Origin: Propionivibrio limicola
GTDB lineage: Bacteria > Pseudomonadota > Gammaproteobacteria > Burkholderiales > Rhodocyclaceae
Length of the DNA stretch: 64,000 nt
Direction: 5' to 3'
Assembly (NCBI RefSeq): GCF_009469695.1
Contig: NZ_SSSR01000001.1
Coordinates: 248,001 to 312,000 of the forward strand
Shown here: one piece after another, positions 1 to 64,000 of the stretch
Position numbering within the stretch: position 1 is the first letter of the stretch
Layout of the letters: each line of letters opens with the position of its first letter
The notes under the pieces: generated by a model
Database searches by the model: none
Told to the model about the DNA's origin: nothing
Seen by the model: the letters and a program-made list of their open reading frames with translations, nothing else
Position numbers and translations under genes: made by a program

Positions 1-832
1 GCATCTTGAGGCATGCCTCGTTGGCACCACCGTGCGCCGGCCCCCAGAGACAGCCGATACCGGCAGAAATGCAGGCGTAGGGGTTGGCCCCCGACGAACC
101 GGCCAGACGAACCGTCGATGTCGAGGCATTTTGTTCGTGGTCGGCATGCAGAATAAAGATCGTGTCGAGCGCCTTGACCACCACCGGATTCGGCACATAT
201 TCCTCGCACGGCGTACCGAACATCATGTGCAGGAAATTGGCCGTGTAGCTCAAATTGTTGCGCGGGTACATGAACGGCTCGCCCATCGAGTACTTGTAGG
301 CAAGCGCCACGATGGTCGGCAGTTTGGCGACAATGCGATTGAAATTGATGTTGCGCTGCCGCGGGTCGGTGAAGTCCTCGGCTTCGTGGTAGAACGCCGA
401 CAACGCGCCCACCACACCGACCATCACCGCCATCGGATGCGCATCACGACGAAAGCCCTGATAGAACCTGGCCATCTGTTCGTGAATCATCGTGTGCGTC
501 TTGATGATGTTCTCGAATTCTGCCTTCTGTTGGGTATTTGGCAGTTCGCCGTGCTTCAGCAGGTAGGCGACATCGAGGAAGTTGCACTGCTCGGCCAACT
601 GTTCGATCGGATAGCCGCGGTAAAGCAACTCGCCCTTGTCGCCATCAATATAAGTAATCGCCGAGCGGCACGACGCCGTCGACATATAGCCGGAATCGTA
701 GGAGAACATCCCGGTTTTGGCGGCAAGATTCCGGAAATCGACACACTCGTTGCCATGCACTGGCGTCAATACAGGAAACTCTTGAGGCTCATGCCCTTCG
801 ATGATCAGTGTTGCCTTGCGTTCGCTCGTCAT
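1..832 (-). CDS. gltA: Citrate synthase, N-terminal part (truncated by window edge)
   Basis: Condenses acetyl-CoA with oxaloacetate to citrate, entry step of the TCA cycle, in the cytoplasm. Read on the minus strand from an ATG at 832, about 277 residues are visible and the frame runs open off the left edge. The type II citrate synthase N-terminus is recognisable (MTSERKATL, then the [18 protein letters not shown]-like stretch), and the last visible residues, [14 protein letters not shown], contain the first catalytic histidine (His264 in E. coli). The C-terminal third with the other catalytic residues is outside the window. It lies 87 bp downstream of sdhE on the same strand and is probably co-transcribed with it. 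Confidence 0.95.
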
Positions 833-919
833 ACCAACCTCCCGTTCAATCTTGTCAATTCAGAAAGCAGAAAGCCATCGAGATTCCGGTGATGCATTTG
901 CCGCACTTCAAGTTCTGCG

Positions 920-1174
920 CTACGCCACCTTCAAATTGCGCAACATCGACACAACCTCTGCCTGCACTGGATTGACACATTCACGCCGCCCGCTGACCAG
1001 CGCCCATAAATCGAGATCTTCCATTTCGACCAGTTGCTCGAATGCTGCGGTCTGCGCCGGGTTCAACCCGACGTAATATTTATCGAGAAAACTCCCGAGC
1101 AGGTAATCGGCTTCCGCCATCGAGCGCCGCGTGCATTTCCAACGCAACCGGCCCAGCTTCTTTTCCGTATCCAT
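920..1174 (-). CDS. sdhE: Succinate dehydrogenase flavinylation factor SdhE
   Basis: 84 residues, the normal length of the SdhE/YgfY (DUF339) family, which helps attach FAD covalently to SdhA. The conserved N-terminal helix is present (RLRWKCTRRSMAEADYLL). The family hallmark RGxxE reads R17-S18-M19-A20-E21 here, so the glycine is replaced by serine. The acidic MEDLDLWALVSG segment typical of the family follows. It sits directly upstream of gltA, as in many betaproteobacteria, but the sdhCDAB genes normally found immediately upstream are missing; a GntR regulator gene lies there instead. The family call is firm; whether the protein still serves a typical complex II is open. Confidence 0.9.
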   Translation of the reverse strand: MDTEKKLGRLRWKCTRRSMAEADYLLGSFLDKYYVGLNPAQTAAFEQLVEMEDLDLWALVSGRRECVNPVQAEVVSMLRNLKVA

Positions 1175-1363
1175 TCAATCTTCCTTTGCATTGTTGAGAA
1201 CTCCACTCGCCCTCAGTGTAGCCGGGGAAAGAGCAAAAATGGCCGTTCACGTTGCCTGTAGATTTCTTTGCTTTTACGACCCGACGCCTTTTGGAAAGTT
1301 CAAGTGCATTAAAACGCCTCTCGCGCCAAGTGCCATACGCCGCGCCGGCTGGCGCCCTTGGCC
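1175..1363. other. Intergenic gap where sdhCDAB would be expected
   Basis: 189 bp without a credible gene, between the gntR stop and the sdhE start. It holds an imperfect hairpin flanked by GCCAAG (near 1325) and CTTGGC (near 1362) with an inner GCGCC/GGCGC pair, a possible gntR 3' structure with no T-tract, and presumably the sdhE-gltA promoter. I see no remnant of sdh coding sequence in it. Confidence 0.5.
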
Positions 1364-2104
1364 TCAAACCAGTTCGTTCCGATAGTGAAGATGCCGAGTG
1401 GAAAAAATGCTACGACGGAACTCGACCGGTCTGTCGGAGTAACTGAACGTCGTGCGTTCGACGAGCAATAATGGCTCACCCTCCGCGACCTGCAGAAATC
1501 TCGCACTGACGGGATCCGCCAAAATCGCCCGCACACGCTCCTCTGCCCGGATAACGCGTACGCCAAACTGGCTTTCGTAGAGACCATAGAGCGACACATC
1601 CCCCGCCAAGAGCGTTTCCTGTGTCAGATCCGCGAAGAAATCCGCCGCCAGATAGACCTCATCGAAGATGGCGGGCATTTCGCCCGACAGCACCACCCGA
1701 CGCACCAGCATGACGGAGGCACCTTCTTCGACATTCAGGGCATGGCAAATATCGCTCCCCGCTTTCACGCGCCAACACCCGAGCGGCTCACTGCGCAGGG
1801 GCTGCAGATCTCCGTCGTTTGCAGCAACGCGCAGGAAGCGCGAAAAAATCCTTGGATCAGCATGAGTCGCAACGAACGTCCCCTTGCCTTGGCGGCGCAC
1901 AAGAAGATGCTCCGCAGCCAGTTCGTCGATCGCCTTACGCACCGTCCCCTGGCTCACCCCATAGCGTGCCGCCAGCAATGTTTCGCTCGGAATGACCTCA
2001 CCAGGCTTCCACTCGCCAGACTCCAGACTCCGCATCACGAGTCCGATCACTTGGCGATAGAGCGGATTGAGCGTTGGCGAATGCGAGGAGGGAAGCGTAA
2101 CCAT
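1364..2104 (-). CDS. GntR/HutC-family transcriptional regulator of the TCA cluster
   Basis: DNA-binding regulator with an N-terminal winged helix (residues about 13-80, including PSETLLAARYGVSQGTVRKA and the wing RRQGKGTFV) and a C-terminal UTRA effector domain (about 100-246), i.e. the HutC subfamily. I take the ATG at 2104 (246 residues), which begins just before the helix-turn-helix; an in-frame GTG at 2137 would add 11 residues. The gene is divergent from mdh. The intergenic region contains a perfect 12-bp palindrome at 2154-2165, a reasonable operator. The family and its place next to mdh suggest control of TCA genes; the effector is not evident from sequence. Confidence 0.88.
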   Translation of the reverse strand: MVTLPSSHSPTLNPLYRQVIGLVMRSLESGEWKPGEVIPSETLLAARYGVSQGTVRKAIDELAAEHLLVRRQGKGTFVATHADPRIFSRFLRVAANDGDLQPLRSEPLGCWRVKAGSDICHALNVEEGASVMLVRRVVLSGEMPAIFDEVYLAADFFADLTQETLLAGDVSLYGLYESQFGVRVIRAEERVRAILADPVSARFLQVAEGEPLLLVERTTFSYSDRPVEFRRSIFSTRHLHYRNELV

Positions 2105-2153
2105 GGGCGGCACTTTCAGAATGCATCGTTTCTGCACCCATCATAACCCCAAG

Positions 2154-2165
2154 TCTTATATAAGA
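2154..2165. promoter_or_regulatory. Palindromic candidate operator between gntR and mdh
   Basis: TCTTATATAAGA is a perfect 12-bp palindrome in the 210-bp divergent region. It lies upstream of the mdh -35 and just upstream of the gntR start, which fits an autoregulating GntR-family repressor. The assignment to this regulator is inferred from position. Confidence 0.5.
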
Positions 2166-2186
2166 TATAGGTCAAGTAGTGGCCAA

Positions 2187-2216
2187 TTGACACTACCCGA
2201 CGTTCGCTCTTATGAT
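2187..2216 (+). promoter_or_regulatory. Sigma70-type promoter of mdh
   Basis: A perfect -35 TTGACA (2187-2192), an 18-bp spacer and a -10 TATGAT (2211-2216) stand about 100 bp before the mdh start codon. Confidence 0.7.
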
Positions 2217-2314
2217 CCCGCACTGTTATTAATTGCGTCGAATGGATCAGTGTAGGCCTAAACAGGACCACCTCTGGTTTTTTCAAGCTCAAAGTTACCC
2301 ACAGGAGCCGTAAC

Positions 2315-3301
2315 ATGTCGAAACCTCCGGTCCGGATCGCCATCACGGGTGCAGCCGGTCAAATTGGTTACAGTCTGCTATTTCGCATTGCCTCTGGCGA
2401 AATGCTGGGCAAGGACCAGCCTGTCATCCTTCAGCTTCTTGACCTGCCGGAAGCCCAAAAGATCTGTGACGGCGTAATGATGGAACTCGACGATTGCGCT
2501 TTCCCGCTGCTTTCCGGAATGTTCGCGACCGATGTACCTGACAAGGCGTTTTCAGATGCCGATCTCTGCCTGCTCGTCGGCGCCCGCCCCCGCGGCCCGG
2601 GCATGGAACGTGCGGACCTGCTTGCCGCCAACGGCGCGATCTTTTCCCAACAGGGAAAATCAATCGCCGAAAACGCAAAAGAAGACGTCAAGGTGCTGGT
2701 CGTCGGCAACCCTTGCAACACGAACGCTTACATCGCGGCAGCCGCCGCCAAAAAAGTCGGCCGCACCAACCCGGCCAACTACCACGCAAAGATGCGCCTG
2801 GACCACAATCGCGCTCTTTCAATGCTCGCACACAAAACCGGCCGCCCGGTCGATAGCATCAAGCAGCTGGCCGTTTGGGGCAACCATTCGCCGGCCATGT
2901 ATGCCGACTACCGCAACTGTGTCTCCAACGGCGACAGCGTCAAGGACCTGATCAACGATCACGCCTGGAACAACGACGTTTTCCTGCCGACGATCGGAAA
3001 GCGCGGCGCCGCCATTATTGCTGCGCGCGGCCTCTCGTCCGCCGCCTCCGCCGCCAACGCTTCAATCGGTTACATGCGCGACTGGGTTCTCGGCTCGGAT
3101 GACTGGGTCACCATGGGCGTACAAAGCGACGGCTCTTATGGCATTCCAGAAGGGCTGGTGTTTGGCTTTCCCTGTGAATGCAAGAATGGGAACTTCAAAA
3201 TCGTCGAAGGCATCGAAATTGACGATTACGCGCGCTCCAAGATCGACGCCAGCGTCAAGGAACTGAGCGAAGAGCTGGAAGCCGTCAAACATCTGCTTTG
3301 A
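2315..3301 (+). CDS. mdh: Malate dehydrogenase
   Basis: NAD-dependent oxidation of malate to oxaloacetate in the TCA cycle. 328 residues, the usual length of the type 2 (cytosolic-like) MDH found in betaproteobacteria. The Rossmann glycine motif is G12-A-A-G15-Q-I-G18. The substrate loop RPRGPGMER with its arginines begins at residue 91, and the catalytic Asp163 (RLDHNR) and His191 (WGNHSPAMY) are present. The ATG at 2315 has an AGGAG ribosome-binding site at suitable spacing. Transcribed from the promoter at 2187 and followed by a strong terminator at 3313, so it is probably monocistronic. Confidence 0.96.
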
Positions 3302-3312
3302 TACGCAACATC

Positions 3313-3344
3313 TAAAAAAGCCGCAGACCGCTGCGGTTTTTTTT
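3313..3344 (+). terminator. Rho-independent terminator after mdh
   Basis: Stem CCGCAG/CTGCGG with loop ACCG, preceded by an A-run and followed by eight T residues. Confidence 0.9.
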
Positions 3345-3434
3345 CGTCCTCGTTTTTTTACCCTGATTCCTGCACGGCTCCATCCGTAAAACCTCAGGGT
3401 AAAATCAAACTTTTCCTCATTTTGGGAATACGTC

Positions 3435-4418
3435 ATGCAACACCCCAGCGATGTCCTTTTCCCGGGCGAGAAGCCCTTCCCCATCCTGCCCGCCGTTGAT
3501 CACTACGCCGGGTCTGAAAAGCTCATGAAGAAAGCCCTCCAGCTCCAAAACGAACTCGGGCCGATTTTTGACATTACCTGTGACTGCGAGGACGGAGCGC
3601 ACGCGGGCGCCGAGCGCGAACACGCCGAAATGGCCGCCGGCCTCATCATGAGCAGTGGCAACCAGCATGGCCGCATGGCGGCGCGTATCCACGACATCAC
3701 ACACCCCCACTGGCAACAGGATATCGACATCATCGTCTCGATCGCCGGTAGCCGACTCCCGTTCATCACGTTGCCGAAGCCGCGTGGCGTTGCTGACGTG
3801 CGCACGCAAATCGCCGCCTTGCGCAAAGCCGAGGCGGCTGCGGGCATGCAGCGCGAAATCCCGGTGCACGTACTGATTGAAACCCTGAGCGCCTTGCACG
3901 AAGTCTGGGAAATCGCCTCAACCCCCGGCGTAGAATCGCTCGACTTTGGCCTCATGGATTTCGTGTCCGACCACCACGGCGCCGTTCCGGGATCCGCCAT
4001 GAAGAGCCCGGGCCAGTTCGACCACCCGCTGGTAGCTCGCGCCAAATGTGAAATATCAACCGCCTCGCTGGCCAACGGCGTCGTGCCCACGCACAACGTC
4101 ACCACCGAACTGAAGGATCTCGACATCATTCGCAACGATGCCCGGCGGGCGCGCAACGAATTCGGTTTCCTGCGCATGTGGAGCATCCACCCGAACCAGA
4201 TCATCCCGATCGTCGAAGCGATGCGCCCGGACTTTTCGGAAGTTGAGAAAGCCGTTGCCATCCTGATCGCCGCCCAAGACAAGGGCTGGGGGCCGATCGC
4301 GCACGAGGGACTATTGCACGACCGTGCCTCTTACCGCTACTACTGGGAACTGCTGGCAAGGGCCCACGCAACGGGAATGGCGCTGCCGACCGAAGCTCAA
4401 CAGCGCTTCTTCAGCTAA
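3435..4418 (+). CDS. HpcH/HpaI-family CitE-like acyl-CoA lyase
   Basis: 327 residues of the HpcH/HpaI aldolase/citrate lyase beta superfamily, the group containing L-malyl-CoA/beta-methylmalyl-CoA lyases. The Mg2+-binding acidic residues are visible: CDCEDGAHAG around residues 49-58, HVLIETLSALHEV near 145-157, and DFGLMDFVSDHHG near 170-182. It probably cleaves or forms a malyl-CoA-type thioester, but the substrate cannot be set from sequence. A CitE-like gene next to mdh recurs in betaproteobacteria. The start at 3435 lacks a strong ribosome-binding site. An inverted repeat TACCCTGA/TCAGGGTA (3359-3366 and 3394-3401) lies upstream. The MazG-like gene begins 4 bp after its stop codon. Confidence 0.85.
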   Translation: MQHPSDVLFPGEKPFPILPAVDHYAGSEKLMKKALQLQNELGPIFDITCDCEDGAHAGAEREHAEMAAGLIMSSGNQHGRMAARIHDITHPHWQQDIDIIVSIAGSRLPFITLPKPRGVADVRTQIAALRKAEAAAGMQREIPVHVLIETLSALHEVWEIASTPGVESLDFGLMDFVSDHHGAVPGSAMKSPGQFDHPLVARAKCEISTASLANGVVPTHNVTTELKDLDIIRNDARRARNEFGFLRMWSIHPNQIIPIVEAMRPDFSEVEKAVAILIAAQDKGWGPIAHEGLLHDRASYRYYWELLARAHATGMALPTEAQQRFFS

Positions 4419-4422
4419 CAAA

Positions 4423-4782
4423 ATGGAGCTTCAGGCACTGACGCAGGCTTTGCTGAAATTTCGCGACGAGCGCGATTGGGCGCAATTTCACAGCCTGCGC
4501 AACCTGATCGTCTCCCTCAATCTGGAAGCGGCAGAGTTGCTCGAACTGACGCAGTGGAAAAGCGATTCCGACATCGCGACACTCCCCACCAACCCGGATA
4601 CGCTCGAAGCACTGCGTGACGAATCCGCGGACGTTCTACTCTATCTGCTTCTGATTGCGAACCGGGCAGGCTTTGACCTGGGCGAAGCAGCAAAGAATAA
4701 GCTTGAAAAAAACGCTGCCAAATATCCGGTCGAGAAATGCTATGGCTCAAGCCTGAAATACACGCAATTACACGACACGTAA
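4423..4782 (+). CDS. MazG-like nucleotide pyrophosphohydrolase
   Basis: 119 residues of the all-alpha NTP-PPase (MazG/RS21-C6) fold, which hydrolyses (d)NTPs to monophosphates and pyrophosphate, a house-cleaning role. The metal-binding pattern is intact: E35xxE38 within NLEAAELLE and E67xxD70 within RDESADVLLYLLL. The start at 4423 (MELQALTQALLKF) gives the normal family length; the frame is open further upstream but would overlap the previous gene. It follows the CitE-like gene by 4 bp and should share its transcript. A convergent hairpin at 4797-4822 closes the unit. Confidence 0.85.
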   Translation: MELQALTQALLKFRDERDWAQFHSLRNLIVSLNLEAAELLELTQWKSDSDIATLPTNPDTLEALRDESADVLLYLLLIANRAGFDLGEAAKNKLEKNAAKYPVEKCYGSSLKYTQLHDT

Positions 4783-4796
4783 AGCCAATGAAAGAC

Positions 4797-4822
4797 GCCT
4801 GACGACGCCGCGGTCGTCAGGC
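4797..4822. terminator. Convergent hairpin between the MazG-like gene and rlmJ
   Basis: Perfect 10-bp stem GCCTGACGAC/GTCGTCAGGC with loop GCCGCG, overlapping the rlmJ stop codon. There is no long T-run, so its strength as a terminator is uncertain. Confidence 0.55.
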
Positions 4823-5665
4823 CGCCGCTTCTTGCTCCAAAGTAAAACCGGCTCCGGCATCGACGCCGAGCGTTTTCACCAGATAAGGCATCACCTCGGC
4901 CATCGTGTCAGGCAGCGTCCATGGTGGATTGACGACGAACATTCCGCTGCCGTGCATTCCGAACCCGTCCTTTGCCGGCTCCTTGACGCGCAATGCAACA
5001 TTCATCCAGCCCTTGACCGGCAAACGCTTTAATCGCCGCGGGAGTTCGTGCGCTTCCAGCCGCGTCAGCTGCGGATACCAGACCGCATAGGTCCCGCCCG
5101 GGAAGCGGACCAGCGCATCCTTGAGCGCGTGATAGACACGATCGTAATCCTGTTTTTCCTCATACGAGGGATCGATCAGCACCACTGCCCGCCGTGGCGG
5201 TGGTGGCAAAGAGGCTTTCAGCCCGGCAAAACCGTCGTTCGCCTCGACATGCACTTGCTTCCCTGCGTTCTCGAAGTTCTGCTGCAACAAACGTGCGTCT
5301 TTGCTGTGCAACTCGAACAAGCGCAACCGATCCTGAGGGCGCATCGCCCACAGTGCGAAGAAAGGCGATCCGGGGTAGTGCTGCAAACGGCCATCCGCGT
5401 TAAATTGCCGGACAAGATCGACGTAGTCGGCAACCGGCTGGGGGTAATCAGCCCGCTTCCACAAGCGCCCAATCCCTCCCTCGAATTCCCCCAGCTTCTG
5501 CGCAAAGCCTTCGGTGAGCGAATAAGCGCCCGCACCCGAATGCGTATCGATATACCAGAACGGCTTATCCTTCTGCCCCAGATAGCGGATCAGCTGGATG
5601 AGCACGATATGCTTGAGCACGTCGGCATGATTGCCGGCATGGAAAGCGTGGCGGTAACTGAGCAT
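4817..5665 (-). CDS. rlmJ: 23S rRNA (adenine(2030)-N6)-methyltransferase RlmJ
   Basis: SAM-dependent N6-methylation of A2030 of 23S rRNA. 282 residues, matching E. coli RlmJ. The family N-terminus MLSYRHAFHAGNHADVLKH is present, followed by a SAM-binding segment YIDTHSGAGAYSL (38-50) and the catalytic DPSYE motif (165-169), the family's version of the DPPY motif of N6-adenine methyltransferases. The gene stands alone, 18 bp downstream of the stop of the same-strand flavoprotein gene, so read-through from that gene is possible. Confidence 0.93.
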   Translation of the reverse strand: MLSYRHAFHAGNHADVLKHIVLIQLIRYLGQKDKPFWYIDTHSGAGAYSLTEGFAQKLGEFEGGIGRLWKRADYPQPVADYVDLVRQFNADGRLQHYPGSPFFALWAMRPQDRLRLFELHSKDARLLQQNFENAGKQVHVEANDGFAGLKASLPPPPRRAVVLIDPSYEEKQDYDRVYHALKDALVRFPGGTYAVWYPQLTRLEAHELPRRLKRLPVKGWMNVALRVKEPAKDGFGMHGSGMFVVNPPWTLPDTMAEVMPYLVKTLGVDAGAGFTLEQEAAA

Positions 5666-5683
5666 GGTTTATCGTCCCGCCGC

Positions 5684-6928
5684 CTATTCCGGCAAAGCAA
5701 TCCTGTTGTCGGCACTGAATTGATAATCACGGAAGACATGTTCTGCCGTGAGCATCTGGTAACTTCCGTCCTCAAGTTTCCGCGTCGTATCCTTCAGGCG
5801 ATACGTATAGTGCCCGCACGTCCACAGATCGAAGTTGCGCATCTGCGTGCACAAGCAGGTTTTGTCCACCACCGACACGCGCTTGGCGCCGGGATGCGCC
5901 GCCACTTCGCGGTTATAGGAGGTGACGTACGAACAATGCCCGTTGGCGTCGAGCAGGTACCCATAGGCTTCGCAATTCGGCCGGATGCCGTCGCCAATCG
6001 CCGGACTGTTGGAAAGCATCCGCATCGGGTAGCCGGTGGGAGAAATCTGGTTGACCTCGATCCGGTCTTCCGTGGCCTTGAAATACTCCTGCTTTACATC
6101 TTCCGGAAGCCCGCATTCGTTAGTCACGGTAAAGCGCGTCGCCACCTGCACGGCGGCCGCCCCGTTTTCCAGGAACGAAACGGCATCGCTGCCCGTAAAA
6201 ATACCGCCAGCGGGAATCAACGGAATGGCGAGACCTTCAGCGTCGAGATACTGGCGGATCTCTGCCACGATCGTTGCCAGATCGTATTCGGACCAATCCA
6301 TGCCGAACCCCAGATGTCCGCCGGCCAACGGCCCTTCGACAACCACATAATCGGGCAAACGGTTGCTGCGCGCCGTCTTGCGCAGGAACAGCTGTAGCGC
6401 GCGCAGGGAAGAAACGATGATGCCCAGTTTGGCATCGCGGAAACGCGGGTGATCCTCGATCAGCGCAAACGAACCGAGATGCAAGCCGGCGGCCAATGTA
6501 ATCCCGTCGACACCAGCATCCAGCGCGGCACGCAAACGGACGCGCAGCGTTTCCTTCGGCGCGTTCATCGTCAGCTTTTCCATGCAATTGACGAAAATCA
6601 AGCCTTCACCCCGCTTGGCCTCCATTGTCTTGCCGACATGAAGCTTGGTCGCTTCTTCCAGTTGCCCAAGATCGAACTGAACGACCGACTTGTCCGGGTT
6701 GGCCACGTTGAACTTGTACTGTTTCAGCTTTTCCTTGACGTACTTCGTATCGAAGCGGCGATCCGTCACCGTGTTGACCATGGCATCCGATATGTGCCCG
6801 ATCCCGCCCAGCCGGGCGGCTTCAAGCGCTAGACTGGCCGTTGAGATATCAACTCCCATACCGCCAATTACGATTGGCACCAGTTCTTTACGGCCAAGCT
6901 TCAGACGGAAATCATCAACACGTTTCAT
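5684..6928 (-). CDS. Nitronate monooxygenase-family FMN flavoprotein
   Basis: A TIM-barrel flavoprotein of the 2-nitropropane dioxygenase/nitronate monooxygenase family, 414 residues from the ATG at 6928. That start has a strong GGAAGGA ribosome-binding site and begins MKRVDDFRLKLG; an upstream in-frame start at 6973 lacks this support. Visible features are PIVIGGMGVDIS near the N-terminus, GPLAGGHLGFG in the middle, and the FMN-phosphate segment IPAGGIFTGSDAV. The C-terminus carries a cysteine cluster, DKTCLCTQMRNFDLWTCGHY, absent from short family members. The natural substrate is unknown. It is divergent from the folE-like gene. Confidence 0.8.
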   Translation of the reverse strand: MKRVDDFRLKLGRKELVPIVIGGMGVDISTASLALEAARLGGIGHISDAMVNTVTDRRFDTKYVKEKLKQYKFNVANPDKSVVQFDLGQLEEATKLHVGKTMEAKRGEGLIFVNCMEKLTMNAPKETLRVRLRAALDAGVDGITLAAGLHLGSFALIEDHPRFRDAKLGIIVSSLRALQLFLRKTARSNRLPDYVVVEGPLAGGHLGFGMDWSEYDLATIVAEIRQYLDAEGLAIPLIPAGGIFTGSDAVSFLENGAAAVQVATRFTVTNECGLPEDVKQEYFKATEDRIEVNQISPTGYPMRMLSNSPAIGDGIRPNCEAYGYLLDANGHCSYVTSYNREVAAHPGAKRVSVVDKTCLCTQMRNFDLWTCGHYTYRLKDTTRKLEDGSYQMLTAEHVFRDYQFSADNRIALPE

Positions 6929-7003
6929 CAAGATCCTTCCAGTATTCCCTTCCGACGACTGCGGAGCGGGCAAATCTACGCAAGCCCGGTATTATCTCTC
7001 ATG

Positions 7004-7025
7004 AAACGCCAACACGGCGTTTTTT
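7004..7025 (+). terminator. Terminator-like hairpin in the leader of the folE-like gene
   Basis: AAACGCC/GGCGTTT stem (7 bp) with loop AACAC followed by TTTAT. It points toward the downstream folE-like gene although both flanking genes diverge from this region, so it could act as an attenuator in the leader. Function is inferred only. Confidence 0.45.
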
Positions 7026-7106
7026 ATGGAGAAATTGGCAAATACGGGTTCGCCCGCCTCGTGCAAACCAGGCAACAGTGCACGGTATCATTTACTCTTT
7101 CGGAGG

Positions 7107-7763
7107 ATGGACGAGGAAATGGCCGACTGCACCGAACACGAACGCAAGGCTGACGATTCATGCCACATCGGAATCCCACGCACGAAACGGTTTGACGCGC
7201 CTGCTTTCGAGCAGGCCATCCATGACCTCCTCCGTGCTTGCGGAATCGCCGCGGACACTCCCCACATGGAACGCACGGCCGAACGAGTTCGCGAACTGTG
7301 GCAATCCCGCCTGCTCGGCGGATACGACCTTGACCCGGCCAGCGTGCTCGGCAACGGTTTTCCCGACGAGCGAAAAGACATGGTCGTTATCCGCGGCATC
7401 GCGGTTCATGGCATCTGCCCGCACCACCTCGTGCCATTCCGCGGCGTTGCACACGTAGCGTACCTGCCGGGAGGCAGGCTACATGGATTCGGGCGAATTG
7501 CCCGGCTTGTCGATGCGATCGGGCATCGATTCACCTATCAGGAATGGATGACGCGGGACATCGCGAACGCCTTGATGAAACACGGTCAAGCACGGGGCGC
7601 CGCCTGCATCATCGAGGCCGAACAACTCTGCCTTTTGCTCGGAGAGGATCGTCGTGGCGACGAACGGGTGATCACCCAGGCGTTCAGCGGCGAATTCGAC
7701 TCATCTCACCAACTCCGGCACGAATTCCTCGAAACGATAAGACGCGCTCGGCGCAATGACTAA
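7107..7763 (+). CDS. Divergent GTP cyclohydrolase I (FolE) family protein
   Basis: T-fold protein related to FolE, which converts GTP to dihydroneopterin triphosphate, the first step of folate synthesis. The zinc ligands appear conserved: Cys and His in HGICPHHLVPF, and the later Cys in AEQLCLLLG. The C-terminal SGEFDSSHQLRHEFL block matches FolE. The FolE motif HYC, whose His179 is catalytic in E. coli, reads QLC here; CEHH reads CPHH; and the SKINR loop reads GRIAR. It may be a paralogue rather than the main folate enzyme. The start is uncertain: ATG 7107 abuts a GGAGG sequence, and ATG 7119 (MADCTEHERK) is an alternative. Confidence 0.75.
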   Translation: MDEEMADCTEHERKADDSCHIGIPRTKRFDAPAFEQAIHDLLRACGIAADTPHMERTAERVRELWQSRLLGGYDLDPASVLGNGFPDERKDMVVIRGIAVHGICPHHLVPFRGVAHVAYLPGGRLHGFGRIARLVDAIGHRFTYQEWMTRDIANALMKHGQARGAACIIEAEQLCLLLGEDRRGDERVITQAFSGEFDSSHQLRHEFLETIRRARRND

Positions 7764-7830
7764 CAATTTACGCACCGCCTCTTCAAGAGGACAATTCGCA
7801 TCCCTGCGCCATTAATTCCGGCTTGCCCCC

Positions 7831-8493
7831 ATGCTTTCGCCCCATCGTTTTGAGTCCACATCGCATTCATTCACCGTCATTCACGCGGATCGTTTTCTTC
7901 TCGTTGTAAGCAAGCCGAGCAGACTGCTTTCAGTTCCGGGAAGGGGGGAAGAAAAGCAGGATTGCCTGATTTCCCGTGTACAGGCCGAATTCCCCGACGC
8001 GCTCATCGTGCACCGTCTCGATTACGACACCTCCGGCCTGTTGGTACTGGCCCGCGGCAAGGAAACACATCGCCAGCTAAGCATCCTTTTTCAGGAGCGA
8101 AAAGTCTCGAAGCGGTATGTCGCCATCGTCGACGGCCACCTGCAACAAGAGATGGGCGAGGTTCGCCTGCCACTCATCGTCGACTGGCCAAACCGGCCAT
8201 TACACAAAGTTGATTTCGAAATCGGAAAGCCTTCGCTCACCTATTTCCGCCGGCTGTCCTATGATCCGGCCAGCGATTGCACACGGGTCGAACTCACACC
8301 GGAAACAGGTCGGACACACCAATTGCGCGTGCACATGCAGGCGCTTGGCCACCCGATCATCGGCGACCCACTGTACGCTGGGCCACCGGCCAAGGCAAAA
8401 GCCGACCGCCTCTTGTTACACGCCGAATTTCTCGCCTTCGATCACCCGGTTCACGGAAAACCCCTGTCTTTTCTCTGCCCACCTTCTTTCTGA
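7831..8493 (+). CDS. rluA: RluA-family pseudouridine synthase
   Basis: Isomerises uridine to pseudouridine in RNA; the short single-domain form without an S4 domain (220 residues, as in E. coli RluA, which modifies 23S U746 and tRNA U32). The catalytic motif HRLDYDTSGLLVLAR carries the essential aspartate, and the conserved C-terminal block GRTHQLRVHMQALGHPI is present. Target positions are assigned by family resemblance only. It lies 67 bp downstream of the folE-like gene on the same strand; the gap contains a short CCTCTT/AAGAGG hairpin. Confidence 0.85.
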   Translation: MLSPHRFESTSHSFTVIHADRFLLVVSKPSRLLSVPGRGEEKQDCLISRVQAEFPDALIVHRLDYDTSGLLVLARGKETHRQLSILFQERKVSKRYVAIVDGHLQQEMGEVRLPLIVDWPNRPLHKVDFEIGKPSLTYFRRLSYDPASDCTRVELTPETGRTHQLRVHMQALGHPIIGDPLYAGPPAKAKADRLLLHAEFLAFDHPVHGKPLSFLCPPSF

Positions 8494-8550
8494 GCCGCAA
8501 GCTCGAGCGGCGCGTCATCAACGACCAGAGAAACTGACGAAGTCATAATC

Positions 8551-8598
8551 AAAAAAATTGCGGGCATCGACTGCCACAGTTGGCAGCGATGCCCGCAA
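8551..8598 (-). terminator. Rho-independent terminator after the HMG-CoA lyase gene
   Basis: A 12-bp outer stem (TTGCGGGCATCG/CGATGCCCGCAA) encloses an inner CTGCCA/TGGCAG stem, and on the minus strand seven T residues follow. It lies just downstream of the minus-strand lyase gene. Confidence 0.9.
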
Positions 8599-8623
8599 CG
8601 GGCTTTCAGATCAACGTGACGTC

Positions 8624-9577
8624 TTAGCTGTTGTTCTGGGCTTGGGCTTTTTCCTTGACCAAGTCAGCACAACGACCGGCCTTCAGCACGGTGCTGCCAG
8701 CCTCATGACCAACGAATTGAGCAGCCAGGCGAGCCGTATCCATGGCCTTGAGCAGATCGACACCCGTATCGATGCCCATTTCGTGCAGCATGTGGATGAC
8801 GTCTTCCGTGGCGACGTTGCCCGAGGCCCCCGGAGCGAACGGGCAGCCACCGAGGCCGGCAAAGGCACCGTCGAACATACGGACACCCGCCTGGATACCG
8901 GCGACGATGTTGGCCAGCGCCATGTCACGCGTGTTATGGAAGTGCATGACCCACTGCACTTCCGGGAAAGCCTGGATCATGTGCGTGCCGAGTTCGTAGA
9001 CTTGGCGCGGGTTGGCCATACCGGTCGTATCCGACAGCGACAGCTCGGTGATACCGAGCTTGACGAAGCTGCGCACGACGTTTTCAACCTGCTCGACGGG
9101 AACCTTGCCCTGGAACGGGCAACCGAACGAAACGGAAATGGCGCCAGACAGCGTCATGTTGTTCTTCGCAGCAAATTCGCAGCAGTCTGCAAACGCTTCG
9201 ACCATCTTGACCGGCGAGTTGTTGAAGTTTGCCAGGCAGTGCGCTTCGCTAGCCGAAACCGTCAGCTTGGCCTTGGTCAGACCCGCGTCGAAGGCACGTT
9301 GCACACCCTTGATGTTCGGCACGAGCGCACGATATTCGACGCCTTCGACCTTCTTCATGGCACGGCAGAGCGCGTCGGTATCGGCCATTTGCGGCACAGC
9401 CTTCGGGTGGACGAAGGAGCCAACTTCGATAATCTTGATGCCCGAGGCGACGACCGAATCAAGAAGCTGAAGTTTCTGTTCAACGCTCGGAATCGCTTTT
9501 TCGTTCTGCAAACCATCACGCAGACCAACTTCACAGATCGAAACCTTATCGGGCCAAGCCGGGATTGAATTGCTCAT
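8624..9577 (-). CDS. Hydroxymethylglutaryl-CoA lyase
   Basis: DRE-TIM metallolyase that cleaves 3-hydroxy-3-methylglutaryl-CoA to acetyl-CoA and acetoacetate, the last step of leucine catabolism. From the ATG at 9577 it is 317 residues. Visible motifs are the metal/substrate motif GLRDGLQNE, the metal-binding HFHNTRDMALAN, and the active-site glycine loop GLGGCPFAPGASGN with its catalytic cysteine. The start is supported by an AAAGGA site; a longer frame to 9637 has no such support. Codon choice is uniform and biased, suggesting good expression. Leucine-pathway partners are not nearby; korB begins 180 bp upstream. Confidence 0.88.
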   Translation of the reverse strand: MSNSIPAWPDKVSICEVGLRDGLQNEKAIPSVEQKLQLLDSVVASGIKIIEVGSFVHPKAVPQMADTDALCRAMKKVEGVEYRALVPNIKGVQRAFDAGLTKAKLTVSASEAHCLANFNNSPVKMVEAFADCCEFAAKNNMTLSGAISVSFGCPFQGKVPVEQVENVVRSFVKLGITELSLSDTTGMANPRQVYELGTHMIQAFPEVQWVMHFHNTRDMALANIVAGIQAGVRMFDGAFAGLGGCPFAPGASGNVATEDVIHMLHEMGIDTGVDLLKAMDTARLAAQFVGHEAGSTVLKAGRCADLVKEKAQAQNNS

Positions 9578-9756
9578 GCTACTTTTTCCTTTCGTATAAA
9601 AACCATAAATCCAGTCTGACCGACGACGCTCATCCAAAACTGCTTATCGCCAACCAGACGGTGGCTATTTTCTATTTTCGCGCTCGATCGCAAAAACGTA
9701 GTCACCACCTAAATCAATTAGACACTCTTCAAGACCAATCATTCGGTCTTGCCAAC

Positions 9757-10845
9757 TTATCCACCAGCCACGTCAGAGTCGCCACCCACGCGCCGGAGCG
9801 ATTGATTAAGCGCCTCCAACGCCTCACTCCCCGGGCACAGTTCCGAGTAGCAAAGCTGATTCAGCGGCTTTTCAACTGTATTCAGATGACGATGCAGATC
9901 TTCCGCATTGCTATCCACATACAAAAGCCCCGTGACGATTTCGCCCATGGACGCCCTCTCCTGGAGGTAGTTCATAGCCGCGACACGGTCAGACGGATCA
10001 TAGTTCTCGTGAAGTTTGCGCAACAGCAAGACCGATCCATCGTGCTGAACCACCCGGCGCAACGACCCGGCCGGATACGAAGCCGTAATTTTATCACGCG
10101 GCAGGATCACATCCAGGCGGTTAACCGCTTCGTTGTGCTCGCGCACGTAATCGTAGCTACGGGTCGATCCAGCGTGATTATTAAAGGTCACGCACGGGCT
10201 GATAACGTCGATCAAAGCCGGACCGCGATGTCGCAATGCGCCCTTGATCAAGGGAATGAGCTGCTCCTTGTCCCCCGAAAAACTACGCGCCACATAACTG
10301 GCGCCGAGTTGCAGCGCCAGCGTCACGAGATCGATCGGCGTATCGCTGTTAATCACGCCGCGCTTGCTCTTCGAGCCCTTGTCAGCCGTAGCGGAGAACT
10401 GACCCTTGGTCAGACCGTAAACGCCATTGTTCTCGACGAGATAGACCATATTGACGCCACGCCGCATCGCGTGCGCGAACTGGCCAATACCAATGGAAGC
10501 GGAATCACCATCGCCGGACACCCCCATATAGAGGAGATCGCGGTTGGCAAGCGCGGCGCCCGTGAGAACGGACGGCATGCGACCATGCGTTGTATTGAAG
10601 CCGTGGGAGTTACCGAGAAAGTAGTCCGGCGTTTTCGACGAGCAGCCGATGCCCGAGAGTTTAGCCACGCGGTGCGGCTCGACGTCGAGATCGAAGCAGG
10701 CCTGAACAACGGCCGCACTGATCGAGTCGTGCCCACAGCCCGCACAAAGCGTCGAAATAGCCCCTTCATAGTCACGCTTTGTGTAGCCGAGAGCGTTGCG
10801 AGGCACATCCGGCCGCAACAGTTTAGGTTTAGCAAGATAGGTCAT
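9757..10845 (-). CDS. korB: 2-oxoglutarate:acceptor oxidoreductase, beta subunit
   Basis: Thiamine-diphosphate-binding subunit of the CoA-dependent 2-oxoglutarate oxidoreductase. 362 residues. CAGCGHDSI (Cys34, Cys37) resembles the first part of the Fe-S site of this family, and the ThDP/Mg motif runs from GDGDSASIGIGQF (111-123) to the Asn pair at VENNGVYG (138-143). Its start overlaps the korA stop by 4 bp (ATGA), so translation is coupled. With korC and korA it would oxidise 2-oxoglutarate to succinyl-CoA and pass electrons through Fe-S centres. Confidence 0.9.
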   Translation of the reverse strand: MTYLAKPKLLRPDVPRNALGYTKRDYEGAISTLCAGCGHDSISAAVVQACFDLDVEPHRVAKLSGIGCSSKTPDYFLGNSHGFNTTHGRMPSVLTGAALANRDLLYMGVSGDGDSASIGIGQFAHAMRRGVNMVYLVENNGVYGLTKGQFSATADKGSKSKRGVINSDTPIDLVTLALQLGASYVARSFSGDKEQLIPLIKGALRHRGPALIDVISPCVTFNNHAGSTRSYDYVREHNEAVNRLDVILPRDKITASYPAGSLRRVVQHDGSVLLLRKLHENYDPSDRVAAMNYLQERASMGEIVTGLLYVDSNAEDLHRHLNTVEKPLNQLCYSELCPGSEALEALNQSLRRVGGDSDVAGG

Positions 10846-12692
10846 GAGGCCACCTGTTTGCGAACGGGAGTCACGCTGTGCTCCGAAATGACTTTGGCGA
10901 TGTTCCCTGAAATGAAGCTGGCTGTAATCGGCGTGCCGTCATAGTGCAGCACACGAATCAACCGTTTGGGATCGAGCTCCTCTTCGTTGACGAGCAGGGT
11001 GCGCAACTGAGCGCTCTCGTTTTGCTCGACGACGAACACGTAGTCATGCTCCTCGATGAAGTCGACGACTTCCCTGGCAAACGGGAAGCCCCGCACGCGC
11101 ATGATATCGACCGGCACTCCTTGTGCTTCCAATTGCGCGAAAGCTTCGGCCATCGCCGGACTCGTCGATCCGTAGTAAATCGCCCCATAACGGGTTGGCT
11201 GCGCTGCACGTTTCACGATCGGTGCCGGCACCAAGGTCTTGGCTGTCCCGAACTTCCGGCGCAGACGCTCCATGTTGTACACATAGTCCGTCCCGGCCTC
11301 GCTGTATTTCGCGTAAGCATTGCGGGTCGTACCGCGGCTGAAGAACGCGCCCTTCGTCGGATGCGTTCCGGGAATCGTTCGATACGGGATACCGTCTCCA
11401 TCCACATCGAGATAGCGACCAAAGTTCTTGCCCGCTTCGAGTTCCTCGGCCGTCATTACCTTGCCGTAATCGTAGCGGTACTGATCATCCCAGTCGAACG
11501 GCTTACAAAGAACTTCATTCATGCCGATGTCGAGATCGGACATGACGAACACGGGGGTCTGCAAACGCTCCGCCAGATCAAACGCCTGCGCCGTGAACTT
11601 GAAGCATTCGTAAGGATCTTCCGGGAACACCATGACGTGCTTCGTATCGCCATGCGAAGCGTAAGCACACGAAAGCAGGTCGGATTGCTGGGTTCGCGTC
11701 GGCATCCCGGTGGATGGCCCGCCGCGTTGCACGTTGACGATGACAGCCGGCACCTCGGCAAAATAGGCCAGACCAAAAAATTCCTGCATCAACGAAATAC
11801 CGGGACCGGAGGTGGCCGTAAACGCACGGCAGCCGTTCCATGACGCACCGATGACCATGCCGATCGAAGCCAGCTCATCCTCGGCTTGCACGATGGCATA
11901 GCGCGCCATGCCGTTATCAGGGTCGGTACGAAACTTCCGGCAATAATTCCCGAACGCTTCGATGACCGACGTCGACGGCGTAATCGGATACCATCCGGCA
12001 ACTGTCGCCCCTCCAAACACAGCGCCGAGGCCGCACGCGTCGTTGCCGTTAGCAAAAACACGATCGCCAACCGCATCGGAGCGCACGACGCGCAAACCGA
12101 TCGGTTCCGGAATACTCTCTTTCGCGTACTCATAGCCAAGGCGCAATGCCTTGACGTTAGCATCGATCAGCTTGTCTTTGCCTTTGAACTGATAAGCAAT
12201 CAGACGCTCGACGACGGGAAATTCCATGCCCAACAACCACGTCAAGGCGCCGACATACATGATGTTCCTGAGCAACATACGCTGACGCGGTTCTGTGTAC
12301 TCGCAATTGCACATTTCGGTCAGCGGAACTCCGATAACCGTGATGTCATCCCTGAACCGGGAACGCGGCAGCACTTTCGTCGAATCGTAAAGCAGATAGC
12401 CTCCGGAAGAGACTTCCGCGACATCGCGATCCCACGTTTGCGGGTTCATCGCCACCATCATGTCGCAGCCGCCCTTGCGGCCAAGCCAGCCAGCTCCCGA
12501 AACGCGCATCTCGTACCAGGTCGGCATCCCCTGGATGTTGGACGGGAAAATATTGCGCGGCGCGACGGGAACCCCCATGCCCATGACAGCCCGGGCAAAC
12601 AATTCATTGGCCGAAGCAGAACCGGTACCGTTGATGTTGGCAAACTTGATAACGAAGTCATTACATGACTGGATTGAATTCGTCGCGCTCAT
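10842..12692 (-). CDS. korA: 2-oxoglutarate:acceptor oxidoreductase, alpha subunit (gamma-alpha fusion)
   Basis: 616 residues from the ATG at 12692. The N-terminal ~200 residues are the gamma-like pyruvate/ketoisovalerate oxidoreductase catalytic domain (GVPVAPRNIFPSNIQGMPTW). The rest is the pyrimidine-binding alpha domain, with GATVAGWYPITPSTSVIE and the SGPGISLMQEF segment, plus domain II (GSTSPAMAEAFAQL). Such gamma-alpha fusions are typical of KorA. It starts inside the korC stop (ATGA, 12689-12692) and ends inside the korB start, forming a tight three-gene unit. Chosen start MSATNSIQS; an upstream extension to 12797 would overlap korC. Confidence 0.92.
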   Translation of the reverse strand: MSATNSIQSCNDFVIKFANINGTGSASANELFARAVMGMGVPVAPRNIFPSNIQGMPTWYEMRVSGAGWLGRKGGCDMMVAMNPQTWDRDVAEVSSGGYLLYDSTKVLPRSRFRDDITVIGVPLTEMCNCEYTEPRQRMLLRNIMYVGALTWLLGMEFPVVERLIAYQFKGKDKLIDANVKALRLGYEYAKESIPEPIGLRVVRSDAVGDRVFANGNDACGLGAVFGGATVAGWYPITPSTSVIEAFGNYCRKFRTDPDNGMARYAIVQAEDELASIGMVIGASWNGCRAFTATSGPGISLMQEFFGLAYFAEVPAVIVNVQRGGPSTGMPTRTQQSDLLSCAYASHGDTKHVMVFPEDPYECFKFTAQAFDLAERLQTPVFVMSDLDIGMNEVLCKPFDWDDQYRYDYGKVMTAEELEAGKNFGRYLDVDGDGIPYRTIPGTHPTKGAFFSRGTTRNAYAKYSEAGTDYVYNMERLRRKFGTAKTLVPAPIVKRAAQPTRYGAIYYGSTSPAMAEAFAQLEAQGVPVDIMRVRGFPFAREVVDFIEEHDYVFVVEQNESAQLRTLLVNEEELDPKRLIRVLHYDGTPITASFISGNIAKVISEHSVTPVRKQVAS

Positions 12693-14497
12693 GTCTTTGG
12701 CATCTCCGCACCGGCCTGGGCGGCCTCCAAAAAGAATTTCTGCATATCCCAGGCGCCCGTCGGACAACGCTCGGCGCACATGCCGCAATGCAGACAAATG
12801 TTTTCATCCTTGACCAAGACCCGGCCGGTCTTGAGGACATCCGACACATAAAGCGCCTGTTCCCGATTGCTGGAAGGTGCTTTCAGGCGACTGCGAAGGT
12901 CATCCTCCTCACCATTAGCCGTGAAGGTGATGCATTCGGTCGGGCAGATATCGGCACACGCATCGCACTCGATACAGGCTTTGTGCGTAAAGACCGTTTC
13001 GACGTCGCAGTTCAGGCAACGCTCGGCTTCGGAACAAGCCATGTAAGGATCAAAGCCGAGTTCCAACTCGAGTTTGATGTCTTGCAGCGTCTTTTCCAGC
13101 GACTTGACCGGCACTTTCTTGCGCCCCTCTTCGGACACCTGATTGTCGTAGCTCCAGTCATGGATACCCATTTTCTGGCTGACAAGATTGAACGTGGGCG
13201 GCGGCCGGTCGTTAAGGTTTTTGCCTTTGCAATAAAGATCGATCGAAATAGCCGCCTCATGCCCATGAGCAACAGCGGTAATGATGTTCTTTGGTCCGAA
13301 CGCAGAGTCGCCGCCGAAGAACACATTCGGAATCGTCGACTGGAATGTCGTCTCATTCAGGACCGGCAAACCCCATTTATTGAATTCGAGGCCGACGTCC
13401 TTTTCGATCCACGGAAACGCATTTTCCTGACCAATCGCCACCAGGACGTCATCGCATTCCATGAACACATCCGGCTCGCCCGTTGGAACCAGCTTGCGGC
13501 GACCTTTCTCGTCGTACTCGGCTTTGACGATCTCGAAGAGAACGCCTTTCAACTTGCCGTTGTCGTGCACGAATTCTTTCGGCACGTGCATATTGATGAT
13601 CGGAATCTGCTCGTGAATTGCCTCTTCCTTTTCCCAGGGAGAGGCTTTCATCTCGTCGAAGCCGCTGCGGACGACCACCTTGACGTCCTTGCCACCCAAA
13701 CGGCGCGCCGACCGACAGCAGTCCATCGCCGTATTACCGCCCCCGAGGACGATCACACGCTCCGAAATACTTGTTGTATGGCCGAACGCCACGTTGGCCA
13801 ACCACTCAATACCAATATGGATGTGCGCTGCCGCCTCCTGGCGCCCGGGAATATCGGCATCACGGCCACGCGGCGCGCCGGTCCCGACAAAGACAGCATC
13901 CCAGCCTTCAGCCAATACTTCCTTCAGACTCCCCACCCAATGGTCGAAATGCGCTTCTACACCGAGATTCAGGATGTAACCGCACTCTTCGTCGATCACA
14001 CTGTCGGGCAACCGGAACTTTGGAATCTGGGTCCGCACCATGCCGCCTGGCCGTTTCCCGTTATCGAAGATCGAAACTTGATAACCGTGCAATGCCAGGT
14101 CACGCGCAACAGTAAGTGAAGCCGGACCTGCGCCGATACATGCGACACGTTTGCCGTTTTTCCCTACTGGAGCCTGTGGCAGACGTTCCTGAATGTCATC
14201 CTTAAGATCAGCTGCGACGCGCTTCAGTCGACAGATGGCCACCGGCTCCTTATCGATCCGGCCACGACGACATGCCGGCTCACAAGGACGATCGCAAACC
14301 CGCCCCAAAATTCCGGGGAAGACATTGGAGCGCCAATTGATCATGTAGGCTTCCGAATACCGCCCCGTAGCGATAAGGCGAATGTATTCGGGCACGGGAG
14401 TGTGGGCTGGACATGCCCATTGACAGTCTACGACTTTGTGAAAATAGTCGTGACCGCCGATGTTGGTCGGTTTCACGTACTTACAGACTCCAGTCAC
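12689..14497 (-). CDS. korC: KorC-like FAD/NAD(P)H and ferredoxin subunit of 2-oxoglutarate oxidoreductase
   Basis: 602 residues (about 66 kDa), built like the glutamate synthase small subunit with an added ferredoxin tail. The N-terminal Fe-S cysteines are at about 25, 29, 68, 72, 76 and 89. The FAD motif IGAGPA is near 121-126 and the NAD(P)H motif LGGGNTAMD near 251-259. C-terminal 4Fe-4S motifs are CIECDACADICP and CLHCGMCAERCP. A 2-oxoglutarate:NADP+ oxidoreductase with such a third subunit has been described in Azoarcus evansii, where it supplies reductant for aromatic ring reduction; here the assignment rests on architecture and the coupled korAB genes. Confidence 0.85.
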   Translation of the reverse strand: MTGVCKYVKPTNIGGHDYFHKVVDCQWACPAHTPVPEYIRLIATGRYSEAYMINWRSNVFPGILGRVCDRPCEPACRRGRIDKEPVAICRLKRVAADLKDDIQERLPQAPVGKNGKRVACIGAGPASLTVARDLALHGYQVSIFDNGKRPGGMVRTQIPKFRLPDSVIDEECGYILNLGVEAHFDHWVGSLKEVLAEGWDAVFVGTGAPRGRDADIPGRQEAAAHIHIGIEWLANVAFGHTTSISERVIVLGGGNTAMDCCRSARRLGGKDVKVVVRSGFDEMKASPWEKEEAIHEQIPIINMHVPKEFVHDNGKLKGVLFEIVKAEYDEKGRRKLVPTGEPDVFMECDDVLVAIGQENAFPWIEKDVGLEFNKWGLPVLNETTFQSTIPNVFFGGDSAFGPKNIITAVAHGHEAAISIDLYCKGKNLNDRPPPTFNLVSQKMGIHDWSYDNQVSEEGRKKVPVKSLEKTLQDIKLELELGFDPYMACSEAERCLNCDVETVFTHKACIECDACADICPTECITFTANGEEDDLRSRLKAPSSNREQALYVSDVLKTGRVLVKDENICLHCGMCAERCPTGAWDMQKFFLEAAQAGAEMPKT

Positions 14498-14692
14498 AGT
14501 TTCGAGAAGAAAATCGGCCTATGGGCACCAAGCCATTTTCGCACCGGTGCACTCTACCACCCCTCCCCGGCAAAGCAATACCGGCACTATTTCCGGAACA
14601 AAAAAACTGGATTAACCTTTCAAACCGGCCATAAAATCGAGTACTCTCGACCACTTCTCACTCACGGACTGGACTGTCATCAGGTAATCATC

Positions 14693-15412
14693 ATGGCCTT
14701 ACGCGCACTCATTTTTGATGTTGATGGAACCCTAGCCAACACCGAACGGGATGGACACCGCCCGGCATTCAATGCGGCTTTTGCTGAAGTCGGACTGCCT
14801 TGGCATTGGGACGAATCTTTTTACGGCACCCTGTTGGTCAAGGGTGGCGGCATGGAACGGCTTTACTTTTATGCCGAACATTTCGACCCGGCCACGCGGG
14901 CCCGACCGGACTTCGACAATCTGATGCAACGCGTCCACGACATCAAGACCCGGAACTACCAGCGCCTGCTCGCTGCTGGCGCCATTCCTCTGCGTGGCGA
15001 TATCGGTCAACTGATCTGCGACGCGCGAACCGATGGTGTTCGGCTCGCCATCGCCTCCTCGTCCAGGGAGGAAAACATTGTCGGCCTGCTCCGCGCCAAC
15101 CTGGGCCCGAACGCCGACGCGTGGTTTGACGCGATTGTGTCAGGCGACCTTGTAAAGGCCAAAAAACCCTCGCCCGACATTTACAAGAAGGTTCTTGAAT
15201 TGCTGAACATCCCGCCCAGGGACTGCCTCACGGTGGAAGACTCGGCCCACGGCCTGGCCGCCAGCCTGGCTGCGGGGATCCCGACCGTCATTGCGGTCAG
15301 CGACTATACGCATGGGGAAGACTTCGAAGGCGCGCGCATGGTCCTGCACGAAACAGAACAGCTTTCGCTGGAAAAACTCCGCCTCTGGCACAAGACGGCC
15401 AGCACGTCGTAA
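14693..15412 (+). CDS. HAD-superfamily phosphatase, CbbY-like
   Basis: 239 residues of the HAD superfamily with the beta-phosphoglucomutase/phosphoglycolate phosphatase type of cap. The nucleophile motif is FDVDGTLANTE at residues 8-18, with the nucleophile and acid/base aspartates two apart. Motif II is LAIASSS, motif III lies in VKAKKPSPDIY (Lys), and motif IV is CLTVEDSAHGL. The closest family resemblance is CbbY, a sugar-phosphate phosphatase often linked to ribulose bisphosphate metabolism, but no Calvin-cycle genes are present here. The start at 14693 matches the domain start. It is divergent from korC. Confidence 0.85.
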   Translation: MALRALIFDVDGTLANTERDGHRPAFNAAFAEVGLPWHWDESFYGTLLVKGGGMERLYFYAEHFDPATRARPDFDNLMQRVHDIKTRNYQRLLAAGAIPLRGDIGQLICDARTDGVRLAIASSSREENIVGLLRANLGPNADAWFDAIVSGDLVKAKKPSPDIYKKVLELLNIPPRDCLTVEDSAHGLAASLAAGIPTVIAVSDYTHGEDFEGARMVLHETEQLSLEKLRLWHKTASTS

Positions 15413-15420
15413 GAACCGCG

Positions 15421-15448
15421 ATAGCGCGAGTGCGTTTCCTCGCGCTAT
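15421..15448. terminator. Convergent hairpin between the HAD phosphatase gene and rsmJ
   Basis: Perfect 10-bp stem ATAGCGCGAG/CTCGCGCTAT with loop TGCGTTTC, in the short gap between two converging genes. No T-tract follows on either strand. Confidence 0.5.
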
Positions 15449-15496
15449 TGGTGCATCGGGTAGCGCCCTGGCAAGCGCAATACCCACAGTACCCAT

Positions 15497-16276
15497 TTAC
15501 ACCGCCCGAAACGACTTTTTCACATAGATATCAAAACGGTTGGCCTTGCCTTCAAGGCAAAAAGTCGGCTTCCTTCCGGCAAGCACGGGCGCCTTGCGCG
15601 GACGCTTGACCACAACCCGGTGGGACGCAAGACCTTCCGCAACCTCGAGCAGCGCTGACGCATCATTGTCGTCGCCAACAAGCAATCGAAAAAGACGCAT
15701 CTCCTTTTTCACCAGCGCACTCTTGTCCCGATGCGGGAACATCGGATCAAGATAGACAACCTCGGGCGGCAACCCAGACCAGGCTTGCATCAATTCAACC
15801 GCATCACCTCCGAGCAGCTGCATTCGTCCGGAAATTTCCCGCACCTCCTCATCCTGATTCGCCCTGATCAACGCGTCTTCAAGCAACGCGGCAACGATTG
15901 CATGGCGTTCGATCAAGAAGACGTCGCAGCCCAGCGATGCCAAAACAAACGCATCGCGACCAAGGCCTGCTGTCGCATCAAGCACTCGTGGGCGAATACC
16001 GGGCTGAATCCCAACCGCTTTTGCAATCATTTGCCCCTGCCCACCGCCAAACTGTCGGCGATGCGCCAGCACCCCCTCGACGAAATCGACACGCACCGGC
16101 CCAGAAGCACCGGGACCAACCTCCATCAGTTGCAGACCATTCAGACCGATCTGCAACGCGAAGTCCTCTTCACATTGCTCGGATTCACTTTCTTCGCTTA
16201 GCCCCAAGCGTTCGGCCAACTCGGCTGCTTTGGCAAGAAACTCCGGGGCCAACGCCTCAACACGCACTTTTGACAA
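15497..16276 (-). CDS. rsmJ: 16S rRNA (guanine(1516)-N2)-methyltransferase RsmJ
   Basis: SAM-dependent N2-methylation of G1516 in 16S rRNA. 259 residues. The SAM-binding motif [20 protein letters not shown], the acidic [16 protein letters not shown] and the catalytic [17 protein letters not shown] are all present, matching the RsmJ/YhiQ family. The start is a TTG at 16276, supported by a GAGGTG ribosome-binding site eight bases upstream; the next in-frame alternative is a GTG at 16267. It follows the acnB terminator on the same strand, so it is probably a separate transcript. Confidence 0.9.
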
Positions 16277-16366
16277 ACTTGATTCACCTCAAATCACGCC
16301 ACCACTCAAGAATCACCTGCACAAAACCGGACAGGGCCTCAACTTTCACACAGCACCTCGCTCCAT

Positions 16367-16403
16367 AAAAAAACGCCCCGGCAGTTTACCGCCGGGGCGT
16401 TTT
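16367..16403 (-). terminator. Rho-independent terminator after acnB
   Basis: A 10-bp stem ACGCCCCGGC/GCCGGGGCGT with loop AGTTTACC. On the minus strand a run of T follows (seven A on the plus strand at 16367-16373). Confidence 0.9.
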
Positions 16404-16423
16404 CAAGTGCTTACGCGGAACGA

Positions 16424-19021
16424 TTAGATGTTCACGGTTTCAGCGGCTTCCTTGAACTCTTCGATCTGGTCGAAGTTCATGTAGCGATACACGTCGGCAG
16501 CCTTGGCATTCACAGCCTTGACCTGCTCCATGTACTCAGCCGGCGACGGAATCTTGCCCATCAGCGAGCAAACCGCAGCCAGTTCGGCGGAACCGAGGAA
16601 GACGTTGGTGTCGATACCGAGACGGTTCGGGAAGTTACGCGTCGAGGTCGACATCGCCGTGCTGCCCTTGCGGATCTGTGCCTGGTTACCCATACACAGC
16701 GAGCAACCCGGCATTTCCATGCGGGCGCCGCTCTTGCCGAGGATGCCGTAGTAGCCTTCTTCGGTCAGGATTGCGGCATCCATCTTGGTCGGCGGAGCGA
16801 TCCACAGACGGGTCGGGATGTCGGTCTTGCCGTCGAGAACCTTACCGGCTGCGCGGAAGTGGCCGATGTTGGTCATGCACGAACCGATGAACACTTCGTC
16901 GATCTTGGTGCCGGCGACTTCGGACAGCAGCTTGACGTCGTCCGGATCGTTCGGGCAAGCAACGATCGGCTCCTTGATGTCGGCGAGGTCGATCTCGATC
17001 ACGGCCGCGTATTCTGCATCGGCATCGGCCTTCAGCAGTTCGGGCTTGGCGATCCAGGCTTCCATAGCCTTGACACGGTTGGCCAGCGTCTTGGCATCGC
17101 TGTAACCGTTGGCGATCATCCACTTGAGCAGCGTGATGTTCGAACGCAGGTACTCGATGATCGGTTCCTTGTTCAGCTGAACCGTACAGGCAGCAGCGGA
17201 ACGCTCGGCCGAAGCGTCGGTCAGTTCGAAGGCTTGTTCAACCTTCAGATCTGGCAGGCCTTCGATTTCGAGAATGCGGCCGGAGAAGATGTTCTTCTTG
17301 CCCTTCTTCTCGACGGTCAGCAGACCTTGCTTGATGGCTTGCAGCGGAATGGCGTTAACGAGGTCACGCAGGGTGATACCGTCGTTCATCTTGCCCTTGA
17401 AGCGGACCAGAACCGATTCCGGCATGTCGAGCGGCATCGTGCCGGTGGCAGCAGCAAAGGCAACCAGACCCGAACCGGCCGGGAAGGAGATACCAATCGG
17501 GAAACGGGTGTGCGAGTCGCCACCGGTACCGACCGTATCCGGCAGACACATGCGGTTCAGCCAGCTGTGGATAACGCCGTCGCCCGGACGCAGGGCAACA
17601 CCGGCACGGGTGCTGATGAAGCCTGGCAGGGTGCGGTGGGTCTTGATGTCGACCAGTTTCGGGTAAGCAGCGGTGTGGCAGAAGGACTGCATGACCAGAT
17701 CAGCGGAGAAGCCGAGGCAAGCCAGATCCTTCAGTTCGTCGCGGGTCATCGGGCCGGTGGTATCTTGCGAACCAACGGTCGTCATCTTCGGCTCGCAGTA
17801 AGCGTTCGGACGAACGCCCTTGCCTTCCGGCAGACCACAGGCGCGGCCAACCATCTTCTGAGCGAGGGTGTAACCCTTGCCGGTATCGGCCGGTTCTTGC
17901 GGCGTCTTGAACAGCGTCGAAGCCGGCAGACCCAGCGCGGCACGGGCGCGAGCGGTGAGGCCACGGCCGATGATCAGCGGGATACGGCCACCAGCGCGGA
18001 CTTCGTCCAGAATCACCGGGGTCTTCAGTTGCGATTCAGCGATAACCTGACCGTTCTTGAGCGCAACAACCTTGGTCGTGGCAGCATCAATCTTCAGCTC
18101 GATCTCGTCGCCCATTTCCATCTGGTTGACGTCGATTTCAACCGGCAGAGCGCCCGAATCTTCGAGGGTGTTGTAGAAGATCGGAGCGATCTTGCTACCG
18201 AGGGTCACGCCACCGCAACGCTTGTTCGGGACGAACGGGATGTCTTCACCGGTCCACCACAGCACGGAGTTGGCCGCCGACTTGCGCGACGAACCGGTAC
18301 CGACCACGTCACCGACGTAGGCGATCAGGTTGCCCTTCTTGGCGAGATCAGCCAGATGCTGGATCGGGCCGCGAACGCCAGGCTGCTCAGGCTCGATACC
18401 CGGACGCGGGTTCTTGAGCATGGCCAGCGCGTGCATCGGGATATCCGGACGGGTGGTTGCATCGGGAGCCGGCGACAGGTCGTCGGTATTGGTTTCGCCG
18501 GTGACCTTGAAAACGGTCAGCTTCTGGCTGGCCGGAACTTCAGGACGCGAGGTGAACCATTCGGCATCGGCCCAGGACTGGATCACGCCCTTGGCGTTGG
18601 TGCAGCCCTTGTCGGCGAGCGCCTTGACGTCGTTGAAGTAATCGAAAACGAGCAGCGTCTTCTTGAGCGCTTCAGCGGCAACAGCGCCGACTTCAGCGTC
18701 GCCCAGCACGTCAACCAGCGGCTTGACGTTGTAACCGCCGAGCATGGTGCCCAGCAGTTCGGTGGCCTTGGCGCGGGAAATCAGGGCACAGGATTCTTCG
18801 CCCTTGGCCACTTTAGCCAGGAACTCGGCCTTGACCTTGGCAGCATCATCCACACCAGCAGGAACGCGGTAGGTAATGAGCTCGACCAGCGTCTGCTCTT
18901 CGCCCTTCGGCGGGTTCTTCAGCAGAGCGATCAGTTCCTCGGTCTGCTTGGCGGACAGCGGCAGCGGCGGGATGCCGAGCGCGGCACGTTCAGCGACGTG
19001 GGCACGATAAGATTCCAGCAT
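16424..19021 (-). CDS. acnB: Aconitate hydratase B
   Basis: Isomerises citrate to isocitrate in the TCA cycle; AcnB types can also act on 2-methyl-cis-aconitate. 865 residues, the same length as E. coli AcnB. The N-terminal HEAT-like domain ([19 protein letters not shown]) is followed by the swivel domain and the catalytic domains. The [4Fe-4S] cysteines are in [16 protein letters not shown] and in the [14 protein letters not shown] block. A GAAAGGA site precedes the ATG. Codon use is strongly biased, as expected for a highly expressed central enzyme. It ends at a strong terminator and appears monocistronic. Confidence 0.97.
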
Positions 19022-19215
19022 GGAAACGTCCTTTCAATTAAACAAAAACAACGGGTAAGAAGAAACCTGAATTCGGGGCCGGTATTGTACTTCAAGCCCG
19101 CCCGGGAGACAGCACAAAGGATGATGATTTTTCGGAAGAATCTGAAAAGAAAAAACTGCGAATCCGGACACGCCTTGACGCAGCCCTTACGCCTTTATCA
19201 GCGCAAGGACCACCC

Positions 19216-19440
19216 TTAGGTGGCGTGTTCAGCCACCAACTCAACAACCTCGCCAGCGTAGCCGACCGACTGCCCTGGTCGCAGCTTCGCCCGCTTGCGG
19301 CTCTCGACTACGCCATCGACCGTCACCCTGCCCGCCTCGATTTCGGCATGGGCAAAACCGCCGGAATGACAAAGCCCGGTGGTTTTCAGCAACTGGTCGA
19401 GCTGGATATAGTCACCTCGCACCTCTAAAACAATCGACAT
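19216..19440 (-). CDS. Small S4-domain RNA-binding protein (YbcJ-like)
   Basis: 74 residues consisting of one S4 RNA-binding domain (YIQLDQLLKTTGLCHSGGFA, then GRVTVDGVVESRKRAKLRPG). This matches the YbcJ family, small proteins thought to bind structured RNA; the exact role is unknown. It lies 9 bp downstream of the YkgJ-type gene on the same strand and 194 bp before acnB, so it is the last gene of the dusC/TrmB-like/YkgJ group. Confidence 0.85.
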   Translation of the reverse strand: MSIVLEVRGDYIQLDQLLKTTGLCHSGGFAHAEIEAGRVTVDGVVESRKRAKLRPGQSVGYAGEVVELVAEHAT

Positions 19441-19449
19441 ATTTTCCTT

Positions 19450-19785
19450 TCACAGGGCCAGCGGCGGCAGGCCATAACGGCATCGCGCCCGGTCACAGGC
19501 ATCGTCGCCGATGCCCAGCGGCGCATACGGCGCAAAATCCCGGCAGGGGCCGGGGCGTTGTTCGTAGATGGCACAGTGCACCGCGCCCCCTATTTCGCCT
19601 TCCAGCGCAACGCAACGGGGCGGCGCTTCGTCGGTACCGCGCATGCGAACCAACGTCGCCGTCAGCGGGACCGTCATCGCTTCCGGCACCCCCGCCCGTT
19701 CAGGCGACGCCAGATCATCACGATGAAAATCGACACGAAAGGCGGCACAGCATGCACCGCAACTCAAACAGGCAAAATCCGACAC
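19450..19785 (-). CDS. YkgJ-family cysteine-cluster protein
   Basis: 111 residues from a GTG at 19785 (VSDFACLSCGACCAAFRVDF), giving the usual length of the YkgJ/UPF0153 zinc- or iron-chelating family. The hallmark CxxCxxCC motif is present at the N-terminus; later cysteines in HCAIYEQRPGPCRDF and CDRARCRYG complete the metal site. The frame is open upstream to 20025, but that would overlap the methyltransferase gene. Function is unknown; the family is thought to bind a metal cluster. Confidence 0.8.
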   Translation of the reverse strand: MSDFACLSCGACCAAFRVDFHRDDLASPERAGVPEAMTVPLTATLVRMRGTDEAPPRCVALEGEIGGAVHCAIYEQRPGPCRDFAPYAPLGIGDDACDRARCRYGLPPLAL

Positions 19786-19850
19786 GAGACCGCCAATCCA
19801 AAAAGCACGGGCCGGGATTGTCCCCCAGACGTCACGCGACGGCAAACCTT

Positions 19851-20531
19851 TCAGCCGAGATGAACGATCGCCCGAAAAAGCGGGTGCCCCGAGTCCAGAT
19901 ACTTGCGCTCGAAGGGCGTAAGCGGCTGCCCAGTCTGATATGGCTCGCACGTCACCGTTTTTTGCGTCAAAAAATGGACGGCAAAGCAGAATTCTTCGAC
20001 GTAAATTGGCCAGTTGCTCCGGCATTCAAGCACGCCACCCAGCGCCAGCATGTCGCTGAAAACAGGATGCCCATGCCAGCGGCGCGACAGATGGCCGATT
20101 TTTGGCCAAGGGTTCGGATAAAGAAGATAGTGACGATCCAGCCTTAGCCCTGCGTCGCGCATCAACCGCCAGAAATCGACAAGATCGGCGCGTACCAGAT
20201 CAAGGTTTTCCGGCAGATCGGCCGCTCCGGGCCAACCCCCGGAATTGCGGCTCAAGCGCGATGCGGACTGATCGACGCCGATCACATAATGGTTCGGGTA
20301 AGCCTTGGCCAGCGCAACGCTGCTCTCCCCGACGCCGCAACAGGAATCGAGAATCAGAGGCGCGGCGGGAGCGATTTTCTGCCAGCGACGGAAACTCTCC
20401 TCGAACGCCACCCGGTTGTAATCGGCATACGGCTTGCGAAACGGCGCCGAGCGATGGCGCTCGAGCAACACAGGAAGATGGTCATGAATGCCGGTTTGGG
20501 CACTCGTCGGAATTCGGGAATTGGCGTACAC
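19851..20531 (-). CDS. TrmB-like SAM-dependent methyltransferase
   Basis: 226 residues from a GTG at 20531, supported by a GAGGAG site nine bases upstream. The class I SAM fold shows motif I ILDSCCGVGESSVALAKAYP and the acidic VIGVDQSAS. The segment YPNPWPKIGHLSRRW closely parallels the PDPWPKKRHHKRR motif of TrmB, which makes 7-methylguanosine at tRNA position 46. Motif I is DSCCGVG instead of the usual TrmB ExGxG form, so this is a divergent subfamily and may be a paralogue with another target. It lies 13 bp downstream of dusC in a run of same-strand genes. Confidence 0.75.
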   Translation of the reverse strand: MYANSRIPTSAQTGIHDHLPVLLERHRSAPFRKPYADYNRVAFEESFRRWQKIAPAAPLILDSCCGVGESSVALAKAYPNHYVIGVDQSASRLSRNSGGWPGAADLPENLDLVRADLVDFWRLMRDAGLRLDRHYLLYPNPWPKIGHLSRRWHGHPVFSDMLALGGVLECRSNWPIYVEEFCFAVHFLTQKTVTCEPYQTGQPLTPFERKYLDSGHPLFRAIVHLG

Positions 20532-20544
20532 AGCTAAAAACTCC

Positions 20545-21543
20545 TCAGGACAGCTCGCGCTCCGACGACACGACGACACCATGCAAACCAAGCACACGTA
20601 CCACGTCGTCCACTTTGTGCGCCGTGCGCACCTCGCCATACAACGACTCGGCCTCCGGAAAGGTGTTGCGCAACGCCCCCAACCAGAGCTTGATCCGTCC
20701 CGGCACATAGCGCGGCTCGACCCGCCCCAGGAACAGCCGCCAGAATTCCGCCAACAACGGTTTCAATTCGAGCCAGTCGTCGCGGCGATCAGGTTCACCG
20801 ACTTCACTGACTTCACCAGCCAATTTCGCCTTGATCCGTCGCACCAGAAAAGGATCGGCCACCGCCCCGCGCCCGATCATCACGTCGCGGCAACCGCTCA
20901 CGGCGCGGCAGCGCTCATAATCCTCGGGCGACCAGACTTCCCCGTTCGCGACTACCGGAATGCTGACGCTTTCGCGCACGCGTGCAATCCATTCCCAATG
21001 GGCGGGGGGCTTATACCCCTCGACCTTGGTACGCGCATGAACCACCAGCGAAACCGCCCCACCCGCTTCGAGCGCCAACGCGCACGCCACGGTTTTTTGG
21101 GTATCGCGCACCCCGAGCCGCATCTTCGCCGTCACGGGGATAGTCGCTGGCACTGACTGCCGAACCGCCGAGACGATCCGGAACAAACGCTCAGGCTCTT
21201 CCAGAAGCATGGCCCCGCCGCCATGGCGATTGACCGTCGGTGCCGGGCAGCCGAAATTCAGGTCGATGCCGGCCGGTGCCAGCGCGGCCAGACGCTCCGC
21301 ATTGGCCGCCATCAACTCCGGATCGCTCCCCAGAAGCTGCACGACAACCGGCGTTCCCGCGCGCGTCCGGCTGGCATTGTTCAACTCGGGAGCAATGCGC
21401 TGAAAAGTCCGATTCGGCAAGACCGACCCGGAAACGCGGACGAATTCGGTCACCACGCCATCGTAGCCGCCGACGCGCGTCAGCACGTCGCGCAGCACAC
21501 AGTCGGCAAGCCCCTCCATGGGCGCCAGAAAAAGCTTGCTCAT
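20545..21543 (-). CDS. dusC: tRNA-dihydrouridine(16) synthase DusC
   Basis: FMN-dependent reduction of a tRNA uridine (U16 for DusC) to dihydrouridine. 332 residues. The DusC-type features are the N-terminal LFLAPMEGLADCVLRD, the active-site block DLNFGCPAPTVNRHGGGAMLL with the catalytic cysteine, KMRLGVRDT, VVHARTKVEGYKPPAHW, and the FMN-phosphate site VVANGEVWS. The C-terminal helical RNA-binding domain is complete. It is followed by the TrmB-like methyltransferase gene, so two likely tRNA-modification genes are adjacent. Confidence 0.9.
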   Translation of the reverse strand: MSKLFLAPMEGLADCVLRDVLTRVGGYDGVVTEFVRVSGSVLPNRTFQRIAPELNNASRTRAGTPVVVQLLGSDPELMAANAERLAALAPAGIDLNFGCPAPTVNRHGGGAMLLEEPERLFRIVSAVRQSVPATIPVTAKMRLGVRDTQKTVACALALEAGGAVSLVVHARTKVEGYKPPAHWEWIARVRESVSIPVVANGEVWSPEDYERCRAVSGCRDVMIGRGAVADPFLVRRIKAKLAGEVSEVGEPDRRDDWLELKPLLAEFWRLFLGRVEPRYVPGRIKLWLGALRNTFPEAESLYGEVRTAHKVDDVVRVLGLHGVVVSSERELS

Positions 21544-21605
21544 AAACTTGAATCCCGGGAAAACAACACAGATGGAAGAATCAGAACGCAGACAAGCGAA
21601 GAAAA

Positions 21606-23261
21606 TCAGCCCAGACCGAGCATTTCCCGCGCGTGCTGCCGGGTAATCCCGGTAATCTCGACGCCGCCGAGCATGCGCGCGATCTCTTCGACTCTTCCAG
21701 CATCGTCGAGACGAACGACGCGGCTACGCACGTCGCCCTCCTGTTTCTGCTTGCTCACCTGCCATTGCGCATTGGCGCGTGCGGCCACTTGCGGCAAGTG
21801 TGTCACGCACAGCACTTGCCGTTCGCCACCCAACTCGCGCAAGAGACGGCCAACGACTTCGGCAACGCCGCCGCCGATGCCGACATCGACCTCGTCGAAA
21901 ATCAGCGTCGGCACGCTCGCTTCCTTGCTCGTCACCACCTGGATGGCCAGACTGATCCGCGACAACTCGCCGCCGGACGCCACTTTCGCCAGCGGGCGCG
22001 ACACGCTGCCAGCCAGGCCGGCGATACGGAATTCGACCTGTTCAAGCCCGTTCGCACTTCCTTCCTCGATCGGAACCAGCGCAATTTCGAAACAACCGCC
22101 GCCCAGCGCCAGTTGCTGCATGAAGCGGCTCACCTCGGCCCCCAGCGCTTCGGCCGCCTCGGCCCGCTGCTGCGACAAGCGCTGCGCCAGTTCCAGATAT
22201 TTCCGTCGCTCCGTCTCGACCCGTCGTTCCAGCGCCTCAATATCGGCCGCCGCGCCGAGGTCGGACAGGCGCGTCTGCCAACGTGTCAGCAAGGCGGGAA
22301 GCTCTTCGGGCAACACACGGTATTTGCGCGCACAATCGTGGATCGCCTCGATGCGGCGCTCGACGTCGCCGAGCCGCTCCGGATCGAGCTCGACACGATC
22401 CGCATAGCGCCGCAATTCCGATACAGCCTCGGCGAGTTCCGTCTGCGCCGACTGCAACAGCGCCGCCACCTCGCCCAAGGCCGGATCGAATCCGGCCAGG
22501 CTGTCGATCCGGCTGACCACGGCCTCCAGCTGGACTTCGCAAGCGCCGTCATCCTCGGCCAGCGCCCCCAGCGCAAAACGCGTTCCCTCGGCGAGACTGG
22601 CCGCATGGGCAAGGCGTTTGTGTTCGCCATTCAGCGATTCCCATTCTTCGACCGAAAAGCCGAGACGCTCAAGCTCCCTGACCTGCCACTCCAACTGTTC
22701 CCGCTCTTGCTGCAGCGTCTCCGCCCCCGTCGCGGCCGCCAGCAGTGCGGACTTCGCCTCGCGCCATGAGCGCCAAGCCGCCGCCACATCATTGACCAGC
22801 GGCAGCAGGCGCGCGTGGGAATCGAGCAGGAGACGCTGGGCATCGTTACGCAGCAACGACTGGTGGGCATGCTGCCCATGAATATCGATCAGCGACTCGG
22901 CCACTTCGCGCAATTGCTGAACGGTCGACGGCGAGCCATTGAGGTAAGCACGCGAACGCCCGTTGTTATCCACGATACGGCGCAACAGCAGACCGTCCTC
23001 GCAATCAAGATCGTGCTCGCGCAGCCAGGCCGTCGCTGCGGGCGAATCCGCGAGGTCGAATTCGGCGCTCACCTCGGCCCGCTCACAGCCGGAACGGATC
23101 AGCCCGCTATCGGCCCGCTCGCCGAGCGCGAAAGCCAGCGCATCGACGAGGATGGACTTCCCGGCCCCGGTTTCGCCGGTCAATGCGGAGAAGCCTGCTT
23201 CAAATTCAAGCTCCAGTTGATCAACCAGCACAAAATCGCGAATGTTCAGACGGCGAAGCAT
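21606..23261 (-). CDS. recN: DNA repair protein RecN
   Basis: SMC-like ATPase acting in double-strand-break repair. 551 residues, typical of RecN. Walker A is GETGAGKS (29-36). The coiled-coil arm occupies the middle, rich in Glu, Leu and Arg. The ABC signature is SGGELSRISLAIQ, Walker B is LIFDEVDVGIGG, and the H-loop is VTHLPQVAA. It starts 27 bp downstream of nadK on the same strand; nadK-recN is a frequent pair in proteobacteria. No LexA box was identified in the short gap. Confidence 0.95.
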   Translation of the reverse strand: MLRRLNIRDFVLVDQLELEFEAGFSALTGETGAGKSILVDALAFALGERADSGLIRSGCERAEVSAEFDLADSPAATAWLREHDLDCEDGLLLRRIVDNNGRSRAYLNGSPSTVQQLREVAESLIDIHGQHAHQSLLRNDAQRLLLDSHARLLPLVNDVAAAWRSWREAKSALLAAATGAETLQQEREQLEWQVRELERLGFSVEEWESLNGEHKRLAHAASLAEGTRFALGALAEDDGACEVQLEAVVSRIDSLAGFDPALGEVAALLQSAQTELAEAVSELRRYADRVELDPERLGDVERRIEAIHDCARKYRVLPEELPALLTRWQTRLSDLGAAADIEALERRVETERRKYLELAQRLSQQRAEAAEALGAEVSRFMQQLALGGGCFEIALVPIEEGSANGLEQVEFRIAGLAGSVSRPLAKVASGGELSRISLAIQVVTSKEASVPTLIFDEVDVGIGGGVAEVVGRLLRELGGERQVLCVTHLPQVAARANAQWQVSKQKQEGDVRSRVVRLDDAGRVEEIARMLGGVEITGITRQHAREMLGLG

Positions 23262-23288
23262 CGAACGGCCCAGTCTTCAGTCAGGAAT

Positions 23289-24212
23289 TCAGGGAGTTCT
23301 CGGCTGCTTGTTCCAGTGCAGTTTCTCGCGCAGCATGGCGAAATAACTGTAGCCGGGCGGATGCAGGAAGCAGATCGAGTATTCGGAACGCCGGAGGTGA
23401 ATCGAGTCTTCAGGACGAAGATCGAAGGTCACTTGCCCGTCGAAGTGCACGCGCGAATCCTGGGCGCACAAGATGCGGATCTCCAGTTCGCTTTCATCGC
23501 CGACCAGAATCGGCCGATTGGTCAGGGAATGCGGGCACAGCGGCACGAGCAGGATGCCGCCAACGCGCGGATGCATGATCGGACCGTTGGCGGACAACGA
23601 GTAGGCGGTCGACCCCGTCGGCGTCGACACGATCAGGCCGTCCGAACGCAGATTGAAAAGAAACTCGCCATCGATGCGCAGCTCGAATTCGATCAAACGA
23701 CCGATCGCCCCCTTGTCCACCACGACCTCGTTCAACGCGAGATTCGTGGCAATCGTCTCGCCGCCGCGCTTGATTTCACCGGCCAGCATCATCCGGTTCT
23801 CGGGCATGAATTTCCCGCCCAGCAGATCGTCGATGCAGGTCAGCATCTCGTTCCGCGCGATATCGGTCATGAAACCGAGATGGCCCTGGTTCACCCCCAC
23901 CAGCGGAACACGGTAGCGGGCAAGCTGGCGCGCCGCGTTGAGCATCGTGCCGTCGCCGCCAAGGACGATCGCCATATCGGCCTGCTCGCCGATACGCGCG
24001 TAATCGCCGCTTTGCCAGCGCTTGAGGTCGGTTGATTCGGAAATACTCGCCGTCACTTCCTCGACGATCACCCGCAGGCCGCGCTCTTCGAGGCAGCGCC
24101 CCAACAGACAGAGCGATTCCGAGATTTCGCGGCTTTGATACTTTCCGATCAGCGCAACGGTTTTTGGCACAACCTTCTGGCACGCGGAACGAGGTAGAGA
24201 AATTTCATCCAT
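23289..24212 (-). CDS. nadK: NAD kinase
   Basis: ATP-dependent phosphorylation of NAD to NADP. 307 residues. The catalytic GGDGTML motif is at 85-91, followed by [12 protein letters not shown], the NE/D motif ALNEVVVDK, and the glycine-rich [15 protein letters not shown]. The gene is divergent from hrcA with a 189-bp gap and heads the nadK-recN pair. Confidence 0.95.
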
Positions 24213-24401
24213 GGGGCGGAATTAAACCATAAATTCGCACACCGACAGTTGCACGCCGGAGATTGCGGAGCGATATCATCTGCCTTCTGTCCACACGCAC
24301 GAGGACAGACTCCGTGACCGTCGGGCGAGGGAATAGGCAACCTCCCGCATTTCCCCGAGTCACATGTCTGCTTTCCGCTTTATTTTGTAAAATCGCCCAC
24401 C

Positions 24402-25430
24402 ATGCTCGACGACCGCGCCAGAACACTGCTCAAAACCCTGATCGAACGCTACATTGCGGACGGTCAACCGGTCGGCTCGCGCGCGCTTTCCAGATTCTCG
24501 GGCCTTGATTTGTCGGCGGCCACGGTGCGAAACGTCATGGCCGACCTCGAAGACCTCGGCTTCATCGCCAGCCCGCACACCTCGGCCGGACGGATTCCAA
24601 CGCCGCGCGGCTACCGGCTTTTCGTCGATAGCCTGCTCACCGTGCAGCCGCTGGAGACCGAGAAGATCCACGCCATCGAGGGGCGGCTACACCCGTCACA
24701 GCCGCAGCTGCTGATCAGCAACGCCTCGCAGCTGCTGTCCGGACTCACCCATTTTGCCGGCGTCGTGCTGGCGCCACGCCGCAAGTCGGTCAAGATCCGG
24801 CAGATCGAGTTTGTCGCGCTGTCCGAGAAACGCCTCCTGCTCATCATCGTTACGACCGATGGCGACGTACAGAACCGCATTCTGTTCACCGAACGCCCCT
24901 ATTCGGGGGCCGAGCTGACCTCGGCCAGCAACTACCTGAACCAGTATTTCGCCGGCCATGACTTCGAGCACATCCGCAAGCGCGTCAAGGAAGACGTGCT
25001 CCGCCTGCGCGGCGACCTGCAGGATCTGATGGCCAAAGCGCTGGCCGCCAGCGACGAAGCGCTCAACGACGGCAGCGAACATTTCGTCATCTCCGGCGAA
25101 CGCAACCTGCTCGAAGTCGAGGAGTTCTCGTCGAACATGAAACGGTTGCGCGAACTGTTCGACCTGTTCGAGCAGCGCACCGCGCTCATGCAACTACTCG
25201 ACTCGTCGCACAGCGCCGACGGTATCCAGATTTTCATCGGCGGCGAATCGGGGCTGGCGCCGCTCGACGAATGCAGCGTCGTCACCGCGCCCTATGAAGT
25301 CGAGGGCCAGATCGTCGGCTCGCTGGGCGTCATCGGACCGACACGGATGGCCTACGAGCGCGTGATCCCGATCGTTGACATCACCGCGAAGCTCCTCTCA
25401 TCGGCGCTCACTTACCAGGCCAGCGCCTGA
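24402..25430 (+). CDS. hrcA: Heat-inducible transcription repressor HrcA
   Basis: Represses class I heat-shock genes by binding CIRCE elements; activity depends on GroEL. 342 residues, with the N-terminal winged helix ([56 protein letters not shown]) and the C-terminal GAF-like domain including IGGES and [16 protein letters not shown]. No CIRCE inverted repeat was found upstream of hrcA, grpE, dnaK or dnaJ here, so its targets (probably groESL) are outside the window. The stop overlaps the hemH start (TGATG). Confidence 0.95.
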
Positions 25431-26467
25431 TGTCCGGACTCCTTCCCGAACCCGCGCACCAAGGCAGCAAAAATGGGGGCAAGACGGGCGTCCTGCTGAT
25501 CAACCTTGGCACCCCGGACGAACCGACCACGCCCGCCGTGCGGCGCTATCTCAAGGAATTTCTCGCCGATCCGCGCGTCGTCGAAATTCCCAAGCTGCTC
25601 TGGTGGCCGATACTCAACGGCATCATCCTCAACCTGCGCCCGGCACGCTCGGCAAAGAAATACGCTTCGGTCTGGATGCCCGAAGGCTCGCCGCTCAAGG
25701 TCCATACCGAACGGCAAACCAAGCTGCTACGCGGCTATCTCGGCGCCGACGGCGAATCGCTCGTCGTCGATTACGCGATGCGCTATGGAAGCCCGTCGAT
25801 CCCGGCCGTGCTCGACCGCCTGAAGGCAAGCGGCTGCACCCGCATTCTGCTGCTGCCGCTCTACCCGCAATACTCGGCGAGCACCACCGCCACGGCATTC
25901 GACGCGGCCTTCGGCTGGATGCGGACGGCACGCAGCCAGCCCGAAATCCGCACTGTCCGCAGCTTCGCGGACGACCCCGGTTATATCGCGGCCCTCGCCG
26001 CCAGCGTGCGCAGTTTCTGGCAGACGAACGGCCGGCCCGAACCCGGCAGTCGTTTACTGATGAGCTTCCACGGTATCCCGCGTTTTGCCATCGACAAGGG
26101 CGACACTTACCGCGACGAATGCGTGCGCACCGGCCGCTGCCTCGCCGAAGCTCTGAACCTGAACGACGGCGATTATCAAATCTGTTACCAGTCACGCTTT
26201 GGCCGCGCCGAATGGCTGCAACCCTACACCGCGCAGACACTTCAGCAACTCCCCGGCCAGGGCATCCGGCACGTCGATATCCTCTGCCCCGGCTTCCCCG
26301 CCGACTGCCTCGAAACGCTCGAGGAAATCGCCATCGAAGGCAAGACAACCTTCCTCGGCGCCGGCGGAAAAAGTTACCGCTACATCCCCTGCCTCAACGA
26401 AAACGATGCCTGGATTCGCGCCTTGTCCGGCTTGATCCAGAAGCATCTCAATGGCTGGCCAGACTAA
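25430..26467 (+). CDS. hemH: Ferrochelatase
   Basis: Inserts Fe2+ into protoporphyrin IX, the last step of protoheme synthesis. 345 residues. Present are [27 protein letters not shown], the catalytic histidine in [31 protein letters not shown] with the conserved arginine, and the [15 protein letters not shown] signature. It overlaps hrcA by one base and is translationally coupled to it, an arrangement common in betaproteobacteria. Confidence 0.95.
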
Positions 26468-26546
26468 CGCTGCCTAAAATTTACTCAAGCATCGGCACCT
26501 TCATCCGTTAAAGCCTTACGCGGATTTACAGAAACAGGAGGTCGCC

Positions 26547-27668
26547 GTGAGAATAAGCAGTTCAGCGTTGCAGTTGGAAGCCAGCCATTCGTCGTTCCAA
26601 CGACATGAAGTCAGCGAATCGCTGCGCGCCTGGGTTGGCAATGCCCGCCCCCGGGAGGCTGGCAACGCCACAAACGGCCGCAATGATGCGCAAACAGAAA
26701 AACTCTCCGCCATTGCGGCGCTCAGTTCGACACTCGCCACCAACCCTCTGAATACCGACACCGTCGATATTTCCGATGCAGCACAAGCGGCCGAAAGCAA
26801 TCAAGCCAACGCCATCGAGGAAGGCTTCGAGGCCGCCGAGAACGACCCGATCGTGAGACTCATCCGGGCCATGATCGCCGTGCTCACCGGCGAAGAGCCG
26901 CGCGTCTTCAGTGCCAGCGAGCGACAAGGCGACAACGAAACCTACGCCCCGGCACGCGGCGCAAATCCTCCGGCCAGCAACACGCCGAGCGCCGGTTATG
27001 GCATCGAATACGACCGCCACGAGAGCTACACCGAGAGCGAAAGCACGCAATTTGCCGCCGCCGGTATCGTCCGCACCGAAGATGGCCAGGAAATCCGCTT
27101 TGCCATGTCGTTATCGATGTCGCGCGTCTACCACGAAGAATCGAACATCAGCCTGCGGCTTGGCGATGCCCGGCAGACCAAAGACCCGCTGGTGATCAAT
27201 TTCAACGGCAACGCCGCCCAGCTGACCGACCAGCGCTTTTCCTTCGATCTGAATGCGGATGGTCAGACCGCCGAACAAATCAATTTCGTGACGCAGGGGA
27301 GCGGCTTCCTCGCCTTCGACCGCAATGGCGACGGCGCAATCACGAGCGGCGCCGAACTGTTCGGCGCGCTGACCGGCGATGGTTTTGCCGAACTGGCCCG
27401 GCTCGACGCCGACAGCAACGGCTGGATCGATGAAAACGATGCCGCGTTCGAAAAACTCGCCGTCTGGACGAAGGATGGCGACGGCAACGACCGGCTCGCG
27501 GCGATGAAGGAAGCCAACGTCGGTGCGATCAGTCTGGAGCGCGTTGCGACGCCGTTCGACATCAAGGACAGCGGCAACGGTCTACAGGGCCATGTCCGGA
27601 CAACGGGGATTTATTTGCAGGAAAGCGGCGCGGCCGGAACCGTCCAGCAGGTCGACCTCACCGTTTGA
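26547..27668 (+). CDS. Hypothetical protein with EF-hand-like calcium loops
   Basis: 373 residues of unknown function, starting at a GTG with an ideal AGGAGG site six bases upstream. The N-terminal 170 residues are low-complexity and polar, rich in Ala, Glu, Ser and Asn. The middle forms a beta-rich region (IRFAMSLSMSRVYHEESNIS). The C-terminal half has Asp/Gly loops like calcium sites: DRNGDGAITSGAE near 255, DADSNGWIDENDAAF near 283, and KDGDGNDRL near 305. No signal peptide is seen, so it could be cytoplasmic or exported by a non-Sec route. It converges on the kinase gene with a 9-bp gap. Confidence 0.7.
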   Translation: MRISSSALQLEASHSSFQRHEVSESLRAWVGNARPREAGNATNGRNDAQTEKLSAIAALSSTLATNPLNTDTVDISDAAQAAESNQANAIEEGFEAAENDPIVRLIRAMIAVLTGEEPRVFSASERQGDNETYAPARGANPPASNTPSAGYGIEYDRHESYTESESTQFAAAGIVRTEDGQEIRFAMSLSMSRVYHEESNISLRLGDARQTKDPLVINFNGNAAQLTDQRFSFDLNADGQTAEQINFVTQGSGFLAFDRNGDGAITSGAELFGALTGDGFAELARLDADSNGWIDENDAAFEKLAVWTKDGDGNDRLAAMKEANVGAISLERVATPFDIKDSGNGLQGHVRTTGIYLQESGAAGTVQQVDLTV

Positions 27669-27677
27669 GCCAGACGT

Positions 27678-29015
27678 TCAGGGCGGCGCCAGCTCGAGCA
27701 CCGTGCCGGTGCCCCGCCCCTGAACGGCCGGCGGTCCCAGTTTTGCCAATGCCTGGTTGGCTCCGCGCAACCGTTCAAGCATCCTGATCATCAGCGTTTT
27801 GCGGAAACGCTCCTGCACCTCGTCCGAACTCAATTCCAGCGCCGCGCTGTTGATTTCGAGGAACCGGGTCGGTTCGAGCGTCACCACCGTCGCCATCCGC
27901 GTCGTCTCGGTCGGATGGAGGAAGGTCATTTCCCCGACCACCTCGCCGGAACCGAGCCGGCACAGCGAACGCCCATCGATCGACACTTCGACGAAACCCT
28001 TCACGATCACGCCGAAAATCCGGTTCTTGTCGCCCTCGCGAATCAGCGCCACTTTCTCGGAAAACTCGCGCCAGACGCTGATGCGCAGCACCTCCCACAA
28101 CTCGATGTCCTCGAAATCGCGAAAGAACGGCAATTGGCGCAGGATCTCGAAGTGCGACGTGTCCTGCGCGGCGGCATTCTCGTCGTACATCTGATAACGA
28201 ACCGTCGACAGATCCTTGGCGAACGCGGCCCCGTTGCGGTAACGGTTGTAGAGATCCTTTTCGAGCGCCTTCTTCAGAATCGGCTCAAGCCCGGCCGGCA
28301 GGTTCGGATTGAGCGCACACACCGACGGCGCATCCATATTGACGATCTTATAGACCAACGCCCCCTGATTCTGCGCCCGGAACGGCAAGCGTCCCGTCAG
28401 CAACTGGAACAACAGCACGCCGAGCGAATACAGGTCGGTTTTCTGGTTGAGCGGGTAATCCTTGATCTGCTCCGGCGACATGTAGGCCGGCGAGCCGACG
28501 CCCATGACGAACGTCGAATCGACATGCGCGTTTTTGTGCAGGTTGAGCGCCAGACCGAAATCGGTGATTTTCGGGTTGTCATCGGCGTCGATCAGGATGT
28601 TCGCCGGCTTGATGTCGCGATGCACGACACCTTGCCGGAACGCATGATCGAGCGCCAGGCAGCACTTGAAGATGATTCCGATGACGCGGTGCATCGGCAG
28701 GAGCTTGTTGATGGCGCAAAACTGCTCCAGTGAAGTGCCATCCACATACTCCATCACGATGTACGCCTGATCGTCCTCGACCGCCGCGTCGTAGATTTTG
28801 ACGATGTTCGGATGATCGAGACGGCGGCCAACCGAGCTTTCGGTCTGGAAAAGTTTGCGCAAGCGGCGAGAAACAGCGGCGTTCTCTCCGCCAAAACGGA
28901 TCAGCTTGACCGCTACCTCACGCTGCGAATCGGGATCCTGCGCAAGATAGACGGTCGCCGTCGCCCCTTTGCCGAGGGGACGGATGATTTTGTACTTTCC
29001 GATTCTTTCCGCCAT
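27678..29015 (-). CDS. Serine/threonine protein kinase fused to a cyclic-nucleotide-binding domain
   Basis: 445 residues. The N-terminal Hanks-type kinase domain (about 1-275) has the glycine loop LGKGATATVYLA, Lys37 in VAVKLIR, Glu59/60 in the C helix, HRDIKPANI (132-140), DFG (152-154) and a SPEQ motif, so it should be active. No membrane segment is present. Residues about 295-415 form a CAP/cNMP-binding domain (LPFFRDFEDIELWEVL through GEVVGEMTFLHPTETTRMATVV); the phosphate-binding arginine is kept, but the usual FGE is VGE. This suggests a soluble kinase gated by a cyclic nucleotide. Ligand and substrates are unknown. Confidence 0.88.
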   Translation of the reverse strand: MAERIGKYKIIRPLGKGATATVYLAQDPDSQREVAVKLIRFGGENAAVSRRLRKLFQTESSVGRRLDHPNIVKIYDAAVEDDQAYIVMEYVDGTSLEQFCAINKLLPMHRVIGIIFKCCLALDHAFRQGVVHRDIKPANILIDADDNPKITDFGLALNLHKNAHVDSTFVMGVGSPAYMSPEQIKDYPLNQKTDLYSLGVLLFQLLTGRLPFRAQNQGALVYKIVNMDAPSVCALNPNLPAGLEPILKKALEKDLYNRYRNGAAFAKDLSTVRYQMYDENAAAQDTSHFEILRQLPFFRDFEDIELWEVLRISVWREFSEKVALIREGDKNRIFGVIVKGFVEVSIDGRSLCRLGSGEVVGEMTFLHPTETTRMATVVTLEPTRFLEINSAALELSSDEVQERFRKTLMIRMLERLRGANQALAKLGPPAVQGRGTGTVLELAPP

Positions 29016-29104
29016 CGTCTAACGATTCTTCATCTCGCTCCAGGAGCGCAAATCGTAGCAGTTTGGCACAGCGCCACAAGACCGCGAAAAAAGCCACCCC
29101 ACCT

Positions 29105-29130
29105 CTTGAAACCGGACCAAACGCCCCAAC
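29105..29130 (+). promoter_or_regulatory. Sigma32 heat-shock promoter of grpE
   Basis: CTTGAAA (29105-29111), a 12-bp spacer and CCCCAAC (29124-29130) closely match the sigma32 consensus, 34 bp before the grpE start. Confidence 0.8.
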
Positions 29131-29163
29131 ATCGCTTTTCGTTAATCCGGGAGACATCCAACC

Positions 29164-29706
29164 ATGCAAGCGCTAGACAAAGATACAACGCCTGAAGAAA
29201 ACCAGAATCCGGCGGACGCCACGCCGGGTGCGAACGTGGAAACGACACCGAATCTTGAAGAAATGATTCGCCTCGCCGAACAGAAGGCGGAAGAGCACCA
29301 CGACGCCTGGTTGCGCGCCAAGGCCGAGAGCGAAAACGTCCGCCGCCGCGCCCAGGACGACATCGCCAAGGCCTCCAAATTCGCCATCGAACGCTTCGCC
29401 GGCGAACTGCTCGCCGTCAAGGACAGCCTCGAAGCCGGTCTGGCCACGGAAAACCCGAGCGTCGAAAGTCTCAAGTCCGGTACCGAACTGACGCTCAAGC
29501 AACTCGTCGCCGCCTTCGAAAAATCCGGCCTCAAGGAAGTCAATCCGGTCGGCGAGAAGTTCGACCCCAATTTCCATCAGGCGATCAGCATGATCGAGGC
29601 CGAGCAGGAGCCGAACACCGTCGTTTCCGTGCTGCAAAAGGGCTACCTGATCGCCGACCGCGTGCTGCGTCCGGCGCTGGTCGTCGTCGCCAAGGCCAAG
29701 GCTTGA
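29164..29706 (+). CDS. grpE: Nucleotide exchange factor GrpE
   Basis: Promotes ADP release from DnaK. 180 residues: a disordered acidic N-terminus, a long dimerisation helix ([20 protein letters not shown], then [20 protein letters not shown]) and the C-terminal beta domain ([39 protein letters not shown]). First gene of grpE-dnaK-dnaJ, with a sigma32 promoter upstream. Its stop codon is embedded in the second sigma32 promoter, which serves dnaK. Confidence 0.95.
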
Positions 29707-29729
29707 AATTAATCCACGCAGCCCCACTT
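29702..29729 (+). promoter_or_regulatory. Second sigma32 promoter, directly ahead of dnaK
   Basis: CTTGAAA (29702-29708), a 13-bp spacer and CCCCACTT (29722-29729) match sigma32. The -35 contains the grpE stop codon TGA, so dnaK can be induced apart from grpE. Confidence 0.8.
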
Positions 29730-29783
29730 AGGGCGTAACCCGACATTCCTCGGTATTCACGAATTATCAAAAAGGACTCAGAC

Positions 29784-31724
<1,941 letters not shown>

Positions 31725-31741
31725 GGCGTAAAGAGTAATCG

Positions 31742-31770
31742 GGAGTGAGGAGCCATCCTCACTCCTTTTT
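31742..31770 (+). terminator. Rho-independent terminator between dnaK and dnaJ
   Basis: Perfect 10-bp stem GGAGTGAGGA/TCCTCACTCC with loop GCCA, followed by five T residues. Confidence 0.9.
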
Positions 31771-31815
31771 CCGTACACTTCCGACTCTTTACCCCCATCT
31801 CCCTACGGTTTTCCC

Positions 31816-32955
31816 ATGTCCAAACGCGACTTTTACGACATTCTCGGCGTCAACCGCGACGCTTCCGACGAAGAAATCAAGAAGGCCTACCGCAAGCTGG
31901 CCATGAAGTATCACCCGGACCGCAATCCGGACAACCCGAAGGCCGAAGAGCACTTCAAGGAAGCCAAGGAAGCCTACGAAATCCTCTCCGACGGGCAGAA
32001 ACGCGCCGCCTACGACCAGTACGGTCACGCCGGCGTCGATCCGCAGGCCGGCATGGGCGGAGGTTTTGGCGGGTTTGGCGGCGGCGCGGGCGGCTTTTCC
32101 GATGCGTTTGGCGGAATTTTCGACGAAATTTTTGGCGGTGGCGGCGGTGCCCGGGGCGGCCGATCCAACGTCTATCGCGGCGCGGATCTGCGCTACAACC
32201 TTGAGATCACGCTCGAACAGGCCGCCTTCGGGACCGAGACGAAGATCCGCATTCCGACCATGGAGGTCTGCGATTCCTGCAAAGGCAGCGGCGCCAAGGC
32301 CGGCACGCAGCCGAAAACCTGCCCGACCTGCCAAGGCAGCGGCCAGGTACGTATCCAGCAGGGCTTCTTCTCGATCCAGCAAGCCTGCCCGAAATGCCAC
32401 GGCACCGGTAAGTTCATCGCCGAACCGTGCGGCAGCTGTCACGGCGCTGGCCGCATCAAACAGCACAAGACGCTGGCGGTCAAAATTCCGGCCGGCGTCG
32501 ACGAGGGCGATCGCATCCGGCTCTCGGGCGAAGGCGAACACGGCATCAACGGGGGCCCCGCCGGCGATCTGTACGTGCAGATTCACCTCAAGGCGCACAG
32601 CGTCTTCGAGCGCGAACAGAACGACCTGCACTGCGAAATGCCGATCAGCTTCGCCACCGCCGCACTGGGCGGCGAGATCGAGATTCCGACGCTCGACGGC
32701 GCCGCCAAGCTCAAGATTCCCGCCGAAACGCAGTCGGGAAAAATCTTCCGCCTGCGCGGCAAGGGCATCAAGGGCGTGCGCAGCCACGCGCCGGGCGACC
32801 TGCTTTGCCACGTCGTCGTCGAAACCCCCGTCAATCTCACCGAGCGCCAGAAAGAACTGCTGCGCGAACTCGAAGATTCCAGCAGCGATTCTGCCCTCCA
32901 CAACCCGCGGGCCAAATCGTGGATGGACAAGGTGAAGGAGTTTTTTGCCGGCTGA
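31816..32955 (+). CDS. dnaJ: Chaperone protein DnaJ
   Basis: Hsp40 co-chaperone that stimulates the DnaK ATPase. 379 residues, type I. The J domain has HPD at 33-35. A Gly/Phe-rich linker follows (about 76-115). Four CxxCxGxG zinc repeats are present: [24 protein letters not shown] and CGSCHGAG. The C-terminal substrate-binding domains are complete. A CCCCATCT sequence 15-20 bp upstream resembles a sigma32 -10, but no good -35 is seen. The dnaK terminator precedes it, so its level may depend on read-through. Confidence 0.97.
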
Positions 32956-33001
32956 GCAAAAGAACGGGGCTTCTCCCCAAAAAAATCTGCAAAATCAAAG
33001 C

Positions 33002-33025
33002 AAAGGCCTCCTCGGAGGCCTTTTT
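33002..33025 (+). terminator. Rho-independent terminator after dnaJ
   Basis: AAAGGCCTCC/GGAGGCCTTT stem with a TC turn, ending in five T residues. Confidence 0.9.
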
Positions 33026-33126
33026 CATTACCCGCTGTTCCCTACCCAGACATCCGCCTCTTCCGAAAGCAATCCCGGAAGCATTTTGTAAAACTGCTTA
33101 AGGTTTTTCTGCCCCGACCGTAAATG

Positions 33127-33155
33127 TTGACAACCTGACTCTGTTTTGTTAGGTT
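33127..33155 (+). promoter_or_regulatory. Possible sigma70 promoter upstream of the riboswitch
   Basis: A perfect -35 TTGACA (33127-33132) with a 17-bp spacer to a weak -10 TAGGTT (33150-33155). Transcription from here would include the riboswitch at 33229-33313. Between the two lies a 9-bp hairpin (33200-33223). Confidence 0.35.
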
Positions 33156-33228
33156 GCGCACGTTGCTTAATTTTTAGGCAACTTGATTCGAAAAAAACCA
33201 GCGTCGGCCGTTGTGCCGATGCTGCTTG

Positions 33229-33313
33229 AAAAGGGCAAACCCGTCGAAAGGCGGGGACGCAAAATCACCGGTCTAAAGGGTTGAGTCACACTCAATGACA
33301 GCGGGATTGCCAG
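33229..33313 (+). ncRNA. Cyclic-di-GMP-I (GEMM) riboswitch aptamer
   Basis: The conserved GEMM-I core is present in order. AAGGGCAAACC comes first, then a stem capped by a GAAA tetraloop (CGTC-GAAA-GGCG). GGGACGCAAA, the CACCGGTCTAAA block, a second hairpin TTGAGT/ACTCAA, and AGCGGGATTGCC follow. This aligns motif by motif with the Vibrio cholerae Vc2 aptamer. The G that pairs with the ligand in Vc2 (second G of AGGGC) is kept, pointing to c-di-GMP rather than the cGAMP-type variant. The nearest downstream gene on the strand is the subtilase at 33734, about 420 nt away. Confidence 0.85.
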
Positions 33314-33680
33314 GCAGTGTTACCGCTCCTTCCCTTGTGGAAAGAGCACTATTTGCTGCATGCGATTTCGCGCTCATCCCCCGCGGCCATTGAACGACGG
33401 GCAGACAGATGAACGGATCGCAAGGTAACACCACCCACTCCCCCACGCCTCCAGCAGCAACGCAAGCCATTTGGCACGAACCTGTCCGGCGCCCGCCGTC
33501 ACAACGGCGGCTGAAAATCAATTCGTCGCCCCTTGGCGACAACGCAAGCGACTGATTTTTGGTCAGTTTTCAGAAACAGACACCAACCGAGTCGCTTTCC
33601 CCCGACAACCACGCGCGGGAATTCCGCCTGAAATTTTAGAAATTAGCCTAACCAATTGTTACATATAGGAATTTTATATT
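33314..33680 (+). other. Long non-coding stretch between the riboswitch and the subtilase promoter
   Basis: No convincing gene. It holds two segments with perfect 8-base complementarity, GTGTTACC (33317-33324) and GGTAACAC (33424-33431). It also holds a CCGCCGT/ACGGCGG hairpin near 33490 and a short ACTGA/TCAGT hairpin before a T-run near 33555. These may form the riboswitch expression platform or a processed leader. A 47-codon frame from ATG 33409 lacks a ribosome-binding site. Confidence 0.4.
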
Positions 33681-33696
33681 TGGCATTGGTTTTGCT
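33681..33696 (+). promoter_or_regulatory. Sigma54-type promoter of the subtilase gene
   Basis: TGGCATTGGTTTTGCT has the -24 GG (33682-33683) and -12 GC (33694-33695) exactly 10 bp apart, close to the consensus TGGCAC-N5-TTGCW. The predicted start of transcription would leave a leader of about 27 nt, with an AAGGAAG ribosome-binding site before the ATG at 33734. Confidence 0.7.
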
Positions 33697-33733
33697 TTTG
33701 GCAGCAAAACTTTATCGCAAAGGAAGATGATCC

Positions 33734-35539
33734 ATGTTTGACAAATCCAGCCCCTCCGCCAATTCCTCAGTATCGACCGCGTCCGTTCTTGATGCTTCCC
33801 GCCGACACATCCCTGCGGCGCTGGCTTTGACTTTCATGCTGGGCGCAGGCGCGATCCCGGCGGCAGCGCAAACAACCGCACCAACAGAAAAATGGGTTCC
33901 CGGCCGCCTGCTGGTACAGCCACGCGCCGGCCTCTCGGATGCCGAGTTCGACAAGATCCTAAAGCCGCACGGCGGCAAGCAGGTTGGAAAGATCGACAAG
34001 ATCAATGTGCGCATCGTGCAATTGCCGGCGAACGCTTCGGAGAAAGCTATCGCTGCTCTCCTCAAACATAACAAACACATCAAGTTCGCCGAGCGCGACA
34101 TGCTCGTCAAGGCCGAGGGCACGGCAAACGACCCCTATTTCGGCAGCGCGTGGCATCTCCCGAAAATCAACGCCCCAGTAGCGTGGGACAGCAGCCAAGG
34201 TTCAAACGTCACGATTGCGATCCTTGATTCCGGGGTCGACCCATCACACCCCGACTTGGCAGGAAAACTCGTGGCCGGCTGGAATTTCTTTGACAACAAT
34301 TCCAACACGTCCGACGTGTACGGGCACGGCACCAAGGTCGCCGGCGCCGCAGCGGCAGCGACGAACAACTCTACTGGCGTCGCCGCAGTTGCCACCGGCG
34401 CGTCGATCATGCCGGTTCGAGTTGCCGGAACAGACGGTTATGGCTCATGGAGCGCGATTGCGAGTGGTCTGACATGGGCCGCTGATCACGGCGCCCGCGT
34501 CGCCAACCTGAGCTTTTACGGAGTAGAGACAAGTTCCTCTGCCGTAAGCGCTGCGCAATACATGAAGAGCAAGGGCGGGCTCGTAGTGACGTCTGCTGGC
34601 AACTACGGGACCGAGGCGACAATTGCCCCGAGCGACTCGATGATCACCGTATCGGCCACCGATACGGCAGATGTCAAGACAAGTTGGTCCAGCTATGGAA
34701 GCTTCGTTGACGTGGCCGCCCCCGGCGCCGGCATCTGGAGTACCGTCAATGGCGGCAGCTATGCCGCCGTTTCCGGAACCTCGTTCGCCAGCCCGGTCAC
34801 TGCCGGTGTAGTGGCCCTGATGATGGCCGCCAATCCAGGTCTCGCTGCCGCCGAAGTTCAGAAGCGGCTGTATGCCAGCGCGCTTGATCTGGGCACGTCC
34901 GGCTTCGACAAATACTACGGCAACGGGCGCGTCGATGCCGCCGCAGCGGTCCAGGCCGCCAAGGTCGCCGCGTCGGTGGACAGTACTGCGCCGAGCGTCA
35001 GCATCGGATCACCGACGGCCGGCAGCACGGTGAAAGGACTCGTGGCCGTCGATGTCAGCGCAAGCGACAACGTCGGCGTAAGCCGTGTCGATCTATTGGT
35101 AAATGGAACCAAGATTGCCAGCGACACGACCGCACCGTTCGGCTTTAGCTGGGACAGCACGAAGGCAACCGATGGCAGTGCGACGCTTGCAGCCTATGCG
35201 TACGATGCCGCCGGCAACTCCGCATCGCGCAACGTGACGGTCACGGTCGCCAATGCAACTGCTGCGGACAGCCAGGCACCGGTCGCCACGATCAGCAATC
35301 CAGTTGATGGAAGCACAGTAGCCGGCGTCGTGGCCGTCAAGGCAACCGGCACGGACAATGTCGCGGTAACAAGCGTGCGTCTGTTAATTGACGGAAAACA
35401 GGTTGCATCCACCACAGGAACGAGCGTCTCTTACAACTGGAACACGAAGAAAGTCAAAGCAGGGACGCATACCATCGTGGCCGAAGCAGCCGATGCAGCG
35501 GGCAATAAAACGACCAAGAGCATTCAAGTCGTCCGCTGA
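33734..35539 (+). CDS. Secreted S8 serine peptidase (subtilase) with Ig-like C-terminus
   Basis: 601 residues. A signal peptide with an extended N-region is predicted (hydrophobic 28-43, cleavage near AAA-QTT, 45-47). A propeptide-like domain of the fervidolysin type follows (54-125). The peptidase domain has the full triad and oxyanion Asn: Asp165 (AILDSGVDPSHPDL), His198 (YGHGTKVAGA), Asn290 (TSAGNYG) and Ser350 (SGTSFASPV). Two Ig-like repeats make up the C-terminus (about 415-510 and 512-601), each with a DSxAPxxxIxxPxxGSTV opening. There is no PEP-CTERM sequence or other anchor. It has a sigma54-type promoter and lies downstream of a c-di-GMP riboswitch, suggesting regulated release of surface or biofilm material; targets are unknown. 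Confidence 0.9.
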   Translation: MFDKSSPSANSSVSTASVLDASRRHIPAALALTFMLGAGAIPAAAQTTAPTEKWVPGRLLVQPRAGLSDAEFDKILKPHGGKQVGKIDKINVRIVQLPANASEKAIAALLKHNKHIKFAERDMLVKAEGTANDPYFGSAWHLPKINAPVAWDSSQGSNVTIAILDSGVDPSHPDLAGKLVAGWNFFDNNSNTSDVYGHGTKVAGAAAAATNNSTGVAAVATGASIMPVRVAGTDGYGSWSAIASGLTWAADHGARVANLSFYGVETSSSAVSAAQYMKSKGGLVVTSAGNYGTEATIAPSDSMITVSATDTADVKTSWSSYGSFVDVAAPGAGIWSTVNGGSYAAVSGTSFASPVTAGVVALMMAANPGLAAAEVQKRLYASALDLGTSGFDKYYGNGRVDAAAAVQAAKVAASVDSTAPSVSIGSPTAGSTVKGLVAVDVSASDNVGVSRVDLLVNGTKIASDTTAPFGFSWDSTKATDGSATLAAYAYDAAGNSASRNVTVTVANATAADSQAPVATISNPVDGSTVAGVVAVKATGTDNVAVTSVRLLIDGKQVASTTGTSVSYNWNTKKVKAGTHTIVAEAADAAGNKTTKSIQVVR

Positions 35540-35584
35540 AGGTGACTGGCCGGCGTCCTTCCTATGACGCGCAAACCACTGACC

Positions 35585-35617
35585 AAAAAAACCGCCGCAT
35601 TTCGCGGCGGTTTTTTT
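35585..35617. terminator. Bidirectional terminator between the subtilase and PEP-CTERM genes
   Basis: ACCGCCGC/GCGGCGGT stem with loop ATTTC, with an A-run on one side and seven T on the other, so it can act on both converging genes. Confidence 0.9.
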
Positions 35618-35632
35618 GAATCCGGATCAGCC

Positions 35633-36280
35633 TTATACCCGGCGACGGATCCCAAACATCCCGAGCAATCCAAGTCCCAGCAATGCCAGGGAGGCAGGTT
35701 CAGGAATTTCTTGCGGTGGCGGGCCACCATCTTCAACGGTTACGAACAAATCCATATGAGAGATGTCTTTCCGGTTTACACCATCATTACCGTACATCCC
35801 CCACGTGCCACACAGCTCATAAATACCGCAAGCCGGGGACAAAGCTTCATCAACAAGGAAATACACCCACTTCGCATCAGACCCGGTTATCACTCCGTCC
35901 TTAATCGTGATCAGGAAATCGGTATTGGCTAGCGTGTAGCTAGGATCCAGAATATCGATACCCCAATTACCTTCCTTCGTTCCGCCATAGAAGTCGATCT
36001 TGAAGTCTGTTCCAAATGCAAGTGCCGGATTTTGCGCAACATTCTCGTCTTTCGAGACATGGAGATAATCGGCAGTCCCCGGTACAGCAAGATCAACGTT
36101 CGTGCCGTCCGGATTAACACCAATACCCAATCCGCAAGCCGACGCGCCATTCAGATAAGCATCGGGATTGGTTTCAGCAAGATTACAAACAAGAGCACTC
36201 GCCGCCCCGCTACTCAACAAACCAACTGCGGCAAACAGCGCTCCAACCGTGCAAGTCATCTTTTTCTGCAGAGTTTTCAT
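35633..36280 (-). CDS. PEP-CTERM sorting-domain protein
   Basis: 215 residues from the ATG at 36280, which has an AAGGAG site. An N-terminal signal peptide (MTCTVGALFAAVGLLSSGAASA) is followed by a beta-rich region of about 150 residues with five cysteines. The C-terminus is a textbook exosortase signal: IPEPASLALLGLGLLGMFGI, then a basic RRRV tail. Such proteins are processed by exosortase EpsH and are usually linked to exopolysaccharide. The central domain is not recognised. No exosortase or EPS genes are in the window. A sigma54-like promoter lies upstream. Confidence 0.9.
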   Translation of the reverse strand: MKTLQKKMTCTVGALFAAVGLLSSGAASALVCNLAETNPDAYLNGASACGLGIGVNPDGTNVDLAVPGTADYLHVSKDENVAQNPALAFGTDFKIDFYGGTKEGNWGIDILDPSYTLANTDFLITIKDGVITGSDAKWVYFLVDEALSPACGIYELCGTWGMYGNDGVNRKDISHMDLFVTVEDGGPPPQEIPEPASLALLGLGLLGMFGIRRRV

Positions 36281-36350
36281 GACAGCTCCTTCCATCTACT
36301 GCTTGAAAGTACTACTGAGGGGCAATGTTTCTTCCGCCCTGCCTTCGTTG

Positions 36351-36366
36351 AGCATGATTCACGCCA
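36351..36366 (-). promoter_or_regulatory. Sigma54-like promoter of the PEP-CTERM gene
   Basis: On the minus strand TGGCGTGAATCATGCT has GG and GC exactly 10 bp apart and matches TGGCAC-N5-TTGCW at most fixed positions. It lies about 70 bp before the start codon. Sigma54 control of PEP-CTERM genes through PrsK/PrsR is known; applying it here is inference. Confidence 0.5.
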
Positions 36367-36562
36367 CGCATTGCATCATATTGAAAAACATAAGGAATTT
36401 AATTTTCGGAAGAATCAAGTCAGCACTAAGCGTAAAAATTCCCGACAGGTTGCGATCCATTGCCAGGCTCTTCCGCTTAATGTTTCAGAAGGGACTTTTT
36501 CATTTAACCCCCCAATCGCTTGTGCCATACTTTGAACGGGCATCTCTAGCGGGAGACCGACA

Positions 36563-37009
36563 ATGAGCGCAATCAGGAACAGACGAGCCTTTGGCCCGGC
36601 CAACCTCCACCCACACGGCTTCACCCTGCTCGAACTGCTGGTGGTCATGGCCATCATCGGCCTGCTGGCGGGTTATGTTGGCCCGCGTTTCTTCTCCCAG
36701 ATCGGCAAATCCGAGACCAAGGTGGCGCAGGCGCAGATCGATGCTTTCGGCAAGGCGCTCGACCAATACCGGCTCGACGTCGGCCGCTACCCTTCGACCG
36801 ATCAAGGTTTGCAAGCGCTGATGGCCGCGCCCGTGGGCGAGGCGCGCTGGCAGGGGCCGTACCTGAAGAAGGCGGTGCCGGCCGATCCGTGGGGCAAGCC
36901 TTATCAATACCGGCAACCCGGCGAGCACGGGGAATACGACCTCCTCTCGCTCGGTGCCGACGGCCAGCCGGGCGGTAGCGGGCCGGCGGCCGACGTCGGC
37001 AACTGGTAA
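36563..37009 (+). CDS. gspG: Major pseudopilin GspG-like protein
   Basis: 148 residues. A prepilin leader ends at HPHG, followed by FTLLELLVVMAIIGLLAGYV with Glu5. The GspG signature region follows (QIDAFGKALDQYRLDVGRYP, then DQGLQALMAAP, DPWGKPYQYRQPGEHGEYDLLSLGADGQPGG), which in GspG binds calcium. It is the first gene of the nine-gene operon, with a GGGAGA ribosome-binding site. It would form the pseudopilus shaft in the periplasm. The processing peptidase is not encoded nearby. Confidence 0.93.
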   Translation: MSAIRNRRAFGPANLHPHGFTLLELLVVMAIIGLLAGYVGPRFFSQIGKSETKVAQAQIDAFGKALDQYRLDVGRYPSTDQGLQALMAAPVGEARWQGPYLKKAVPADPWGKPYQYRQPGEHGEYDLLSLGADGQPGGSGPAADVGNW

Positions 37010-37024
37010 GAATCGGGGCGCGCG

Positions 37025-38196
37025 ATGCGCTACCGGGTGAAAGCCATCGGCCCCGATGCCGCCGTGGTCGAAACCGAGCTCGATGCGGCGAGCGAAGCCG
37101 AACTGCGCTCTCTGGCCGCCACGCGCGGCCTGAGGGTGTTGTCGTTGCGACGCATTTCGCGTCCGCGTCGGCGCTCGCGCTTTCCGCTGCAACTTTTCAA
37201 CCAGGAGCTGCTCGCCTTGCTGCACGCCGGCATCCCGCTCACCGAGGCGATGTCGGCGCTGACCGAAAAGGAACACCGCGGCGCGGTGCGCGTCGTGCTG
37301 TCGGATATTCATACAGCGCTGCGCGAAGGGCGCACGCTGTCGAGCGCCTTCGAGGCCGAACCGCAGGCGTTCCCCGATCTGTACGTGGCGATGATCCGTG
37401 CTGCCGAACGCACCAGCAACCTCGACCTTGCCCTTTCCCGCTACATGACCTATCAGCAGCAGATCGAAGGTCTGCGCGGCAAGCTCGTCAGCGCCGCGAT
37501 CTACCCGGTGCTCCTGCTCGGCGTCGGCGGGTTGGTGGTGCTGTTCCTGCTCGGTTACGTGGTACCGCGCTTCTCCCACATCTACGAGGATTTGGGCGGC
37601 GACCTGCCGTGGCTCTCGCGCCTCCTGCTCGACTGGGGGATGTTCGTCGAAGGGCACGCGCTGCTGCTCGGCGTTTTGCTGCTGGCGGTCATTGGTGCCC
37701 TGTCCGTGGCCGTGCGCCGACCGGCGCTCTGGGCAGCGGTCAGGCGCGAGGCTTGGCGTCTGCCGCTGCTCGGCGAGCGACTGCGCGTGTTCCATCTGGC
37801 GCGTTTTTACCGCACGCTCGGAATGCTCCTGTCGGGCGGCATTCCGGCGGTGACGGCTCTGGGCATGGTCGCCGGGCTGCTCTCCCCGGTATTGCGCGAC
37901 AGCCTGCACACCGCCATCGCCCGCATTCGCGAGGGGCGCGCCTTTGCCGCGACGCTCGGCGAATGCGGTCTGACGACCCCGGTGGCGCGCCACATGCTGA
38001 CAGTCGGCGAACGCGCCGGCAATCTGGGCGAAATGCTCACCCGCTCGGCGGAATTCCACGAAGAGCAGACGGCACGCGAGATCGAGTGGGCGACGCGCCT
38101 GTTCGGCCCGCTGCTGATGCTGTTCATCGGCTGCGCGATCGGCCTCATCGTCGTGCTCATGTATCTGCCGATCTTCCAACTGGCGGAGACTATCGG

Positions 38197-38200
<4 letters not shown>
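37025..38200 (+). CDS. gspF: Inner-membrane platform protein GspF/PilC-like
   Basis: 391 residues with two T2SSF domains and three membrane segments (around 160-190, 215-235 and 360-385). The family patterns FNQELLALLHAGIPLTEAM and FYRTLGMLLSGGIPAVTAL are present, as is the C-terminal GPLLMLFIGCAIGLIVVLMY. It links the ATPase to pseudopilus assembly. Its stop overlaps the gspE start (ATGA). Confidence 0.93.
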
Positions 38201-39850
<1,650 letters not shown>

Positions 39851-39870
<20 letters not shown>

Positions 39871-40576
39871 CTGGCTGCTTCGGCTCGAAGCCGACGCCTG
39901 GGTGCTGCACACGCCGGCGGGCGTGCAACGGCAGGCACATGACGGCGCGCCCGAGTCGGCGCTGGAGCGACTGGCCGGCGACACGGCGGCGCGCGGCACC
40001 CGTTTGCATACGGTACTCGGCGACGGCTGGCTGCGTTATCTGGTGATGCGCTGGCCGGCGGGCGTGCAATCGCGTGAAGAACGCGCCATCTACATGGCCT
40101 ACCGTTTCGACGAAGTGCATGGAGCGAGCGAACCGGAATGGGCGTTCGCGCTCGATCGCGATGCCGTCAACTTCCCGGCGCTGGCCTGCGCGGCACCGGC
40201 GTCGCTGCTGGCCGCAATACAAGCCTTCGCCGCCGCCCACGGGTTGCGTCCCGGCCGGATCGTCGGCGACTTCGTCGACTGCTTCAACCAGCTTCGGCAG
40301 CGTTTCGACGAGCCGCCCGGCACACTCGCCGCGCTGGCGCTGATCCGCCCGGAACGGCTCACGGTGGGGCTGTGGTGCGACGGCCGATGGCAGGCGATAC
40401 GCAGCCGCACAACGGGCAATAACAGCGCGGGCCCAAACAACGCCGCCGAGCTGTGCCACATGCTCGCCGGCTGGCACGCCGAACTGGCGCCGGAACAGAC
40501 CGGCATGCTCTACGTGCAGGGCCCCTTGCCGGTGGTCTGCGCCGGCTGGTCCGTGATCCAGGAGGCCGCGCCATGA
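39851..40576 (+). CDS. PilM/GspL-position protein of the hybrid secretion operon
   Basis: 241 residues, starting at a GTG with a GGAGG site eight bases upstream and overlapping gspE by 20 bp. It has no signal peptide or membrane segment. The order (followed by two bitopic proteins of PilN and PilO type) and the segments RIVGDFVDCFNQLRQ and PGTLAALALIRPERLTVGLW suggest a cytoplasmic actin-like PilM or GspL cytoplasmic domain. Sequence similarity is too weak by eye to be sure; the call rests mainly on position. Confidence 0.55.
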
Positions 40577-41112
40577 AAAAGCCGATTTTCAACGCGCCGG
40601 CGCCGCTGGCTTTAGACTTCAGCCCGACCCGGCGCCGCCCCGGCTGGCTCGGCTGGCTGGCTCTGGTTGTGGGCGCCGCAGCGCTGGGCGGAGTGCTGGG
40701 CGAGGCCTACTCAACCCACGTCGATCTGCAAGAGCGTGCATCCATCGTCGAACGACTGCGCGCCCAGTTGTCGGCCAAGGGCGGGCGCACGGCGACAGGC
40801 AGCTACGAGGCCGGGCCGGCGTTTGCCGTGGCCGCGCAGCTCAATGCCGACTGGGCGGGAATGTTCGCCGACCTCGCCCGGGCACAGGAGTCCGAATTCA
40901 ATCTGGTCGAATTGCAGGCCGATGCCGCACGCGGCAGCGTGCGCATCGTCGCCGAAGTGCCTACACTGGAAGCAGCCTTCGCCTATCTGGAACGCTTGCG
41001 CGCCCAGCGCGTGCTGCGCTCGGCCACACTGGACAGCCACGCTCTCGTTGACGCAGGCGGCCGGATGGTGGTGCGTTTTACGGCAAGTGCGCATTGGGGA
41101 GCGGAACGATGA
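40573..41112 (+). CDS. PilN-like bitopic membrane protein
   Basis: 179 residues, coupled to the previous gene by an ATGA overlap. The layout is a short basic cytoplasmic N-terminus (SPTRRRPGW), one membrane helix (LGWLALVVGAAALGGVLG), a short coiled coil (LQERASIVERLRAQLSAKG), and a small alpha/beta periplasmic domain. This is the layout of PilN or of the GspL membrane half. It probably pairs with the next protein to form the inner-membrane alignment complex. Function is assigned by topology and position. Confidence 0.6.
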   Translation: MKKPIFNAPAPLALDFSPTRRRPGWLGWLALVVGAAALGGVLGEAYSTHVDLQERASIVERLRAQLSAKGGRTATGSYEAGPAFAVAAQLNADWAGMFADLARAQESEFNLVELQADAARGSVRIVAEVPTLEAAFAYLERLRAQRVLRSATLDSHALVDAGGRMVVRFTASAHWGAER

Positions 41113-41642
41113 CACCTACAGCCAGACTGCGCGAAAGCGCCCGACGCACACTGCGGCGGGCGGGTTGGCCGGGGTGGCTGGGTCTTGCCCTGCTGGCGCT
41201 GGCGTTCGCAATCGGCGTGGGCAATGACACCCTGAGCACGCAACGGCGGACGGCCCTGACCGCCGAGCGCGCGCAGCTCCTGCGCGGCGCAAGCGCCTCC
41301 GTCACCGGATCGGCCCCCGTGGTCGAGTTCCTTTCCGGTTTCCCGTCCGATCAAGCGTTGCCGCGCACTCTGGCACGCCTCTATGAGTCCGCCGACCAGC
41401 ACGGGCTGAATGTCGAGCGAACCGAATACCGCAACGTGAATGAGGCAGGCACCCCGCTCTCGCGGGTATCGCTGCAGTTGCCGGCACAGGGCAGCTTTGC
41501 CGCCCTGTACGCGTGGCTGAACGAGACGCTGGGCTCCATGCCCGAAGTAGGCCTCGAATCGATCGTCGTACGCCACGCCGAGGCCGAAGCGGCGCAGATC
41601 GACGCCGAGGTCAGGCTGCTCGTATTCGTCAAACGGGAGTAA
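41109..41642 (+). CDS. PilO/GspM-like bitopic membrane protein
   Basis: 177 residues, ATG at 41109 in an ATGA overlap with the preceding gene. One membrane helix (WLGLALLALAFAIGVG) is followed by a periplasmic ferredoxin-like domain (LYESADQHGLNVERTEYR, VSLQLPAQGSFAALYAWLNE, PEVGLESIVVRHAEA), as in PilO/GspM. It should heterodimerise with the PilN-like protein. An earlier in-frame start at 41094 is less likely. Confidence 0.65.
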   Translation: MTPTARLRESARRTLRRAGWPGWLGLALLALAFAIGVGNDTLSTQRRTALTAERAQLLRGASASVTGSAPVVEFLSGFPSDQALPRTLARLYESADQHGLNVERTEYRNVNEAGTPLSRVSLQLPAQGSFAALYAWLNETLGSMPEVGLESIVVRHAEAEAAQIDAEVRLLVFVKRE

Positions 41643-41686
41643 TGGGGGGAGTACCGAGCGATGCGCGGAAATCTGGAGTCTGGGCG

Positions 41687-42190
41687 ATGAGAATCCGGCC
41701 AACCAGCCGGCGTCCGCTGCTGTTCGCGGCCGCCCTGCTGGCGACGCTGGCCGCGACGTGGTGGGCCTCGTCGCTGGACGAGGAAGCGGAAGTCGTCTCC
41801 GGCCCTGCTCGGGGAGGCACGCCAGCGGCCACGCCAAGACGCGTTTCAGCGCCTCCCGGAGGGATGCTCGCCGTACGCCGCGCCCCGTGGCCCGAGGCCG
41901 GCGCCACTTTGATGCAGTCGCCGCCCCCGCCGCCCGTCGCCGTAGAAATGCCGCCGCCCGAAGCGGAAATTCCGCCGCTGCCGTTCCGTTTCATCGGCGC
42001 GCTCGGAGAGCAGGGCCGGCGATCCGTCATTCTGCTGGAAGGAAAAGAAGTGCGCATCGTGCGCGCTGGCGAGCGCATCGATGCCAACTACCGCGTCGAT
42101 CGCATCACGCCGACGCGTGTCGAATTCACCCACCTGCCGACGCGCCAGCGTCAGGCGCTCGACATTGCCGATCATGAAGCCCAACCATAA
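41687..42190 (+). CDS. GspC/PilP-like periplasmic linker protein
   Basis: 167 residues. An N-terminal membrane anchor (PLLFAAALLATLAATWW) is followed by a proline-rich linker (SPPPPPVAVEMPPP) and a small beta domain (FRFIGALGEQGRRSVILLEG through RVEFTHLPTRQRQ). That domain resembles the homology region of GspC/PilP, which contacts the secretin. The start at 41687 has a TGGAG site; an earlier ATG at 41642 would add 15 residues. Its end overlaps the secretin gene by 17 bp. Confidence 0.7.
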   Translation: MRIRPTSRRPLLFAAALLATLAATWWASSLDEEAEVVSGPARGGTPAATPRRVSAPPGGMLAVRRAPWPEAGATLMQSPPPPPVAVEMPPPEAEIPPLPFRFIGALGEQGRRSVILLEGKEVRIVRAGERIDANYRVDRITPTRVEFTHLPTRQRQALDIADHEAQP

Positions 42191-44417
42191 AACCGCTTGT
42201 CGCCTGTTGCCACTGGCGTTCGCCGGGTTGCTGTCCGCCTGCATGACCAACTCGGCACTGGATCGCAGCCGCGTCGAATTCACCGACGGCGATCCAGCCA
42301 CGGCCTTTTCGGCCCTTGAGCAACGCGTGCGTCAGGAACCACGCAATCTGGAACTGCGCGCCTACTATCTGCGCCAGCGCGAACGGCTAATCAGCGACTA
42401 TCTCGCCACGGCCGAACAAGCGCTCACCGCTGGCGACCTTGATCGGGCCGAGCAAGCATTCCGACGCGTGCTGGAGATCGATGCCCGGCACCCGCGCGCT
42501 GCGGCCGGGATCGAATCCCTTGCCGACGAGCGGCGTCGCCAGACACGCCTGGCCGCGGCAGAAGCCGCGCTGGCGCGTGGAGACGCGACCACAGCCGAGC
42601 GTCTTGCGCGTTCGGTGCTGGCCGAAGTGCCCGCCAACACGGGCGCCCGGCGCCTGCTCCGCGAGGCGGACGAACGCCGCCTGCTCGAACAACCGGCAAA
42701 CTCCGCGCAGACGCTTGGCGCGATGAACAAACCGGTGACGCTGCATTTCCGCGACGCGCCGTTACGCGCGGTGTTCGAGGTGCTGGCACAAGCGGCCGGG
42801 TTGAATTTCGTGTTCGACCGGGAAATGCGCGAAGACACCCTCGTCACGCTGATGGTGCGCAACAGCACGGTGGGAGAAATACTCAAGTTGCTGGCGACCA
42901 CGCAACAGATCGAAACGCGGCTAGTGAATACGAATTCGGTGCTCGTCTATCCGGCGACGCCCGCCAAGCAGCGCGAGTACCAGGAACTCGTGTCGCGCAG
43001 CTTCTACCTGGCCCACGCCGACGCCAAACAGGTGCAGGCCATGCTCAAGCAACTCGTGAAAACGCGCGACCTGTTCATCGACGAGAAGCTGAACCTCGTG
43101 GTCATCAAGGACACACTGGACGCGGTGCGCTTGGCCGAGCGTCTGATTGCATCGCTGGACGTGGCCGAACCGGAAGTGATGCTTGACGTTGAAGTCCTCG
43201 AGGTCAACCGCACCAAGCTGCGCGACCTTGGACTTGAGCTTCCCGACGAGATCGGCTACGGCCTGCTCGCCAGCGGGGATAGTGGTGCACTGGTCACGGG
43301 CAACGTCAGCCTGCGCGATACCAGCGCACTGGTGCCTTACACGGTCAACCCGGCGGCGGTGTTGCGCATCCTGAGCGAGGACAGCGACACCAACCTCCTG
43401 GCGAACCCGCGCATCCGCGTGAAGAACCGTTCCGCCGCGAAAGTACATATTGGCGACAAAGTACCGGTGTTCACCACGACCTCGACGGCGAACGTCGGGG
43501 TGGCGGCGTCGGTCAGCTACCTCGACATCGGCCTCAAGCTCGATGTCGAACCCAGCGTGACGCTCGACGATCAGGTGGCGATCAAGGTCGGACTGGAAGT
43601 CAGCAACATCGTTTCCGAAGTTCCCGGCCCGGAAGGCTCGCTCGCCTACCGCATCGGCACGCGAAGCGCACAGACAACGCTTCGCCTGAAGAATGGCGAA
43701 ACGCAGGTGCTCGCCGGCCTGATCAGCGACGAGGACCGATTGGGCACGCGGCGCATTCCGGGCCTGGGCGACTTGCCGGTCCTCGGGAGACTCTTCTCAT
43801 CGCAAAACGAGAACGGCGTAAAAACGGAAATCGTCTTGCTGATCACGCCGCGCATCCTGCGCAACGTCGTGCCGCCGGTCTCCGCCCGCGATGAACTGCC
43901 GGCCGGTACCGAGGCCAGCATCGGCGCCCAGCCCCTGCGCATTGGATCAACCGCCCCCGGCGGCCTGAGCCTGCGAGTGGCGGGGACGGTGACTCCAGCG
44001 GCGGCGCTGCCCGCACCAATCGCCACGCCGGCCCTCCCGGCCCCCGCTCCCACCCCAAGCCCCGGCCCGGAGGGACTGGCGATACGCCTGTCCGGCCCGG
44101 CGACGGCCAAGGCGGGCGAAACGGTAGCGCTAAGCCTCGAACTCGGCGGACGCGGAAGCTACGATGGCGGCACGGCCGACATAACCTACGACGCGAAATT
44201 GCTCGAGCCGGTCGGAATCACCGCCTCGGCACCGGGACAGGCAAGGATTGCGCTACCTGCGGGAACATTACCGGCCAGTCAGCCAGTCACCTTCCGCGTC
44301 AAAGCCGAAACCGGCGGAATGGCCAGCATAGCCGTCACCGGGATCAACCTGGAGTTCGCCGGGCAGCGACTCGCCTCGCCGGCCAGCGCATCGACCACGA
44401 TCACGATTGGACAGTGA
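42174..44417 (+). CDS. gspD: Secretin lipoprotein with TPR-like N-terminus and cohesin-like C-terminus
   Basis: 747 residues. The lipoprotein signal ends LLSAC (Cys23). Residues 45-190 look TPR-like (LTAGDLDRAEQAFRRVLEID). An STN/N0 domain (TLHFRDAPLRAVFEVLAQAA) and N1-type domains follow. The secretin domain (about 370-585) includes the VPVF loop and the C-terminal TEIVLLITPRIL signature. After a Pro/Ala linker, a cohesin-like beta domain (about 640-747) begins GLAIRLSGPATAKAGETVAL. Classical GspD lacks both the lipobox and the cohesin domain, though some betaproteobacterial and MSHA-like secretins vary. It forms the outer-membrane channel; the cohesin module could hold a partner. Confidence 0.85.
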   Translation: MKPNHKTACRLLPLAFAGLLSACMTNSALDRSRVEFTDGDPATAFSALEQRVRQEPRNLELRAYYLRQRERLISDYLATAEQALTAGDLDRAEQAFRRVLEIDARHPRAAAGIESLADERRRQTRLAAAEAALARGDATTAERLARSVLAEVPANTGARRLLREADERRLLEQPANSAQTLGAMNKPVTLHFRDAPLRAVFEVLAQAAGLNFVFDREMREDTLVTLMVRNSTVGEILKLLATTQQIETRLVNTNSVLVYPATPAKQREYQELVSRSFYLAHADAKQVQAMLKQLVKTRDLFIDEKLNLVVIKDTLDAVRLAERLIASLDVAEPEVMLDVEVLEVNRTKLRDLGLELPDEIGYGLLASGDSGALVTGNVSLRDTSALVPYTVNPAAVLRILSEDSDTNLLANPRIRVKNRSAAKVHIGDKVPVFTTTSTANVGVAASVSYLDIGLKLDVEPSVTLDDQVAIKVGLEVSNIVSEVPGPEGSLAYRIGTRSAQTTLRLKNGETQVLAGLISDEDRLGTRRIPGLGDLPVLGRLFSSQNENGVKTEIVLLITPRILRNVVPPVSARDELPAGTEASIGAQPLRIGSTAPGGLSLRVAGTVTPAAALPAPIATPALPAPAPTPSPGPEGLAIRLSGPATAKAGETVALSLELGGRGSYDGGTADITYDAKLLEPVGITASAPGQARIALPAGTLPASQPVTFRVKAETGGMASIAVTGINLEFAGQRLASPASASTTITIGQ

Positions 44418-44890
44418 TGCACAGCGGGCGCGGCTTTACCCTCATCGAGTTGGTGGTGACGGTGGCCATCATCGGCATCCTCGCCGCCGGCGCGATGCCG
44501 CTCGCTGAATTGGGGGCGCAACGCGCGAAGGAGTCCGAACTGCGGGTCGCGCTGCGCCAGATTCGCGACGGACTGGATGCGTACAAGGCGGCATCCGACG
44601 CCCAACGCGTCGAGCGCAAGGCCGGCGCCTCGGGTTATCCGCCGGATCTGGCAACGCTGGTCAATGGCGTGCCCGACGCGGCCGTCCCATCGGGGAAGCG
44701 GATTTATTTCCTGCGCCGCATCCCGCGCGATCCGTTTCATGGCGATCCAGGCGTGCCGGCCGACAAGACCTGGGGCAAACGCAGCTACGCCAGCCCGCCA
44801 CAAGCGCCGCGCGAAGGGGCGGACGTGTTCGACGTCTATTCGCTGTCGGAACGAACGGGGCTCAACGGCATCCCGTATCGGGAATGGTGA
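44417..44890 (+). CDS. Pseudopilin (prepilin-type N-terminus)
   Basis: 157 residues from the ATG at 44417, overlapping the secretin stop by one base (TGATG). The leader is very short (MHSGRG), followed by FTLIELVVTVAIIGILAAGA with Glu5. A long helix follows (LRVALRQIRDGLDAYKAASD), then a globular part with RRIPRDPFHG and YSLSERTGLNGIPYREW, a GspG-like ending without the clear calcium site. Probably a minor or alternative major pseudopilin. Confidence 0.82.
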   Translation: MHSGRGFTLIELVVTVAIIGILAAGAMPLAELGAQRAKESELRVALRQIRDGLDAYKAASDAQRVERKAGASGYPPDLATLVNGVPDAAVPSGKRIYFLRRIPRDPFHGDPGVPADKTWGKRSYASPPQAPREGADVFDVYSLSERTGLNGIPYREW

Positions 44891-44904
44891 GGGAAGGAGT
44901 TGCC

Positions 44905-45291
44905 ATGGCACGAGCCAGAAAAAGCCGTCTCGGGTTCACGCTGATCGAACTGCTGGTGGTCATGGCAATCATCGCCACCCTGCTGTCAATCGTCGCGCCG
45001 CGCTACTTCGACAATCTGGATCGCTCGCGCGAAGTCGCCTTGCAACAATCGCTCGCCGTGATGCGCGATGCGATCGACAAGTACCGCGCCGACACCGGTG
45101 TCTATCCCAAAGATCTGCAGGAACTGGTCAGCCGGCGCTATCTGCGCGCGGTGCCACGCGACCCCGTCACCGAGTCGACCAGTACGTGGCAGGTCGTACC
45201 GCCGCGCGAGGGCGAGGAAGGCGGCATGGGCGACGTACGCAGCGGCGCTCCCGGGCAGGCGCGTGATGGAAGCGACTATGCGAACTGGTAA
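44905..45291 (+). CDS. Pseudopilin (GspG-like, short)
   Basis: 128 residues from the ATG at 44905, which has an AAGGAG site. The prepilin leader ends KSRLG, then FTLIELLVVMAIIATLLSIV with Glu5. The short globular domain (MRDAIDKYRADTGVYPKDLQ, LRAVPRDPVTES) ends in DGSDYANW, like GspG-type proteins. It is the third pilin-like gene of the operon. Confidence 0.82.
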   Translation: MARARKSRLGFTLIELLVVMAIIATLLSIVAPRYFDNLDRSREVALQQSLAVMRDAIDKYRADTGVYPKDLQELVSRRYLRAVPRDPVTESTSTWQVVPPREGEEGGMGDVRSGAPGQARDGSDYANW

Positions 45292-45769
45292 GACCCGCCA
45301 TCAGCGTGGATACACCTATCTGCTGGTACTGTTCCTCGTTGCCGAACTCGGCTTGCTGGCAGCAAAGGCCGGTGTCGTCTGGCAGGCCGTGGCGCAACGC
45401 GAGCGCGAGGCGGAACTGCTGGCGGTTGGTGGCGAAATGGCACGCGCCATGGCGCGTTATCGCGACGAAACGCCGGTGGGCCAGCCACCCTGGCCGACCA
45501 AGCTTGAGCAACTCATCGAGGATTCACGTTTCCCCGTTCCACGCCGTCATCTGCGCCGCATCTACCGCGACCCGCTGAGCGGGCGCACCGAATGGGGGCT
45601 GGTGCGTACGGGAGAGGCCATCGTCGGCATTCACAGCCTATCGACGCTCACCCCTATCCGCCGCCACGATCTCCCCCCCTACCTGGACGAGAGTGCGAAA
45701 TCGGCGACAAAGTATTCGGAGTGGATCTTCCGGCCTGGCTCATCAACCCCTGCGACAGCGACGCCGTAA
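45278..45769 (+). CDS. Pilin-like protein lacking Glu5 (possible tip pseudopilin)
   Basis: 163 residues from the ATG at 45278 (GGAAG five bases upstream); another ATG at 45266 is possible. The start lies inside the previous gene. It has a basic leader (MRTGKTRHQRG), then YTYLLVLFLVAELGLLAAKAG, a pilin-like hydrophobic helix in which Glu5 is replaced by leucine. In classical systems the pseudopilin without Glu5 is GspK, at the tip. The rest (QREREAELLAVGGEMARAMA, RHLRRIYRDPLSGRTEWGLV) resembles short GspG/H-like domains. Last gene of the operon, ending 22 bp from cysS. Confidence 0.7.
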   Translation: MRTGKTRHQRGYTYLLVLFLVAELGLLAAKAGVVWQAVAQREREAELLAVGGEMARAMARYRDETPVGQPPWPTKLEQLIEDSRFPVPRRHLRRIYRDPLSGRTEWGLVRTGEAIVGIHSLSTLTPIRRHDLPPYLDESAKSATKYSEWIFRPGSSTPATATP

Positions 45770-45791
45770 GCGCGGACGAGGAGAGCTTATC

Positions 45792-47192
45792 TTAAGCGCG
45801 CCGCCACGTCGTTCCCTGCGCGCTGTCCTCCAGCACGATACCGGCCGCCAACAATTCGGCGCGGATGCGGTCGGCTTCGGCAAAGTTTTTGGCCTTTTTG
45901 GCCGCGACCCGGTCGGCGATCAGCTGTTCGATTTTTTCCGCCGAATAACCGGCCGCCTCGTCGCCCCCCGCCCCGCCCGACGGCGTCGCTTGCAGAAACG
46001 CCTGCGCATCACGCTCGAGCAGCCCCAACAATCCGGCCAGCGCGCGCAGTTGCCCGGCCAGCGCGGGAGATTTGCTGCGATTGACTTCCGCCGCCAGATC
46101 GAAAAGGACGGCGCAGGCTTCCGGCGTATTGAAATCGTCGTCCATCGCTTCACGGAAGCGTTGCGCGTATTTCTCTTCCCAATCGACGGCCGACGCCGGT
46201 GCATCGACCGCGTCGACCGCTTTGAGCGCCGTATATAACCTGGCCAGCGCCTGCCGCGCATCGTCGAGGTGCTTGTCCGAGTAATTGAGCGGGCTACGGT
46301 AATGCGCACGCAGGATGAAGAAACGGACAACCTCGGCATCGTACTTCTTGAGTACCTCGCGAATGGTGAAGAAATTGCCCAGCGACTTGGACATCTTTTC
46401 ATCATCGACACGCACGAAACCGTTGTGCATCCAGTAATTCACGAACTGGCAGTTGTGCGCCCCTTCCGACTGGGCAATCTCGTTTTCGTGGTGCGGGAAC
46501 TGGAGATCCTGACCGCCGCCATGAATGTCGAATTGCTTGCCGAGCAGATCGGAACTCATCGCCGAGCATTCGATGTGCCATCCCGGCCGGCCACGCCCCC
46601 ACGGCGACTCCCAGAACGGTTCGCCTTCCTTGGCATGCTTCCACAGCACGAAATCGAGCGGGTCCTGCTTGGCTTGATCAATATCGACGCGCTCGCCCGC
46701 CCGCAGATCATCGAGCGACTTGCCCGACAGCTTGCCGTACCCCGGGAACTTGCGCACCGAGAAATTCACGTCCCCATCGGTTGCCTTGTAGGCCAAGCCG
46801 TTTTTCTCCAGTTCACCGATCAATTCGAGCATCTGCGGGATGTATTCGGTAGCACGCGGCTCATGAGAGGGGCGTTCGACACCAAGCGCCGCCGAATCCT
46901 CATTCATGAAGGCGATGAAACGGTCGGTCAGCGCACCGATCGTTTCGTTGTTTTCCAGCGCCCGCTTGATGATCTTGTCGTCGATATCGGTGATATTGCG
47001 AACGTACGTCACCTCGTAACCGCTGGCCTTCAGCCAACGCTGCACCATGTCGAACACGACAAGCACTCGCGCGTGCCCCAAATGGCAGTAATCGTAGACC
47101 GTCATTCCGCACACGTACATGCGCACCTTGCCCGGCTCGATCGGCACAAAAACCTGCTTCTCCCTGCTCAAGGAATTGTAAATCTTCAACAT
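45792..47192 (-). CDS. cysS: Cysteinyl-tRNA synthetase
   Basis: Charges tRNA-Cys. 466 residues, class I. The zinc ligand Cys28 lies in [18 protein letters not shown] with the HIGH-type HLGH at 37-40. The other zinc ligands occur in the [11 protein letters not shown] and [11 protein letters not shown] blocks, and [10 protein letters not shown] provides the KMSKS loop. The C-terminal DALR/anticodon domain is complete. It converges with the secretion operon and is divergent from the TPR gene. Confidence 0.96.
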
Positions 47193-47320
47193 TTTCAGCT
47201 CGCGAGACGCCGTTTCGAGATTACGATGGCGTTAGAAAAATAAGGAAAATCTTTGGGATTCCACGTGCTTCTTGTTAGAATCCGCGGTTGAATAATCAGG
47301 CTTTTGAGTATATCACACTC

Positions 47321-48418
47321 ATGACTCCCCCCCTCCGAATGCCAGTACTGAAGCACCTTCCAGCCGTTTTTATCGGATTTTCCCTGCTATTTGGCACGTC
47401 TTTTGCCAGCGCCCAAACGCTGCCCGAGATTCAGAAACTGATGAAGCAAGGCCAAATGCCGCAGGCACTGGAAAAGGCCGATGCCTATATCGCCACAAAG
47501 CCGAAGGATGCCCAAGGCCGTTTCCTGAAGGGCGTCATCCTGACCGATTTGGGCCGCACCGGCGAAGCCATCACCACCTTCTCCAGGCTAACCGAGGACT
47601 ACCCGGAACTCCCGGAGCCCTACAATAACCTGGCTGTTCTCTACGCCCAGCAAAAGCAGTACGACAAGGCCCGTGCCGCCCTTGAAATGGCGATCCGGAC
47701 GCACCCGAGCTACGCCATAGCGCACGAGAATCTCGGTGATGTCTACGCAAAAATGGCAAGTCAGGCGTACAGCAAAGCACTGCAGATCGATGCATCGAAC
47801 ACGACGACGCAGACAAAGTTGTCACTGATCAAGGATCTGATCAGCGACACGACAAAGCCGCAAGGCGCCAAGCCGGCCCCCGCACCGGCCCAACCGACGA
47901 CCAACGCTCCCGCCAAGCCCATCGCGCCAGAAAAGGGGGCCAGCGCAGTGAATAACCTGACGGCTTCGGCAACGGCGCAACCCGCCAAGCCCGTCGCCCA
48001 AGCGACAAAAGCATCCGAGAAGACGACCGAACCAACCGCGTCGCAGCCCCAGAGCGCTGCCGAAAAAGCCGTTACTAACGGCAGCGAGGAAGATGTCGCC
48101 AAGGCTTTGCAGACATGGGCCAAGGCTTGGTCGCGCAAGGACGTCAAATCCTATCTGGGAAGCTACGCAAAGAATTTCCAGCCCCCGAAAGGCATGTCGC
48201 GCAAGGCCTGGGAAGCCGAGCGCACTCAGCGGATAGGCAAGCGCGGAACGATTCAGGTTGACGTCGATAACATCAAGGTCTCGATTTCGGACGACACCGC
48301 CACGGTCCGTTTCCGCCAACACTACAACTCTTCATCACTCAAATCATCCACCAGCAAGACGATTGTCTTCGTAAAGTCGGGTGGTAAATGGCTGATTCAG
48401 CAGGAACGTATCGGTTGA
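47321..48418 (+). CDS. TPR protein with C-terminal NTF2-like (Cds6-type) domain
   Basis: 365 residues from the ATG at 47321; ATG 47339 is an alternative, and neither has a strong ribosome-binding site. A signal peptide (VFIGFSLLFGTSFASA) is followed by TPR motifs (residues about 35-170, e.g. EPYNNLAVLYAQQKQYDKAR), a Pro/Ala/Thr/Lys linker, and a C-terminal NTF2-like domain (KALQTWAKAWSRKDVKSYLG to GGKWLIQQERIG). The same type of domain ends the next protein, an L,D-transpeptidase. It is probably a periplasmic envelope partner of that enzyme. The stop overlaps the next start (TGATG). Confidence 0.75.
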   Translation: MTPPLRMPVLKHLPAVFIGFSLLFGTSFASAQTLPEIQKLMKQGQMPQALEKADAYIATKPKDAQGRFLKGVILTDLGRTGEAITTFSRLTEDYPELPEPYNNLAVLYAQQKQYDKARAALEMAIRTHPSYAIAHENLGDVYAKMASQAYSKALQIDASNTTTQTKLSLIKDLISDTTKPQGAKPAPAPAQPTTNAPAKPIAPEKGASAVNNLTASATAQPAKPVAQATKASEKTTEPTASQPQSAAEKAVTNGSEEDVAKALQTWAKAWSRKDVKSYLGSYAKNFQPPKGMSRKAWEAERTQRIGKRGTIQVDVDNIKVSISDDTATVRFRQHYNSSSLKSSTSKTIVFVKSGGKWLIQQERIG

Positions 48419-49617
48419 TGCGCTGGCTGCGCCTCGCCTTGGGCCTGCTGGCTTTTCTGGCCACCGGGCCCGGCGTCGTTGCCCGGCTTGAAGAACGCCC
48501 ACGGACATTTTCGGACGCTGGTCCGGAAACGCAACTGCTCAAGGTCTTCGAGGAGATCGAGAATAACCGCTTGGCCAAGGCGCTCGAACGCACCGAAAAC
48601 CTGTTGGCGCAATACCCGAATTTTCGTCTCGCCCACCTGATCAAAGGCGACCTCCTCCTTGCCCGAGGCCGGCCGATTTCCGAATTTGGCAACGCGGCCA
48701 ACTCCTCTCGGAGCGAACTGAGCGACCTGCGCGAAGAAGCCGTTGTTCGCCTCAAGGCCTACCGAAATCGGCCGATGGCCGGCGATTACGTACCACGCTA
48801 TCTGCTGCAAATGCAGCCCGACCAGAAGCACGCGATTGTCGTCGACACGCGCAAGTCGCGGCTTTACCTGTACCGGAACGATAACGGGCGCCCACGCTTC
48901 GTAGCCGATTACTACATCACCCAAGGCAAGCTTGGCGCGGGGAAGACCCGGGAAGGCGACAAGAAAACCCCAACCGGCGTCTACCATGTCACCGGCAACC
49001 TTTCCCCCAAGAAGGTCGGGGATTTCTACGGATCGGGGGCTTTCCCGATCAATTACCCCAACGAATGGGACAAACGACAAGGCCGCAACGGGCATGGTAT
49101 CTGGCTGCACGGCACGCCCTCCGATACGTACGCGCGGCCTCCAAAGGCCTCTGACGGATGCGTCGTTCTCTCGAACACCGACCTGAACGCGCTGGCCAGG
49201 AATCTGCAAGTCGGCCTGACACCCGTGATCATCAGCGACTCGGTCGAATGGCTAACCCTTGATGACTGGCAGAACGAGCGCAAAGCACTGAACAACAAGA
49301 TCGACGAATGGCGCCAGGACTGGGAGAGCCGCGACACGAACCGTTTCCTGCGACATTACTCGGCTAAATTCAGAACGTCGGACCAAACTTTTGACCAGTT
49401 CGCCAAGCAAAAGCATCAGGTCAATACGGGCAAACAGTGGATCAAGGTCAATCTGTCCAGTGTTTCCATGTTCCGCGACCCCGGTCAGGACGATCTTGCC
49501 GTCGTCACGTTCGACCAGGACTACCAGAGCAACAACCTCAACAATCGGATGAAAAAACGCCAGTACTGGCTCCGGGAGAATGGGGCCTGGAAAATTATTT
49601 ACGAAGGGAATGCTTGA
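48418..49617 (+). CDS. L,D-transpeptidase (YkuD) with C-terminal NTF2-like domain
   Basis: 399 residues from the ATG at 48418, which begins with a clear signal peptide ([18 protein letters not shown]). A helical region precedes the YkuD domain. The catalytic motif is complete: His231 in [11 protein letters not shown] and Cys248 in [11 protein letters not shown]. The C-terminal NTF2-like domain (about 295-399) resembles that of the upstream TPR protein and of Cds6-type proteins. It cross-links peptidoglycan or attaches proteins to it in the periplasm. The start and stop overlap both neighbours by one base, so the envelope genes are coupled. Confidence 0.88.
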
Positions 49618-50198
49618 TGCGATTCTGCCTTGCCAAACTTGTTCGCCATACCGCACTGGCTGCTTCAGCAATGTTTATCGCCGCAACGGTAACGGCCGCG
49701 CCGACCGTCGAAATGCAGACGACTCACGGCACTATCATCCTCGAACTGAGCCAGGAAAAGGCACCGGAAACCGTCCGGAATTTCTTGCAGTACGCGAAAG
49801 ACGGGTTCTACACGGAGACCATTTTCCATCGCGTCATCAGCGGCTTCATGATCCAGGGTGGAGGTTTCCTGAAAGACATGGCCGAAAAACCGACCCGTGC
49901 GCCCATTGCCAACGAAGCCAAGAACGGACTGAAAAATCAGCGCGGTACCATCGCCATGGCCCGCCGCCCCTCGGCGCACTCGGCAACGGCCCAGTTTTTC
50001 ATCAATCACAAGGACAATGCCGCGCTTGATTTTCCTTCGCCCGACGGTTGGGGCTACGCCGTTTTCGGCAAGGTCGTCAAAGGCATGGACGTTGTCGACA
50101 AAATTGCCGCCGCACCGACTACGACGCGTGGCATGCATCAGGACGTCCCCGTCGAACCCGTCATCATCCAGACGGTCAAAATTCTCTCTGACAAATAA
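49617..50198 (+). CDS. ppiA: Periplasmic peptidyl-prolyl cis-trans isomerase A (cyclophilin)
   Basis: 193 residues. A signal peptide ([16 protein letters not shown]) precedes a complete cyclophilin domain: [15 protein letters not shown] with the catalytic arginine, [20 protein letters not shown], and [20 protein letters not shown]. Its start overlaps the transpeptidase stop by one base, with a GAAGGGA site. It would assist folding of exported proteins. The cytoplasmic paralogue ppiB follows 9 bp later. Confidence 0.92.
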
Positions 50199-50207
50199 GG
50201 AAATTAC

Positions 50208-50699
50208 ATGATCAAGCTGCACACCAATTTCGGCGTCATCGCGCTCGAACTCGACGCTGAGAAAGCCCCGGAAACGACGAAGAACTTTATCAGCTACGCC
50301 GAATCAGGCCACTACGACAACACCATTTTCCATCGCGTCATTGACGGCTTCATGATTCAGGGCGGCGGTTTCGAGCCGGGCATGAAGCAGAAACCCTGCA
50401 ACGCGCCGATCAAGAACGAGGCCGACAACGGCCTGAAGAACAACGCTTACACCATCGCCATGGCACGGACCAACGACCCGCACTCGGCGACAGCCCAGTT
50501 CTTCATCAACGTCGCCGACAATGACTTCCTCAACTTCAGGGCACCAAACGCCAGCGGCTGGGGCTACTGCGTTTTTGGCAAAGTGACCGAAGGTCAGGAT
50601 GTGGTCGACAAAATCAAGAGCGTCAAAACCGGAAACGCCGGATTCCACCAAGACGTTCCCGCGCAGGATGTCGTTATCGAGCGTGCCGAGGTTTGCTGA
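50208..50699 (+). CDS. ppiB: Cytoplasmic peptidyl-prolyl cis-trans isomerase B (cyclophilin)
   Basis: 163 residues without a signal peptide, otherwise a full cyclophilin ([55 protein letters not shown]). An AAGGAA site precedes the ATG. The close similarity and adjacency to ppiA suggest an old duplication with different targeting; ppiB-lpxH neighbours occur in other proteobacteria. Confidence 0.94.
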
Positions 50700-50751
50700 G
50701 CAAAACGCGCCAGCGGCCGCTTAACATCCTGCCAAGAGCGAAGACAGATTC

Positions 50752-51504
50752 GTGATTCATTTCCTGTCCGACCTGCATCTTTCGCCGCAAACCCCTAGCC
50801 TGACCGGCCTGTTTCTCGACTACCTCGGGAAACAGGCACGGGGGGTCGAACACGTCTTCATCCTCGGCGACCTTTTCGAAGCCTGGCCCGGAGATGATTG
50901 CATCGACGCCCCGGAGGACTCCCACCCGTCCCTGATTGTGAATGGACTGCGCCACCTGACTGAAAATGGCGTAAACGTATCGGTGATGCATGGCAACCGT
51001 GATTTTTTATTGGGCGAGGGTTTCGCAAAACGCAGCGGTTGCCGTTTGATTCCCGACCCTTTCACGCTTTCCTTGCCTGGCGGACAGTTCGTCCTGTCGC
51101 ACGGTGATGCGCTGTGCACAGACGACCGGAACTACCTGGATCTCCGCAGACATATCCGGACCGAAGAATGGAAACGCGCATTTCTCGACCAACCGCTGGC
51201 ACGACGTCGGGAAATCATTGCCGGTTTTCGCGTCAAAAGTGAAGAGTCAAAACGCGAAAAGCAAAAGCTTTCCCCATCCCTGATGGACGTCAATGCGGTG
51301 GCCACCGACGACTTCCTGCGCGCACATGGTTACGCCACGTTCATTCACGGCCACACCCACCGACCGGAGACCCATGAACACATGGTCGACGGGATACTCG
51401 TCGAACGCTGGGTTCTCTCCGATTGGCGCGACGACTGTGGGCAAATTATTTCCTGGGATGGCGAGAAACTTCGCAGAGAATACCTACGATTCGCCCCTCA
51501 ATAA
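50752..51504 (+). CDS. lpxH: UDP-2,3-diacylglucosamine diphosphatase LpxH
   Basis: Hydrolyses UDP-2,3-diacylglucosamine to lipid X in lipid A synthesis, peripheral to the inner membrane. 250 residues from a GTG start at 50752. The metallophosphoesterase motifs are all present: SDLHLSP, GDLFEAWPGDD, GNRDFLLG, LSHGD and HGHTHRP. It follows ppiB by 52 bp. Confidence 0.93.
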   Translation: MIHFLSDLHLSPQTPSLTGLFLDYLGKQARGVEHVFILGDLFEAWPGDDCIDAPEDSHPSLIVNGLRHLTENGVNVSVMHGNRDFLLGEGFAKRSGCRLIPDPFTLSLPGGQFVLSHGDALCTDDRNYLDLRRHIRTEEWKRAFLDQPLARRREIIAGFRVKSEESKREKQKLSPSLMDVNAVATDDFLRAHGYATFIHGHTHRPETHEHMVDGILVERWVLSDWRDDCGQIISWDGEKLRREYLRFAPQ

Positions 51505-51604
51505 TCTGCTAAGTGCAAGTACTTAGGAAGAGTTGCCCCGCCCATCTACGCCAAGGCTCAGTGTAGAATGCCGGGCCCGAATGAACCCACAGACACGATC
51601 CTGA

Positions 51605-52477
51605 ATGAAATACATCGCACCCGAACTGTCGATCAACCTGCTAGAGCAAGAGATTGAGCGTAACGTTTCTGCCGCCCTGACGGAAGACGTAGGCGAAGGC
51701 GACCTGACCGCACAACTCGTACCGGATAATGTCATTGCCACAGCCACCGTGATCTCGCGTGAAAAGGCCATACTTTGCGGAACCCAGTGGTTTACTCGCT
51801 GCTTTGCGAAAATCGACGCCGATACCGAAATCATCTGGAAGGCAACTGACGGGGACATCATCCATCCAGGCCAGACCTTGTGCGAAATCAAGGGCAAAGC
51901 ACGCTCGCTTTTGACCAGCGAACGTGCCGGGCTCAACTTCCTGCAAATGCTCTCCGGCGTTGCGAGCAAGGCTTGGCGCTACACGGAAGCCGTTGCTGGA
52001 ACGGGAGCGAAAATCGTCGACACGCGAAAAACGCTTCCGGGCCTTCGTCTTGCCCAAAAATATGCGGTCGCCTGCGGCGGCGGATGCAATCATCGGATCG
52101 GCCTTTACGACGCCATCCTGATCAAGGAAAACCATATTCTCGCCGCTGGCAGCATTGCTGCGGCCATGTCGGCCGCAAAACAAGTCGCCGGAGCGGTCAA
52201 TCGCTGCAAATTCATCGAGATCGAAGTCGAAACTCTGCAAGAACTGGAAGAAGCCCTTGCCGCCGGCGCTCAAATGATTCTGCTTGATAACATGACGCTC
52301 GACCAAATGCACGAGGCGGTGGCTATCACGAAAGGATGTGCCGTGCTCGAAGCGTCGGGCAACGTAAGCCTCGAAACGGTTCGCAGCATCGCCGAAACAG
52401 GCGTCGACCGCATCTCGGTTGGCGGCCTTACCAAAAACGTGCGCGCCGTCGACTTGTCGATGCGACTCCAGGAGTAG
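51605..52477 (+). CDS. nadC: Nicotinate-nucleotide pyrophosphorylase (carboxylating)
   Basis: Converts quinolinate and PRPP to nicotinate mononucleotide in de novo NAD synthesis. 290 residues. Recognisable blocks are ALTEDVGEGDLTAQLVP, ERAGLNFLQMLSGVAS, VDTRKTLPGLRLAQKYAV, HRIGLYDAILIKENHI, IEIEVETLQELEEAL, MILLDNM and LEASGNVSLETVRSIAETGV. Start ATG 51605. It ends at a strong hairpin shared with the converging thrC. Confidence 0.95.
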   Translation: MKYIAPELSINLLEQEIERNVSAALTEDVGEGDLTAQLVPDNVIATATVISREKAILCGTQWFTRCFAKIDADTEIIWKATDGDIIHPGQTLCEIKGKARSLLTSERAGLNFLQMLSGVASKAWRYTEAVAGTGAKIVDTRKTLPGLRLAQKYAVACGGGCNHRIGLYDAILIKENHILAAGSIAAAMSAAKQVAGAVNRCKFIEIEVETLQELEEALAAGAQMILLDNMTLDQMHEAVAITKGCAVLEASGNVSLETVRSIAETGVDRISVGGLTKNVRAVDLSMRLQE

Positions 52478-52514
52478 CTCTGCTCCGCCCGACCGGGCGG
52501 ATAGACTCATTGGG

Positions 52515-52548
52515 AAACACAAAGGGCGCCGAGGCGCCCTTTGTGTTT
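52515..52548. terminator. Bidirectional terminator between nadC and thrC
   Basis: A perfect 16-bp inverted repeat (AAACACAAAGGGCGCC with its complement) around a GA turn, A-rich at one end and T-rich at the other, so it serves both strands. Confidence 0.9.
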
Positions 52549-52564
52549 CTTCAGCGAAGCATAT

Positions 52565-52595
52565 GAACTGATGCCGCAAGGTGCGGCATCAGTTC
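52565..52595 (-). terminator. Hairpin just after the thrC stop
   Basis: Perfect 14-bp stem GAACTGATGCCGCA/TGCGGCATCAGTTC with loop AGG, 7 bp from the thrC stop. There is no T-run of its own; it lies next to the stronger terminator at 52515. Confidence 0.6.
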
Positions 52596-52601
52596 CACCC
52601 G

Positions 52602-54047
52602 TCAGCTCATGCCAAGCTTCGCGACAATATATTGCTTCACAGCCTCTGTATCGACATCGAGAACCTCCACCCGCTGCGGCAGGTTCTCGATCCCCTGCAA
52701 CCCGGCAGGACGGTCGGGACGCTTGCCGAGCGCTTCAACGATCGTATCCTCGAACTTGGCAGGCAAGGCTGTCTCCAGTACCAAGGTTGGCATATCGGGC
52801 GAGAGATTTTCCTGCGCCACCTTCAGGCCATCGGCGGTATGGGTATCAATCATCACACCGAACTTCTCGTGAGCATCGCGAATTACCGTCAAGCGATCAG
52901 CGTGACAACTTCTGCCGGAGACAAATCCAAATTCGCCCAGGCGTGCGAAATAAGGCGTATTCGACAAATCGAAACTCCCGCCGGCATCGACCTTGGCCCA
53001 CATTTCACGAATGACCGCCGGATCTCGACCGACAAGATCAAATACAAAGCGCTCGAAGTTGGACGCCTTGGAGATATCCATCGACGGGCTCGACGTTGCA
53101 TGCGTCTCGACCGTTCCACGCGGACGATAAATCCCGGTACGGAAGAATTCATCGAGCACATCGTTCTCGTTTGTCGCCAACACCAGGCGACCGATCGGCA
53201 GCCCCATCATGCGCGCGATATGACCGGCGCAAATGTTGCCGAAGTTTCCGGACGGCACGGCAAAAGCAACCTTTTCGTCGTTGGATTGGGTTGCTGCGAA
53301 ATACCCCTTGAAGTAATAGACGATCTGGGCCGCGACCCGCGCCCAGTTGATCGAATTGACAGCGCCGATCTTGTATTTCGTCTTGAAGGCGTGGTCGTTG
53401 GAAACAGCTTTGACGATGTCCTGGGCATCGTCAAACATGCCGCGCACCGCAATGTTGAAGATGTTCTCGTCTTGCAGTGAGTACATCTGGGCGCGCTGGA
53501 ACGGACTCATCTTGCCAAAGGGCGAAAGCATGAAGACGCGGATTCCGTGCTTGCCACGCATGGCGTATTCCGCGGCCGATCCGGTATCGCCGGAGGTCGC
53601 GCCGAGGATATTGATTTCCTCGCCACGCTTCTCCAGGACGTACTCGAAGAGATTACCGAGCAACTGCATCGCCATGTCCTTGAAGGCCAACGTCGGCCCG
53701 TTGGACAACTCCAACAACCCCAGGCCGGGACGCAACCAGCAAACCGGCGTGATTTCTTCGGAATTCCCCCCCGCACGCCCGTTGCAATAGACATCGGCGG
53801 TATACGTCTTGAAAATCAGTGTCTTGAGATCATCCGCCGGGATGTCGTCGATGAACTTCGAAAGCACCGCAAACGCCAGCTCGGGGTATGACATGCTTCG
53901 CCAAGCATCGAGCTCGGTCCGTGTCACCTGCGGATAGGTTTCGGGCAAATACAACCCGCCATCAGGCGCAAGCCCCCCCAAGAGAATTTCCGTAAATGAT
54001 TTTTTGGGTGACTTTTCAAAATCACCCCGAGTCGAGATATAACGCAT
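52602..54047 (-). CDS. thrC: Threonine synthase
   Basis: PLP-dependent conversion of O-phosphohomoserine to threonine. 481 residues, the longer type 2 form. The N-terminal domain (MRYISTRGDFEKSPKKSFTEI) precedes the PLP lysine in SNGPTLAFKDMAMQLLG; GATSGDTGSAAEYAMRG and the phosphate-binding VPSGNFGNICAGH are present. Downstream of hom on the same strand; the 169-bp gap between them holds a CCGCCG/CGGCGG hairpin. Confidence 0.95.
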   Translation of the reverse strand: MRYISTRGDFEKSPKKSFTEILLGGLAPDGGLYLPETYPQVTRTELDAWRSMSYPELAFAVLSKFIDDIPADDLKTLIFKTYTADVYCNGRAGGNSEEITPVCWLRPGLGLLELSNGPTLAFKDMAMQLLGNLFEYVLEKRGEEINILGATSGDTGSAAEYAMRGKHGIRVFMLSPFGKMSPFQRAQMYSLQDENIFNIAVRGMFDDAQDIVKAVSNDHAFKTKYKIGAVNSINWARVAAQIVYYFKGYFAATQSNDEKVAFAVPSGNFGNICAGHIARMMGLPIGRLVLATNENDVLDEFFRTGIYRPRGTVETHATSSPSMDISKASNFERFVFDLVGRDPAVIREMWAKVDAGGSFDLSNTPYFARLGEFGFVSGRSCHADRLTVIRDAHEKFGVMIDTHTADGLKVAQENLSPDMPTLVLETALPAKFEDTIVEALGKRPDRPAGLQGIENLPQRVEVLDVDTEAVKQYIVAKLGMS

Positions 54048-54216
54048 GGGAAGTTTAACTAATTAATAAATAAGCGGAATTATCGGTTGGCTGTGCAGTT
54101 TACCATGCCTCGCACCGCCGCCCGGCGGCGGCTTTCAGCCTCCGGCAAGGCGGCACAGGCATTCGCGATGCACATCTGCAATCCAATGGACGTACAAACC
54201 CGAGCCCTCCTGGCAC

Positions 54217-55527
54217 TCAGACAAGCTCTTCCAAACGCAGCCGCGTTACTTTCCCGTTGACGACGGACAACTGTTCAATCCGCGCCAGCGCCGCATCGAT
54301 GTTCTTCTCGCGTGTCTGGTGCGTCAACATGATGATATCGGTCTGTTCCTCGCCCTCGCCCGGCTCTCGCTGAATCATCGCGTCGATCGAAATCTGGTGA
54401 TCGGCCAGAATGCGCGTGATGTCCGCCAGAACACCCGGCTTATCCTCAACCCGCAAGCGCAAGTAATAGCTGGTCACAATCTCGGACAACGGCAGCACGG
54501 GCAGGTCAACCATGGCGTCCGGCTGGAAGGCAAGATGCGGCACGCGATGTTCCGGATCGGCCGTATGCATCCGTGTCACATCAACGAGGTCGGCAATGAC
54601 CGACGACGCTGTCGGCTCGGCGCCGGCGCCCTTTCCGTAATAAAGCGTTGCCCCGACAGCATCGCCCTTCACCAATACCGCATTCATCGCCCCTTCGACA
54701 TTCGCGATCAGGCGCTTGGCCGGAATCAGCGTCGGGTGTACGCGCAATTCGACGCCCTCGGGCGTGCGTTTGGTAATGCCCAACAGCTTGATGCGATAGC
54801 CAAGTTGCTCGGCGTATTTGATATCGACAGCATCGAGCTTGCTGATCCCTTCGATGTACGCCTTGTCGAAAGCGACCGGCGTTCCGAAGGCAATGGCGCT
54901 CATCAGTGTCAGCTTGTGCGCCGCATCAATGCCTTCGATGTCAAAGGTCGGATCGGCTTCGGCGTAACCGAGTTTCTGCGCCTCCTTGAGCACCGCTGCA
55001 AAGGGCAACCCCTTGTCACGCATCTCGGAAAGAATGAAGTTGGTCGTGCCATTGATGATGCCGGCGATCCACTCGATGCGGTTCGCCGTCAGGCCTTCGC
55101 GCAGCGCCTTGATGATCGGGATACCGCCCGCCACGGCCGCCTCGAAGGCAACGGTTACACCCTTCTTTTGCGCCGCCGAGAAAATCTCGTTGCCATGCAT
55201 CGCCAGCAAGGCCTTGTTGGCCGTCACGACATGCTTGCCGTTCTCGATGGCCTTCAACACCAGTTCGCGCGCCACCCCATAGCCACCGATCAGCTCGACA
55301 ACGATATCGATGTCCGGATCAACAACAATACTGAATGCGTCATCGGTCACGCGGCAAGCGCCCGCCGTCACCTGCTTGGCGAGTTCGACATTCTTGTCGG
55401 CGACGGCCGTCACCTGAATCACCCGTCCAGCGCGGCGGGCGATTTCCTCTGCATTACGTTTGAGAACATTAAAGGTGCCGCCGCCTACCGTGCCAACCCC
55501 CAGAAGTCCAACATTGATCGGTTTCAT
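54217..55527 (-). CDS. hom: Homoserine dehydrogenase
   Basis: Reduces aspartate semialdehyde to homoserine in the threonine/methionine pathway. 436 residues. The Rossmann motif GLLGVGTVGGGTF is at the N-terminus, followed by the catalytic domain (GIINGTTNFILSEM, GYAEADPTFDIEGIDAAHKL) and a C-terminal ACT domain (about 355-430, RLRVEDKPGVLADITRIL) for allosteric control, typically by threonine. It lies 71 bp downstream of the aminotransferase gene, a common betaproteobacterial order ahead of thrC. Confidence 0.95.
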   Translation of the reverse strand: MKPINVGLLGVGTVGGGTFNVLKRNAEEIARRAGRVIQVTAVADKNVELAKQVTAGACRVTDDAFSIVVDPDIDIVVELIGGYGVARELVLKAIENGKHVVTANKALLAMHGNEIFSAAQKKGVTVAFEAAVAGGIPIIKALREGLTANRIEWIAGIINGTTNFILSEMRDKGLPFAAVLKEAQKLGYAEADPTFDIEGIDAAHKLTLMSAIAFGTPVAFDKAYIEGISKLDAVDIKYAEQLGYRIKLLGITKRTPEGVELRVHPTLIPAKRLIANVEGAMNAVLVKGDAVGATLYYGKGAGAEPTASSVIADLVDVTRMHTADPEHRVPHLAFQPDAMVDLPVLPLSEIVTSYYLRLRVEDKPGVLADITRILADHQISIDAMIQREPGEGEEQTDIIMLTHQTREKNIDAALARIEQLSVVNGKVTRLRLEELV

Positions 55528-55598
55528 CTCAAATCTTTCTTAAAACTGAACGAGGCGATGATTCCGCCCATTAAAAACATGTATGGCTAGACCTTCTA

Positions 55599-56825
55599 TC
55601 AGGTTCCGTGCCGTTTTCTGTAACCTTCGAGGAAACACGCCAAGCGCGAAATAGCGTCATGCAACATCTCTTCCTGCGGCAGGAAAACAAGGCGGAAGTG
55701 ATCCGTTCCCGGCCAGTTGAAGCCGCTCCCTTGAACGACCAGCACCTGCTGCTCACGCAAGAATTCGATCACGAAATCCTGATCGTCCTTGATCGGATAC
55801 ATTTCCGGATCGAGGCGGGGGAACATGTACATCGTTGCCTTCGGCTTGACGCAGGTAACGCCGGGAATCGAGGTCACCATCTGGTGCGCCAAATCGCGTT
55901 GACGACACAACCGCCCTGACGGCGCCACCAGATCGTTGATGCTCTGGTAGCCATCGAGCGCCGCCTTGATGCCGTACTGTGCCGGAACGTTCGAACACAA
56001 CCGCATCGAGGCGAGCATTTCCAGCCCTTCGATGTAATCCGTCGCCGACGACTTGTCGCCGGAGATGACAACCCAGCCGGCGCGGTATCCGCAGGCACGG
56101 TAGTTCTTCGACAAACCATTGAAGGTAAAGGTAAGAACATCATCCGAGAGCGAGGCGATCGACACATGCTGCACGCCATCGTACAGAACCTTGTCGTACA
56201 CCTCGTCCGCAAAGATGATCAGGCCAAACTCGCGAGCGATCGCAACGATCTCGCGCAACACGCTCTCCGGATAAAGCGCACCGGTTGGATTATTCGGATT
56301 GATGATGACGATGGCGCGTGTGTTGGGCGTAATCTTGGCCCGGATATCGGCGACATCCGGCATCCAGTCGCTCTTCTCGTCGCACAGATAATGACGCGCC
56401 GTCCCACCGGAAAGGCAGACGGCCGCGGTCCACAGCGGATAGTCCGGCGCCGGGACGAGCACCTCGTCACCGGAATTGAGCAACCCGTTCATGCACATGA
56501 CGATCAGTTCGGAGACACCATTGCCGATATAGATGTCATTCAGGCCGACGCCCTTGATATGCTTCTCGGCCGCGTAACGCGCAATGGCTTCACGCGCAAC
56601 GATGACGCCCTTGGAATCCGAATAAGCCGCCGCCTCGCCAAGATGCTCGATCATAGACCGCTGAATATCCGCAGGTGCGTCGAAGGCGAATGCCCCAACA
56701 TTGCCGATATTGAGCTTGATGATCTTCTGTCCCGCATCCTCCATTCTTTGGGCCTGTTGCATAACGGGACCGCGAATATCATAGGAAACATGGGCCAGCT
56801 TGCGCGATTTGTAGACGGGCTTCAT
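55599..56825 (-). CDS. alaA: Class I aminotransferase, AlaA-like (glutamate-pyruvate type)
   Basis: 408 residues from the ATG at 56825, which has an AAGG site. PLP fold type I, with IGNGVSELIVMCMNGLLNSG, the conserved INPNNPTGALY, ADEVYDKVLYDG, the PLP lysine in NGLSKNYRACGYRAGW, and a C-terminal FRLVFLP arginine. The overall pattern resembles E. coli AlaA, which makes alanine from pyruvate and glutamate. Similar genes stand upstream of hom-thrC in many betaproteobacteria, and a role in aspartate-family metabolism cannot be excluded. Confidence 0.85.
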   Translation of the reverse strand: MKPVYKSRKLAHVSYDIRGPVMQQAQRMEDAGQKIIKLNIGNVGAFAFDAPADIQRSMIEHLGEAAAYSDSKGVIVAREAIARYAAEKHIKGVGLNDIYIGNGVSELIVMCMNGLLNSGDEVLVPAPDYPLWTAAVCLSGGTARHYLCDEKSDWMPDVADIRAKITPNTRAIVIINPNNPTGALYPESVLREIVAIAREFGLIIFADEVYDKVLYDGVQHVSIASLSDDVLTFTFNGLSKNYRACGYRAGWVVISGDKSSATDYIEGLEMLASMRLCSNVPAQYGIKAALDGYQSINDLVAPSGRLCRQRDLAHQMVTSIPGVTCVKPKATMYMFPRLDPEMYPIKDDQDFVIEFLREQQVLVVQGSGFNWPGTDHFRLVFLPQEEMLHDAISRLACFLEGYRKRHGT

Positions 56826-56969
56826 AACATTCAACCTTAGCGGCCCGACAACCCCAGGCCGTCCTCAAAATACCTATCGGATACCGGATCAGCACCCACG
56901 GTGCGTCTCGAATAAACCAACCGGCAAAAAGTTATAATCCTACTTTATCGAACCCAGCACCGCAATTTT

Positions 56970-57341
56970 ATGAAACTGCAACTTGACCGGATTTCTGGCC
57001 GGTACGCATTCACCGGCTACGGAGACGGTTACGTCAAAGTCAATGCCACCCGCCACACCGGCAACCTAGTAGTGCTTCCCGATCGACTGATCGAAGGCTG
57101 GACAGAGTCGAATTTCGACACGCTATCCGTCAGCGATTTCGAATTTCTCGTCACGCTGGATGCCGAAATTGTCATTCTGGGCACGGGGAACCTGCTGCGC
57201 TTTCCGCCCCCCGAACTCCTTCAACCGTTCATGAAAGCCCGCAAAGGACTCGAAATCATGGACATTCAGGCAGCTTGCCGCACCTATAACGTATTGACCG
57301 GCGAAGGACGCAATGTCGCCGCCGGCCTCATCTTTGGCTAA
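56970..57341 (+). CDS. Mth938-like domain protein (DUF498)
   Basis: 123 residues forming one Mth938-like (DUF498/DUF598) domain: GYVKVNATRHTGNLVVLPDR, DFEFLVTLDAEIVILGTGN, RFPPPELLQPFMKARKGLEIM, and DIQAACRTYNVLTGEGRNVA. Bacterial members have no settled function; a mitochondrial relative, NDUFAF3, assists complex I assembly. It is divergent from the aminotransferase and 41 bp upstream of the ArnD-like gene. Confidence 0.85.
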   Translation: MKLQLDRISGRYAFTGYGDGYVKVNATRHTGNLVVLPDRLIEGWTESNFDTLSVSDFEFLVTLDAEIVILGTGNLLRFPPPELLQPFMKARKGLEIMDIQAACRTYNVLTGEGRNVAAGLIFG

Positions 57342-57382
57342 GACAGCCGCCACCGGGAAATTGATCGGAACGCACCCGCCTC

Positions 57383-58261
57383 ATGAGACGAATTGCCCTC
57401 AAAATTGACGTAGACACGTTCCAGGGAACGGCACTTGGCGTGCCAAAACTCCTGGAACTGCTTCAGCGCCACAACGCAAAAGCGTCTTTCTTTTTTTCAC
57501 TAGGCCCTGACCACAGCGGACGCGAATCCCGTTCCGAGAGCCTTGTCCGATTCCATGGGCTCAGCACACGTCTTTACGGACGCTTCCTGCCGGGGCCGGC
57601 AATCGGAACGCGCTGCGCCACGATTCTCCGATCAACCCAAGAGGCCGGATTCGAAGCGGGAATCCATGCTTGGGATCGCGCAAAATGGGAAAAAAGAATC
57701 CAGACGGCCGACAACACCTGGGTTGAAGCTGCAATGTGCCAGGCTTGCGCCCGCTTTGAAGAGATTTTTTCCGTCCCGGCCAAATCGCACGCAGCCGCCG
57801 GATGGCGCATGAACCGGCACGCACTGCGCCTCACCCAGCGCCTCGGCTTCGCCTACGCCAGTGATTGCCGCGGCGACCACCCCTTCATTCCGGTCATCGA
57901 CGGCGAGATAGTCACCTGTCCGCAGTTGCCGACAACCCTGCCGACAATCGATGAAATACTCGTTCTGGAGCCCGGCTTTTCGCCCGATCAAGCCGTTGAC
58001 CGCCTTTTCCAACTCTCGAACGCGATCGCCAGCGACCACGTATTCACCCTCAGAGCGGAACTCGAAGGCTTGCAGTTCTTCAGTTCTTTTGAACGCCTGA
58101 TTACGACGTGGGTCGACAACGGTTTTCAACTCGTTGCCCTGGAAGAGATCGCAGCAACGCTCGACAAAAAAACGCTACCTCGCCACACCGTCGTCTTTTC
58201 TGAACACCCGGGGCGCAAAGGATTGCGTTTAACGCAAGGCCCCTTGTTCTTGCAAGCATAA
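57383..58261 (+). CDS. ArnD-like polysaccharide deacetylase/deformylase
   Basis: 292 residues of the NodB-type deacetylase fold, closest to ArnD, which deformylates the undecaprenyl-linked 4-formamido-arabinose used to modify lipid A. The N-terminus matches the ArnD pattern (RIALKIDVDTFQGTALGVPK, KASFFFSLGPDHSGRE), with the metal-binding aspartates. The HAWD motif (GIHAWDRAKWEKR), AAGWRMNRHALRL and YASDCRGDHPFIP follow. No other arn genes are present here, so the substrate may differ or the pathway may be scattered. Confidence 0.82.
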   Translation: MRRIALKIDVDTFQGTALGVPKLLELLQRHNAKASFFFSLGPDHSGRESRSESLVRFHGLSTRLYGRFLPGPAIGTRCATILRSTQEAGFEAGIHAWDRAKWEKRIQTADNTWVEAAMCQACARFEEIFSVPAKSHAAAGWRMNRHALRLTQRLGFAYASDCRGDHPFIPVIDGEIVTCPQLPTTLPTIDEILVLEPGFSPDQAVDRLFQLSNAIASDHVFTLRAELEGLQFFSSFERLITTWVDNGFQLVALEEIAATLDKKTLPRHTVVFSEHPGRKGLRLTQGPLFLQA

Positions 58262-58263
58262 AA

Positions 58264-58286
58264 AAGAGCGGCTACTCGCCGCTCTT
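58264..58286 (-). terminator. Terminator of the Bax-inhibitor-like gene
   Basis: AAGAGCGGC/GCCGCTCTT stem (9 bp) with loop TACTC. On the minus strand a T-run follows. It also lies just after the ArnD-like stop on the plus strand. Confidence 0.8.
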
Positions 58287-58314
58287 GCTGACTACGATTG
58301 CAACCTCTGAAATC

Positions 58315-59010
58315 TCAGTCCCGCTCCCCCGTGAGTGCCATCAGAAGATTAAGGAGATGGACAAAGAGGTTGTAGATATCCAGATAGACGGCAAGCGTCG
58401 CCGTAATGTAATTATCCTCGCCCCCATTCACGATCCGGCTGATATCGAAGAGGATGTATCCAGAGAAAAGAAGTACCGCAACACCGGAAATCGCCAGTGA
58501 CAACGCCGGAATCTGGAAGAAGATGTTGGCCACCATGGCAAGCAGCACGACGACAAGGCCGATAAACAGGAACTTGCCAAGAAAGCTGAAATCCCTCTTC
58601 GTCACGGTGGCGATACCCGCCAGCGCAAAAAAGATCGCCCCCGTACCGCCCGCTGCCGTCGCAATCATCGAAGCCCCGTTGGAAAAACCCAACGCAACCT
58701 GAAGAATGCGCGAAAGCATCAACCCCATGAAAAAGGTGAAACCGAGCAGCAAAACGACGCCCATGCCGCTATTTTTCGTCCGCTCAATCCCCCACATGAA
58801 CCCGAAGGCAACGCCAAGGAAAAGAAGGAAGGAAATCAGCGGGCTACCGGCAAAAAATGTAAAGCCAGCCTGCACCCCCACGACGGCACCAATTACCGTC
58901 GGAAGCATCGACAGCGCCAGCAACATATAGGTGTTACGCAAAACCCTATTATGTTGCAACGAAAGTTCCTGGGTAACCTGACCAGTCATGTGAACCTGAG
59001 GTTGCATCAT
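58315..59010 (-). CDS. Bax inhibitor-1 family inner-membrane protein (YccA/YbhL-like)
   Basis: 231 residues from the ATG at 59010 (GGGAG site just upstream; the next codon is also ATG). Seven hydrophobic segments run from YMLLALSMLPTVIGAVVG to LDIYNLFVHLLNLLMAL. The family patterns are present: GFTFFMGLMLSRIL, the middle GGTGAIFFALAG, and the C-terminal FDISRIVNGGEDNYITATLA with its aspartate pair. E. coli YccA modulates the FtsH protease; other members leak calcium or protons. Which applies here is unknown. Confidence 0.88.
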   Translation of the reverse strand: MMQPQVHMTGQVTQELSLQHNRVLRNTYMLLALSMLPTVIGAVVGVQAGFTFFAGSPLISFLLFLGVAFGFMWGIERTKNSGMGVVLLLGFTFFMGLMLSRILQVALGFSNGASMIATAAGGTGAIFFALAGIATVTKRDFSFLGKFLFIGLVVVLLAMVANIFFQIPALSLAISGVAVLLFSGYILFDISRIVNGGEDNYITATLAVYLDIYNLFVHLLNLLMALTGERD

Positions 59011-59132
59011 TTTCTCCCGCAAAAAGAATAAATTAAGCGTACGTAAGACTAATTAAGAAAGGAATAAGTTTCAAGAATAACCGACTGACTCGAAACAAAC
59101 GATCGCAATGACTCCTCGACGAACCAACGTGG

Positions 59133-59138
59133 TATCAT
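59133..59138 (+). promoter_or_regulatory. -10 element of the tRNA-Ser promoter
   Basis: TATCAT followed by a GC-rich discriminator (CGCGCCGC), typical of stable RNA promoters, about 28 bp before the tRNA. The -35 is not clear. Confidence 0.45.
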
Positions 59139-59166
59139 TCGCGCCGCTGCAAAGGCAGCCTTCATC

Positions 59167-59256
59167 GGAAGCGTGGCAGAGTGGTTGAATGCACCGGTCT
59201 TGAAAACCGGCGTTGGTTTACGCCAACCGTGAGTTCGAATCTCACCGCTTCCGCCA
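59167..59256 (+). tRNA. tRNA-Ser (anticodon TGA)
   Basis: A 90-nt class II tRNA with encoded CCA. The acceptor stem is GGAAGCG/CGCTTCC with discriminator G. The anticodon stem CCGGT/ACCGG encloses CTTGAAA with anticodon TGA (reads UCA and UCG-family serine codons). A long variable arm (GTTGG-TTTAC-GCCAAC region) and a GTTCGAATC T-loop complete it. Confidence 0.96.
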
Positions 59257-59336
59257 GCCGCCTGCGCCTTGATACTCTCTCCCGCAACGCAGTCTTATTT
59301 GACTTGCCGCCCCAGGCAACTCCAAACGAGGTCGAA

Positions 59337-59642
59337 ATGTTCTGCGCGACCACTTTCTCGCGACCGCTGACAGCATTTGCGCTTGGTATTGCGCTGGTTT
59401 TGGGCACACAAAGCTCATTCGCGATCCCGAAGGCTGCAGAGTCCCCCGATGCCCCGGTGACCCAAGGCACTAACCTGCTGGCAGAGAAGCCCTCTCCCAA
59501 ACAACAGGCATCTGCCGCCCCCACTCGCCCCGCCGCTTCAGCCGGTTCTCTGCGTAAATCGAAGACAAGATCAACAAAGAAAACCCAAACTGTCGCCCGG
59601 CAAAAGCAATCAGATCGTACCTCCGCGAAGAAACGCCGCTAA
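59337..59642 (+). CDS. Small secreted basic protein
   Basis: 101 residues from the ATG at 59337 (GAGG five bases upstream). A signal peptide (PLTAFALGIALVLGTQSSFA) is followed by a low-complexity mature part rich in Ala, Pro, Ser and Thr, ending in a strongly basic tail (KSKTRSTKKTQTVARQKQ). No domain is recognised. It starts 80 bp after the tRNA gene. It could bind an anionic polymer; this is a guess from charge only. Confidence 0.6.
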   Translation: MFCATTFSRPLTAFALGIALVLGTQSSFAIPKAAESPDAPVTQGTNLLAEKPSPKQQASAAPTRPAASAGSLRKSKTRSTKKTQTVARQKQSDRTSAKKRR

Positions 59643-59697
59643 CACACCGTCGCGAGCGTAGGAATATCCAAACATCGGCTGCATCAACCTGCTCAAT

Positions 59698-60153
59698 ATG
59701 CCAAAAATCAATCTTCACCGGTTTCTCAGCGCTGTTTTCATGCTGTTGCTGCAACTCCCCGCCATAAGTCGAGCCGAGGGGCCACGGATGGAACTGACAG
59801 CCGGTTTCCACCGAATCGAGGCTGAAATTGCCGCCGACCAGGCCAGCCGGATGCAGGGGCTCATGCACCGGCAAAGCCTGCCTGTTAATCAAGGAATGCT
59901 TTTCGTGTTCACGCGCAAGGACCGCCATTGCATGTGGATGCGCAACACACTGATCCCGCTGTCCGTCGCTTTTCTTGATGACGACGGGAAGATTCTGAAC
60001 ATTGAGAACATGCAACCGAACACCGAGAGCAACCATTGCGCAAGCGCTCCTGCACAGTTTGCATTGGAAATGAACCATGGCTGGTTTGCGCAGAAGGGGC
60101 TGAAACCGGGGCAGAAAATAGGTGGCGTTGAAAAGTCGCCGCGCCCCTACTAA
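59698..60153 (+). CDS. DUF192 family secreted protein
   Basis: 151 residues. A signal peptide (FLSAVFMLLLQLPAISRA) precedes a DUF192 domain: QASRMQGLMHRQSLPVNQGM, FVFTRKDRHCMWMRNTLIPL, AFLDDDGKI, NHCASAPAQFALEMNHGWF. The family is widespread and uncharacterised, probably acting in the periplasm. It lies between the small basic protein gene and ubiC. Confidence 0.85.
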   Translation: MPKINLHRFLSAVFMLLLQLPAISRAEGPRMELTAGFHRIEAEIAADQASRMQGLMHRQSLPVNQGMLFVFTRKDRHCMWMRNTLIPLSVAFLDDDGKILNIENMQPNTESNHCASAPAQFALEMNHGWFAQKGLKPGQKIGGVEKSPRPY

Positions 60154-60168
60154 TAGTTACCGGCAAAC

Positions 60169-60723
60169 ATGCCCGGCGGACGACGAACAAACTGGCTAAG
60201 CAAGCCTTTCCCCCAGTCCCAAACAGCCCCCTCTGCCTGGCTACGTGACCGGGGCTCCCTGACCAAACGCCTTCAAACAAAGGGGGCGTTCTCGGTTCAC
60301 CTGATAACGCAAGGCCTCTCGCTTCCCACCGACGACGAAGCCTTCCTTTTAGGCCTTCCTCCCCGCAAGCGCGTTTGGGTCCGCGAAGTCGAGCTGTACT
60401 GCAACGGCAAAGCGCTTGTCTTTGCACACACGATCATGCCTTGCCGACCACGCGGCCCGCTCAACCGCTGGTTCGCCCGCCTTGGTAACCGTTCGCTTGG
60501 CGCGCTTCTCTTCACGCACCCGGGATTCCAGCGGGGCGAGCTCGGTTATACCGCCATCGACCGCCACCACCCCCTTTTTGCTCACGCCGCCAGCACCTTG
60601 TACCCCGAAGGATTGCCGCTTGGGCACTCGGCAAAGCTGTGGGCAAGGCGATCGCGCTTCGTCTATAAGACGCAAACCATCCTGGTAACGGAAATTTACT
60701 CTCCGGCCATTGCTTCGATCTGA
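60169..60723 (+). CDS. ubiC: Chorismate lyase UbiC
   Basis: Cleaves chorismate to 4-hydroxybenzoate and pyruvate, the first committed step of ubiquinone synthesis. 184 residues. Family features are SAWLRDRGSLTKRLQ, the active-site arginine in RVWVREVELYCNG, FAHTIMP, and RRSRFVYKTQTILVTEIYSP near the C-terminus with the conserved glutamate. It starts 15 bp after the DUF192 gene. The ubiA gene often found next to it is absent. Confidence 0.88.
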   Translation: MPGGRRTNWLSKPFPQSQTAPSAWLRDRGSLTKRLQTKGAFSVHLITQGLSLPTDDEAFLLGLPPRKRVWVREVELYCNGKALVFAHTIMPCRPRGPLNRWFARLGNRSLGALLFTHPGFQRGELGYTAIDRHHPLFAHAASTLYPEGLPLGHSAKLWARRSRFVYKTQTILVTEIYSPAIASI

Positions 60724-60750
60724 TCGCAGCCTCGCGCTCGCCAATAAAAG

Positions 60751-61092
60751 CTACGCCTTCCTGACAAATTCCGACTTCAGCTGCATCGCCCCGAAGCCGT
60801 CAATCTTGCAGTCGATATCATGATCGCCTTCGATCAACCGGATGTTTTTCACTTTCGTGCCGATTTTGATGACAGAGGACGAACCTTTAACCTTGAGATC
60901 CTTGATAACTGTCACCGCATCGCCGTCGTGAAGCTCATTGCCTGACGCATCGCGAACCACTCGCTGCTCGCTGGCGTTTTCTTCTGCCGCCTCCTTCGCC
61001 CATTCGTGGCCGCATTCGGGGCATATCAGCATAGCGCCATCTTCGTAAGTAAATCCTGAACCGCATTTCGGACACTGGGGAAAATCGCTCAT
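60751..61092 (-). CDS. yjdM: Zinc-ribbon protein YjdM/PhnA
   Basis: 113 residues from the ATG at 61092, which has an AAAGGA site; an in-frame extension to 61170 lacks support. An N-terminal zinc ribbon ([28 protein letters not shown] is the segment; four Cys) is followed by the SH3-like PhnA domain ([49 protein letters not shown]). Despite the old name it is not known to act in phosphonate breakdown. It converges with ubiC. Confidence 0.9.
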
Positions 61093-61539
61093 ACAAAATC
61101 CTTTCAATAGCCAATTGGCAACCATGCGCCCCAAAACCGGGCGCAAAAAAGCGCGGAAGGATAGCACCATGCCCCCCGGCCAGAGCGAATTCTTTTCGAC
61201 AACCGCAAACCAGACATCTATTCATATAGAACAGCCGATATTCTTACCGAAGCAAAAAAGCTCGACACATTGCCCACCCATCTATAGAATCGCGCCCTTC
61301 GCGTTAAAAAACGTGAAAAACGCGCTTCGCGAACCTGGCCGCATTTCAAAGCCCTCCTGCCTTCTGGTGCATACGACAAGCACCGTCCTGGCACAAAGCT
61401 TTTGTGCCGAAAAGTCCTGAATTCTCTCGCCTTCCCGGGCCGAGTTTTTCGTCGCTATTTCGTTGGTTGGCGTTGCACTTCATTGCGATCGCCTCCTGTC
61501 CCGCAGGAAGCGTCACGCTAACTTTCCTGAAAGAACGAC
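61093..61539 (+). other. 447-bp intergenic region ahead of the RhlE-type helicase gene
   Basis: No convincing gene. It contains a perfect hairpin GGCACAAA/TTTGTGCC (61390-61408) near its 3' half and AT-rich stretches near 61220-61260 that could hold promoters for the two divergent genes. If transcription starts early, the helicase mRNA would have a long leader, as some cold-induced helicase genes do. Confidence 0.4.
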
Positions 61540-63030
61540 ATGACTTTTGCAGAACTTGGCCTTCACGACACCCTTTTGAAAACACTGATCGAATCCGGCT
61601 ACACCGAACCGACAGACGTACAAGCACAGGCAATTCCCGCCGCGCTCGAAAAACGCGACCTGATGGTTTCCTCGCAGACCGGATCGGGCAAAACCGCCGC
61701 CTTCATGCTGCCCGCCCTACATCACCTGGCTACACAGGAACGCCGCCCCTTCGTACCGCCGCTCCGCCGCACCCCGAATCAGGAGCGCCAATCTGCCCGC
61801 GCACGTGGCAAAGAACGGCCACGTTTCCAGACAGCCTTCCCGCGCGTCCTGGTTCTGGCGCCTACCCGCGAACTGGCGCTGCAGGTTACGGCCGCCACCG
61901 ACAAATATGCGCACGAAATTCGCCACCTCAAAGCCGTCGCGATCCTCGGCGGCATGCCCTATCCGAAGCAGATGGAACTGCTGGCGCGCAATCCGGAAAT
62001 TTTGGTCGCCACTCCCGGTCGCCTGATTGACCATATGGAGTCGGGAAAAATCGACTTCTCCGAACTCCAGATGCTCGTGCTCGACGAAGCGGACCGGATG
62101 CTCGACATGGGTTTCATCGACGACATCGAAAAAATCGTCGCCGCCACGCCCGAAAGCCGCCAGACCATGCTCTTTTCCGCGACGCTCGATGGCGCGGTTG
62201 GTCAAATCGCCCGCCGCATCACGCGCGATGCGCTGCTGATTCAGGTGGCCGCCTCCCACGCGAAACACGAGAATATCGAACAGCGTCTGCATTTCGTAGA
62301 CGACCTCTCGCACAAGAACCGCCTGCTGGATCACTTGCTGCGTGACGCCGCCATCGACCAGGCCGTCGTATTCACCGCAACCAAGCGCGATGCCGACACC
62401 CTGACCGACCGCCTGAACATCGCCGGTTTCAACGCGGCGGCGCTGCATGGCGACATGCACCAAGGCGCACGCAACCGTACTCTCACCGCACTGCGCCGCG
62501 GTCAAGTGCGTATTCTGGTTGCCACCGACGTGGCCGCTCGCGGGATTGATGTGCCGACGATCACTCACGTCATCAACTACGATCTGCCGAAATTTGCCGA
62601 AGACTACGTGCATCGCATCGGTCGCACCGGTCGTGCCGGGCGGAACGGCCTCGCCATCTCGCTCGTCAATCACGCAGAACACTTCTCGGTGCGCAAAATC
62701 GAACGCTTCACCAAGCAAACGATCCCGGTCGAAACCGTTGCCGGACACGAGCCTACGCGCCCGATGCCAAACCGAAGCACGCGTCCAAACGGCGCACCGA
62801 ATAACCGCCCGCCTCGCAAACCCAACGGCCAACGCGGCCAGCGCACTTTCAGCAATGAGAGCCATGGCAAACAGAATGATCGTCATGAGAGCCGTTCGCC
62901 CAGACAGGAAGGATTCGCCCAAGATGCAAACTCTTTCGCGAACACTCCACGCCGCGACGACGGTTTCAGCGCGCGAAACGGACGTCCGGCGGCCGCGGCG
63001 GCAAACAACCGCGGCAACCGTAAATGGTGA
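61540..63030 (+). CDS. rhlE: DEAD-box RNA helicase RhlE-like
   Basis: 496 residues. All motifs are present: Q motif (YTEPTDVQAQAIP), SQTGSGKT (45-52), APTREL (107-112), TPGRLIDHM, DEADRMLDMG, SATL, VFTATKRDADTL, RGIDVPTITHVINYD and HRIGRTGRAGRNG. A charged insert of about 30 residues (70-98, rich in Arg and Pro) lies between motifs I and Ia. The C-terminal tail after about 400 is disordered, basic and rich in Asn, Arg and Gly, likely binding RNA. Probable roles are ribosome assembly and RNA turnover. Confidence 0.92.
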   Translation: MTFAELGLHDTLLKTLIESGYTEPTDVQAQAIPAALEKRDLMVSSQTGSGKTAAFMLPALHHLATQERRPFVPPLRRTPNQERQSARARGKERPRFQTAFPRVLVLAPTRELALQVTAATDKYAHEIRHLKAVAILGGMPYPKQMELLARNPEILVATPGRLIDHMESGKIDFSELQMLVLDEADRMLDMGFIDDIEKIVAATPESRQTMLFSATLDGAVGQIARRITRDALLIQVAASHAKHENIEQRLHFVDDLSHKNRLLDHLLRDAAIDQAVVFTATKRDADTLTDRLNIAGFNAAALHGDMHQGARNRTLTALRRGQVRILVATDVAARGIDVPTITHVINYDLPKFAEDYVHRIGRTGRAGRNGLAISLVNHAEHFSVRKIERFTKQTIPVETVAGHEPTRPMPNRSTRPNGAPNNRPPRKPNGQRGQRTFSNESHGKQNDRHESRSPRQEGFAQDANSFANTPRRDDGFSARNGRPAAAAANNRGNRKW

Positions 63031-63118
63031 CCGCTAGGCAGCCAAACCAGCGGAATGCAGAAACCCATGCACAAGGCATTTAATCTGCAAAAACAGCTGC
63101 CCAGCCAAGGACTCGTCC

Positions 63119-63127
63119 TGATATAAT
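63119..63127 (+). promoter_or_regulatory. Extended -10 promoter upstream of the repeat lipoprotein gene
   Basis: TGATATAAT is a perfect extended -10 (TGn plus TATAAT at 63122-63127). No good -35 is seen 17 bp upstream, which fits an extended -10 promoter. It lies about 93 bp before the start codon. Confidence 0.55.
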
Positions 63128-63219
63128 TTTCAGCTGTCTGGCGGCTCCGCCGGTCAACCAATCACAGGATTGTGCGTTGGATACTTGCTGTTATTTTTTT
63201 ACTGATAGGAATGATCAAC

Positions 63220-63477
63220 ATGAAGAACTCGCTCCTCCTCGCCGCTCTGGTAGCCCTGACCCTCTCCGCTTGCAGCAAGCAAGAAGAAGCCGCTCCGGCC
63301 GCTCCTGAAGCTCCTGCTGCTGCTCCGGCTCCTGAAGCCGCTGCTCCGGCTGCTGACGCTGCTGCTCCGGCTGCTGACGCTGCTGCTCCGGCCGCCGACG
63401 CTGCTGCTCCGGCTGCTGACGCTGCTGCTCCGGCCGCCCCGGCCGCCGACGCTGCTGCTCCGGCTGCTGCCAAGTAA
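63220..63477 (+). CDS. Small lipoprotein with PAADAA repeats
   Basis: 85 residues from the ATG at 63220 (AGGA nine bases upstream). A lipoprotein signal (SLLLAALVALTLSAC, Cys17 by count) is followed by SKQEEAAP and then almost only Ala, Pro, Glu and Asp. The unit AAPAAD recurs about five times, coded by near-identical 18-bp repeats, so its length may vary between strains. Similar Ala/Pro-rich lipoproteins occur in betaproteobacteria with no known function. A strong terminator follows. Confidence 0.8.
   Translation: MKNSLLLAALVALTLSACSKQEEAAPAAPEAPAAAPAPEAAAPAADAAAPAADAAAPAADAAAPAADAAAPAAPAADAAAPAAAK
63310..63470 (+). repeat. Tandem 18-bp coding repeats
   Basis: GCTGCTCCGGCTGCTGAC and close variants recur in tandem, in frame, encoding AAPAAD inside the small lipoprotein. 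The copies differ by a few C/T changes. Confidence 0.8.
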
Positions 63478-63495
63478 GAAATTCAGCTTTCTTGC

Positions 63496-63524
63496 AAAAA
63501 AAGCCGGCGCTTGCCGGCTTTTTT
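63496..63524 (+). terminator. Rho-independent terminator after the repeat lipoprotein gene
   Basis: GCCGGC/GCCGGC stem with loop GCTT, extended by seven A on one side and six T on the other. It can act on both strands. Confidence 0.9.
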
Positions 63525-63542
63525 ACGTCCAGGACTTGGGGA

Positions 63543-64000
63543 TCAAACCAACTGGCGCCAACCAAATCCACCACCTTGGTCGGCAACATCAATCCACTGT
63601 TCGGCACAGCCCAACGCCCCCGCCAAAGCCGTAGCCGCGAGATGCGGCCGGTTATTCTGCTCGCTCAGATGAGCGGCCACAACATGTTGCAGACGACCTG
63701 TCTCGATTCCCTGTAGCAAAGCAGCCGCCTGGGCATTGTCGAGGTGGCCATAATTGCCTGCGATGCGCCGTTTGAGCACAGCCGGATAATCCGAAGACGC
63801 CAGCAAATCCGGGTCGTGATTGCATTCGAGAACCAGCGCATCACAGTGGTCCAGCATTTGAACCACATGTGGCGTCACTGTTCCAGCATCCGTGAGCACC
63901 CCAAGACGATGATTGCCATCGGAGAACACGAACTGCACCGGCTCGCGGGCATCATGGGGAACGGGAAACGGAAAAATTTCCAGATCGCCAATGGAAAAGC
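63543..64000 (-). CDS. Metallo-beta-lactamase-fold hydrolase (YycJ/WalJ-like), C-terminal part
   Basis: The C-terminal ~152 residues are visible; the N-terminus with the HxHxDH motif lies beyond the right edge. Visible are FPVPHDAREPVQFVF, a metal-ligand histidine context typical of the YycJ/PhnP-type group, then GVLTDAGTVTPHVVQML, LVLECNHDPDLL, a GHLDNAQAAALL histidine, and VVAAHLSEQNNRPHLA. Members are phosphodiesterases or nucleases; WalJ-type proteins are linked to DNA repair. The substrate is not predictable here. Confidence 0.82.
   Translation of the reverse strand, partial: FSIGDLEIFPFPVPHDAREPVQFVFSDGNHRLGVLTDAGTVTPHVVQMLDHCDALVLECNHDPDLLASSDYPAVLKRRIAGNYGHLDNAQAAALLQGIETGRLQHVVAAHLSEQNNRPHLAATALAGALGCAEQWIDVADQGGGFGWRQLV

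Follow-up and report, generated by a model that had tools for sequence, protein, structure and literature searches.

A conserved c-di-GMP-I riboswitch aptamer ahead of a secreted subtilase family, and a displaced protease start in Propionivibrio limicola

Introduction

The window analysed here is a 64,000-nucleotide stretch of Propionivibrio limicola DNA (NCBI RefSeq assembly GCF_009469695.1, contig NZ_SSSR01000001.1, positions 248,001 to 312,000 of the forward strand), in which a c-di-GMP-I riboswitch aptamer lies between dnaJ and a gene for a secreted S8 peptidase. Secreted proteases can release cells from the matrix, and the locus raises the question of whether the biofilm signal controls an extracellular protease, and of how it could do so over the long distance that separates the aptamer from the gene. 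The retention of such a switch ahead of one subtilase family, in numerous Burkholderiales and in further groups and with separate copies for paralogues, would link the digestion of matrix directly to the biofilm signal, and the displaced start in this genome would be a test case for the parting of a riboswitch from its gene. The reading that we consider most likely, and to which we give about even weight, is that of an ancestral translational OFF switch of a secreted protease that has been partly uncoupled here.

Results and discussion

Identity of the aptamer and of the S8 gene

A cmscan search of the whole window placed a c-di-GMP-I (GEMM-I) aptamer, Rfam family RF01051, at 33224-33314 on the forward strand, with 82.1 bits (E 1.2e-14) against a gathering score of 35 bits and with the model matched over its full length (1-87 of 87). 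Besides this element, the only match above cut-off within the 64 kb was one tRNA. The first-pass annotation had called a GEMM-I aptamer at 33229-33313 by reading alone; the call was borne out by this significant, full-length Rfam match, and its span fell on the same element, of which it missed the first five bases and the last one. Judged by eye, the P1 helix is formed by 33224-33228 with 33311-33315 and is extendable to 33218-33228 with 33311-33321. With Vc2, the type example of RF01051, the window element shares a full covariance-model match, the conserved core and a putative position in a 5' leader, and it matches RF01051 instead of RF03167 (c-di-GMP-I-GGC), a family of the same clan. The aptamer itself is a real, ordinary member of the c-di-GMP-I class.

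The S8 peptidase gene (33734-35539, forward strand) encodes 601 amino acids comprising a prodomain, a subtilase domain and bacterial Ig domains (Pfam: PF00082, 165.6 bits; PF17957, 110.5 bits; PF22148, 41.9 bits). The prodomain is fervidolysin-like, and the signal peptide was judged by eye only. As dnaJ ends at 32955, the 778-bp gap described earlier between dnaJ and the S8 start at 33734 was confirmed. The aptamer lies upstream of the S8 gene on the same strand, its end being 419 nt from the ATG.

Conservation of the aptamer-subtilase pairing

The proposed link between a c-di-GMP-I aptamer and this peptidase gained support from a comparison across genomes, in which an aptamer was found upstream and on the same strand at 33 of 50 loci encoding the S8 peptidase or a homologue, the window included. 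At 28 of these 33 loci the aptamer belongs to RF01051 and at five to RF03167, and it was present at all six other loci whose S8 protein is at least 60% identical to that of the window. The pairing of the aptamer with this subtilase family is conserved, as established here by computation. Two S8 genes can each have an aptamer of their own, both where they are divergent (L123) and where they stand in tandem (G388). Where the distance was measured, 122-366 nt separate the aptamer from the aligned part of the S8 gene; in the window it is 419 nt to the ATG. Among the 17 loci that have no aptamer, L118 and L119 have one ahead of a second S8 copy, L173 offers only 1 base of upstream sequence, and L175 is only 38% identical.

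Each of the 50 loci is a separate gene, and a single genome contributes two, L164 and L176. S8 homologues from named genomes amounted to 45 loci, 19 of which are distant and were omitted from the count; 13 of these 19, all but L150-L155, were scanned for RNA families, none with an aptamer. Four further S8-like loci were scanned, one of which has an aptamer (L094), the remaining weak S8-like matches lying outside the scan, so that an aptamer was seen at 1 of the 17 more distant loci covered. Homologues at E 1e-60 or better were present in 22 of 399 genomes across the order, the own genome included, and within the genus in 2 of 28, namely the window's own and G009. At L114, L157, L163, L170 and L174, RF03167 replaces c-di-GMP-I before the S8 homologue, and the aptamer classes seem to have been exchanged or to be drifting in front of one S8 gene family.

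The association has apparently gone unremarked so far: no statement of it was found in the open-access literature searched, subscription journals being mostly outside this coverage. A known system of similar kind is C. difficile zmpI/PPEP-1, likewise a secreted protease with a class I c-di-GMP switch, by which it is negatively regulated according to PMC6366702. That protein is a metalloprotease governed through a transcription terminator, whereas the window encodes an S8 peptidase for which translational control would be expected from the leaders described below.

A displaced protease start

The window aptamer is unusual in its distance from the gene. In the four nearest S8 homologues, L111, L112 (Thauera sp. 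2A1), L113 and that of G009 (63-68% identity), the start codon follows the aptamer by 92, 92, 92 and 95 nt, respectively, and the first-pass annotation was right to describe some 420 nt as unusually long. The window does have an ATGAAC at 33409, 94 nt past the aptamer and so at the offset seen in the relatives, but the frame opened there differs from that of the S8 ORF and comprises 48 codons, with its stop at 33555. The S8 ORF begins 325 nt beyond this ATG, at 33734. When the first 24 and the first 36 nt of all four relatives' genes were fitted to the window, the best fit was exactly at 33409. An alignment of 33315-33442 with the leader and first codons of G009 scored 13.5, the best of 2000 shuffles reaching -4.5, and the corresponding leader scores for L112 and L113 were reached by none of 2000 shuffles and that for L111 by 6 of 2000. 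The 48-codon ORF (33409-33555, forward strand), which in its first codons agrees with the start of the protease gene in the relatives, is best described as a remnant of the ancestral start region.

The odd distance of 419 nt is accounted for by extra DNA of about 300 bases together with the new start at 33734. The extra DNA, placed by comparison at approximately 33443-33750 (forward strand; both ends uncertain), is absent from the four nearest relatives. It would have entered the protease gene within its first codons or taken the place of some of them, so that the old start, preceded by a poor Shine-Dalgarno sequence, now opens a frame of only 48 codons. The protease would now begin at 33734 with a Shine-Dalgarno sequence of its own, AAGGAAG at 33720-33726 (forward strand), as read from the sequence.

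The earlier suggestion that c-di-GMP controls the protease fared unevenly: the conserved link between aptamer and S8 family speaks for it, but simple control here is not supported, the relative-like start leading only into the short frame. Between the window and G009 the aptamers are identical at 81 of 87 positions and the leaders at 77 of 133 alignment columns, which indicates that the aptamer is still in use or that the change was recent. Conservation alone does not prove control, since a conserved c-di-GMP-I switch is described in PMC11218506 as binding its ligand without changing gene expression.

Leader folding and the direction of the switch

Just 5' of the aptamer, a hairpin (33200-33223, forward strand; 33200-33208 with 33215-33223) was found by eye and in folds, its 3' arm overlapping the possible P1 extension. 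A similar hairpin occupies the same place in G009, and it appears in the folds of the window's genome and in the aptamer-enforced fold of G009. On the 3' side, a possible anti-aptamer helix (33301-33371, forward strand) pairs the aptamer 3' strand at 33301-33310 with 33362-33371 through 10 pairs, 3 of them G-U. The run concerned is the best complement of the aptamer 3' strand at the homologous place in five of five leaders, those of the window and of the four relatives, and in all five it is located just after TCCATGC or its counterpart. Its scores were reached in 500 shuffles by 12 for the window and 25 for G009, and by 48, 55 and 48 for L111, L112 and L113, for which the run alone is weak. 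In the window the helix appears in the free fold with the 5' flank and is absent from the free fold without it.

All four relatives' leaders have a TCCATGC that can pair over 7 base pairs with GCATGGA at the Shine-Dalgarno sequence; these pairs are invariant among the four, L111-L113 being close kin, and so lend no covariation support. The window keeps 5 of the 7, in one case with both partner bases altered; the other 2 are broken. When the enforced structure was switched from aptamer to anti-aptamer, the predicted openness of the Shine-Dalgarno sequence rose in the four relatives from 0.22 to 0.39, 0.22 to 0.41, 0.22 to 0.53 and 0.19 to 0.29, whereas at 33409 in the window it fell from 0.34 to 0.28. 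With c-di-GMP bound, then, the aptamer of the relatives would close and TCCATGC would cover the Shine-Dalgarno sequence (GCATGGAG), turning the gene OFF; without c-di-GMP, the aptamer 3' strand would pair with leader sequence immediately following TCCATGC, which would loosen the cover and turn the gene ON. The OFF direction is suggested by the opening of the Shine-Dalgarno sequence under enforced anti-aptamer pairing in four of four relatives, and it is a working guess because in three of the four the free fold is favoured over the anti-aptamer fold by 8-13 kcal/mol (in one the two are equal) and because, with 40 nt of 5' flank, free and aptamer-enforced folds differ in L111 alone. An OFF switch would agree with the negative regulation of zmpI/PPEP-1 in C. 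difficile.

In the window, direct translational control of the protease has probably been weakened or lost, and the aptamer, judged by its sequence, should still bind c-di-GMP. A less likely reading, at well under an even chance, is that the riboswitch still controls the protease here via a long leader: a single transcript from the candidate promoter near 33127 would traverse the extra DNA and reach the S8 gene, and c-di-GMP would alter termination, RNA decay or long-range folding. The retention of the aptamer and of the possible anti-aptamer helix agrees with such an arrangement, as does a Bacillus thuringiensis c-di-GMP-I switch with a long expression platform (PMC11218506). There is also a slight difference in the predicted openness of the S8 Shine-Dalgarno sequence between the enforced folds (0.42 versus 0.55 at the start at 33734), and some long-range effect of the aptamer at that start may remain. 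Against this, the forward strand has no terminator-like site from 32900 to 33800, the extra DNA brings its own start signals, and pairing of the aptamer 5' strand with sequence preceding the S8 ATG, which had appeared in a fold, was no better than chance, its score being reached by 211 of 300 shuffles. For pairing of other aptamer parts with the leader, the scores were reached by 8 (P2), 46 (P1 3' strand) and 283 (P3) of 300 shuffles.

The opposite direction, an ON switch in the relatives by which c-di-GMP would raise protease output in biofilms, has in our estimate a lower probability again, about one that a cautious reader would call unlikely. Class I c-di-GMP switches work both ways in different bacteria, and the direction of such a switch is not transferable between species, as PMC6366702 warns; the enforced folds, however, favour an open Shine-Dalgarno sequence in the unbound state in all four relatives, even though that state is energetically costly in three.

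Candidate promoters

A possible sigma-70 promoter of the riboswitch transcript was noticed by eye at 33127-33155 (forward strand; TTGACA, 17 nt, TAGGTT), and a similar arrangement (TTGACA, 17 nt, TAAATT) was likewise seen upstream of the aptamer in G009. The window candidate is weak, and the consensus promoter scan did not list it. Within the extra DNA, a sigma-54-like -24/-12 element, TTGGCATTGGTTTTGCT, is situated at 33680-33696 (forward strand), 37 nt before the S8 start, and agrees with 11 of 13 consensus positions. When the extra DNA was shuffled 2000 times, the score of this element was reached in 10 cases, and four other sites in the window match or beat it, at least one of them within an ORF; the exact form of a stricter sigma-54 pattern occurs 3 times in the genome and the reversed pattern 0 times. 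From these signals we infer that the protease probably has its own promoter in the extra DNA, perhaps of the sigma-54 type.

The element recalls the sigma-54 promoters of the PrsK/PrsR system before PEP-CTERM genes: in each case a -24/-12 element stands ahead of a gene whose product is exported, and PrsR, which activates the sigma-54 promoters of PEP-CTERM genes, is encoded in the window's genome. A TTTACA box has been described 32-92 nt upstream of such promoters (PMC1569441), and by eye none was present at that distance upstream of 33680-33696, nor does the S8 protein match PEP-CTERM; control of this site by PrsR was rejected for want of the box at its usual distance. A mapped RpoN-dependent PEP-CTERM promoter is reported for another bacterium in PMC9850573. 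Elsewhere in the genome, another PEP-CTERM gene, L197 (G000:C14:48035-48103), has an upstream TTTACA with TTGGCACCGAATGTGCT 60 nt on, like the box of PMC1569441.

A more far-reaching form of the uncoupling, which we advance only tentatively, is that capture of a promoter and a start rewired the protease from translational control by c-di-GMP to sigma-54 control. A still-switching aptamer would then be stranded before the 48-codon frame, either acting only on that leader RNA or decaying, and the locus would capture, in nature, a riboswitch on the way to losing the gene it governed.

Origin of the extra DNA

The extra DNA has no second copy anywhere in the window's genome, and among 197 other genomes seven gave only matches of 20-38 nt (E 0.002-0.01), so that neither its own genome nor the others provided a convincing source. 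An origin by tandem duplication was also rejected, the 21-nt direct repeat involved, at 71% identity, being too short to stand out from chance. The genome is a draft of 3.1 Mb in 56 contigs, and this, together with the lack of a convincing match elsewhere, would fit an assembly or binning artefact in which the true leader resembles that of G009. We hold such an artefact to be very improbable: the extra DNA sits inside a 416-kb contig and supplies a good Shine-Dalgarno sequence and an in-frame start for a protease that is itself intact, and drift is seen in the old start region as well.

Genes downstream of the protease

The first-pass annotation had extended possible control by the switch to the export genes behind the protease, and this was not borne out. 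The S8 gene ends at 35539 and is followed by a terminator-like hairpin at 35594-35611 (both strands), one of 3 terminator-like sites in the stretch compared with 1.4 in shuffles, and by a PEP-CTERM protein gene at 35633-36295 on the reverse strand (TIGR02595, over cut-off), convergent with the S8 gene. Only then come gspG (36563-37009) and other genes of type II secretion. Because the terminator and the opposite-strand gene intervene, it is unlikely, as far as the sequence tells, that the type II secretion genes share the aptamer/S8 transcript, and an operon of S8 with them was rejected. The genome has 3 PEP-CTERM genes, including this one.

Ligand preference

The window aptamer carries G at model position 11, which, following the Vc2 structure, we take to be residue G20 of Vc2. 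At this column G was found in 46 of 50 listed aptamers and A in 4; A at residue 20 is the mark of the GEMM-Ib (cGAMP) type, and the window aptamer has G. Residue 20 steers the choice between c-di-GMP and cGAMP, according to PMC6456294 and PMC9262584. From this residue, c-di-GMP is inferred to be the ligand. That the aptamer senses 3',3'-cGAMP instead is most improbable, given its G and the conversion of a cGAMP switch into a c-di-GMP switch by A20G, even though cGAMP-specific GEMM-Ib switches exist in Geobacter (both from PMC6456294).

Aptamers elsewhere in the genome and in relatives

The window's genome contains 2 copies of RF01051, and the same search found it in 0 of 14 control genomes. 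The second copy, L033 (G000:C53:100029-100114, minus strand, 74.9 bits), precedes an HD-domain (HD_5) response regulator, possibly a c-di-GMP phosphodiesterase; if so, the arrangement would form a feedback loop. At least one c-di-GMP-I aptamer was present in 30 of the 59 genomes of the relatives set, among which the window's own is counted. S8-type genes follow just 5 of 50 aptamers in the own genome and this set, and the commonest gene type after an aptamer is a DUF1631 protein family (15 of 50; one member checked by Pfam), as at G002, G006b, G007, G009b, G015, G017a, G021, G022, G023a, G031, G032b, G044, G047, G048a and G055. Two aptamers from the same genus, L056 (G012:C71) and L059 (G017:C94), resemble cGAMP switches in having A at the selectivity position, and the genes behind them encode related proteins that by eye are GGDEF-EAL-like.
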